Translations under genes and position numbers: made by a program
Notes under the pieces: model-generated
The model's database searches: none
The model's input: the letters and a program-made list of their open reading frames with translations, nothing else
Told to the model about the DNA's origin: nothing
DNA from: Acidobacteriota bacterium
Lineage (GTDB): Bacteria > Acidobacteriota > Blastocatellia > Pyrinomonadales > Pyrinomonadaceae
Assembly: GCA_020200235.1 (NCBI GenBank)
Contig: JAIVJC010000004.1
Span: 1 to 33,863, forward strand
Length of the DNA: 33,863 bases
Direction: 5' to 3'
Shown: positions 1 through 33,863 of the stretch, in pieces
How positions within the stretch are numbered: the first letter of the stretch is position 1
Layout of the letters: each line of letters starts with the position of its first letter

Positions 1-2
1 CC

Positions 3-395
3 GAGCCCCCCGCCAAGGGCTGGGGGAAGAGCGTGGACGGCGACGGCGTGAGCCACATCCTCTTTCAAATCCTCGTCGGCGAGGCGGAGCGTCAGTGGTT
101 CGAGGTGCATTATTTCGACAAGTCGATCAAGCCGCTCGGCAACATCACGAAGATCATTCCGGCGTCCAACGATCACCCCGACGCCCTGCTCGACTGCTGC
201 ATCGCTTTTTACCCGAAGTACTTTGAGAGTTGCCCTTCGCTGGCGACCATCCCCAAGAAGGTCAAAACTTTTCGGCGCTTAGACTTTCATCACGGCATGG
301 ACGAAGTGCCAGAGGAGTGGGCGACGCTGCGCGAAGAGGCGCGCCCGCTGTTCAAGAACCTATACATCTGGCAAGCCAAGCTGACGCGGGTATAA
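3..395 (+). CDS. Hypothetical protein, 5' end outside window
   Basis: The frame is open to the left edge of the window, so only the C-terminal ~130 residues are visible. The GTG at 33 is probably internal. I do not recognise a family. The visible part is soluble and rich in aromatic and charged residues, with no membrane segment or repeat, and it ends with a TAA stop 49 nt before the kinase gene on the same strand. No function can be assigned from what is here. Confidence 0.55.
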   Translation, partial: EPPAKGWGKSVDGDGVSHILFQILVGEAERQWFEVHYFDKSIKPLGNITKIIPASNDHPDALLDCCIAFYPKYFESCPSLATIPKKVKTFRRLDFHHGMDEVPEEWATLREEARPLFKNLYIWQAKLTRV

Positions 396-444
396 AATTT
401 ACCCGGCCCCCAGCCCCTACCTCTGCTGTAATAGAGTTACCCTC

Positions 445-2658
445 ATGATGAGACCTGAGCGATGGCAACAGGTCAAAGAAATCTTCCATTCAGCCCTGGC
501 GCTACCACGAGATGAGCGCGAGAGCTTTCTAGCCGCAGCCTGCCACGGGCAGGACTCATTGCGCAGGGATGTCGAATCGCTCATCAGCTCTCACGAAAAA
601 ACCGGAAGTTTCCTCGACGCCCCTGCCTATGAAGCGGCCGCGCGAATAATGGCTGACGAGAAAAAAGCACTACAGGACAGGGAGGCGCTCGGCTCCTACA
701 AGATCATCAGCGCGCTCGGCGCGGGCGGGATGGGCGAAGTTTATCTGGCGCACGACCAGCGGCTCAATCGTAACGTCGCCCTCAAAGTCTTGCCTGCCGA
801 TTTGATCAACGATCGCGAACGCCTGCACCGCTTCGAGCAGGAAGCGCAAGCCGCGTCGGCTCTCAATCATCCGAACGTCATCACCATTTACGAAATCGGA
901 AATTGTGGCGACACGCATTTCATCGCCACCGAGTTCATAGAGGGCCAGACGCTGGGGCGGATGTTGCAGACGAAGCGGGCGGAAGTTGCGGAAGCGCTCA
1001 GCATCGCCACACAGATTGCCGCCTCGCTGGACGCCGCACACCGAAGAGGTATCGTGCACCGAGATATCAAGCCGGAGAACGTCATGCTGCGCGAGGACGG
1101 TCTGGTGAAAGTGTTGGATTTCGGCCTGGCGAAGCTGACAGGGAAAGGTACGGACGCGCCGGTCGATACCGAAGCCCGGACACGCCAACAAGTGCGGACG
1201 ATGCCCGGCATGATGATGGGCACAGCTCGCTACATGTCGCCGGAACAGGCGCGCGGGCAAGAAGTGGACGCGCGGACGGACGTTTGGAGTCTGGGAGTTG
1301 TGTTATATGAAATGCTGTCGGGAATGCCGCCGTTCCCGGGCGAAACGATGAGCGACACGATTAGCGCGATTCTAAGTAAAAATCCGTTGCCGCTCTCCGC
1401 TTACTGCCCCGACATTCCGAAGGAATTGGAACGCCTCGTCAACAAAACGCTCAGAAAAGACCGGGAAGAGCGCTACCAGACGGCGAAAGATTTGCTGATT
1501 GATTTGAAAGACGTCAAACAAGACTTAGAGTTTCAGAATAAGTCGGGACGTGCCGCAGCACCAGATCTGGAAGAGGCGAAAACAAAAGTCTTCAATGCCA
1601 CCACGAGCGACATTGCCCCGCACACAACTTCGAGCGCGGCATCTGTTGTCAACAGCTTTACACACCATAAGCGGTCAGCCCTTCTCGGCTTACTATCGCT
1701 CACGATTGCTTCGATAGCCCTGTTCTTCTTCCTCAACCGTTCCCCGGTCTTAACCGAGAAGGATACGATTCTGCTGGCGGATTTCGTCAACACGACCGGG
1801 GACCCGGTGTTCGACCTGACCCTGAAGCAGGCTCTTGCCGTGCAGCTCGGGCAAACACCGTTTCTGAACATTTACCCGGACGACCGAATTCAAGAGACGC
1901 TGCGCCTGATGAATCGGAAGCCGGATGAACGCATCACAAAAGATGTGGCGCGAGAGATTTGCGAACGCAACGGCATTAAAGCGATGTTGCTGGGATCGGT
2001 TGCGAATCTCGGCAATAACTACGTCATCACGCTGGAAGCCTTAAACCCGCGGACGGGCGAAGCACTGGCGCGGGAGCAAATTGAAGCGGCAGGCAAGGAA
2101 CAGGTATTAGGCAAGCTCGGAGACGCGGCGACGAAGTTGAGAGGGAAGCTGGGAGAATCGCTTCAATCAATCGAGAAGTTTGACGCGTCGATTGAACAAG
2201 CCACGACCTCGTCGCTCGCCCCTTCGGTGCCCGGGCGGTTCGAGCCGAAGACCATCGTCAGCCCGTCCCAAGAGAGCGTCGCCCGCGTCTCGTTTGCCGC
2301 GCTGTTAACCGCGGTTAGGTTGACGGGCGCCGCCCAGTCTTCGTCCGTGCTCCCCCGCACGGCCGTCCAGATGTCCTGGCCGCCTAGGCCGCCGGGGCGG
2401 TTCGAGGCGATGAAGAGGCTCTGTCCGTCTGGCGACTGGATCGGGCAGCCGTCGTTGAACGGCGTGTTGAGTTGCGCGCTCGTGCCGGGGATCGACTCGG
2501 CGTTGACGGGCGCGCCCCACTCGCCGAAGTGCTTGGCGGAGGCGAGTGGGGCGAAGATTAGCGCCGCAACACAGCCGGCGGACACGAGACCCGGCACGAG
2601 CGGGAACCTCTTTACATTCTTTGGTGACCTGATCATCTTGGGAACCTTCCTTTCGTGA
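445..2658 (+). CDS. Ser/Thr protein kinase with 3' end replaced (chimeric ORF)
   Basis: This is a membrane-anchored Hanks-type kinase of the kind abundant in Acidobacteriota. In order it shows an N-terminal helical extension (about 1-80), a glycine-rich loop GAGGMGEVY (about 92-100), the ATP-binding Lys in VALKVL (about 114), the catalytic HRDIKPEN (about 205-212), DFG (225-227), SPEQARG in place of APE, one membrane segment (about 412-434) and an extracytoplasmic domain. Family members continue into TPR repeats after a stretch like the EQATTSS seen here. In this gene the homology stops at about residue 590 (near base 2210). The remaining ~147 residues are the antisense of a PD40-like gene on the minus strand. 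The authentic kinase part is therefore about 445-2218 and the TPR region is missing. Kinase activity may remain, since the catalytic domain looks intact. Base composition of the kinase part looks less GC-rich than the later genes. ATG at 448 is an alternative start, and neither start has a strong ribosome binding site. Confidence 0.8.
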   Translation: MMRPERWQQVKEIFHSALALPRDERESFLAAACHGQDSLRRDVESLISSHEKTGSFLDAPAYEAAARIMADEKKALQDREALGSYKIISALGAGGMGEVYLAHDQRLNRNVALKVLPADLINDRERLHRFEQEAQAASALNHPNVITIYEIGNCGDTHFIATEFIEGQTLGRMLQTKRAEVAEALSIATQIAASLDAAHRRGIVHRDIKPENVMLREDGLVKVLDFGLAKLTGKGTDAPVDTEARTRQQVRTMPGMMMGTARYMSPEQARGQEVDARTDVWSLGVVLYEMLSGMPPFPGETMSDTISAILSKNPLPLSAYCPDIPKELERLVNKTLRKDREERYQTAKDLLIDLKDVKQDLEFQNKSGRAAAPDLEEAKTKVFNATTSDIAPHTTSSAASVVNSFTHHKRSALLGLLSLTIASIALFFFLNRSPVLTEKDTILLADFVNTTGDPVFDLTLKQALAVQLGQTPFLNIYPDDRIQETLRLMNRKPDERITKDVAREICERNGIKAMLLGSVANLGNNYVITLEALNPRTGEALAREQIEAAGKEQVLGKLGDAATKLRGKLGESLQSIEKFDASIEQATTSSLAPSVPGRFEPKTIVSPSQESVARVSFAALLTAVRLTGAAQSSSVLPRTAVQMSWPPRPPGRFEAMKRLCPSGDWIGQPSLNGVLSCALVPGIDSALTGAPHSPKCLAEASGAKISAATQPADTRPGTSGNLFTFFGDLIILGTFLS
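2163..2636 (-). pseudogene. Truncated PD40/WD40-like beta-propeller protein
   Basis: The product starts with a signal-like segment (basic start, hydrophobic core around residues 13-30, ending near ASA). Two PD40-type blades follow, with motifs such as SPDGQSLFIASNRPGG and WDGLTMVFGSNRPG. These are TolB-like beta-propeller repeats that normally recur several more times in a ~300-residue secreted protein. Here the homology ends in the second blade at about base 2209-2218, where the sequence becomes the antisense of the kinase gene. The last ~17 codons are therefore not genuine. The start ATG at 2636 has AGGAAGG about 9 nt upstream and overlaps the stop of a small upstream frame in an ATGA arrangement. 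It is broken by the same junction as the kinase. Confidence 0.65.
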
Positions 2659-2929
2659 GAAACCGCCTGATAAACGATTCTCCGTCATCTTCACCTGCGC
2701 CGCTCCATAACGGATCGGGGCAGATGAACAACGCCCCGGCGGGCGCCTCGACGAAGTGAACTTCTCCGCCTCCCCCATGCGTTGGATCGTGCGCAAACCG
2801 AGCCCGGTAACGACAATAGTCTCCTGTGCTAAAACCAGTGACTGTGAACATTGCTCGCACCGAACCGTAGGCGCCGGGCCAGACATCCTGAGCTTGAAGC
2901 GCCGCTCCGTTTCGGTTGCGAGCTCCCAT
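2633..2929 (-). CDS. Hypothetical small protein, doubtful
   Basis: This 98-residue frame has an ATG preceded by GGAAGAG and a stop that overlaps the start of the downstream PD40-like frame by 4 nt (ATGA), as translationally coupled genes do. I do not recognise the sequence. It has no signal peptide and no clear domain. It lies in a rearranged stretch, and neighbouring frames are open too because of high GC, so it may be spurious. Confidence 0.3.
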   Translation of the reverse strand: MGARNRNGAALQAQDVWPGAYGSVRAMFTVTGFSTGDYCRYRARFAHDPTHGGGGEVHFVEAPAGALFICPDPLWSGAGEDDGESFIRRFLTKGRFPR

Positions 2930-3209
2930 CTTCTCTTCCGCTACACACCGGCTCTTAGGCTTCTGCTCTCAGGCTTCTTCGGCGCGGGGCGTGCCAGGGA
3001 CGGGCCTAGTGCCTCGCGCCCCCGTCTGGGGTTATTTCTGAGCCATGACCACCGCCCCAGGGCGCTTCAAATTGCCCTTCATACATACACGCGTAGGCCG
3101 CGGAAAAACTCCCTCAGGTCATCTGCTGAAGTGAATAGAATTCATACCAGCCGCGCGTACGACCGCCTGACGCGCCAAGTCCTAGCCGAGTACGCGCGCA
3201 GGCGCCGGG
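2930..3209. other. Non-coding or decayed stretch
   Basis: I see no convincing gene here. The open frames on both strands have no recognisable family. The stretch lies between the truncated PD40-like gene and the integrase remnant, and is best read as debris from a rearrangement. Confidence 0.4.
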
Positions 3210-3410
3210 CTGAAAAGCACGGCGGGGATGAACAAGCCTGGTAGTTGCCACACCTTCCGGCACAGCTTCGCCACCCACCTCATGGAAGATGGCTACGACA
3301 ACAGAACCGTGCAAGAGTTATTAGGGCATTCGGAGGTGAAGACGACGATGATCTACACTCACGTACTCAACAGAGGCGGCAGAAGCGTCCAGAGCCACAT
3401 TGATGTTTAA
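3210..3410 (+). pseudogene. C-terminal remnant of IntI-like tyrosine recombinase
   Basis: Only the last ~65 codons of a tyrosine recombinase survive. They contain the catalytic [11 protein letters not shown] block (the HxxR box), then [10 protein letters not shown], then the nucleophile Tyr in [11 protein letters not shown]. The VLNRGGxxVxS tail is the ending seen in integron-type integrases (IntI and relatives) and separates them from XerC/XerD. The N-terminal core-binding domain and the first catalytic Arg are absent, and the same frame has a stop at 3183 just upstream. The 3' end with its TAA is intact. The remnant sits 73 nt from tRNA-His, a common integration neighbourhood, and is probably a scar of a lost mobile or integron element. 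Confidence 0.7.
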
Positions 3411-3434
3411 GGTTGGCACGCAGTTGGCACACAA

Positions 3435-3473
3435 AAAAGGATACGGGCATCGGATTGATCCCCGTATCCTTTT
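3435..3473 (-). terminator. Rho-independent terminator of the tRNA-Arg/tRNA-His unit
   Basis: A perfect 13-bp inverted repeat (AAAAGGATACGGG paired with CCCGTATCCTTTT) has a 13-nt loop. On the minus strand the stem runs into six T residues, directly after tRNA-His, so that is its main direction. On the plus strand it would also stop read-through from the integrase remnant. Confidence 0.85.
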
Positions 3474-3483
3474 GATTTTACCA

Positions 3484-3557
3484 GGCGGCTAGTGGGTCTC
3501 GAACCCACGACCTCAAGATCCACAATCTTGCGCTCTAACCGACTGAGCTATAGCCGC
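3484..3557 (-). tRNA. tRNA-His (GTG)
   Basis: The cloverleaf is complete: acceptor GCGGCTA/TAGCCGC, D arm GCTC/GAGC, anticodon stem CAAGA/TCTTG around loop TTGTGGA (anticodon GTG), and T arm GTGGG/CCCAC. Position 3558 supplies the extra G(-1), which pairs with C73, the identity hallmark of tRNA-His. CCA is not encoded. It is probably co-transcribed after tRNA-Arg and ends at the adjacent terminator. Confidence 0.95.
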
Positions 3558-3686
3558 CGCATCGCTCTCGCGTTGATGGTAATAGTAACTAAGCTCTCAA
3601 TGTCTGACAAGCTCGCGGGCTTTCCTTCGTCTCGCGTCACGTCGCGTCGGAGGCGTCGAGCCGAAGTCGCGCGGGTCAGACCGAAA

Positions 3687-3760
3687 CGCCCCCGGCAGGA
3701 CTCGAACCTGCGACCCACAGCTTAGAAGGCTGTTGCTCTATCCGACTGAGCTACGGGAGC
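3687..3760 (-). tRNA. tRNA-Arg (TCT)
   Basis: The acceptor stem GCTCCCG pairs with CGGGGGC (one T-G pair), the D arm is GCTC/GAGC, the anticodon stem ACAGC/GCTGT encloses CTTCTAA (anticodon TCT, reading AGA/AGG), and the T arm is GCAGG/CCTGC. The discriminator is G and CCA is not encoded. It lies 129 nt upstream of tRNA-His in the same direction. Confidence 0.95.
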
Positions 3761-3818
3761 GAGCCGTTCGGCGCGGCGATGTTATCATGCGCGCGTCCGG
3801 GCACGCCATCACGCGCGA

Positions 3819-4400
3819 ATGAGGGAAAGAGCCGACGTGGACAGCAGTGAAAGTAAGAATCCGTGGAAGACGCTCTCGTCGAAAGCCGTGTACGACAACC
3901 CTTGGATCAGTGTGAGGGAGGATGGGGTCGTCCACCCGGACGGCGCGTTGGGAATCTACGGCGTCGTCCACTACAAGAACGTCGCCGTCGGCGTGCTCGC
4001 CTTCGACGGCGAAGACATCTACCTCGTCGGGCAATACCGCTACCCGCTCGAACGTTACTCGTGGGAGATTCCCGAGGGTGGCTGTCCCGAGGGCGAGGAC
4101 ACGCTCGACGCCGCGCGCCGCGAACTCGAAGAGGAGACCGGTCTGCGCGCCGCCGACTGGCGTAAGCTCGGCGAGTCTCACCTCTCGAACTCAGTCTCCG
4201 ACGAGTTAGCCGTCTGGTACCTGGCTTCCGGGCTCACGCAGGGTGAGGAGCGTCCGGAAGGCAGCGAGGAGTTGCGAGTCCGCCGCGTGCCGTTCCGCGA
4301 AGCCGTCCGCATGGTTCTCGAAGGGGAGATAACGGACAGCGTCAGCGTCATCGCGATCTTGCATTATCAATTGCTGCGCTCGACCGAGGGCGCCGCTTGA
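3819..4400 (+). CDS. NUDIX hydrolase (ADP-ribose pyrophosphatase-like)
   Basis: It hydrolyses a nucleoside diphosphate linked to another moiety. The layout resembles ADP-ribose/ADP-sugar pyrophosphatases, but the substrate cannot be fixed from sequence. The NUDIX box is complete at residues about 87-109: a Gly, then Glu at the right spacing, then RELEEETGL, which supplies the Mg-binding glutamates. The total of 193 residues is normal for the family. The ATG at 3819 has no clear ribosome binding site. GTG at 3837 is preceded by AGGGAAAG at good spacing and may be the real start, which would remove six residues. The gene stands alone, facing away from the tRNAs, with a hairpin terminator 36 nt after its stop. 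Confidence 0.88.
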   Translation: MRERADVDSSESKNPWKTLSSKAVYDNPWISVREDGVVHPDGALGIYGVVHYKNVAVGVLAFDGEDIYLVGQYRYPLERYSWEIPEGGCPEGEDTLDAARRELEEETGLRAADWRKLGESHLSNSVSDELAVWYLASGLTQGEERPEGSEELRVRRVPFREAVRMVLEGEITDSVSVIAILHYQLLRSTEGAA

Positions 4401-4436
4401 ACAGGGCGAGACGTTCAGCTTCAGGGTTGCCGAAAA

Positions 4437-4476
4437 AAGAAGACCGCCTGACCTCTACGGGTCGGGCGGTCTTCTT
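4437..4476. terminator. Bidirectional intrinsic terminator
   Basis: The 12-bp stem AAGAAGACCGCC/GGCGGTCTTCTT has additional internal pairing (GACC/GGTC). It lies between the convergent NUDIX gene and the small gene at 4503. On the minus strand the stem is followed by a run of T residues, so it is strongest for that gene. Confidence 0.8.
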
Positions 4477-4502
4477 CGCGACGGATTTAAATTGCGGGGG
4501 AA

Positions 4503-4757
4503 TTAAGCTGCGTAGCGGTCGTCGACGGTGACGGTCTCGGCGAAGACTCGGCGACCGTTGATCGCGTCGTCGATGATCTCGCGCACCGCGGCGACATCAG
4601 GGTTAACGTCCATGCGGTCACACGCGCGCAGGTGACGGAGGATGCCTTCGGTCGCGATGTCGAGCCCAGTCCCCGACAGCTTGGAATAACGGCGCGCCTG
4701 AATGTGGTCGATCAGTTTCAACCGCTCTTCGAGCGGAAGTGTCACGTTGAAAGTCAC
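4503..4757 (-). CDS. Small putative ribbon-helix-helix protein
   Basis: This is an 84-residue protein. I chose GTG at 4757 because AAAAGGAG lies 10 nt upstream; a longer frame opening at 4835 would start inside an upstream palindrome and has no ribosome binding site. The N-terminus is a short beta-strand-like stretch (TFNVTLP) followed by an amphipathic helix (LEERLKLIDHIQARRY), then two further helical stretches, and an acidic tail. That resembles a ribbon-helix-helix DNA-binding fold, but I have no firm family match. Two inverted repeats lie 74-115 nt upstream and would fit autoregulation. No toxin partner is visible beside it, so a toxin-antitoxin role is not supported. Confidence 0.6.
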   Translation of the reverse strand: MTFNVTLPLEERLKLIDHIQARRYSKLSGTGLDIATEGILRHLRACDRMDVNPDVAAVREIIDDAINGRRVFAETVTVDDRYAA

Positions 4758-4830
4758 TGTGCCTTTTCTCCTTTTCAGACCGTCTCGGAAGACGGCTGCC
4801 TGACTTCGAATGCCTAGATTGTAGATGCCG

Positions 4831-4872
4831 AACACGCCAAATATGGTGTGTTTCGGTTATGATTGACCGAAA
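4831..4872. promoter_or_regulatory. Two adjacent palindromes, putative operator
   Basis: The first inverted repeat is AACACGCCA/TGGTGTGTT around a 4-nt centre at 4831-4852 (one internal mismatch). The second is TTTCGGT/ACCGAAA at 4851-4857 and 4866-4872. Both lie upstream of the small putative DNA-binding protein at 4503-4757. The operator role is inference. Confidence 0.4.
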
Positions 4873-5138
4873 AAACGCAGAGAAGCCTCCGAAAGTTGCT
4901 CGGGCAACGCTTGGTTCGGAAAACTGCTGCCTAAGAAACCAGGGATATTAGCTTAAGAGGGAGGAAAAAGCCAGAAATTTTTTTCAGCCCGGTTGAGGCA
5001 CATTTACTGGCAAAATCGGGAATGTAAAGCTAGGTGAATAGCAACGTTTAACTAGAAAAAGCACTCTTGTAGTTGAACGATAAAAAAAGAGGTGAGGCAG
5101 GTGATAGATCGTGAGGGGGTGACCCGAAGGCGCCGTCA
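4873..5138. other. AT-richer intergenic region
   Basis: Between the palindromes and the terminator of the HU gene I see no gene with a ribosome binding site, no tRNA and no recognisable structured RNA. The composition is clearly less GC-rich than the coding regions. Confidence 0.5.
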
Positions 5139-5203
5139 AAAAACGCGAAACCGACTGCGAAAAACGTGCGGTTAGGTGTCCCGCCACTCGCAGTCGGCGC
5201 GTT
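5139..5203 (-). terminator. Intrinsic terminator of the HU gene
   Basis: A 10-bp stem CCGACTGCGA/TCGCAGTCGG is extended by an outer CGCG/CGCG pairing. On the minus strand it is followed by six T residues. It lies about 35 nt after the HU-family stop codon. Confidence 0.75.
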
Positions 5204-5238
5204 AAGCTGATGAGAAGGGTTTGGCGAAGGAGTACGGG

Positions 5239-5547
5239 CTACTTCTTAGGGACGACCGTGTCCTTCATCGCCTTGCCGAGACGGAACTTCAGCGTCGTCT
5301 TAGCGGGGATTTGAATGGTCTCGCCGGTCTGCGGGTTGCGCCCCTCGCGAGCTTTCCTATCGGAGAGCACCATCTTGCCGAAGCCGGGGAGCACGAACTC
5401 GCCGTTGCCCTTGACTTCGGAGCTGGCGAGGTTAGCCAGCTCGTCGAAAAACTCCTTGACCTGCGAGCGCTTCATGCCGGTTTTCTCGGCGAAGTGGTTG
5501 AAGACCTCGGACTGCGTCATGCGCTTCTTCGTTGATTTGGTCGCCAT
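5239..5547 (-). CDS. HU-family nucleoid DNA-binding protein
   Basis: This 102-residue histone-like protein bends and compacts DNA as a dimer. The family signature is intact around residues 50-75: GFGKM, then DRKAREGRNPQTG, which forms the start of the DNA-gripping beta arms, followed by a terminal helix. A basic N-terminal tail (ATKSTKKR) adds about ten residues relative to E. coli HU. The ATG at 5547 has AGGAGG about 14 nt upstream. It is monocistronic, with its own strong terminator. Whether it is HU or the related IHF type cannot be decided here, but a single HU-like gene is the simplest reading. Confidence 0.92.
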   Translation of the reverse strand: MATKSTKKRMTQSEVFNHFAEKTGMKRSQVKEFFDELANLASSEVKGNGEFVLPGFGKMVLSDRKAREGRNPQTGETIQIPAKTTLKFRLGKAMKDTVVPKK

Positions 5548-5734
5548 GAAAAGTGTGACTACCTCCTAGCGGACAGGGAAGAATTAGTAAAACTTGCAGC
5601 AGGACATATATCACACCAGAGCCCCGATGTCTGCAAAAAAACCGAAAAATTTGGGTTATTTTTCAAACAATTCGGGCAGAACACGTCTCAGGCGAAATGC
5701 CGGGGGGCTCGCCCGACCGCCTTCGAATCCTTGA

Positions 5735-5809
<75 letters not shown>

Positions 5810-5863
5810 CGATACGTCACTTTGCGGCGGGATATTAACAGACTCCCGCGCGGCTGGCGAGTG

Positions 5864-6496
5864 TCAGTGCCGTGAAGCGACATTGCCGAAGTGGAGCTTG
5901 AGGTGGTCGCGTGCTTCGGAGAGGGCGCGGGCGCGGTGGCTGATCTGTTGTTTAATTTCGCTCGGGAGTTGGGCGAATGAGAGGTCGTAGCCTTCGGGCA
6001 CGAAAACCGGATCATAGCCGAAACCACGAGAGCCGCGTGCCGACGTAGCGATCCGTCCCGCACAAACCCCGCGGAAAGATCGTAGTTTCGCGACTGACGG
6101 ATCGAAGAGGGCGAGGACGCAGACGAAGCGCGCCCCCCTCCCATCGTCCGTCACCCCCTTCAACTCCTCGAGCAGCCGCGTGACGCGTTGCGCGTCGGTC
6201 GCGTCCACCCCAGCATAGCGCGCAGAACGTACGCCGGGCGCGCCCCCCAGAGCCTCAACTTCGAGACCCGAATCGTCGGCGAGCGTCAGCAAACCCGTCA
6301 GACGACCGTAAGAGGTGGCCTTGAGCGAAGCATTCTCATCGAAAGTAACCCCGGTCTCTTCGACGGGCTGGATCGGCTCAAACTCCGAAAGTTCGCGAAG
6401 CCTGAGGGGCAAGCCTTCGAGCAGTTGCGTGAGTTCACGGACCTTCCCGGAGTTCGAGGTCGCGAGCAGCAGTTCCCGGCTCGGGTCAGTCGTCAT
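5864..6496 (-). CDS. rdgB: XTP/dITP diphosphatase (RdgB/HAM1)
   Basis: It cleans the nucleotide pool by hydrolysing dITP, ITP and XTP to monophosphates plus pyrophosphate. The hallmarks are present: [14 protein letters not shown] at the N-terminus (substrate-binding loop), the [14 protein letters not shown] block with the catalytic Asp, GVRSARYAG, and the C-terminal GFGYDPVF and SHRARAL motifs that contact the base. Its 210 residues are normal for the family. It is divergent from the gene at 6641, and tRNA-Pro follows it. Confidence 0.93.
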
Positions 6497-6640
6497 GTGT
6501 TTGGCGTGCCTTTCAATGCGTCAGCCGGGGCGCGAATATTTAATTCTTTTCAAGCCACTGGATTTCTGTTAACAATAATTCAAGAGGGACGTTCATCACG
6601 AACGCCTCCCATCGAGCCTTCGTAAGGACACCCTCCCGAC

Positions 6641-7774
6641 GTGGTACGCATCTTCCAGCAGGTGCTTCGCCACTGCCTGCACCTCTGCCTGTACCTCAGC
6701 TCGGAAACCTCGACCGCTGCGCCGGGCGGCGCCACGTCCGTCGCCGAACACGAATTCGCGCGTGCGCTCACGGAGCCGCCGCGACAGACTTCTTATTACC
6801 ACACCTACGAAATTCTGAGCACGCTCTACGGCGTTTGCCGAGCCCTGTCGCGGACGACTAAAGTTGACGCCGCGTCCTGGTCGAGTTTGGGCAGCTTGTT
6901 CCTCCGAGAGATCGACGAGATCGGCGACGACGCAGTCTCGAAGACCTACGCCGTAGATGGTCGCCCTCATACCCATGTTTTGCGCGGGCTGGGCGAGACT
7001 GCCGTCCAACAGACCTCAGCGGGCGAGCTGCCGGGCGTCCTCGCACTCCTCGCCGACGCGCTGGAACAGCTCTCCTTCGTCGGCACCCTCCTCGCGAGCG
7101 ATCAGCCGCTCAAGATGACCCTGCCGATCTTCGCTCACGTCCACGGGCGGGCGAGGGAAGCGGTCGCCGCGCTCGAAAGGATGGCGGCGCGCGCCGTCGA
7201 TGAGAAGGTCGAGCTCTACGAGCTGTTCGACGGCGCGGGCTACGCCGTCGGGATGGAGCTCAACAAAGTCTTCTGCCGCGAACTGGCGGGACTCTCCGCC
7301 TCCCGACGCCCCGCGGCGATCTACACGCGCGTCGAAAACGCGCACGGCCTTTTGCGCGACTGTTTCCAGCAGACGATCCTCTCGCTCGTGACGGCGTTCG
7401 ATCCAACCTTCGACGGCTCGACCCTGTTCGAAACAATCCTCTCGAAGCTGCAACAATCGCTGCGCCTGCGCGAAGAGATTTGGGAACTCTCGGAACTCGT
7501 CCGCCGCGCCGAGCACGACTGCGACCGCAAGCCACTCGCCCCGCTCGTCTCGCGCCTGCGCGCCTTCGAGGGCGACGCGATGCGACACCTGATGTTCAAG
7601 GACTGGGAATCGTTCGAGCGTTTCGTCGCCGAGACCACAGCCGCGCGCGGCGCGGGCGAGCTCGCCCCCGTGCTGCACCGCTTCGCCACCTACCTCGACG
7701 CGCTCTTCAACCAGATCAGTATGCGCGCCGTCCTCGCCGATCACCCGTTCCAATATCCCAAAATAGTTGACTGA
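6641..7774 (+). CDS. Unrecognised helical protein
   Basis: This is a 377-residue soluble protein that I cannot place. It appears almost entirely alpha-helical, with no signal peptide or membrane segment. GTG at 6641 is the likely start, with AAGGA about 12 nt upstream. The first 35 residues are low-complexity in character, so a later start is possible. The codon pattern (strong G/C third positions along its length) and the lack of rival frames support real coding. It is divergent from rdgB and convergent with the frameshifted gene at 7840. No catalytic motif is visible. Confidence 0.65.
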   Translation: MVRIFQQVLRHCLHLCLYLSSETSTAAPGGATSVAEHEFARALTEPPRQTSYYHTYEILSTLYGVCRALSRTTKVDAASWSSLGSLFLREIDEIGDDAVSKTYAVDGRPHTHVLRGLGETAVQQTSAGELPGVLALLADALEQLSFVGTLLASDQPLKMTLPIFAHVHGRAREAVAALERMAARAVDEKVELYELFDGAGYAVGMELNKVFCRELAGLSASRRPAAIYTRVENAHGLLRDCFQQTILSLVTAFDPTFDGSTLFETILSKLQQSLRLREEIWELSELVRRAEHDCDRKPLAPLVSRLRAFEGDAMRHLMFKDWESFERFVAETTAARGAGELAPVLHRFATYLDALFNQISMRAVLADHPFQYPKIVD

Positions 7775-7839
7775 GGTCGCGGGCTGCGAAGACAGTCGGC
7801 GCTGCCGGCGACTCTTCGAGTGACGTGTCTGCGCCCCTC

Positions 7840-9446
7840 TCATCTCCCCGCCTCCGCGTCCGGCGCGAGTTGTAGAGCGATTACCGCGAACTGCCCGAAG
7901 GGCGAAAGCGTCTTCCGCTCGACGCCGTCGGTCGCGATTCTCGTCACGCTCACGGAGAAGGGGAGGGTCGCCACGGCGCGCGCGAGCGTCGCGGCGTCCG
8001 GGGCGTCGGGCGTCGCGGCGCGGCGGGGCGCGGCGAGCGAGACGAAGCGGCGCGCCTGCTCGCGGTCGTCGGTGAGAGATACAATCGGCGACTGCGAGCC
8101 GCCCTGCGTGGCGAAGCCGAGGGGGTTCTTGAAGGCGTCAGTCGAAGCCAAAGTCTTCCCCGTGGCGCGCGCTTCAAGGCAGCGACGAACCGCGTCTTCG
8201 CTCCCCAGGATGACGCGGTTCTCGAACACGCTCGCCGCGCCGCGCTCAGCGTCCCGCGAGACGCGCATCTCCGCATCGCCGACGCGCTCAGTGTGAGAGC
8301 CCTCGCCGAGTCTCTTGTCAATCAACGATCGCAGGGTCTTCTCGTCGCGCACCGACGCGACGAAGGCTAGCTCTTCGCCCTCCGGGTCCAGACGCGCGGT
8401 CGCGACTTCCGGACCCACCACGCGCAGGAACTCTCTCGGCTCGTCGATGCCGAAGGGCTCTAACGATTGTCCGAGAAAAGCCCCGGCGATAGGCGCGAAG
8501 GTCGGATCAAGCTCCGAAGAGATGATCGCGTTGATGCCGCGCCAGGTCTCTCCGGGCTCCGAGAAGTTGTAACGCGTGAGCTGGTGCGCGTCGGCGGGGA
8601 GGTATTCTGCTGAATGGAATGAAGCATCGGTCGACGCTTCGAGCGCGACGGCGAGTCTCGACGTGAGGTTCGACGGCTCGCGAGGACGAGCGCGGCGAGT
8701 TGCGTCAGCTTCGGCGCCCCACTCTGCGGGACGTAGCCGAACGCGAGCGCCTTCTGTGCCCCGACGCGCTGCCGCATCCCCGCCAGCTCCGGGTCGCTCG
8801 ACATCGCGGCGCGCTCGCCCCTGTGAGCCGCGAGACAAGCCTGGACAGCCGACTCGTCGTTGCCGACGAACGCCGCGCTGCCCGAGAAAGCTGCGACGAT
8901 CTTTTTACCGCTCGCGGGCGCAGTCCACGTCTCGAACAGCGTGCCGCCGCGATCAGCCTGCTCAAACTTCGGATCGCCATAAGCCTTGCGCGCGAACTCG
9001 CCGACGAATTTCGTGACCGCGTTGCGCGCGCGCGATTCGCTCGCGTGAGTCTCTGCGACGATCACGATGCGCGGGCTGATCTCGAGCGCGAGGTCGCGCC
9101 CCTCTTTCGCGTCGACGCTGAGAACCGCGACTGCCACCTGCGCGCGCGCGAACACGACCGACTCAGCCGACCCGATCCCCGTCCACCCCGCGAAGCGCGT
9201 GAGCCAGCCGAGGCGACCCACGTTCGCGCGCACTCCCGCGGCGGGGGCAACAGATCGCCACGCTGCGGTCGTCGTGAGTGCGGCGAGAATGTCGGGCACG
9301 CTATCGGCTTCGATGTAAATGAGGGAGTCCTGAGGGACGTACGAAGCCATCTCGACGCGCTCGGGGCGATCCCACCATAGCCACACGACCGACAGCAGAA
9401 TGAGTCCGCAAAATAGCAACACGAGTGAACGCAAGATTCTTCCCAT
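7840..9446 (-). pseudogene. Membrane-anchored exported protein with frameshift
   Basis: Two overlapping minus-strand frames read as one ~535-residue protein. The first half starts at ATG 9446 with an N-terminal membrane anchor (hydrophobic residues about 6-25, then WLWWDRPE) and runs to FGYVPQSGAPKLTQLAALVLA. The second half continues in another frame from EPSNLTSRLAVALEAS to the stop at 7840. A one-base change near 8672-8684 separates them. The mature part carries repeated statements of a VPQDSLIYIEAD type, resembling exported proteins such as DUF3352, but I am not sure of that family. A longer start at 9500 is possible. The lesion may be a true pseudogene or a sequencing error. Confidence 0.6.
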
Positions 9447-9673
9447 CGCCGCAATCGTAACTTCGTCCAGAAGGCGTAGCAAGAGCAATCGGGTTCGCAC
9501 TCAGCCCCGCATCTTCGTCAACCGTCGTCTACGTCTGCGGCTAATAGCGCGCGACACTTCAGCATAAACGAGTCTGGAACCACGACGGAGTTTTTCCAGA
9601 AAGGTCTCCGCATTCCACAAAACTTCCACGTCAAACCGCATAATGCCTATAAGTTAAACAATCAAAATAGATG

Positions 9674-9703
9674 TTGACAGTCTTAAAGCCGGTGGGCTAT
9701 ATT
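9674..9703 (+). promoter_or_regulatory. Sigma70-type promoter of the pil operon
   Basis: TTGACA at 9674-9679 is followed 18 nt later by TATATT at 9698-9703, a near-consensus pair in an otherwise non-coding, AT-richer patch. Transcription would start around 9710 and run through the riboswitch into pilM. Confidence 0.65.
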
Positions 9704-9756
9704 CTCAACGGGGGTGGGATTGCAATCTCGCTCCCCGGTTAAAGCAAGCTGTTTCT

Positions 9757-9872
9757 TTGACACCGACGAAAAAGCACACCCCGTGTGAGCGGGGGTCGCA
9801 AAGCCGACGGGAGTCAGGCGCTGGGCGTTCGCGCGTCGCGTTTGACTCGGCTGGGTTGCCGAAAGGTGTGTC
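9757..9872 (+). promoter_or_regulatory. GEMM-I-type cyclic dinucleotide riboswitch
   Basis: Conserved GEMM-I elements appear in order and spacing. GCACACC at 9774-9780 corresponds to GCAAACC. The P1b hairpin CCCCGT-GTGA-GCGGGG has a GNRA tetraloop. GGGTCGCAAAGCC at 9792-9804 matches the consensus GGGACGCAAAGCC closely. The second helix AGTCA...TGACT contains a TTCG-capped tip, and GGCTGGGTTGCCGAA closes it at 9849-9863. Outer pairing of GACACC with GGTGT(G)TC forms the basal stem. GEMM-I RNAs sense c-di-GMP and the GEMM-Ib subclass senses cGAMP. It lies in the leader of pilM, between the promoter and the gene. Confidence 0.85.
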
Positions 9873-9888
9873 GTCCGAGGCGTTCGCT

Positions 9889-9963
9889 CTCAGACGATTC
9901 CGACCCCGCCCGTCTCAGCCTTCGCATCGCGCTTCTTCCCCGGTTTCCGGTCTGAGTTTTTCT
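9889..9963 (+). terminator. Putative leader terminator / expression platform
   Basis: GTCTGAG at 9950-9956 is followed by TTTTTCT. It can pair with CTCAGAC at 9889-9895 (7 bp), or GG-TCTGAG can pair with CTCAGCC at 9914-9920. TCGTC at 9871-9875, at the edge of the riboswitch stem, can also pair with GACGA at 9893-9897. These overlapping options are what a switchable terminator needs. The function is inferred. Confidence 0.4.
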
Positions 9964-10143
9964 CCCACCGTGTCGTTCCGCGCCGACCAAGCGCCCGCCG
10001 TCGCCACCTTAATGATTCCCGCCACCCACACGACCGCCAGACCGTCCTCCCGCACGCAACGCACCAGAGTCCGACGCATTCGCGCCCGCCTGCGACGCGA
10101 TCAGCGCCGGAGAACGCAAAAGATTTCAAGGGACAAATAGCTC
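9964..10143 (+). other. Distal leader of pilM
   Basis: This C-rich untranslated stretch lies between the putative terminator and pilM. I see no gene in it. AAGGGA at about 10127-10132 acts as the ribosome binding site for pilM. Confidence 0.5.
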
Positions 10144-11067
10144 ATGTTCAAACGGAACACGAAGAAGAACAATCTCGTCGGCTTGGACATCGGCTCAAGC
10201 TCCGTCAAAGCCGTCGAGCTTCAAGGGAAGCTCGGCAGCCTCGTCCTGCTGAACCTCGCGCACGAGAGCCTCCAGCCCGACTCCGTCGTCGACGGTCAGA
10301 TCATGGAGCTGAACTCCGTGTCGCAGACCATCGCCAGCATCTTCCAGTCCAACCAGATCAAGACCGAGCGCGTGGCGGCTGGCGTCTCGGGCAGCTCCGT
10401 CATCGTCAAGAACATCATCGTGCCGCCGATGAGCGAGGCTGAGCTGGAAGAGTCCATCGACTGGCACGCCGAGGAGCACATCCCTTTCGACATCGCCGAC
10501 GTGAGCCTCGACTACCAGATCGTCGGCTCGAACGCCGACTCGCTGAGCGTCCTGATGGCGGCGTGCAAGCGCGACTTCGTCGCCAACATCAAGCAGGCGA
10601 TCCAGCTCGCGGGCAAGGAGCCCGTGATCATCGACGTCGACGCCTTCGCGCTCCAGAACTGCTACGAGGTCAACTACGATCCGCAGCCCAACCAGGCGGT
10701 CGCGCTCCTCAACATCGGAGCCTCGACGATGAACATCAACATCGTGCAGGGGACGCGCAGCGTCTTCACGCGCGACGTCTCCGTCGGCGGCAACCAGTAC
10801 ACCTCGCTCCTACAGAAGGAGCTCTACCGCGCCACCTCCGACGACGGCGAGGGCGCTGTGCAGAAGATTCTCGTGTCGGGCGGCGGCTCGAAGCTGCCCG
10901 GTCTCGCGGACTTCCTGACGAACCGCTTTGAGATTCCGGTCGAGCACTTCGACCCGTTCCGCAACATCAAGATCGACGCGCGCCGCTTCGATCCCGAGTA
11001 CCTGAAGGAAGTCGTTCCCGAGATGGCTGTCGCGGTCGGGCTCGCTTTGAGAGGAGTGGAGGCTTAA
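10144..11067 (+). CDS. pilM: Type IV pilus assembly ATPase-fold protein PilM
   Basis: PilM is the cytoplasmic actin-like protein of the type IV pilus alignment complex and binds the N-terminus of PilN. The N-terminal GLDIGSSSVKAVEL is the phosphate-1 loop of the actin/FtsA fold. SIDWHAEEHIPFDIADVSLD and LNIGASTMNINIV are typical PilM blocks, and VSGGGSKLPGL is the adenosine motif. At 307 residues it is about 45-50 shorter than usual. The gap lies between QKEL and YRATSDD (near base 10825), where homologues have a helical stretch. The frame is kept, so the product may be partly functional, or the assembly may have collapsed. It is the first gene of pilMNOPQ; its TAA directly abuts the pilN ATG. 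Confidence 0.9.
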   Translation: MFKRNTKKNNLVGLDIGSSSVKAVELQGKLGSLVLLNLAHESLQPDSVVDGQIMELNSVSQTIASIFQSNQIKTERVAAGVSGSSVIVKNIIVPPMSEAELEESIDWHAEEHIPFDIADVSLDYQIVGSNADSLSVLMAACKRDFVANIKQAIQLAGKEPVIIDVDAFALQNCYEVNYDPQPNQAVALLNIGASTMNINIVQGTRSVFTRDVSVGGNQYTSLLQKELYRATSDDGEGAVQKILVSGGGSKLPGLADFLTNRFEIPVEHFDPFRNIKIDARRFDPEYLKEVVPEMAVAVGLALRGVEA

Positions 11068-11763
11068 ATGATCAGGGTCAACCTTTTGGAATCCGTGACC
11101 GACCGCAACGGCGGCAGCGTCGCCGCGGTGGAGGCGCGCGTCTCCAGCCCGCGCGGGCGGGGGCTCCTCGCCCTGCTGGTCGTCGCAGGTCTTCTCGTCG
11201 CGGGCGTGACCTTCGACTGGGTGAGCGCGCGCGGCGCGCGAGCCGAGGCGATGGCGGAACTCCAGCGACAGCAGGAAGTCGCCGCGCGGATGGAAGCCAT
11301 CAAGAAAGAGATGAAGGAACTGGAGAAGCGGACGCAGGAAGTGCAGACGCGCATCGACGCGATCAAGAAGCTGCGCGCCGCGCAGCAGGGACCCGTCGCC
11401 GTACTCTCCGCGGTCAACGACCGGCTCCCGCGCGTCGCCGATTTCCGCCTCGAGAGCATCGAGCAGAAGGGCGACGAGGTCGTCGTCAAGGGCGACTCTC
11501 CGGACGAAGCCGCCGTCACGCAGTTCGGTCGCAGCATGGAGTTCTCCTCGGGGCTGTTCACGAACGTGAGCATCGAGACGAAGCGCGAGAAGATGGAAGT
11601 GCCGAAGGAGGCGCTCCCGCCGTCCGCCAAGGAGCTGCCCGAAGCCGCGAAGCCGACGACCGTCTCGTTCACGGTCAAGTGCAAGTACACGCCGCAGGGC
11701 GCGGGCAATCAGCAGACGCAGAAGGCAGCCGCGCCGTCCGCCAACCAGATCGCGCAGAAGTAA
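11068..11763 (+). CDS. pilN: Type IV pilus inner-membrane protein PilN
   Basis: PilN is a bitopic inner-membrane protein that pairs with PilO and ties PilM to the alignment complex. The short cytoplasmic N-terminus MIRVNLL is the conserved PilM-binding motif (consensus INLLP-like). A membrane segment lies at about residues 32-50, then a coiled coil (about 55-105) rich in Glu, Lys and Gln, and a small periplasmic ferredoxin-like domain. The C-terminal tail is low-complexity, rich in Gln and Ala. The start immediately follows the pilM stop, so translation is probably coupled. Confidence 0.9.
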   Translation: MIRVNLLESVTDRNGGSVAAVEARVSSPRGRGLLALLVVAGLLVAGVTFDWVSARGARAEAMAELQRQQEVAARMEAIKKEMKELEKRTQEVQTRIDAIKKLRAAQQGPVAVLSAVNDRLPRVADFRLESIEQKGDEVVVKGDSPDEAAVTQFGRSMEFSSGLFTNVSIETKREKMEVPKEALPPSAKELPEAAKPTTVSFTVKCKYTPQGAGNQQTQKAAAPSANQIAQK

Positions 11764-11814
11764 CCCGACGAGGCAAGGCGCGCCGCTCGCGCGCCGGGAG
11801 GGGATCGAAAGCTC

Positions 11815-12453
11815 ATGTCCAGACTGGCAGCACTCCTACAGAAACCCTGGTACGTCCAGTTCGCGCTCTCCGCGCTGGTCGCGCTCCTGCTCTACGCCCC
11901 CTTCTGGTGGCTCGTCACGAGCCCCATCCGCGAGGAGACGAAGAACACTCAGGCGCAGGTCGATAATCTGCGCGGCGAGAACGCGCGCGCACAAGCCGCG
12001 GCGCAGCGCCTCAACGAGTTCAAGGCGTCTTTCGCGCGCGCTCAGTCCGACTACGCGGACCTGAAGGCGCTCCTGCCCGAGCAGCGCGAGCTGACCAACG
12101 TCCTGCAGGGCATCCAGGATCGCGCGCGGGGCCGCCTCATGGTGACGCGCTTCACGCCGAAGGACGACGTGCAACAGGACTACTTCTCCGGCAAGCCCGT
12201 CGAGGTCGAGGTGTCGAGCAGCTACAACAAGCTCGGCGCGTTCTTCGCGCAGATGGCCGCCTACCAACGCATCGTCTCCATCACGGACTTCAAGCTCACG
12301 CGCATGAAGGAGCAGGCCGGCGGCGACAAGACGCTCGACGCGCAGTTCCTCCTGACCGCCTACTACGTCTCCAACGAGAAACTTCAGAGCGCCGCCAAGC
12401 CCGCGGCGAAGCCTGCTACTCCCGCCGCGCCGCACGCGCCTGAGGCGAAGTAA
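11815..12453 (+). CDS. pilO: Type IV pilus inner-membrane protein PilO
   Basis: PilO heterodimerises with PilN in the periplasm and connects to PilP. It has a membrane segment at about residues 15-35 (FALSALVALLLYAPFWWLV), a coiled coil to about 80, the LLPEQRELTNVLQGIQ motif typical of PilO, and a ferredoxin-like domain with SSYNKLGAFFAQMAAYQRIV. The last ~20 residues are Ala/Pro-rich. GGAGGGG lies about 13 nt before the ATG. It is 51 nt after pilN. Confidence 0.92.
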   Translation: MSRLAALLQKPWYVQFALSALVALLLYAPFWWLVTSPIREETKNTQAQVDNLRGENARAQAAAQRLNEFKASFARAQSDYADLKALLPEQRELTNVLQGIQDRARGRLMVTRFTPKDDVQQDYFSGKPVEVEVSSSYNKLGAFFAQMAAYQRIVSITDFKLTRMKEQAGGDKTLDAQFLLTAYYVSNEKLQSAAKPAAKPATPAAPHAPEAK

Positions 12454-12512
12454 GGGGCGCGGAGTTAACGCGAACGGATTTGTCTCTCAGCAAACCGCAC
12501 GGGGTGAGAATC

Positions 12513-13262
12513 ATGAAACAGGAACAGACGATGAAGACGAAAAAGTTGGCGACACTCGCCGCGGGTCTTCTGCTCTCGCTCGCGACCTCCGCCGCGGCGC
12601 AGCAGGTGAGCTCGTCCTACAAGGGCGCGCAGCGCGACCCCTTCGAGAAGCGGAAGTTCATCGCCAAGACTGTCAAGCCGGGTCCGAAGCTCATCGAGCC
12701 GCCCGCGGTCGAGGCGCGCATCCAGGCGTTCAAGGCGAAGAAGGCTGAGGCGATGGCGGCGCAACTCCCCGCGCCCAAGCCGACGACCGCCTTCCTGCTG
12801 AACGAGATTCAGGTGACGGGCATCTTCCGCACCCCGCGCGGCTGGGCGGCGATGGTCGAGGCGAAGCCGATCAAGCTCTCCTACGTCATCTACCCCGGCG
12901 AGTCCTTCTACAACGGGATGCTGGTCGCCATCGAGGAAGACCGTCTCGTCCTGCGCCGCGAAGTCCGCTGGTCTGACGGCAAGCGCGAGACCGCGGTCGA
13001 GATGAAAGCCCTCGCCCCGCCCAACGCGGTCAAGGACGCGATGACGACTGCCACATCGAGCGCCTCGGGAGCCAGTTCACCCGCCGCTCAGCAGGTGGCG
13101 GCGAACTCCGGCGCCGCATCCGCGAACCAGCAAGACCGCGCGGGCATCTGGGGCTTGCTCGACAAGCACGGCAAAGAGATCGAGGAGAAAGCAAAACAGT
13201 GCCAGGAGCGCGGCGGCAAAGCCTCGTTCCAGATGGACGGAACGGTCGTCTGCGGGCGATAG
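12513..13262 (+). CDS. pilP: Type IV pilus assembly protein PilP
   Basis: PilP links the PilNO inner-membrane complex to the PilQ secretin. The N-terminus carries a Sec signal (KTKKLATLAAGLLLSLA, cut after AAA), and the mature part begins with the flexible segment containing RDPF, typical of PilP. The beta-sandwich domain follows at about residues 95-165. Unlike many PilP proteins there is no lipobox Cys. I chose ATG 12513 because GGGGTGAG precedes it; ATG 12531, with AGGAA upstream, is equally possible. The C-terminus is extended by an Ala/Ser-rich linker and a short charged segment with two Cys. Confidence 0.85.
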   Translation: MKQEQTMKTKKLATLAAGLLLSLATSAAAQQVSSSYKGAQRDPFEKRKFIAKTVKPGPKLIEPPAVEARIQAFKAKKAEAMAAQLPAPKPTTAFLLNEIQVTGIFRTPRGWAAMVEAKPIKLSYVIYPGESFYNGMLVAIEEDRLVLRREVRWSDGKRETAVEMKALAPPNAVKDAMTTATSSASGASSPAAQQVAANSGAASANQQDRAGIWGLLDKHGKEIEEKAKQCQERGGKASFQMDGTVVCGR

Positions 13263-13503
13263 CGCCAGACGTTAGAGCATCGCGCCCCGATCAGTACCTC
13301 GCAAACACTTCTCACCACACGAACCGAGGCAGCCCCAACGCGTGAGCCGCCTCCAACCCACACCAGACAGCTCGCGAATGACAAAGTTCGAACCCGCGGC
13401 GACCGCGTTGTGCGGCGCGCGCTTGAAGGGAAAGTGCGAGGGCGCGAACCCGGACGAGCGTTAGCGCGTGGCGGCTGAAGCAGGCTCGAACCGAGGAAGA
13501 AAA
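13263..13503 (+). other. pilP-pilQ intergenic region
   Basis: In 241 nt I see no gene, terminator or recognisable RNA. GAGGAAG at 13493-13499 is the ribosome binding site of pilQ and decides its start. Confidence 0.5.
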
Positions 13504-15723
13504 ATGATTTTCAATCGACGACACCCGCTCAGAGCAGTCATCGACAGAGGCGCGCTCGTCCTCTTCCTGCTCTCCCAACTCAACGCGCTCGCGCTCGCCG
13601 GCACGAAGCCGGCGCACGTCTTCGCCACCACCGTCAAGACTTCGGTCGAGGGCGCGGCGACGCGCATCACCGTCTCCGGCACCGCCCCGCTCGCCCACAG
13701 CGTGCGGCGCGCCGACGAGCGCACGCTCGTCATCGAGCTGCCCGGCGTCGACGCCGCCAAGCTCGCGCCTTCCTACCTCTCCGTCTCCCCGCTCATCACG
13801 GGGCTCTCCGTGCGCTGCGACTACTCGACCGCGGGCGAGCCCGTGGGTCGCCTGCTCGTGACATTGCGCCAGCCCGCGCGCGAGCGCACCTATCTCGTGG
13901 CGAACGACCTCGTCGTCGAGCTGACTCCGACGATGTCCGGGCAGCACGTGATGGGTCCCGTCGTGTCCGCCGCGATCGCCGACGCGCCGCAGGTGCGCTC
14001 AACGCCCACCCCCACGCCGACGCCGAACATCCTGATCGGCGCTTCCAGCGACGGGGCGAAGACTTCCGCCATGACACCCGCCGGTCAGGGTCAGCGCTAC
14101 GGCGAGTACGGATTCGTCGGCGAGCCGATCAACATCAACGTCGTCAACGCCGACATCCGCGACGTGCTCAACTACGTCACGGAGCAGTACGGCGTGAACT
14201 TCGTCATCGACTCCTCGGTCGGCGCAGTCCCCGTCACCGTCAACGTGACGGACGTGCCGTGGAACATCGCGCTCGATTCGATTTTGCGCGCCAACCGCCT
14301 CGGCATCGAAGTCACCGGCAACATCCTTCGCGTCGCCACCCTGAAGGTGCTCGCCGAAGAGGCTGACGCGCAGGCGGCGATCAACAACGCGAAGCTCGAC
14401 GCCTCGCCGCTCGTCACGGAGTTCATCAGGCTCAACTACGCGCGCGCCGTCGGCACGCTCGCGCAAGCCGCGGGCTCGACCGGCGGGTTCTCCGGCGGCT
14501 CGACCAACCAGAGCTACTCCGGCGGCTCCGGCGGCGACTCCACCGGCAAGAGCGGCGATCAGGGCATCCTGCCCATCATCTCCCGGCGCCTCTCGCGCCG
14601 CGGCAGCGTCGAGGTCGACGGCCGCAGCAACACGCTCATCGTGACGGACGTGCGCGAGAATATCTCTTCGATCCGCCAGCTCGTCACGCTGCTCGATCAG
14701 CCCGAGCCGCAGGTCGAGATCGAGACGCGGATCGTCATCGCCAGCCGCAACTTCAGCCGCGACCTCGGCGTGCAGATTTCCGCGCTCGCCATCAACACCG
14801 GCAACGGCGCGGCGGGCACGATCGCGACCGTCCCCGGCTCGCGACTGCCCGGCACCACGGGCGTACTGTTCCCGGAGACGACGCTCGTCCCCGGCGGCAT
14901 CCCGACGGGCATGGGCATCGAGCCGACTCGCTCGCTCGGCGCGAACGCTCCCAGCACCGTCATCGGTCTGACGACGGGCATCATCGGCACGGCGCAGATC
15001 AGCGCGCTCATCACCGCCGCCGAGTCGAAGGGTCAGGCGAAGATCGTCGCCAACCCGCGCGTCACGGCTTTGAACAACCGCCCGGCGCAGATCGAATCGG
15101 GCTCGCAGATTCCGGTCGTCTCCCCGCAGAGCGGCGCGACTTCCGGCGGAGCCGTCGTCTTCACGACGACCTTCGTCTCCGTCCCCCTGCGTCTGTCGAT
15201 CACGCCGCAGATCACCGACGCGGGCACTGTCGTGTTGCGCGTCACCGCCGAGAACAACTCGGTCAACCTTTCGTTGACGAACTCGCTCGGCACGCCCGGC
15301 ATCGACACGCAGCGGATGCAGACCGAAGTGCTCGTCCCGGACGGCGGCACGACGATCGTCGGCGGCGTCCTCGCGGACGTCGAGGCGGAGACGCAGAACC
15401 GCACGCCGGGGCTCTCCGGCATCCCCGTCCTCGGCAACCTCTTCAAGCGGCGCGCGACGACGCGCACCACCAACGAGCTGCTCTTCTTCATCACGCCTCG
15501 CATCTACCGCCCCGACTTCCAGGGGCGACCCACCGCCGGCGCGGTCACGGATCGCACGCGCTCGACGACGATCAACCAGCCCGTGCCGCTCGGCAACCCG
15601 CAGTCGAACACGCCGCCGCCCCTTGCGCCCGGCTCGCCCGGCGTGCCGCCGTCCGACTCGCAGGGCAACCAGCCCGCGGCGCGACCCAGCTCGGAGAGAC
15701 CGCCGATGAGGGAGGAGGACTAG
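13504..15723 (+). CDS. pilQ: Type IV pilus secretin PilQ
   Basis: PilQ forms the outer-membrane ring through which the pilus passes. In order: signal region (about 15-35), an AMIN domain (about 45-150) for peptidoglycan or pilus contacts, a Thr-Pro repeat linker (TPTPTPTP), the secretin/TonB short N-terminal domain (ININ... DVLNYVTEQYGVNFVID), an N1-type domain containing a Gly/Ser-rich insertion, and the secretin core with LLDQPEPQVEIETRIV and VPDGGTTIVGGVL, ending at TNELLFFITPRI. A Pro-rich tail follows. ATG 13504 has a strong ribosome binding site; the longer frame from 13468 does not. At 739 residues it is normal. Its 3' end contains the GAGGAGG that serves the next gene. Confidence 0.95.
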   Translation: MIFNRRHPLRAVIDRGALVLFLLSQLNALALAGTKPAHVFATTVKTSVEGAATRITVSGTAPLAHSVRRADERTLVIELPGVDAAKLAPSYLSVSPLITGLSVRCDYSTAGEPVGRLLVTLRQPARERTYLVANDLVVELTPTMSGQHVMGPVVSAAIADAPQVRSTPTPTPTPNILIGASSDGAKTSAMTPAGQGQRYGEYGFVGEPININVVNADIRDVLNYVTEQYGVNFVIDSSVGAVPVTVNVTDVPWNIALDSILRANRLGIEVTGNILRVATLKVLAEEADAQAAINNAKLDASPLVTEFIRLNYARAVGTLAQAAGSTGGFSGGSTNQSYSGGSGGDSTGKSGDQGILPIISRRLSRRGSVEVDGRSNTLIVTDVRENISSIRQLVTLLDQPEPQVEIETRIVIASRNFSRDLGVQISALAINTGNGAAGTIATVPGSRLPGTTGVLFPETTLVPGGIPTGMGIEPTRSLGANAPSTVIGLTTGIIGTAQISALITAAESKGQAKIVANPRVTALNNRPAQIESGSQIPVVSPQSGATSGGAVVFTTTFVSVPLRLSITPQITDAGTVVLRVTAENNSVNLSLTNSLGTPGIDTQRMQTEVLVPDGGTTIVGGVLADVEAETQNRTPGLSGIPVLGNLFKRRATTRTTNELLFFITPRIYRPDFQGRPTAGAVTDRTRSTTINQPVPLGNPQSNTPPPLAPGSPGVPPSDSQGNQPAARPSSERPPMREED

Positions 15724-15729
15724 ACAAAC

Positions 15730-16095
15730 ATGTTTCGTGAGACTCTCCAGAAGATGATCGAGCGGACGGAGGGCGCGACCGGCGCACTCATCATGGGCAT
15801 GGACGGCATCGCCGTCGAGAAGGTGCTCACGCCCGAGGCGCGCGACGCCAACCTCGACGTCGCCGCCGCCGAGTTCACCTCGCTCGTGCGCTCCGCACAG
15901 CGCGCGGGCGGCGACATCGGGCTCGGTCACCTCAGCGAGGTCGTCCTCGGCTTCGACGACACGAGCGTGCTGATGCGACTCTTCAACCACGACTACTTCG
16001 TCGTGCTCGCCGTCGCGAAGGACGGCAACCTCGGACGGGGTCGCTTCGAGCTGCGCAAGGTCGAGCTCGACCTCGCGCGCGAGTTCTCGCTCTAA
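15730..16095 (+). CDS. Roadblock/LC7 domain protein (MglB-like)
   Basis: This 121-residue single-domain protein has the Roadblock/LC7 fold of MglB, the GTPase-activating partner of the Ras-like MglA that sets pilus polarity in Myxococcus. The N-terminal LQKMIERTEGATGALIMGMDGIAVE and the LFNHDYFVVLAVA strand are typical. It starts 6 nt after pilQ, with the ribosome binding site inside the pilQ end, so it belongs to the pil operon. No MglA-like GTPase lies in the window. A role in pilus control is inferred from position. Confidence 0.85.
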   Translation: MFRETLQKMIERTEGATGALIMGMDGIAVEKVLTPEARDANLDVAAAEFTSLVRSAQRAGGDIGLGHLSEVVLGFDDTSVLMRLFNHDYFVVLAVAKDGNLGRGRFELRKVELDLAREFSL

Positions 16096-16099
16096 AAAA

Positions 16100-16201
16100 G
16101 TCTAGAGTCTAGAGTCTGGAGTCAAAAGTCCGAGGTTGAAGTCACTCTGTGTGGTGACTTTCGACCTCGGACTTTTAGTCTTTAGACTCCAGACTCTAGA
16201 C
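16100..16201. repeat. Heptad-repeat hairpin, locus 1 (GTCTAGA unit)
   Basis: The left arm is 16100-16145 and the right arm 16154-16201, with an 8-nt loop. The arms read as successive 7-nt units beginning GTC (GTCTAGA, GTCTAGA, GTCTGGA, GTCAAAA, GTCCGAG and so on), largely mirrored in the right arm. It fills the gap between the convergent Roadblock gene and mtgA and may also act as a bidirectional terminator (A-run and T-run flanks). Confidence 0.85.
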
Positions 16202-16204
16202 CTT

Positions 16205-16969
16205 TTACGGCAGGCGGACGGAAGGCATCCCGCGCAGGATGATGCGCTGTCGGCGCGCGACGCGCTTCGGGTGGAGCCTGGGGTTGAACTCCGTTCGCGG
16301 GTTCGGGATGATCGCCGAGAGGAACGCCGCCTCCTGCGCAGTGAGGTTCGCGGCCGACTTCCCGAAGTAAGTGCGCGCCGCGGCTTCAGCGCCGTAGACG
16401 CCGTCGCCCCACTCGATCACGTTCAGGTAGATTTCCAGGATGCGACGCTTCGGCAGATTCTTCTCGATGAAGTAAGTGATGGCAGCCTCGCGCGCCTTGC
16501 GGACGAAAGATCGCTCCGAAGAGAGGTAGAGATTTTTCGCGAGCTGCTGCGTGACGGTCGAAGCCCCGCGCTTGAAGCTCGGCATCGCCGGTATCCAGCC
16601 CGACTGATCCTCGCCCGCCTCCTTCGCCTCCTTCGCCGCGTCGCGCTGCGCCTGATCCCAAGCCTTCTGGATCGCCTCGTAGTCGAAGCCGTGGTGCGTC
16701 GTGAAGTTCGAGTCCTCGCCCGCCAGCACGGCGCGCTGGAGGTTGGGGGAGATGCGCTCGAGCGGCATCCACTGCTGCACGCGCCGCGGCTGCTCGCCGC
16801 GCTCTCGCGCCTCCCGCGCACGAATCTCGATCATCGCCGTCGTCTCGGGGTTCGCGTCCTTCAGCCGCCGCACGCGCGGGAAGGTGGCGATCTCGTAAAC
16901 GAGCAGCAGCACGAGCGCCGCGGAGATCGCGAGCGCGACGATCTTGATGATCTTCCAGATTTTCCTCAT
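16205..16969 (-). CDS. mtgA: Monofunctional peptidoglycan glycosyltransferase
   Basis: A GT51 enzyme that polymerises lipid II into glycan strands at the outer face of the inner membrane. It has a short cytoplasmic N-terminus and one membrane anchor (about 8-26). Then come the catalytic motif AVLAGEDSNFTTHHGF with its Glu, GASTVTQQLAKNLYL, and KRRILEIYLNVIEWG with the second Glu, followed by GAEAAARTYFGK. No transpeptidase domain follows, so it is the monofunctional type. About 20 charged residues are inserted between the first two motifs. Its stop abuts hairpin locus 1. Confidence 0.92.
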   Translation of the reverse strand: MRKIWKIIKIVALAISAALVLLLVYEIATFPRVRRLKDANPETTAMIEIRAREARERGEQPRRVQQWMPLERISPNLQRAVLAGEDSNFTTHHGFDYEAIQKAWDQAQRDAAKEAKEAGEDQSGWIPAMPSFKRGASTVTQQLAKNLYLSSERSFVRKAREAAITYFIEKNLPKRRILEIYLNVIEWGDGVYGAEAAARTYFGKSAANLTAQEAAFLSAIIPNPRTEFNPRLHPKRVARRQRIILRGMPSVRLP

Positions 16970-17149
16970 CCGTTCAAGCGTGCCTTGCAGCGGGCGATAA
17001 GTTCGTCGACGAACGGCGCAGGATTATAACCGTTAACGTGGTCGCTGGCAGCCAGGGTGAAGATTCAGCGGCAGTTCAGTTAGAGTTGAGCGCAAGCTTC
17101 GTCTGTCCCAGTGGATGGGGAGGGGCACGGTGAGCCGCCGCACTGAACT

Positions 17150-18079
17150 TCATGTGATCGCCGCCGACTGTCCCCACGCGCGCCGCGCGAAGACTCCGCG
17201 CACGGCGCGGATCGTGTTGCAGTGAATCTCGACCGTGTCGTCGATGTTCGCCGCGTAGCCGCCGGACATGACGGTCGCGACCGGCACGCCCCGCCGCAGG
17301 CAGTCGCGCAACACCATTTCGTCGCGGGCGCGGAGACCTTCGATCGAGAGCGAGAGGCGACCGAGCTTGTCGCCCGCGTATGGGTCTGCGCCGCCGAGAT
17401 AAAAAACGAGATCGGGCTCGTGCGCGTAGACGCTGGGCAGGCTCTCTTCGAGGGCGCGCAAGTATTCCTCGTCGCCCGTCCCGTCGGCGAGTTCCACGTC
17501 GAGCGTCGAGCGCGTTTTGAAGAGCGGGTAGTTCTTCGCGCCGTGCATCGAGAAGGTGAAGACCGTCGGGTCTCCCTCGAAGATCGCCGCCGTGCCGTTG
17601 CCCTGATGCACGTCCAGATCGATGACGGCGGCTCTCCTGATGAGCCCGTCGCGGCGCAGGGCGCGGACGGCGATCGCCACGTCGTTGAGGACGCAGAAGC
17701 CCTCGCCGTGATCCGCGAAGGCGTGGTGCGTGCCGCCCGCGAGGTTCGAGCCCACGCCGTCGGAGAGCGCGAAGCGCACCGCGTTGATCGTGCCCGAGGC
17801 GGCGAGGAACGAGCGGCGCACCAGAGCCTTCGACCACGGCAGCCCCAGCCGACGCACCTCGCGCTCCGTCAGCGCGCCCGCCCTCAGCCGCGTCACGTAG
17901 TCGTCCGTGTGGACGAGCAGCACGTCGGCTAACGCCGCGGGCTGCGGCTCGAACAAGTCTTCCGCGCGCAGCGTCCCCTCCGCCAGCAGCCTCCGGCAGA
18001 CCAACTCGAACTTCCGGATCGGGAAGACGTGACCCTCCCCGATGTCCGCGTAGTATCGCGGCGTGTAGCAAACGAGCAT
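17150..18079 (-). CDS. Histone deacetylase family zinc hydrolase (AcuC-like)
   Basis: A 309-residue member of the arginase/deacetylase superfamily. Bacterial members remove acyl groups from proteins (AcuC), acetylpolyamines or similar amides; the substrate here is unknown. The active site is readable: GGTHHAFADHGEGFCVLND (paired catalytic His), DLDVHQGNGT (zinc-binding Asp and His), GGADPYAGD (third zinc ligand) and MSGGYA. I start it at ATG 18079, since a frame reaching 18151 would translate the repeat hairpin. That ATG follows the repeat by 3 nt and has no ribosome binding site, so it may be translated by coupling to the ABC permease gene. Confidence 0.9.
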   Translation of the reverse strand: MLVCYTPRYYADIGEGHVFPIRKFELVCRRLLAEGTLRAEDLFEPQPAALADVLLVHTDDYVTRLRAGALTEREVRRLGLPWSKALVRRSFLAASGTINAVRFALSDGVGSNLAGGTHHAFADHGEGFCVLNDVAIAVRALRRDGLIRRAAVIDLDVHQGNGTAAIFEGDPTVFTFSMHGAKNYPLFKTRSTLDVELADGTGDEEYLRALEESLPSVYAHEPDLVFYLGGADPYAGDKLGRLSLSIEGLRARDEMVLRDCLRRGVPVATVMSGGYAANIDDTVEIHCNTIRAVRGVFARRAWGQSAAIT

Positions 18080-18082
18080 ATC

Positions 18083-18161
18083 GATTGCGGAATGCGGATT
18101 GCGGATTGCGGATTCAGAAGAACGAAGGTGTCCCCGGCTTTTAATCCGCAATCCGCAATCA
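18083..18161. repeat. Heptad-repeat hairpin, locus 2 (GATTGCG unit)
   Basis: The left arm 18083-18114 has four and a half units (GATTGCG, GAATGCG, GATTGCG, GATTGCG, GATT). The right arm 18143-18160 has two and a half complementary AATCCGC units. The element spans the whole gap between the permease stop (TGA at 18161-18159, inside the repeat) and the deacetylase ATG at 18079. Confidence 0.85.
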
Positions 18162-18992
18162 ATATTGTATCAGGCTGCCTTCGCGCTTGGCGCGGCGGAC
18201 GGCGCGGCTGAAGACCCAGACAGAGAAGGGGAGGAGGACGGCGAGGAAAATCATGAGCGTGAAGACGGGTTCGCGCACGTCGGAGAAGCCGCGACCCTCG
18301 ATGAGCACGCCGCGGATGCCGTCCAGCCCGTAGGTCGGGGGCAGCGCCCGCGAGACGTTGTTGAACCTGCTGCCCAACAACTGCGTGGGAAAAAAGACGC
18401 CCGAGAAAATCGCCGAGCCCGTTCCGAGGAAGATGGCGAACGGATCGCCGCGCTTGAAAACCATCGCGAAACTGGCTGAGAGGATGCCGATGGAGGCGAG
18501 CACGAGAGTCGTGAGCAGCAGGATCGCGAAGGCGAGTAGAAAGCTCCCCTGAAAGCGGACTCCGAAAAACGCCCAGCCGAAGAAGAAATAGAGCGACGAA
18601 AAGAAGGTCGCCTGCACGAAGTCCCACGCCGAGCTGGCGACGACCAGAGTGGTGATGCTGATGGGGGTCATCAAAGTCGCTTCGAGCGTCCCTTGCGCCT
18701 GCTCCGAGCGGATGGCGTTGGCGAGGCTCGAGAAGCCGGTCATGAAGTAATTCAGCACAGCCAGACCCGTGATCCAGGCGGCGAGTGGATCGCGCCACTG
18801 CGAGAAGGGCGAGCCGGCGCAGGGGCAGTCGCCGCCGCCCGTGAAGATTTGCGAGACGAAGAAGAACGTCGTGACGACGCCGAGCACGCTGAGGATGCGC
18901 AGGAAGAAGGCGAGGCGGTAGCTGACTTCGAGCTGGAAGTCGCGGACGACATAAGCGCGGATGCGGCGCATGAGCAGCACGAAACTGTTCAC
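18159..18992 (-). CDS. ABC-2 type transporter permease
   Basis: The membrane half of an ABC-2 exporter, 277 residues with about six hydrophobic segments. ALPPTYGLDGIRGVLIEGRGF near the C-terminus is a typical ABC-2 stretch (pre-TM6), as is EQAQGTLEATLMTPI after TM2. GTG at 18992 is preferred, as AAGGA from the end of the ATPase gene lies about 9 nt upstream. The gene begins 4 nt after the ATPase gene, so the two make one exporter. The cargo is unknown. A cluster of Cys (GGDCPCAG) sits in the first external loop. Confidence 0.88.
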   Translation of the reverse strand: MNSFVLLMRRIRAYVVRDFQLEVSYRLAFFLRILSVLGVVTTFFFVSQIFTGGGDCPCAGSPFSQWRDPLAAWITGLAVLNYFMTGFSSLANAIRSEQAQGTLEATLMTPISITTLVVASSAWDFVQATFFSSLYFFFGWAFFGVRFQGSFLLAFAILLLTTLVLASIGILSASFAMVFKRGDPFAIFLGTGSAIFSGVFFPTQLLGSRFNNVSRALPPTYGLDGIRGVLIEGRGFSDVREPVFTLMIFLAVLLPFSVWVFSRAVRRAKREGSLIQY

Positions 18993-18996
18993 ACCA

Positions 18997-20076
18997 TCAG
19001 TCCTTTCCGCCGTGCGCGGACTCGGAGTCGTGCCCGCGCTCGTACTGTTCCAGCACTTCGAGCAGCGTCGCGCGCTCCGCATCGGCGGAGACTACTTCGC
19101 CCCCCACTTCGCGCAACGCCCCAAGCGCGCGGTCGAGCGCGCGGTCGTCCACCTCTCGCGTGAACTCAGCCACGACGTTGCCGCCCGCTTCGTGCGCCGC
19201 GAAGTCGACGAGCGCGAGTGAACTCAGTGCGCGCACCGCCTCGTCGCGCGTCTTGCCGCGCAGCGTGAGCCGGACGCGCTCGGTCGGCTTGTGCAGTGAG
19301 CGGAGTGCGCGCGGCGTGTCGACGGCGCGGATCACACCGCGGCTGATGATGGCGACGCGGTCGCAGAGCTCTTCGATCTCGGCGAGGTTGTGGGAGGTGA
19401 GGAGGACGGTTTTCGGCTCGTGCCCGGCGGCGAGCTTGCGAATGGTGGCGCGCATCTCGGCGGCGGCGAGCGGGTCGAGCGAGCGAGTCGGCTCGTCGAG
19501 CAGGAGGATCGGCGGATCGCTCATCATCGCGCGCGCGACGATGACGCGCTGCTTGTTGCCCGTCGAGAGTTGCCCGAAGCGCCTGCGCGCGAGCGGCTCC
19601 AGCTCGAAGAGAGCGACGAGCTCCGCGATGCGCGCGCGCGCGGCGCGGTCGCCCATGCCGTAGAGGCGCGCGAAGAAGAGCAGGTTCTGCTCGATGGTCA
19701 GACGCCAGTAGAAGCTGCGCTCCTCGGCGCTCGCGAGCCCGACCTGCGCGCGCACGCGCCCCTCATCTTTCACGCTGTCGAAGCCGCGCACCGTGACCGA
19801 CCCCGAGGTCGGCTGCACGAGCGTGGCGATGATCTTGGCGAACGTTGTTTTCCCGGCGCCGTTGCGCCCGATGAGCCCGAAGATTTCTCCGGCGCGAACG
19901 TCGAGCGACACGCCGCGCAGGGCTTCGACGGGCGCGGTCGTCTTGCGGCGGAAGAATTTTCGCAGGCGCGCGAACTGGACGGGGTAGACCTTCGTGAGAT
20001 CGCGGACGACCATCGCCGCGCCGCGTTCGCCGCCCGCGGGCGCTTCGTCTTCGTGCGTGGGCGCGGCGGCGGGCAT
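18997..20076 (-). CDS. ABC transporter ATP-binding protein (ABC-2 exporter)
   Basis: The ATPase of the exporter. Walker A is GRNGAGKTT (about 70-78), the signature is LSTGNKQRV, Walker B is ILLLDEPT, and the H-loop His is in LLTSHNLAEIEE. The ~100-residue C-terminal extension after the ABC domain is usual for the ABC-2 drug/lipid/polysaccharide exporter group. It starts 6 nt after the Dpp/Opp-type permease at 20083, so it probably shares that transcript, although it belongs to a different transporter class. Confidence 0.92.
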   Translation of the reverse strand: MPAAAPTHEDEAPAGGERGAAMVVRDLTKVYPVQFARLRKFFRRKTTAPVEALRGVSLDVRAGEIFGLIGRNGAGKTTFAKIIATLVQPTSGSVTVRGFDSVKDEGRVRAQVGLASAEERSFYWRLTIEQNLLFFARLYGMGDRAARARIAELVALFELEPLARRRFGQLSTGNKQRVIVARAMMSDPPILLLDEPTRSLDPLAAAEMRATIRKLAAGHEPKTVLLTSHNLAEIEELCDRVAIISRGVIRAVDTPRALRSLHKPTERVRLTLRGKTRDEAVRALSSLALVDFAAHEAGGNVVAEFTREVDDRALDRALGALREVGGEVVSADAERATLLEVLEQYERGHDSESAHGGKD

Positions 20077-20082
20077 CTTGGT

Positions 20083-20898
20083 TCAGCGGTTGCGCTGGCG
20101 CGGATCGAGGTAGTCGCGCAGCCCGTCGCCGATGAAGTTGAAGGCGAGGACGGTGAGCGCGATGGCGACGCCGGGGACGATGAGCGCGTGCGGCGCGGCT
20201 TGCAGCGTCGAGAGATCGCGCGCCTCTTCGAGCATCACGCCCCAGGAGGGCGAAGGCGGCGGGACACCGAGGCCGAGGAAAGAGAGCGTCGCCTCCGAGA
20301 GCACCGCGCCCGCCATGCCGAGGCTCGCCTGCACGATGAGCGGCTGGACGGCGTTCGGCAGGATGTGGCGGAAGAGGAGGCGCAGGTCGCCCGCGCCGAG
20401 CGCGCGCGCCGCCTGCACGAAGTCGTACTCGCGCACCTTCAAGACCTGCGCGCGGATGACGCGCGCGTAGCCGACCCAGCCGATGATGCAGAGCGCGAAG
20501 ATCAGCTTGTTGATCCCCGCGCCGAGGAAGGCGACCATCGCGATGGCGAGGAGGAGGCCGGGGAAGGCGAGGAAGATGTTGAAGAAGTAGCCCGCGACGA
20601 AGCGATCCACCCAGCCCCCGTAGAAGCCCGCGAGCGCGCCGATGACAGTCCCGACGAGGGCGGAGACTGTGACGACCACGAGCCCGACGCGCAGGGAGAT
20701 GCGCGCGCCGTAGACCACGCGCGAGAAGATGTCGCGACCCGTCGCGTCCGTCCCCAGCCAGTGCGACGCCGAGGGCGCCTCGTAGCGGTGGAGCAGATCG
20801 GTCGCGCCCACGTCCTGCGTCGCGATGAGCGGCGCCGCGAGCGCGACGACGACGAGCACGACGACGATGACGAAGCCGATGATGGCGAGACGACTCAT
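20083..20898 (-). CDS. Dipeptide/oligopeptide ABC permease, DppC/OppC type
   Basis: Inner-membrane permease of a peptide-type importer, 271 residues with six hydrophobic segments. HWLGTDATGRDIFSRVVYG is the characteristic DppC N-terminal motif. The EAA loop that contacts the ATPase reads QAARALGAGDLRLLFRHILP. The ATG at 20898 follows hairpin locus 3 directly and has no ribosome binding site. Its partner DppB-type permease lies upstream. No substrate-binding protein or OppD/F ATPase is visible in the window. Confidence 0.92.
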   Translation of the reverse strand: MSRLAIIGFVIVVVLVVVALAAPLIATQDVGATDLLHRYEAPSASHWLGTDATGRDIFSRVVYGARISLRVGLVVVTVSALVGTVIGALAGFYGGWVDRFVAGYFFNIFLAFPGLLLAIAMVAFLGAGINKLIFALCIIGWVGYARVIRAQVLKVREYDFVQAARALGAGDLRLLFRHILPNAVQPLIVQASLGMAGAVLSEATLSFLGLGVPPPSPSWGVMLEEARDLSTLQAAPHALIVPGVAIALTVLAFNFIGDGLRDYLDPRQRNR

Positions 20899-20901
20899 GT
20901 C

Positions 20902-21047
20902 GATTGCGGAATGCGGAATGCGGAATGCGGATTTGGGAACATTGCAATCACTATTGCTCGCTTGTGATTCATAATAGCTAGTTTGTGATTCACCATTGAT
21001 GCCTCTTCAATCCGCAATCCGCAATCCGCAATCCGCATTCCGCAATC
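20902..21047. repeat. Heptad-repeat hairpin, locus 3 (GATTGCG/GAATGCG unit)
   Basis: The left arm 20902-20933 has GATTGCG, three GAATGCG and GATT. The right arm 21009-21047 has four AATCCGC, one ATTCCGC and AATC. The arms differ by 7 nt. The 75-nt loop contains TTGTGATTCA twice. It fills the dppB-dppC gap; the dppB stop TGA (21048-21046) overlaps the repeat. The unit is the same as in locus 2. Confidence 0.85.
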
Positions 21048-22044
21048 AGTTGACTCTAATTCTTGGGTCGAGCCAGCGGTAGACCATGTCGGTCAGCGTG
21101 TTGGCGAGGATGTAGGTGACGCTGATGACGAGGACGCAGCCCTGCACGAGCCGGTAGTCGCGCTTGCTGATGCCGTCGTCGATCAAAAGCAGCCCGACGC
21201 CGGGCCAGTTGAAAATCTTCTCGGTGATGATCGCGCCCGCGAGCAGGACGCCGAGTTGGAGCCCGAGGATCGTGACGACGGGGATGAGTCCGTTCTTGAG
21301 CACGTGCTTATAGAGCACGTGCCTCTCGTTCAAGCCCTTCGCGCGGGCGGTGCGCACGTAGTCCTCGCCGAGCTCCTCGATGACGGAGGAGCGCACCATG
21401 CGCGTCAGGAGCGCGGAGAGCGCCGCGCCGAGCGTGACGGCAGGCAGGATCGTCGATTCCGGGTACTCGCGACCATAAGCGGGGAGCCAGCCGAGCTTCA
21501 CGGCGAAGACGTAGATGAGCATGGGACCGATGACGAAGCCCGGCACGCTGATGCCGACGAGCGCGACGACCGAGAGAAAGTTGTCCGTGATCTTCCCGCG
21601 GTTGCGCCCCGCGATGACTCCGAGCGGGATGGCGATGGCGACCGCGACGATGAGCGCGGCGACGGCGAGCTGGATCGTGGCGGGGTATCTTTCGAAGATC
21701 ATCTCGCGCACGCCGCGCTCCGTGCGGAACGACTTGCCCATATCGCCGTGCAGGATGCCGCGCCAGTAGTCGACGTAGCGGTTTTCCCACCCATGCCAGC
21801 GCAGGGTGCGCTTGCCCGCGGCGTCTTCGGGCGCCGTGAAGAAGAAGGCGGGTCGGTCCAGGTCGTACTTGCGTCGGAACTGCTCGATCTGTTCGGGCGT
21901 CGCCTGCTCCCCGAGGATCGCCACCGCCGGATCGCCGGGCACGAGCTCGATCAGGAGCGTCACGAGCGACACCACCGTCCACACGACGAGCAGCAGTATC
22001 GCGGCGCGCCGCGCGACCTCGAAGAGCTTGTGCTTCAGCCTCAC
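21046..22044 (-). CDS. Dipeptide/oligopeptide ABC permease, DppB/OppB type
   Basis: A 332-residue permease. The N-terminal segment LIELVPGDPAVAILGEQATP is typical of DppB/OppB, as is GKSFRTERGV before the core. The EAA loop reads YVRTARAKGLNERHVLYKHVLKN, and the end DMVYRWLDPRIRV is conserved in the family. An ~80-residue periplasmic segment follows the first membrane helix, as usual. It forms the importer channel with the downstream DppC-type protein. Confidence 0.93.
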   Translation of the reverse strand: MRLKHKLFEVARRAAILLLVVWTVVSLVTLLIELVPGDPAVAILGEQATPEQIEQFRRKYDLDRPAFFFTAPEDAAGKRTLRWHGWENRYVDYWRGILHGDMGKSFRTERGVREMIFERYPATIQLAVAALIVAVAIAIPLGVIAGRNRGKITDNFLSVVALVGISVPGFVIGPMLIYVFAVKLGWLPAYGREYPESTILPAVTLGAALSALLTRMVRSSVIEELGEDYVRTARAKGLNERHVLYKHVLKNGLIPVVTILGLQLGVLLAGAIITEKIFNWPGVGLLLIDDGISKRDYRLVQGCVLVISVTYILANTLTDMVYRWLDPRIRVN

Positions 22045-22112
22045 GAGTAGAGATTCTGATACGGGTTTAAGCTGGAAGAGCTACGCGGCGGATCATAGCA
22101 GAGGGCGCAGCG

Positions 22113-22196
22113 GGTGACGAGTGACGAGTGACGAGTGGCGAGTGACAAGCAAACCCACTTTTCTTGCTTGTCACTCGCCACTCGTCACTCGTCACC
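22113..22196. repeat. Heptad-repeat hairpin, locus 4 (GTGACGA unit)
   Basis: The left arm 22113-22152 (40 nt) and right arm 22164-22196 (33 nt) are perfect complements except that the left has exactly one extra 7-nt unit. A variant unit (GTGGCGA) and the terminal GTGACAAGCAA are copied in both arms. The loop is 11 nt. It lies between ubiE and dppB, and the ubiE stop TGA (22201-22199) touches it. Confidence 0.9.
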
Positions 22197-22198
22197 CC

Positions 22199-22957
22199 TC
22201 ACGCTAAAGGGCTTGGGCGCGTGCCGGTGTGGATGGCGGCGATGCCGCCCGTCAGGTTCTCAAACTCGACGCTCTCGAAGCCGACTTCGCGCATCAACTC
22301 CGCGAGCCGCCGTTGGTCTGGGAAGCGCGAGACCGAATCGGGCAGGTATTCGTATGCCACGCGCGAGCCGCTGAGCAGCCCGCCGACGCGCGGCAGCACA
22401 CGCGTGAAGTATAAGTTGAAGAGCCCGCGCAGACCCGGCACCGACGGCTGCGAAAACTCCAGCACGCAGACGCGACCCCCCGCGCGCGCGACGCGCAGCA
22501 GCTCGCGAAGCCCCCCCTCGATGCTCGCCAGGTTGCGCAAGCCGAAGGCGATGGTCACCACGTCGAACGTCCCGTCGGCGAACGGCAGGCTCAGCGCGTC
22601 GCCCTCGACGTAAGTGATTACCCTCCCGCCGTCGTGCGTCTTGCGCGCGGCGAGATCGAGCATCGGGCGGCAGAAGTCGAGACCCGTGATCTCCGCGTCG
22701 CCGCCAGCGGCGAGGGCGAGCGAGAGATCGCCCGTGCCGCAGGCGACGTCGAGCGCGCGCGCGCCGCCGCGCAAATTCTCGCGGGCGTGCCGGACGACCC
22801 TCGCGCGCCAGCGGCGATCTATGTTCGCCGACAAGAGGTGGTTCAGCAGATCGTAGCGCGACGAGATGCGTGAGAACATCGCGCGCACGCGCTCGGCGTG
22901 TGCGCGCCCGCGCGCGTCTTCGTCCCCTGCCGTGTGCGGACTCGTTGTTTTCGACAC
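22199..22957 (-). CDS. ubiE: Demethylmenaquinone/ubiquinone methyltransferase
   Basis: A SAM-dependent C-methyltransferase for the last step of menaquinone (MenG) or a ring step of ubiquinone synthesis (UbiE). Acidobacteriota mostly use menaquinone, so the MenG role is likelier. RVRAMFSRISSRYDLLNHLLS near the N-terminus is the family signature, followed by the SAM motif ALDVACGTGDLSLAL, then FGLRNL and the ending LTGGIAAIHTGTRP. GTG at 22957 is the likely start. It follows the M16-like gene by 47 nt on the same strand. Confidence 0.92.
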   Translation of the reverse strand: MSKTTSPHTAGDEDARGRAHAERVRAMFSRISSRYDLLNHLLSANIDRRWRARVVRHARENLRGGARALDVACGTGDLSLALAAGGDAEITGLDFCRPMLDLAARKTHDGGRVITYVEGDALSLPFADGTFDVVTIAFGLRNLASIEGGLRELLRVARAGGRVCVLEFSQPSVPGLRGLFNLYFTRVLPRVGGLLSGSRVAYEYLPDSVSRFPDQRRLAELMREVGFESVEFENLTGGIAAIHTGTRPSPLA

Positions 22958-23004
22958 TTTAAGAGGGACGTGCGACGGAAGCGGGCGCGGTCTTGTGGAG
23001 TTGT

Positions 23005-24432
23005 TCAGCGATCCGGAGAAGGGCGACGGGGCGAAGGCTGGGGCTGCGCGGGCGCGGGCTTCTGCGGCGCGGGCTGCGACCCGGCGACCTCGACCCCGCC
23101 AGACAGATTCGCAAGCGCGGCGCGCAGCTCCGCAGCGTCGCCCGCGACGACCGTGGCGAGCGGCGCGTCGCGGAAGAGCCGTGCGGCTACGCGCTGAAGC
23201 TCCGCGGGAGTCGCGTCATTGAAAGCGCGCGCGTCGGAAGCGGCGTCGTAATTGTAGGTCGCTGCGTCGAGCCATTCGTCGGCGAAGGGGAACTGGGAGG
23301 CGGAAGCCGCGCGTGCGGCGGCGGCGTCGCGTCTCGCGCGTTCGAGTTCGGCGGCGGAGGCGGGCGCGGAGGCGAGCGCGCGCAAGGCTTCACGCGCGGA
23401 CTCGACGGCTCTCGCGGCGGACGCTGACGGCACAGTCGCGGACATCTCGAAGGCGCCCCCGACCGCGTAAGAGTCGTGCCGCACGGAAACGTTCGACGGA
23501 CTCGCGTCGGCGAGTGCGGCGCGCCAGCGCTCGCGCGCGACGTGGGCGAGGAGCGACGCGGCGGCGCGGTCGCGGTCGGAGCGCGAGACGCCGCGCGCGG
23601 CGACTCTCACCTCGGCGTCGCGCGCGCTGCTGGCGGCGACGACGAGGGCGCGCGGGTCGGGCGCGGCGGGCTGCGTGAATGTGGAGGGCGGGATCGTCTC
23701 GCTCTTGCGCCACGCGCCGAGAAACTGCCGGAACGTCCGCATCGCGCGCGCTCGTTCGAAGCCGCCGACCGCCACGAGGGTCGCGTTGTTCGGGTTCAGG
23801 AAGCGTTCGCGCGCGAGCATCAGGTCGGCGCGCTGGACGGCGGCGAGCGACGCGGTCGTCCCGTCAACCGTCCGCCCGTAGGGGTGCGCCCCGAAGAGGC
23901 GCGCGCGGACGGCTCGATCCGCGTTCGTCGCGGGAGTCTGAGTCGCGCCCCCGACGGATTTGAGGCGCGCGTCCTTCAGGCGCTGAACTTCTTCGGGCGC
24001 GAGGCGCATCTGGAGGAAGGCGTTGCGCAAAACCTCCACGAGGCGGTCGAACTCCGAGGCGTTGCCGGAGAGGGTGACCTCGACTGCGTCGTAAGTCGTC
24101 CGCACGTCGAGGCGCCCGCCCAACTCCTCCGTCACGTACTGCTGGGTGGATGGATCGGGGAAGAGCGCGTCGGCGAGAAGCGCCATCGTCCCCTCCTTGT
24201 TGGCGAGATCGAATGCCGCGCCGCTATGGACGCGCAGCTTCATCCAAACTTTCGCGTCGCCTGGGTGCGGGACGAGCAGCAGCCGCAGCCCGTTGAGCAA
24301 CTGCTCGCGCCGCGGCTCGGGCGCGACCGTCTGCGCGCGGGAGACGCGGGTCGCCGGCGCGACGAGCAGCAGGGCGGCGATTGCCAGAATTTTGACGGCG
24401 AGCGGGCGCGGCGCGTGGGGTCTAAAGTTCAT
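23005..24432 (-). CDS. M16-like secreted protein lacking the zinc motif
   Basis: The protein has a signal sequence (about 10-35), then a two-halved M16 peptidase fold: an N-terminal domain with ANKEGTMALLADALF, a FLNPNNATLVAVGG block, and a C-terminal domain. Active M16 enzymes carry HxxEH at the ALLADAL position; here both His and the Glu are missing, so it should not bind zinc. Such proteins often act as the inactive partner of an active M16 subunit, which is not in this window. ATG 24432 gives a clean signal peptide, whereas the longer frame to 24564 does not. It ends in a Pro/Gln-rich tail. Confidence 0.8.
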   Translation of the reverse strand: MNFRPHAPRPLAVKILAIAALLLVAPATRVSRAQTVAPEPRREQLLNGLRLLLVPHPGDAKVWMKLRVHSGAAFDLANKEGTMALLADALFPDPSTQQYVTEELGGRLDVRTTYDAVEVTLSGNASEFDRLVEVLRNAFLQMRLAPEEVQRLKDARLKSVGGATQTPATNADRAVRARLFGAHPYGRTVDGTTASLAAVQRADLMLARERFLNPNNATLVAVGGFERARAMRTFRQFLGAWRKSETIPPSTFTQPAAPDPRALVVAASSARDAEVRVAARGVSRSDRDRAAASLLAHVARERWRAALADASPSNVSVRHDSYAVGGAFEMSATVPSASAARAVESAREALRALASAPASAAELERARRDAAAARAASASQFPFADEWLDAATYNYDAASDARAFNDATPAELQRVAARLFRDAPLATVVAGDAAELRAALANLSGGVEVAGSQPAPQKPAPAQPQPSPRRPSPDR

Positions 24433-24835
24433 GCTCGAATTCTGCTTCTTCGTCGGCGTTCGTTTGCGCGCGGCGTGAACACTTCGCGCTTCCGGGTTTG
24501 ATGCCGCCTGAGGCTTCCGCGGGATGCCTGGCGAGAGTCTAGGGCGCGGGTCGCGGAGCGTCAACCGGCTGGGAGAAAGTCGTTAAGAACTACCCGCAGA
24601 TCGCCAAAAACGGACGCAAAAAAAGTCGCGCGTCCGAGGCAATCTCCACGGTCAGAAAGCGCATCCAATCCGCGTCGAGCCTTATGAGCCCGCGCGACCG
24701 CCGGCTAATCTTTAGCCAAATTGAAGTTAACTGTTGTATGATTCTTTGCAGGAGCCGACGCCGCAAGTGCGCGTCGGCGGATCGAAGGTGGCGCACGGTC
24801 TGCTGTGCCGAACCTCTGCTCTTCGAGGATACGCG
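24433..24835. other. Divergent intergenic region
   Basis: About 400 nt between the divergently read M16-like gene and the TonB-like gene. It contains a short hairpin, GCCGACGC/GCGTCGGC at 24754-24778, in the probable leader of the TonB-like gene. GAGGATA just before 24836 is that gene's ribosome binding site. I see no RNA gene or conserved regulatory motif. Confidence 0.45.
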
Positions 24836-26254
24836 ATGAAGAAATGTCCGACTTGCCAGGATGAGTTCTCTGACCAGTTTAAGCATTGCCCGGTTGATAG
24901 CACTCTCCTGTCGAACGGCTACGACGAAGCGACCCCCGACACCGTGACCCTCAACGCCGCGCCGCGCGAAACGTTCGCCGGGCAGGCGTCGGGCGGCAAC
25001 GGCGCCGCGGCTGACGTTTCGACCGCGACCGTCGCGGCGTCGCCGTTCGCGCGCGGCAACGTCCATGGCAACGGGAACGGGCACGGCGCGCCAGCGGGGA
25101 TTGAGCGCGAAGAGTTCCACTTCACTTTCATCAGCGAAGAGGGGCTGACGCGCAGACTCTTCCGCGAGCTCGGCGAAGTCGGGCGCGAGTCGCAACTGAC
25201 GTGGCCGGAGTTCAAGCGCGATCCCGTCGGCTTCACGAAGCGAGGCGCGGCGGCTTACGGCAGCGCGGTCTCGCGCACGGTCAAGCAGCCGAACGTGGCG
25301 GCGGGCATCTTGGCTGCGCTCGCGATCCTGATCCTCGGCGGCGGGCTCCTCGCCACCGGCGCGAACTGGGGTCGCCTCAAGTGCGACTACCTGCTCCCGC
25401 TCTTCGGCAAGCGTTGCAGCACGCAGGAGCTGGCGCGTGTAAACGAGGAATTGGTCTTGACGGGCATGGTGACGGAGGTTCCGAAGGAACAGCCGACGCC
25501 CGACAAGGGCACAGCCGGCAACGCGAAGGGGACCGGCGGCGGCTCGAAGCCGAAGCAGGACAAGCCGCACGGCGGCGGCGGCGGCGGTCGCGAAGAGACG
25601 AAGCCCGCTTCGGCTGGCAAGCTCCCGCCCGCCTCACTAGACATTCCGCAGGTGCGCGCCCCCGATCCGCACCCGCCCACGGTTAAGAATCCGAACTTGC
25701 CCGTCCCGGCGAGCCTCGTCGCCGATCCGGTCTTGTTCCCGCCCGATCCGCGCGCCATCCCTTACGGCGATCCGAAGTCGAAGTCTACAGAGACGAGTTC
25801 GGGACCCGGCACGGGCGGCGGCATCGGCTCGGGCACGGGCGGCGGCGTCGGCCCCGGTGAGGGCGGCGGCGTCGGACCCGGCAGGGGCGGCAACACCGGC
25901 GGCGGAGACCGCCACGACGGCGGCGGCGGACCCGGCGGCGGCGGCGGCGGCACCGATTACGACCGCGTCTTCAAGCCGAGCGAGGTGACGCGCAAGGCGC
26001 AGATTCTCGATCGCCCGGAGCCCCTCTACACGGAGGAGGCGCGCAAGAATCAGATCACGGGCTCGGTGCGCGTGCGCATGGTGCTCAATGCCAACGGCAG
26101 CGTGACGGGCGTACAGGCGATGTCGCGGCTGCCCGACGGCTTGACCGAGAAGGCGATTCAGGCGGCGCACAGGATCAAGTTCTCGCCCGCCGAGAAGGAC
26201 GGTCGCAAGGTCTCGCAGTACATCACCGTCGACTACAACTTCAACATCTACTAA
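24836..26254 (+). CDS. Zinc-ribbon, membrane-spanning TonB-like protein
   Basis: This 473-residue protein has an unusual layout. A zinc-ribbon-like start (MKKCPTCQDEF... HCPVD, two CxxC-like half sites) is followed by a low-complexity linker and one membrane segment at about 155-175. Then come two Cys (about 183 and 194), a long Pro/Gly-rich stretch with GGG repeats (about 250-385), and a C-terminal TonB domain (RPEPLYTEEARKNQITGSV ... VTVDYNF-like end). TonB domains contact outer-membrane receptors and transmit energy. The cytoplasmic zinc ribbon replaces the usual short TonB N-terminus and suggests a regulatory or sensing role, which is inference. No ExbB/ExbD is nearby. Confidence 0.85.
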   Translation: MKKCPTCQDEFSDQFKHCPVDSTLLSNGYDEATPDTVTLNAAPRETFAGQASGGNGAAADVSTATVAASPFARGNVHGNGNGHGAPAGIEREEFHFTFISEEGLTRRLFRELGEVGRESQLTWPEFKRDPVGFTKRGAAAYGSAVSRTVKQPNVAAGILAALAILILGGGLLATGANWGRLKCDYLLPLFGKRCSTQELARVNEELVLTGMVTEVPKEQPTPDKGTAGNAKGTGGGSKPKQDKPHGGGGGGREETKPASAGKLPPASLDIPQVRAPDPHPPTVKNPNLPVPASLVADPVLFPPDPRAIPYGDPKSKSTETSSGPGTGGGIGSGTGGGVGPGEGGGVGPGRGGNTGGGDRHDGGGGPGGGGGGTDYDRVFKPSEVTRKAQILDRPEPLYTEEARKNQITGSVRVRMVLNANGSVTGVQAMSRLPDGLTEKAIQAAHRIKFSPAEKDGRKVSQYITVDYNFNIY

Positions 26255-26276
26255 AAGCCAGACGACTTCGGAATAG

Positions 26277-26312
26277 AAACGGCGACACGCTTGCGCAAGC
26301 GTGTCGCCGTTT
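26277..26312 (+). terminator. Strong intrinsic terminator
   Basis: A perfect 18-bp palindrome centred at 26294/26295 (AAACGGCGACACGCTTGC and its complement) with T residues after it. It lies 22 nt beyond the TonB-like stop. The A-run on the other side lets it also serve the convergent aminotransferase gene. Confidence 0.9.
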
Positions 26313-26343
26313 TACTTTGCCGCCGGACGGGGGCGAGTTTGAT

Positions 26344-27546
26344 CTAACGCGCGCAGGCTTCGGCAACGCGGCGGATGCGCGTGATCCCTTCTTTCAGCCG
26401 TTCGAGCGAGGTCGCGTAGGAGATGCGGAGGTAGCCGTCCGCGCCGAAGCCCGCGCCGTCGGTGACGACGACGTGCTCGTCCGTCAGAAGTTTTTCGGCG
26501 AACACGGCGGAAGTTTTCACCCTACCCGACAGGCAGCCGCGCACGTCGGGGAAGGCGTAGAACGCGCCTTCGGGCGCGAAGCACTTGAAGCCGGGGATCT
26601 CGGCGAGCGCGCCGATGAGCCATGCCCTACGGCGCGCGTACTCGCCGAGCATCTCGCGCACGCAGTCCTGCGAGGCGTTCATCGCCGCCGCCGCCGCCGC
26701 CTGCGCCACCGAGTTCGGGTTGCTCGTCGAGTGACCCTGTACGAGCAGCATCGCCTTGATCCACCCGGCGGGCGCGAGGGCGTAGCCGATGCGCCAGCCC
26801 GTCATCGCGTAGGTCTTCGAGAACGAGCCCGCGATGCACAGCCGCGCTCGAAGCTCGGGCGCGAGCGACGCCGCGCTGAAGACCTCGCCCGGCGGGTAGA
26901 CGAAGCGCAGGTAGCACTCGTCGGAGACGACGTAGACGCCGCGCTCGGCGCAGACCTCCATAATCTTACGAAACTCCGCGGGCGGGATGACGCGACCCGA
27001 AGGGTTCGACGGCGAGTTGATGATGATGTGTTTCGTGCGCGGCGTGACGGCGGCGCGCACGTCTTCGGCGGTGAGCTGAAATCCGTTGCGCTCGGTCTCG
27101 ATGTAGACGGGGGTTGCGCCAGCGAACTTGGCGATCTCCGGGAAGGTGACCCAGTAGGGCTTGGCGACGAGGATTTCGTCGCCGGGGTTCGCGAGCGTGA
27201 CGACGGCGTTGAAGATCGCCTGCTTGCCGCCCGCCGTCGCCATCACCTCTGCGGGCTCGTAGTGAGCGCCGAACTCGCGCCCGTAATAGTCGATGATCGA
27301 GCGTTGCAGCGCGCGCGTGCCGCCCGTCGCGGTGTACTTCGTCTCGCCGCGGCTCATCGCCTCCTGCGCCGCGAGCCTGACGTGCGCGGGCGTGTCGAAG
27401 TCGGGCTCGCCCGCGCCGAGATCGACCACGTCCACGCCTTCGGCTTTCAGCGCCAGAGCCTTCTGCATCGCGCCGAGCGTCGCGGAGGCTCGCATCCGCG
27501 CCACGCGCTCCGACGTCTGAAAGATGTTCTGAGCGGGCTTGGTCAT
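26344..27546 (-). CDS. Class I PLP aminotransferase (aspartate aminotransferase-like)
   Basis: It transfers an amino group between an amino acid and a 2-oxo acid, probably aspartate and 2-oxoglutarate; related enzymes use prephenate or aromatic substrates. The family landmarks are in place: GAGEPDFDTP, KYTATGGTRALQ, NSPSNPSG (Asn contacting PLP), SDECY (Asp), SFSKTYAMTGWRIGY with the PLP Lys at about 244, and the carboxylate-binding Arg in YLRISYA near 373. Its 400 residues are typical. It is transcribed toward the TonB-like gene and follows coaD by about 60 nt. Confidence 0.9.
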   Translation of the reverse strand: MTKPAQNIFQTSERVARMRASATLGAMQKALALKAEGVDVVDLGAGEPDFDTPAHVRLAAQEAMSRGETKYTATGGTRALQRSIIDYYGREFGAHYEPAEVMATAGGKQAIFNAVVTLANPGDEILVAKPYWVTFPEIAKFAGATPVYIETERNGFQLTAEDVRAAVTPRTKHIIINSPSNPSGRVIPPAEFRKIMEVCAERGVYVVSDECYLRFVYPPGEVFSAASLAPELRARLCIAGSFSKTYAMTGWRIGYALAPAGWIKAMLLVQGHSTSNPNSVAQAAAAAAMNASQDCVREMLGEYARRRAWLIGALAEIPGFKCFAPEGAFYAFPDVRGCLSGRVKTSAVFAEKLLTDEHVVVTDGAGFGADGYLRISYATSLERLKEGITRIRRVAEACAR

Positions 27547-27606
27547 CGCAACAATTTAGAGCGTCGCAAAGTTCGCGAAAAGTATATCACCGGCGCGGGG
27601 CGCGCA

Positions 27607-28110
27607 TCACTGATGCGAAGTGCGCCCCAGCTTCTCGCTCATGCGCGCCTCGACGAGCTCGGGGACGAGACCGCGGACGCTGCCGCCGAGCTGGTAGACC
27701 TCTTTGACGAGCCGCGAGCTGACGTAAGAGTAAGCCTCCGCCGACATCATGAAGACGGTCTCGACGCGCGGTTCGAGCCTGCGGTTCATGAGCGCCATCT
27801 GCAACTCGTACTCGTAGTCGGAGATGGCGCGGATGCCCCGCACGATGGCGTCAGCCTTCTGCTCGACGGCGTACTTCATCAGCAGCCCGCCGAAGCTATC
27901 GACCGAGACGCGGCACGTGCCGGTCTCGATCCCGCCGAGCGCGTCGCGCAGGATCGACTGCCGCTCCTCGACCGTGAAGAGCGGCTTCTTCTCGGGGTTG
28001 ACGACGACCGCGACGACGATCTCGTCGAAGAGGTGGCAGCAGCGACCAATGATGTCGAGGTGACCGTTCGTGACGGGATCGAATGAGCCGGGGTAGATGG
28101 CACGTCGCAT
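27607..28110 (-). CDS. coaD: Phosphopantetheine adenylyltransferase
   Basis: It makes dephospho-CoA from 4'-phosphopantetheine and ATP, the fourth step of CoA synthesis. It is 167 residues, the usual size. Motifs: YPGSFDPVTNGHLDII (nucleotidyltransferase loop with the TxGH motif as TNGH), VRGIRAISDYEYELQMA and YSYVSSRLVKEV at the C-terminus. ATG 28110 is chosen because family members begin with this MRRAIYPGSFDP block; the longer frame to 28347 has no homology. Confidence 0.95.
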   Translation of the reverse strand: MRRAIYPGSFDPVTNGHLDIIGRCCHLFDEIVVAVVVNPEKKPLFTVEERQSILRDALGGIETGTCRVSVDSFGGLLMKYAVEQKADAIVRGIRAISDYEYELQMALMNRRLEPRVETVFMMSAEAYSYVSSRLVKEVYQLGGSVRGLVPELVEARMSEKLGRTSHQ

Positions 28111-28324
28111 AGGTTTCGTGGGTGACTGAGCGGAAACGCCGGGCGCGTGCGAAAGTAGCACAGAAACGGAGCGGCGGAAAAGCAGCCGCCCCGGAAATCG
28201 CGCGCAACTCTCATTAACCGTCGCGGCATCTGTAGCGTCATACCAGTCGCCCGCGATCCGCCACCCTCGCGCGAGTCCGGTCCCGAAGCGACTCCCACAA
28301 ACCCCAACGGGGAAGGAGAAAGTT

Positions 28325-28783
28325 ATGAGACGTTTGCCCCTCCGCACGCTTCTGCTCGCCGGCCTGCTCTGCCTGTCAGCCCACGCCTCGCCCGCCTCCG
28401 AAGGCTCGCAGCGACCGCGGCGGCAGCCCGCCCTGCGCGACGTTCAAAAGATTTACGTCGGCGACATGGGTCGCGCCGACGAAGCCGAGCGCTTCCGCTT
28501 CCTCGTCGGCGAGGAGTTGACGAAGCAGGGCTTCACGGTCGTCAACCGCGCCGAGGACGCCGACGCCGTGCTCTCCGGCGCGCTCTCGGTGCGCGTCGGC
28601 GACGACCGCACGGAGGCGCGCGCCTTCGTCAAGCTGGAAACGCCGGGCGGGGCGAGGCTCTGGGCGAAGGACTTCGGCAACCGACTGATCTTCAACCCGC
28701 TCAAGCGCAAAGAGCCGACCAAGCGGCGAGCCTCCGAGATCGCCAGCGAGCTGCGCAGGGACTGGCAGAGGGCTGGCAAGTAG
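28325..28783 (+). CDS. Small secreted protein of unknown function
   Basis: 152 residues with a Sec signal (RTLLLAGLLCLSAHA, cut near ASA). The mature part is alpha/beta in character (KIYVGDMG..., FTVVNRAEDADAVLSGALSVRV...) with a basic C-terminus. It recalls small exported proteins that use a conserved alternation of strand and helix, but I cannot name the family. AAGGAG lies 6 nt before the ATG. It is divergent from coaD. The ORF ends 5 nt before a new promoter. Confidence 0.75.
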   Translation: MRRLPLRTLLLAGLLCLSAHASPASEGSQRPRRQPALRDVQKIYVGDMGRADEAERFRFLVGEELTKQGFTVVNRAEDADAVLSGALSVRVGDDRTEARAFVKLETPGGARLWAKDFGNRLIFNPLKRKEPTKRRASEIASELRRDWQRAGK

Positions 28784-28788
28784 TCTGC

Positions 28789-28817
28789 TTGACACCTCCC
28801 GCGCGCGGTGTTTCAAT
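28789..28817 (+). promoter_or_regulatory. Putative promoter of the metH leader RNA
   Basis: TTGACA at 28789-28794 is followed by TTCAAT at 28812-28817 with 17-nt spacing. The -35 is perfect and the -10 is moderate. Transcription would begin near 28824. Confidence 0.5.
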
Positions 28818-28823
28818 GAATTC

Positions 28824-28970
28824 GACGAAAAGACGTGGTGAGTTAAGGCGACTTGCGGCCACGTAAAACAAACGGCTAAACAGCTCGGGCGGGTCTCGTC
28901 AAGAGAGAACCCCACGTCAAAAGGCTTTCCACGGCGAAGCCCCGCGTTGTTTATCGCGCGGGGCTTCTTT
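28824..28970 (+). ncRNA. Structured leader or small RNA upstream of metH
   Basis: This ~145-nt stretch runs from a promoter to an intrinsic terminator with no open reading frame of note. ACGTGG at 28833-28838 can pair with CCACGT at 28859-28864 (enclosing a GCGA tetraloop hairpin AAG-GCGA-CTT), or GACGTGG can pair with CCACGTC at 28912-28918. The two structures exclude each other, which is the hallmark of a switch. A further hairpin, GGGTCTC...GAG.AGAACCC, lies at 28890-28911. It does not match SAM-I, SAH or cobalamin riboswitch consensus by eye. It could be a free small RNA or a metH leader. Confidence 0.45.
28936..28970 (+). terminator. Intrinsic terminator before metH
   Basis: GAAGCCCCGCG pairs with CGCGGGGCTTC (11 bp, 10-nt loop), followed by TTT. 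It ends the candidate RNA and lies 111 nt before metH. Confidence 0.8.
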
Positions 28971-29079
28971 GTAGCTGTTAGCTGTTAGCTGTTAGCTTTC
29001 AGCCAGAGTAAAGGAAAGCCAAAAACTAGTGGATTGGCTAACAGCTAACAGCTAACAGCTAACAGCTAACAGCTTCTAC
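28971..29079. repeat. Heptad-repeat hairpin, locus 5 (TAGCTGT unit)
   Basis: The left arm 28971-29004 carries three TAGCTGT units, and the right arm 29036-29079 carries five complementary units. An inner GCTTTC/GAAAGC pairing lies in the loop region. The element fills the space between the terminator and the metH ATG at 29081, leaving no room for a normal ribosome binding site. Confidence 0.88.
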
Positions 29080-29080
29080 A

Positions 29081-32000
29081 ATGACTGATTTCCTGACCAC
29101 ACTTAAAGAGCGCATCGTCGTCTTCGACGGCGCGATGGGGACGAGCCTCCAGTCGCAGAACCTGACGCTCGACGACTTCGGCGGCGCGCAGTTCGAGGGC
29201 TGCCCGGAGTACCTGCTCGTCAGCAAGCCTTCGGCGGTCGAGCGCGTCCACGCGGCGTTCCTCGAAGTCGGCTGCGACGTGGTGGAGACCGACACGTTCG
29301 GCGGGCTGCCCTTCGTGCTCGGCGAGTACGGCATCGCGGAGATGGCTTACGAGCTGAACCTCAAAGCCGCCGAGCTCGCCCGCCGCGTCGCCGCCGACTT
29401 CTCGACGAAGGCTCACCCCCGCTGGGTCGCGGGCTCAATGGGACCGGGCACGAAACTCCCGACGCTCGGTCACATCACCTTCGACGCGCTCCGTGCCGCC
29501 TACGCCGAACAGGTGCGGGGCTTGCTCGATGGCGGCGTCGACCTCCTCATCGTCGAGACCTGCCAGGACACTCTGCAAACGAAAGCGGCGCTCGCCGCGA
29601 TCTTCGAGAACTTCAGGGAGACGCGCCGCCGCGTGCCCGTCATCGCGCAGGTAACGATTGAAATCTTCGGCACGATGCTTAACGGCACCGAGATCGGCGC
29701 CGCACTCACGGCGCTCGAACCTTTCCCCATCGACGTGATCGGCATGAACTGCGGGACGGGTCCCAAGCACATGACCGACAGCGTCCGCTACCTCTGCGAG
29801 AACGCGCCGCTGCCCGTCTCTGTCTTGCCCAACGCGGGGCTGCCCGAAGTCCGCGACGGCAAACAGTTCTACGGTGAGACGCCGGAGACCTTCACCGCGC
29901 AGCTCCTCCACTTCGCGAAAGACTTCGGCGTCAACGTCGTCGGCGGCTGCTGCGGCACGACGTCCGCGCACCTGAAGTCGGTCGTCGAGGCGATGCGCGC
30001 GGTGACGCCGAAGCGGCGCGATGCGAAGCTCGTGCCGTCGGCTTCTTCGATCTACTCGCAGCAGCCTTTCCGGCAGGACACCTCGTTCCTCATCGTCGGC
30101 GAGCGCGTCAACGCCTCGGGCTCGAAGAAGATGAGAGACCTGCTGGGCGCGGAGGACTGGGACGGGCTCGTCTCGCTCGCTAGAGAGCAGGAGCGCGAGG
30201 GCGCGCACGTCCTCGACGTGAACGTCGATTACGTCGGTCGCGACGGCGTCGCAGACATGCACGAGCTGGCGTCGCGGCTCGCCACGCAGGTGCGCATCCC
30301 GCTCATGTTCGACTCGACCGAGTGGGAGAAGATGGAGGCGGGGCTCAAGCACGCGGGCGGCAAGTGCATCCTGAATTCAACCAACTACGAGGACGGCGAG
30401 CCGCGCTTCAAGAAAGTCTTCTCGCTCGCGCGCGAGTACGGCGCGTCTGTGGTCGTCGGCACGATCGACGAAGTAGGGATGGCGCGCACCGCCGACGGCA
30501 AGCTGGAGATCGCGCGCCGCGCCTACGTGCAGGCGACGAAAGAGCTGGGCTTCCCCGCGCACGACATCTTCTTCGATCCGCTCGCGCTACCCATCTCCAC
30601 AGGCATCGAGGAGGATCGGCGCAACGCCGCCGAAACCATCGAGGGCATCCGCCGGATCAAGGAGGCTCTGCCCGGATGCTCCACCATCCTCGGCGTCTCG
30701 AACATCTCCTTCGGCCTCTCGCCAGCCTCGCGCGTCGTCCTGAACTCGGTGTTCCTGCACGAGGCGGTCGAGGCGGGGCTCGACTCGGCGATCGTCAACG
30801 CGAGCAAGATCGTCCCCTTGAACCGCATCGGCGAGCGCGAGCGCGAGGTCTCTCTGCAACTGATCTACGACCGCAGGGAGTTCGACGGCGAGGTCTGCAC
30901 CTACGATCCGCTGACCGAATTCACGAAGCTCTTCGAGGGGGTGTCGTCGAAGAGGGCGGCGGCGGTCGACGAGAGCCTGCCCGTCGAGGAGATGCTCAAG
31001 CGGCACATCATCGACGGCGAGAAGCTCAAGCTCGAAGACCATTTGAAGCTCGCGCTGGAAAAATATTCCGCGCTCGACATCGTCAACGACATCCTGCTCG
31101 ACGGCATGAAGGTGGTCGGCGATCTCTTCGGCAGCGGGCAGATGCAGCTCCCCTTCGTCCTACAGTCGGCGGAGGTGATGAAGGCGGCGGTGCGCTTCCT
31201 CGAACCATTCATGGAGAAGAAGGGCGGCGCGACGGCGAAGGGGACGATGGTGCTCGCCACCGTCAAGGGCGACGTGCACGACATCGGCAAGAACCTCGTG
31301 GACATCATCCTGACGAACAACGGCTACCGCGTCGTCAACCTCGGCATCAAGCAGACGATTGACGCGATCCTCGAAGCCCACGCCGAGCACAACGCGGACG
31401 CCATCGGGATGTCGGGGCTCCTCGTCAAGTCCACCCTCATCATGCGCGAGAACCTTGAGCTGATGACGGAGCGCGGCATCAGCGTGCCCGTCGTCCTCGG
31501 CGGAGCAGCGCTCAACCGCCGCTACGTTGACGAAGACTTGAAACCGATCTACACGGGTCAGCTCTTCTACGCGCGCGACGCCTTCGACGGTCTGCACACG
31601 ATGGATCAGCTGATGAGCGCGGGCGGCGAAGCGGGCGAGGCGGCGCAGGCGAAGGCGCGCGCCGCGGCTGCGGGCGCCGACGACGGGGGCACGGAGGACG
31701 CAGAAGATTTGATCGGCGAGGAGGCGAAGCTCGGCATACGCAAGCCCGCGCGACCCCGCGCCGCGAAGCCTGCGGGCGACACGACGCACACCAATCGTTC
31801 GGATGCGAACCCGGATGCGCTCGTGCCCGCCGCGCCCTTCTATGGCTCGCGCGTCGTCGAAGACCTGCCGCTCTCCGAGGTCTTCGCGTTCGTCAATGAG
31901 TCGGCGCTCTTCAAGGGACAGTGGCAGTTCAAGCAGGGGCGTAGGAGCACCGAAGAGTACCGCCAACTCGTCGCCGAGAAGGTGAGACCCGTTTACGAGG

Positions 32001-32617
32001 AGCTGAAGCAGCGCTCGGAGCGCGAGCGGCTGCTCACGCCGCGACTCGTCTACGGCTACTTCCCGTGCCAGGCGGAAGGGAACGATCTCGTCGTCTACCA
32101 CGACGACGAGCGGACGGAGCGCGCGCGCTTCACCTTCCCGCGCCAGCCCGCGGGCAGGCGTTTGTGCCTGGCGGACTACTTCGCGTCCAAAGAGTCGGGG
32201 CGCGTGGACGTGGTCGCGTTCCAGCTCGTCACCGTCGGGCGGCGCGCGAGCGAGTACGCGCAGGAGCTGTTCAAGTCTGACAACTACACCGAATACCTCT
32301 TCTTCCACGGCCTCTCGGTCGAGAGCGCCGAAGCCCTCGCAGAGCTGTGGCACAAGCGCGTGCGCGAGGAATTAGGCATCGCCGGGCGCGACGCGAAAGA
32401 GATCACGAAACTCTTCCACCAGGGCTACCAGGGCTCGCGCTTCAGCTTCGGCTACCCGGCCTGCCCGCGCCTCGAAGACCAGACTAAACTCTTCGAGCTG
32501 CTCGACCCATCGCGCATCGACGTTTCGCTGACCGAAGAGTTTCAGCTCGAACCCGAGCAATCGACCTCCGCGATCATCGTCCACCACGAAGAGGCGAAAT
32601 ACTTTTCCGTCGACTGA
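29081..32617 (+). CDS. metH: Cobalamin-dependent methionine synthase
   Basis: It moves a methyl group from methyltetrahydrofolate through B12 to homocysteine. All four modules are present in 1178 residues (E. coli 1227). The homocysteine domain (1-325) has FDGAMGTS and the zinc ligands in MNCGTGP and GGCCGTT (about 287-293). The folate domain (about 340-600) has NVDYVGRDG and [12 protein letters not shown]. The B12 domain has the cobalt-ligand His in GDVHDIGKN (about 731-739) and SGLLVKS. The C-terminal reactivation domain has [15 protein letters not shown], a SAM-binding motif. A ~70-residue Ala/Glu/Asp-rich linker (about 850-920) precedes it and is longer than in E. coli. No SD sequence precedes the ATG, which sits 1 nt after hairpin locus 5. 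Confidence 0.96.
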
Positions 32618-32629
32618 GAGACCTTGAAT

Positions 32630-32712
32630 CGTCAATCGTAAATCGAGACCGCGAGTAGTGAAGAAAGTCGTTCTGAGCTTCCACTATTCGCGGTCTCGAT
32701 TTACGATTGACG
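32630..32712. repeat. Heptad-repeat hairpin, locus 6 (AATCGTN unit)
   Basis: The arms 32630-32660 and 32682-32712 are 31 nt each with a single G/T difference, which is a G-U pair in RNA. Units AATCGTC, AATCGTA and AATCGAG are followed by degenerate units. It fills most of the gap between the metH stop and the acyltransferase ATG at 32720. Confidence 0.85.
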
Positions 32713-32719
32713 CACCGTC

Positions 32720-33619
32720 ATGTCCACTGTAGAGACTGAGCCGACGACAACGCCGCGACAGGTCGAGCCACGCGAGCCCGCCCTGCCGGACGCCGCGTGC
32801 GAGCCGACGCCGGAGGAGCTCTCCGTCCTGTCGCCGATGGAGCGTTTCGCGTTCCGCTTCTCGCGTCGGATGAACCGGGGCGGGTGGAAGAGGTTCTGGA
32901 CTTTCTGCCAGCGCACGGTCGGGATGGGCTGGATACGCCTGTGCACTTACAACCTGATGCGCGTCTACGGCGTCGAGCACGTCGAGGCCGTCTCGCACGA
33001 ACGCCCGCTGCTGCTCGTCGCCAACCACCGCACGTTCTTCGACATGTACGTCGTCTCGGCTGAGCTGTTCCGCCGCACGAGCTTCGAGAAGCGCCTCTTC
33101 TTCCCCGTCCGCGGCCGCTTCTTCTACGAGTCGCCCGTGGGGATGCTGGTCAACCTTGTGATGGGCTGGTGGTCGATGTACCCGCCCTTCTTCGCGGCGG
33201 GCAGCAACCCGCTGCCGGAGAAGCGAGAGTTCGACAAGTTCTCGATGCGCGAGCTGGTCGATCTCTGCCGGCAGGGTCGCGGGCACGTGATCGGCTTCCA
33301 CCCTGAAGGCACGCGCAACCGGAGCCCAGACCCCTACAGCCTGCTCCCGCCGAAGTTCGGCATCGGCAAGCTCATCCGCGAAGCCGACCCACAGGTCGTC
33401 CCCGTCTTCGTCGCGGGGCTCACGAACGATCTCACGCGCCAGATCAGGCGCAACTGGACGGGGGGCGATCCGATCCGCGTCCACTTCGGCGAGGCGATAG
33501 ACTTCTCGCGCTTCCGCGACCGCGACGGGATGCGCACCTACAAAGAGATATCCGAGTTCGTCATGTCCAGGCTCGCCGAGCTAGCCGAGCGCGACCGCGC
33601 ACTCTACGAGAAGAAGTGA
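32720..33619 (+). CDS. PlsC-type acylglycerophosphate acyltransferase
   Basis: It probably acylates lysophosphatidate or a related lipid acceptor at the inner membrane. The acyltransferase box NHRTFFD (HX4D with catalytic His, about 94-100) and the phosphate-binding PEGTRNRS (about 195) are both present. The 299-residue length exceeds minimal PlsC because of a disordered N-terminal ~40 residues and an insertion after the first motif. Whether it is PlsC itself or an acyltransferase for another acceptor is open. It sits between metH and a lipid-kinase-like gene, each separated by a heptad hairpin. No SD precedes its ATG. Confidence 0.88.
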   Translation: MSTVETEPTTTPRQVEPREPALPDAACEPTPEELSVLSPMERFAFRFSRRMNRGGWKRFWTFCQRTVGMGWIRLCTYNLMRVYGVEHVEAVSHERPLLLVANHRTFFDMYVVSAELFRRTSFEKRLFFPVRGRFFYESPVGMLVNLVMGWWSMYPPFFAAGSNPLPEKREFDKFSMRELVDLCRQGRGHVIGFHPEGTRNRSPDPYSLLPPKFGIGKLIREADPQVVPVFVAGLTNDLTRQIRRNWTGGDPIRVHFGEAIDFSRFRDRDGMRTYKEISEFVMSRLAELAERDRALYEKK

Positions 33620-33687
33620 TGAGTGATGGGTGATGAGTAATGAGTTCCCGCTTCTTACTCATCACCCATCACTCATCACTCATCACT
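33615..33687. repeat. Heptad-repeat hairpin, locus 7 (GTGATGA unit)
   Basis: The left arm 33615-33640 (26 nt) and right arm 33655-33687 (33 nt) are complements; the right has exactly one extra 7-nt unit. The variant block GATGGGTGATGAGTAA is mirrored in both arms. The acyltransferase stop TGA (33617-33619) is part of the first unit, and the next ATG is at 33691. Confidence 0.9.
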
Positions 33688-33690
33688 CCT

Positions 33691-33863
33691 ATGACTTTGC
33701 CTCTCATCATCGTCAACCCCGCCTCGGCGGGCGGCGCGACGGGCGCTGGGTGGGCGCGCGCGGCGGCTGATCTGCGCGAGCACTTCGGCGCGTTCAACTG
33801 CGCGTTCACGAAGGGCGCGGGCGACGCGCGCGAGATCGCGGCGCGCGAGGCGCGGGCGGGCCG
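33691..33863 (+). CDS. Diacylglycerol/lipid kinase-like protein, 3' end outside window
   Basis: The first 57 residues are visible. They start MTLPLIIVNPASAGG, the N-terminal strand and Gly-rich loop (IVNPxSGxG) of the diacylglycerol kinase catalytic domain, including YegS/DgkB-type lipid kinases. These phosphorylate diacylglycerol or sphingoid lipids. Its place after an acylglycerophosphate acyltransferase fits phospholipid metabolism. The ATG comes 3 nt after hairpin locus 7, with no SD. The specificity cannot be judged from the visible part. Confidence 0.7.
   Translation, partial: MTLPLIIVNPASAGGATGAGWARAAADLREHFGAFNCAFTKGAGDAREIAAREARAG

Follow-up and report, generated by a model that had tools for sequence, protein, structure and literature searches.

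By its sequence, the element ahead of metH, the gene for the cobalamin-dependent methionine synthase of an Acidobacteriota bacterium, is a variant SAM-II riboswitch, and it very probably has its own promoter and switches metH OFF at the level of transcription. The window, by which we mean the whole stretch of 33,863 nucleotides that was analysed, had been described in a first-pass annotation as carrying the layout of a riboswitch at this site, a description that the class match and the conservation of the element in relatives both support, although the same annotation could not match it to a known class, which proved wrong. An Rfam search using cmscan at gathering thresholds revealed RF00521 (SAM_alpha/SAM-II) with a score of 44.4 bits against a cut-off of 36 (E 5e-7), over the full model (positions 1-79 of 79) and as the sole family above its own cut-off at the site, while no Rfam match with E<=1 was obtained between 28700 and 29100 for the SAM-V, SAM-II long loops, SAM-I, SAH, SAM/SAH, or cobalamin riboswitches. 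The element is thus expected to work like other SAM-II riboswitches, but is filed as a variant because U10, reported as conserved in PMC3764141, is replaced by G28842; position 10 is a conserved position of the alignment in that paper and not part of the definition of the class. The class match also lends support to the earlier suggestion that metH is controlled by SAM, and the stretch that had been called structured does fold better than its shuffles, if moderately so (154-nt leader, z -2.4). The coordinates of the features are collected in Table 1.

Table 1. Features of the predicted SAM-II riboswitch and its target gene, in window coordinates.
Feature	Positions	Strand	Basis
Promoter: -35 TTGACA (28789-28794), 17-nt spacer, -10 TTCAAT (28812-28817)	28789..28817	+	Sequence and conservation
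SAM-II (SAM_alpha, RF00521) aptamer match	28825..28900	+	Rfam cmscan, gathering 36
P1 helix: ACGUGG (28833-28838) with CCACGU (28859-28864)	28833..28864	+	Rfam alignment, compensatory changes
L1 triplex strand: G8 A9 G10 U11 U12	28840..28844	+	Alignment to 2QWY numbering (PMC3764141)
Predicted pseudoknot, P2b and P2a	28853..28885	+	Conserved letters; pseudoknot inferred from SAM-II structure
Predicted antiterminator 5' strand: UAAACAGCUCGGG	28877..28889	+	Overlaps SAM-binding strand; conserved, covarying
Intrinsic terminator: perfect 11-bp stem, GAAGCCCCGCG (28936-28946) with CGCGGGGCTTC (28957-28967), then UUCUUU	28936..28970	+	-24.0 kcal/mol
Predicted antiterminator 3' strand: CCCGCGUUGUUUA	28941..28953	+	Lies in the 5' arm and loop of the terminator
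metH, cobalamin-dependent methionine synthase (regulated gene)	29081..32617	+	TIGR02082, 1412 bits

Across the phylum P1 takes several compensatory forms, namely CGUGG:CCACG, GCUGG:CCAGC, CCUGG:CCAGG, AGCGC:GCGCU, and CGUCG:CGACG. The letters of P2b, UUGC and GCUAAA, are present in the window and able to pair as a pseudoknot, with UUGC (28853-28856) facing GCUAA (28875-28879), U44 (28877) unpaired, and A45-A47 at 28878-28880. P2a, formed by GGC (28847-28849) and GCU (28883-28885), is short at three pairs including one G-U, and in relatives it paired about equally well with own partners (2.18 bp) and with exchanged ones (2.13 bp). The pocket letters U11, U12, U20, U21, G22, C23, G42, C43, U44, and A45-A47 are all present (28843-28880); among these, U44 and A47 hold the adenine and aminoacyl ends of SAM (PMC3764141; PMC6061858). 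As the folding programs used contain no pseudoknot model, the bound state was taken from the published SAM-II structure, and we infer that SAM binds, that the pseudoknot forms, and in which direction control runs.

A survey of relatives revealed that the element is conserved upstream of metH and that covariation extends beyond the terminator, with compensatory changes in both P1 and the antiterminator described below. SAM-II matches with E<=1e-3 were found in 135 of 162 genomes of the class Blastocatellia (114 pass the cut-off) and in 52 of 396 genomes of an even sample of the phylum, versus none of 14 control genomes. SAM-I was found in 1 of the 162 class genomes, which makes SAM-II a main methionine-control RNA of Blastocatellia; this sole SAM-I riboswitch (G085:C23:77-181) sits at the extreme tip of its contig and is possibly contamination. 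The genes downstream of 112 class loci are metH (44), bhmT-metF (63), or other (5), such that 107 of the loci share the methionine/SAM context seen in the window. The same genome holds a second RF00521 copy (L002, 41.7 bits) upstream of a homocysteine methyltransferase/MTHFR-like gene, the product of which matches the bifunctional homocysteine methyltransferase/methylenetetrahydrofolate reductase over its first half, where the contig ends; weaker matches in this genome (L003-L008, 12-17 bits) were taken as chance. Other targets were also observed. SAM-II aptamers precede threonine synthase-like genes at L099-L101, L269-L271, and L273, which one would not expect of an OFF switch responding to SAM; the product at L100 passes the thrC cut-offs, and the SAM-binding strand of L269, L271, and L273 reads GUCUAAA rather than GCUAAA. 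L255, L256, and L258, from other families of the class, are SAM-II aptamers arranged in tandem with a terminator-like hairpin after each, and L255 and L256 likewise precede a threonine synthase-like gene.

The L1 strand of SAM-II consists of U10, U11, and U12, reported to be completely conserved (PMC3764141), and U10 is in contact with U44, the partner of the SAM adenine (the equivalent in SAM-V is U8-U47; PMC6061858). In the window this strand reads G U U (28842-28844), a natural variant of the pocket at a position reported to be invariant in SAM-II. G occupies position 10 in 100 of the 112 class loci and U in the remaining 12, while a further 43 matches from the phylum sample and from other copies of the family comprise 13 with G and 30 with U, the latter including a chance match that is missing the aptamer letters (L257). 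In a scan of named genomes, nearly all G10 forms among the matches listed belong to Acidobacteriota by title, with one exception titled 'bacterium'. That a nucleotide in contact with U44 and reported as invariant should be G in most class loci might mean that the aptamer, derived from SAM-II by the U10-to-G change, has an altered ligand preference or a strongly altered affinity, and that metH responds to a different metabolite, for instance S-adenosylhomocysteine. We consider this quite improbable, as the other pocket letters, including U11 and U21 that face the sulfonium, are all retained in the window, and U10 copies precede the same two genes: L009, L010, L013, L039, and L057 lie ahead of metH, and L011 and L040 ahead of bhmT-metF. 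Position 10 changes state three times on the metH tree, twice in what look like reversions to U, while the gene stays the same, and L057 and L009/L010, which have U, are surrounded by G forms preceding the same gene; on the bhmT-metF tree the state changes once. Because same-gene U10 relatives nest within the G10 clade, these data suggest that SAM is still the ligand of the G10 form. The simplest reading is that G and U are nearly equivalent at position 10 with SAM as the ligand, and SAM binding would persist with G28842, perhaps at an altered affinity. A third copy, ahead of a cystathionine gamma-synthase-like gene, has U at position 10 (L274, L276). It is conceivable, though unlikely, that the G10 form prevailing in the family of the window, Pyrinomonadaceae going by the titles of named relatives, constitutes a SAM-II subclass of distinct function, one whose affinity or ligand discrimination has changed and which is tuned to the homocysteine-methylating enzymes encoded by metH and bhmT-metF, while the third, cystathionine gamma-synthase-type copy of these same genomes keeps U10.

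The promoter that had been proposed from the consensus -35 is present and conserved beyond chance. Its mean best match among 111 relatives is 10.1 of 12 versus 6.8 in shuffles, and when metH loci are aligned on TTGACA a TTCAAT-type -10 recurs at 17-18 nt, ahead of the aptamer; this conservation of both position and letters among metH relatives argues that the promoter is real. A generic promoter and terminator scan, which applies strict -10 and U-tract rules, detected neither at the site, since position 2 of TTCAAT is not an A and the terminator has a short U-tract, UUCUUU. The 11-bp terminator, also described in the first-pass annotation, is present, and a terminator at this place occurs beyond chance, in all but a few relatives.

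Between the aptamer and the terminator, the conserved switching helix identified by sequence comparison is that of UAAACAGCUCGGG with the terminator 5' arm and loop, where 12 of 13 positions can pair, counting one G-U. In relatives GCUAAA is commonly followed by CAGC and often by NCGG, and GYUGUUU is common in the terminator 5' arm and loop. The mean energy of the duplex is -9.1 kcal/mol when each tail is paired with its own terminator, versus -7.5 kcal/mol (sd 0.15) after exchange of partners and -5.8 kcal/mol for shuffled tails, in a test of 2000 permutations that made no use of the tail in locating the terminators and that leaves shared ancestry in place. CAGC tails pair at -8.4 with CAGC-type terminators versus -4.7 with GAGC-type terminators, and GAGC tails at -7.3 with GAGC-type versus -6.0 with CAGC-type. 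Several GAGC copies (L258, L272, L274) carry GCUC or CUCUU in the terminator, such that CAGC:GCUG and GAGC:GCUC constitute a compensatory change between divergent lineages. In stepwise folding of the growing transcript, the antiterminator reached a probability of 0.94-0.997 while the 3' end lay at 28953-28960, and the terminator one of 1.0 from an end at 28964 onwards, which places the decision within a few nucleotides, just ahead of the emergence of the 3' arm of the terminator. As U28877 and A28880 of the antiterminator are U44 and A47 of the pocket, SAM binding and antitermination are predicted to compete for one strand.

In the mechanism that we propose, P1 would form first during transcription, as suggested by folding. 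When SAM is scarce, UAAACAGCUCGGG would pair with CCCGCGUUGUUUA as soon as the latter emerges, and the resulting antiterminator would occupy the terminator 5' arm and allow the polymerase to read on into metH. When SAM is plentiful, it would bind the P2 pseudoknot. The 3' strand of the pseudoknot, GCUAAA (28875-28880), carries the contacts U44 and A47 and would then be unavailable to the antiterminator, leaving the 11-bp terminator to form and shut metH off. The assignment as an OFF switch follows from this expectation that SAM locks the strand in the pseudoknot and lets the terminator form, and high SAM would thus probably stop transcription of the methionine synthase gene. It could instead be that the terminator is constitutive and that a short RNA is the main product of the promoter, aptamer, and terminator; part of the SAM-II output of S. 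meliloti is a short RNA (PMC9373788), the terminator after the SAM-II aptamer of S. meliloti metA acts in both media with no antiterminator predicted, and the minimum-energy fold of the full-length leader in the window contains the terminator. A constitutive terminator, however, needs no match between its arm and loop and the aptamer, and the antiterminator is conserved with compensatory changes, which leaves this reading very improbable beside the SAM-responsive switch.

The first-pass annotation had placed the switch elsewhere, in two mutually exclusive pairings of ACGTGG (28833-28838), with 28859-28864 or with 28912-28917. Both are possible in the window, and the second, at 7 bp and -12.5 kcal/mol, outranks all other pairings (0.92) when the transcript end lies near 28925; yet the idea that CCACGU at 28912-28917 takes up the P1 strand in the unbound state is extremely improbable, as a second CCACG after the aptamer occurs in only 4 of 112 relatives, not beyond chance, and is missing from the second copy of the same genome (L002), the pairing leaves the terminator untouched, and its probability falls to about zero once the antiterminator strand has been transcribed. 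It may be a folding intermediate of the window sequence alone. We therefore rejected this pairing, absent in 108 of the 112 relatives, as the switch; a conserved switch does exist, and uses the 3' strand of the pseudoknot.

SAM-II is often found with terminators and with a promoter just ahead of P1 (PMC1273637; PMC2258182). The element resembles alphaproteobacterial SAM-II (SAM_alpha, metA motif, RF00521; for example S. meliloti metZ) in P1 and the letters GGUGA.UU...CUUGC...CCACG..AAA...GCUAAA, and shares the layout of the metA motif, with a promoter just upstream, a terminator downstream, and methionine genes (PMC1273637). The alphaproteobacterial riboswitches control metA, metX, and metY and have U10, whereas the Acidobacteriota copies precede metH and bhmT-metF, and the element in the window has G and adds a conserved, explicit antiterminator drawn from the SAM-binding strand. 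With the metX SAM-II of 2QWY it has the same pocket and a short P2a in common, but 2QWY is described as translational (PMC6061858) and its strand carries a Shine-Dalgarno sequence, whereas that of the window pairs with the terminator. SAM-V has the same fold and type of SAM pocket (PMC6061858, in which metY and bhmT variants were studied), but is translational, has other helix lengths and a P3, and gave no match at the site with E up to 1. SAM-II would gain a conserved transcriptional mechanism in which the ligand-binding strand itself is the antiterminator. Among the non-subscription papers searched, we found no description of SAM-II in Acidobacteria; four mention both, but none is about the two together, and the SAM-II papers found concern Proteobacteria, Bacteroidetes, and marine samples.

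Further features of the window were observed around and away from the riboswitch. Upstream of it, the ORFs at 26317-28086 (589 aa) and 28325-28783 (152 aa) have no Pfam or NCBIfam match. Downstream, inverted arrays of the heptamer GCTGTTA/TAACAGC at 28972-29074 fold into a hairpin, 34 nt in each arm, whose end is only a few bases ahead of the metH start codon; as exact copies of its 20-mer core number 66 in the genome of 4.1 Mb, the array is a dispersed repeat. Matches to microRNA families at 28972-29068 were far below their cut-offs and were rejected, since they arise from this repeat. At the same place L002 carries an inverted repeat array of another kind, and L050, a metH locus of the same genus, has none. 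Lastly, a c-di-GMP-I riboswitch (Rfam, 42.1 bits, cut-off 35) was identified at 9763-9863 (+), about 280 bases upstream of pilM (10144-11067; Pfam PilM_2), making cyclic-dinucleotide control of type IV pili probable.
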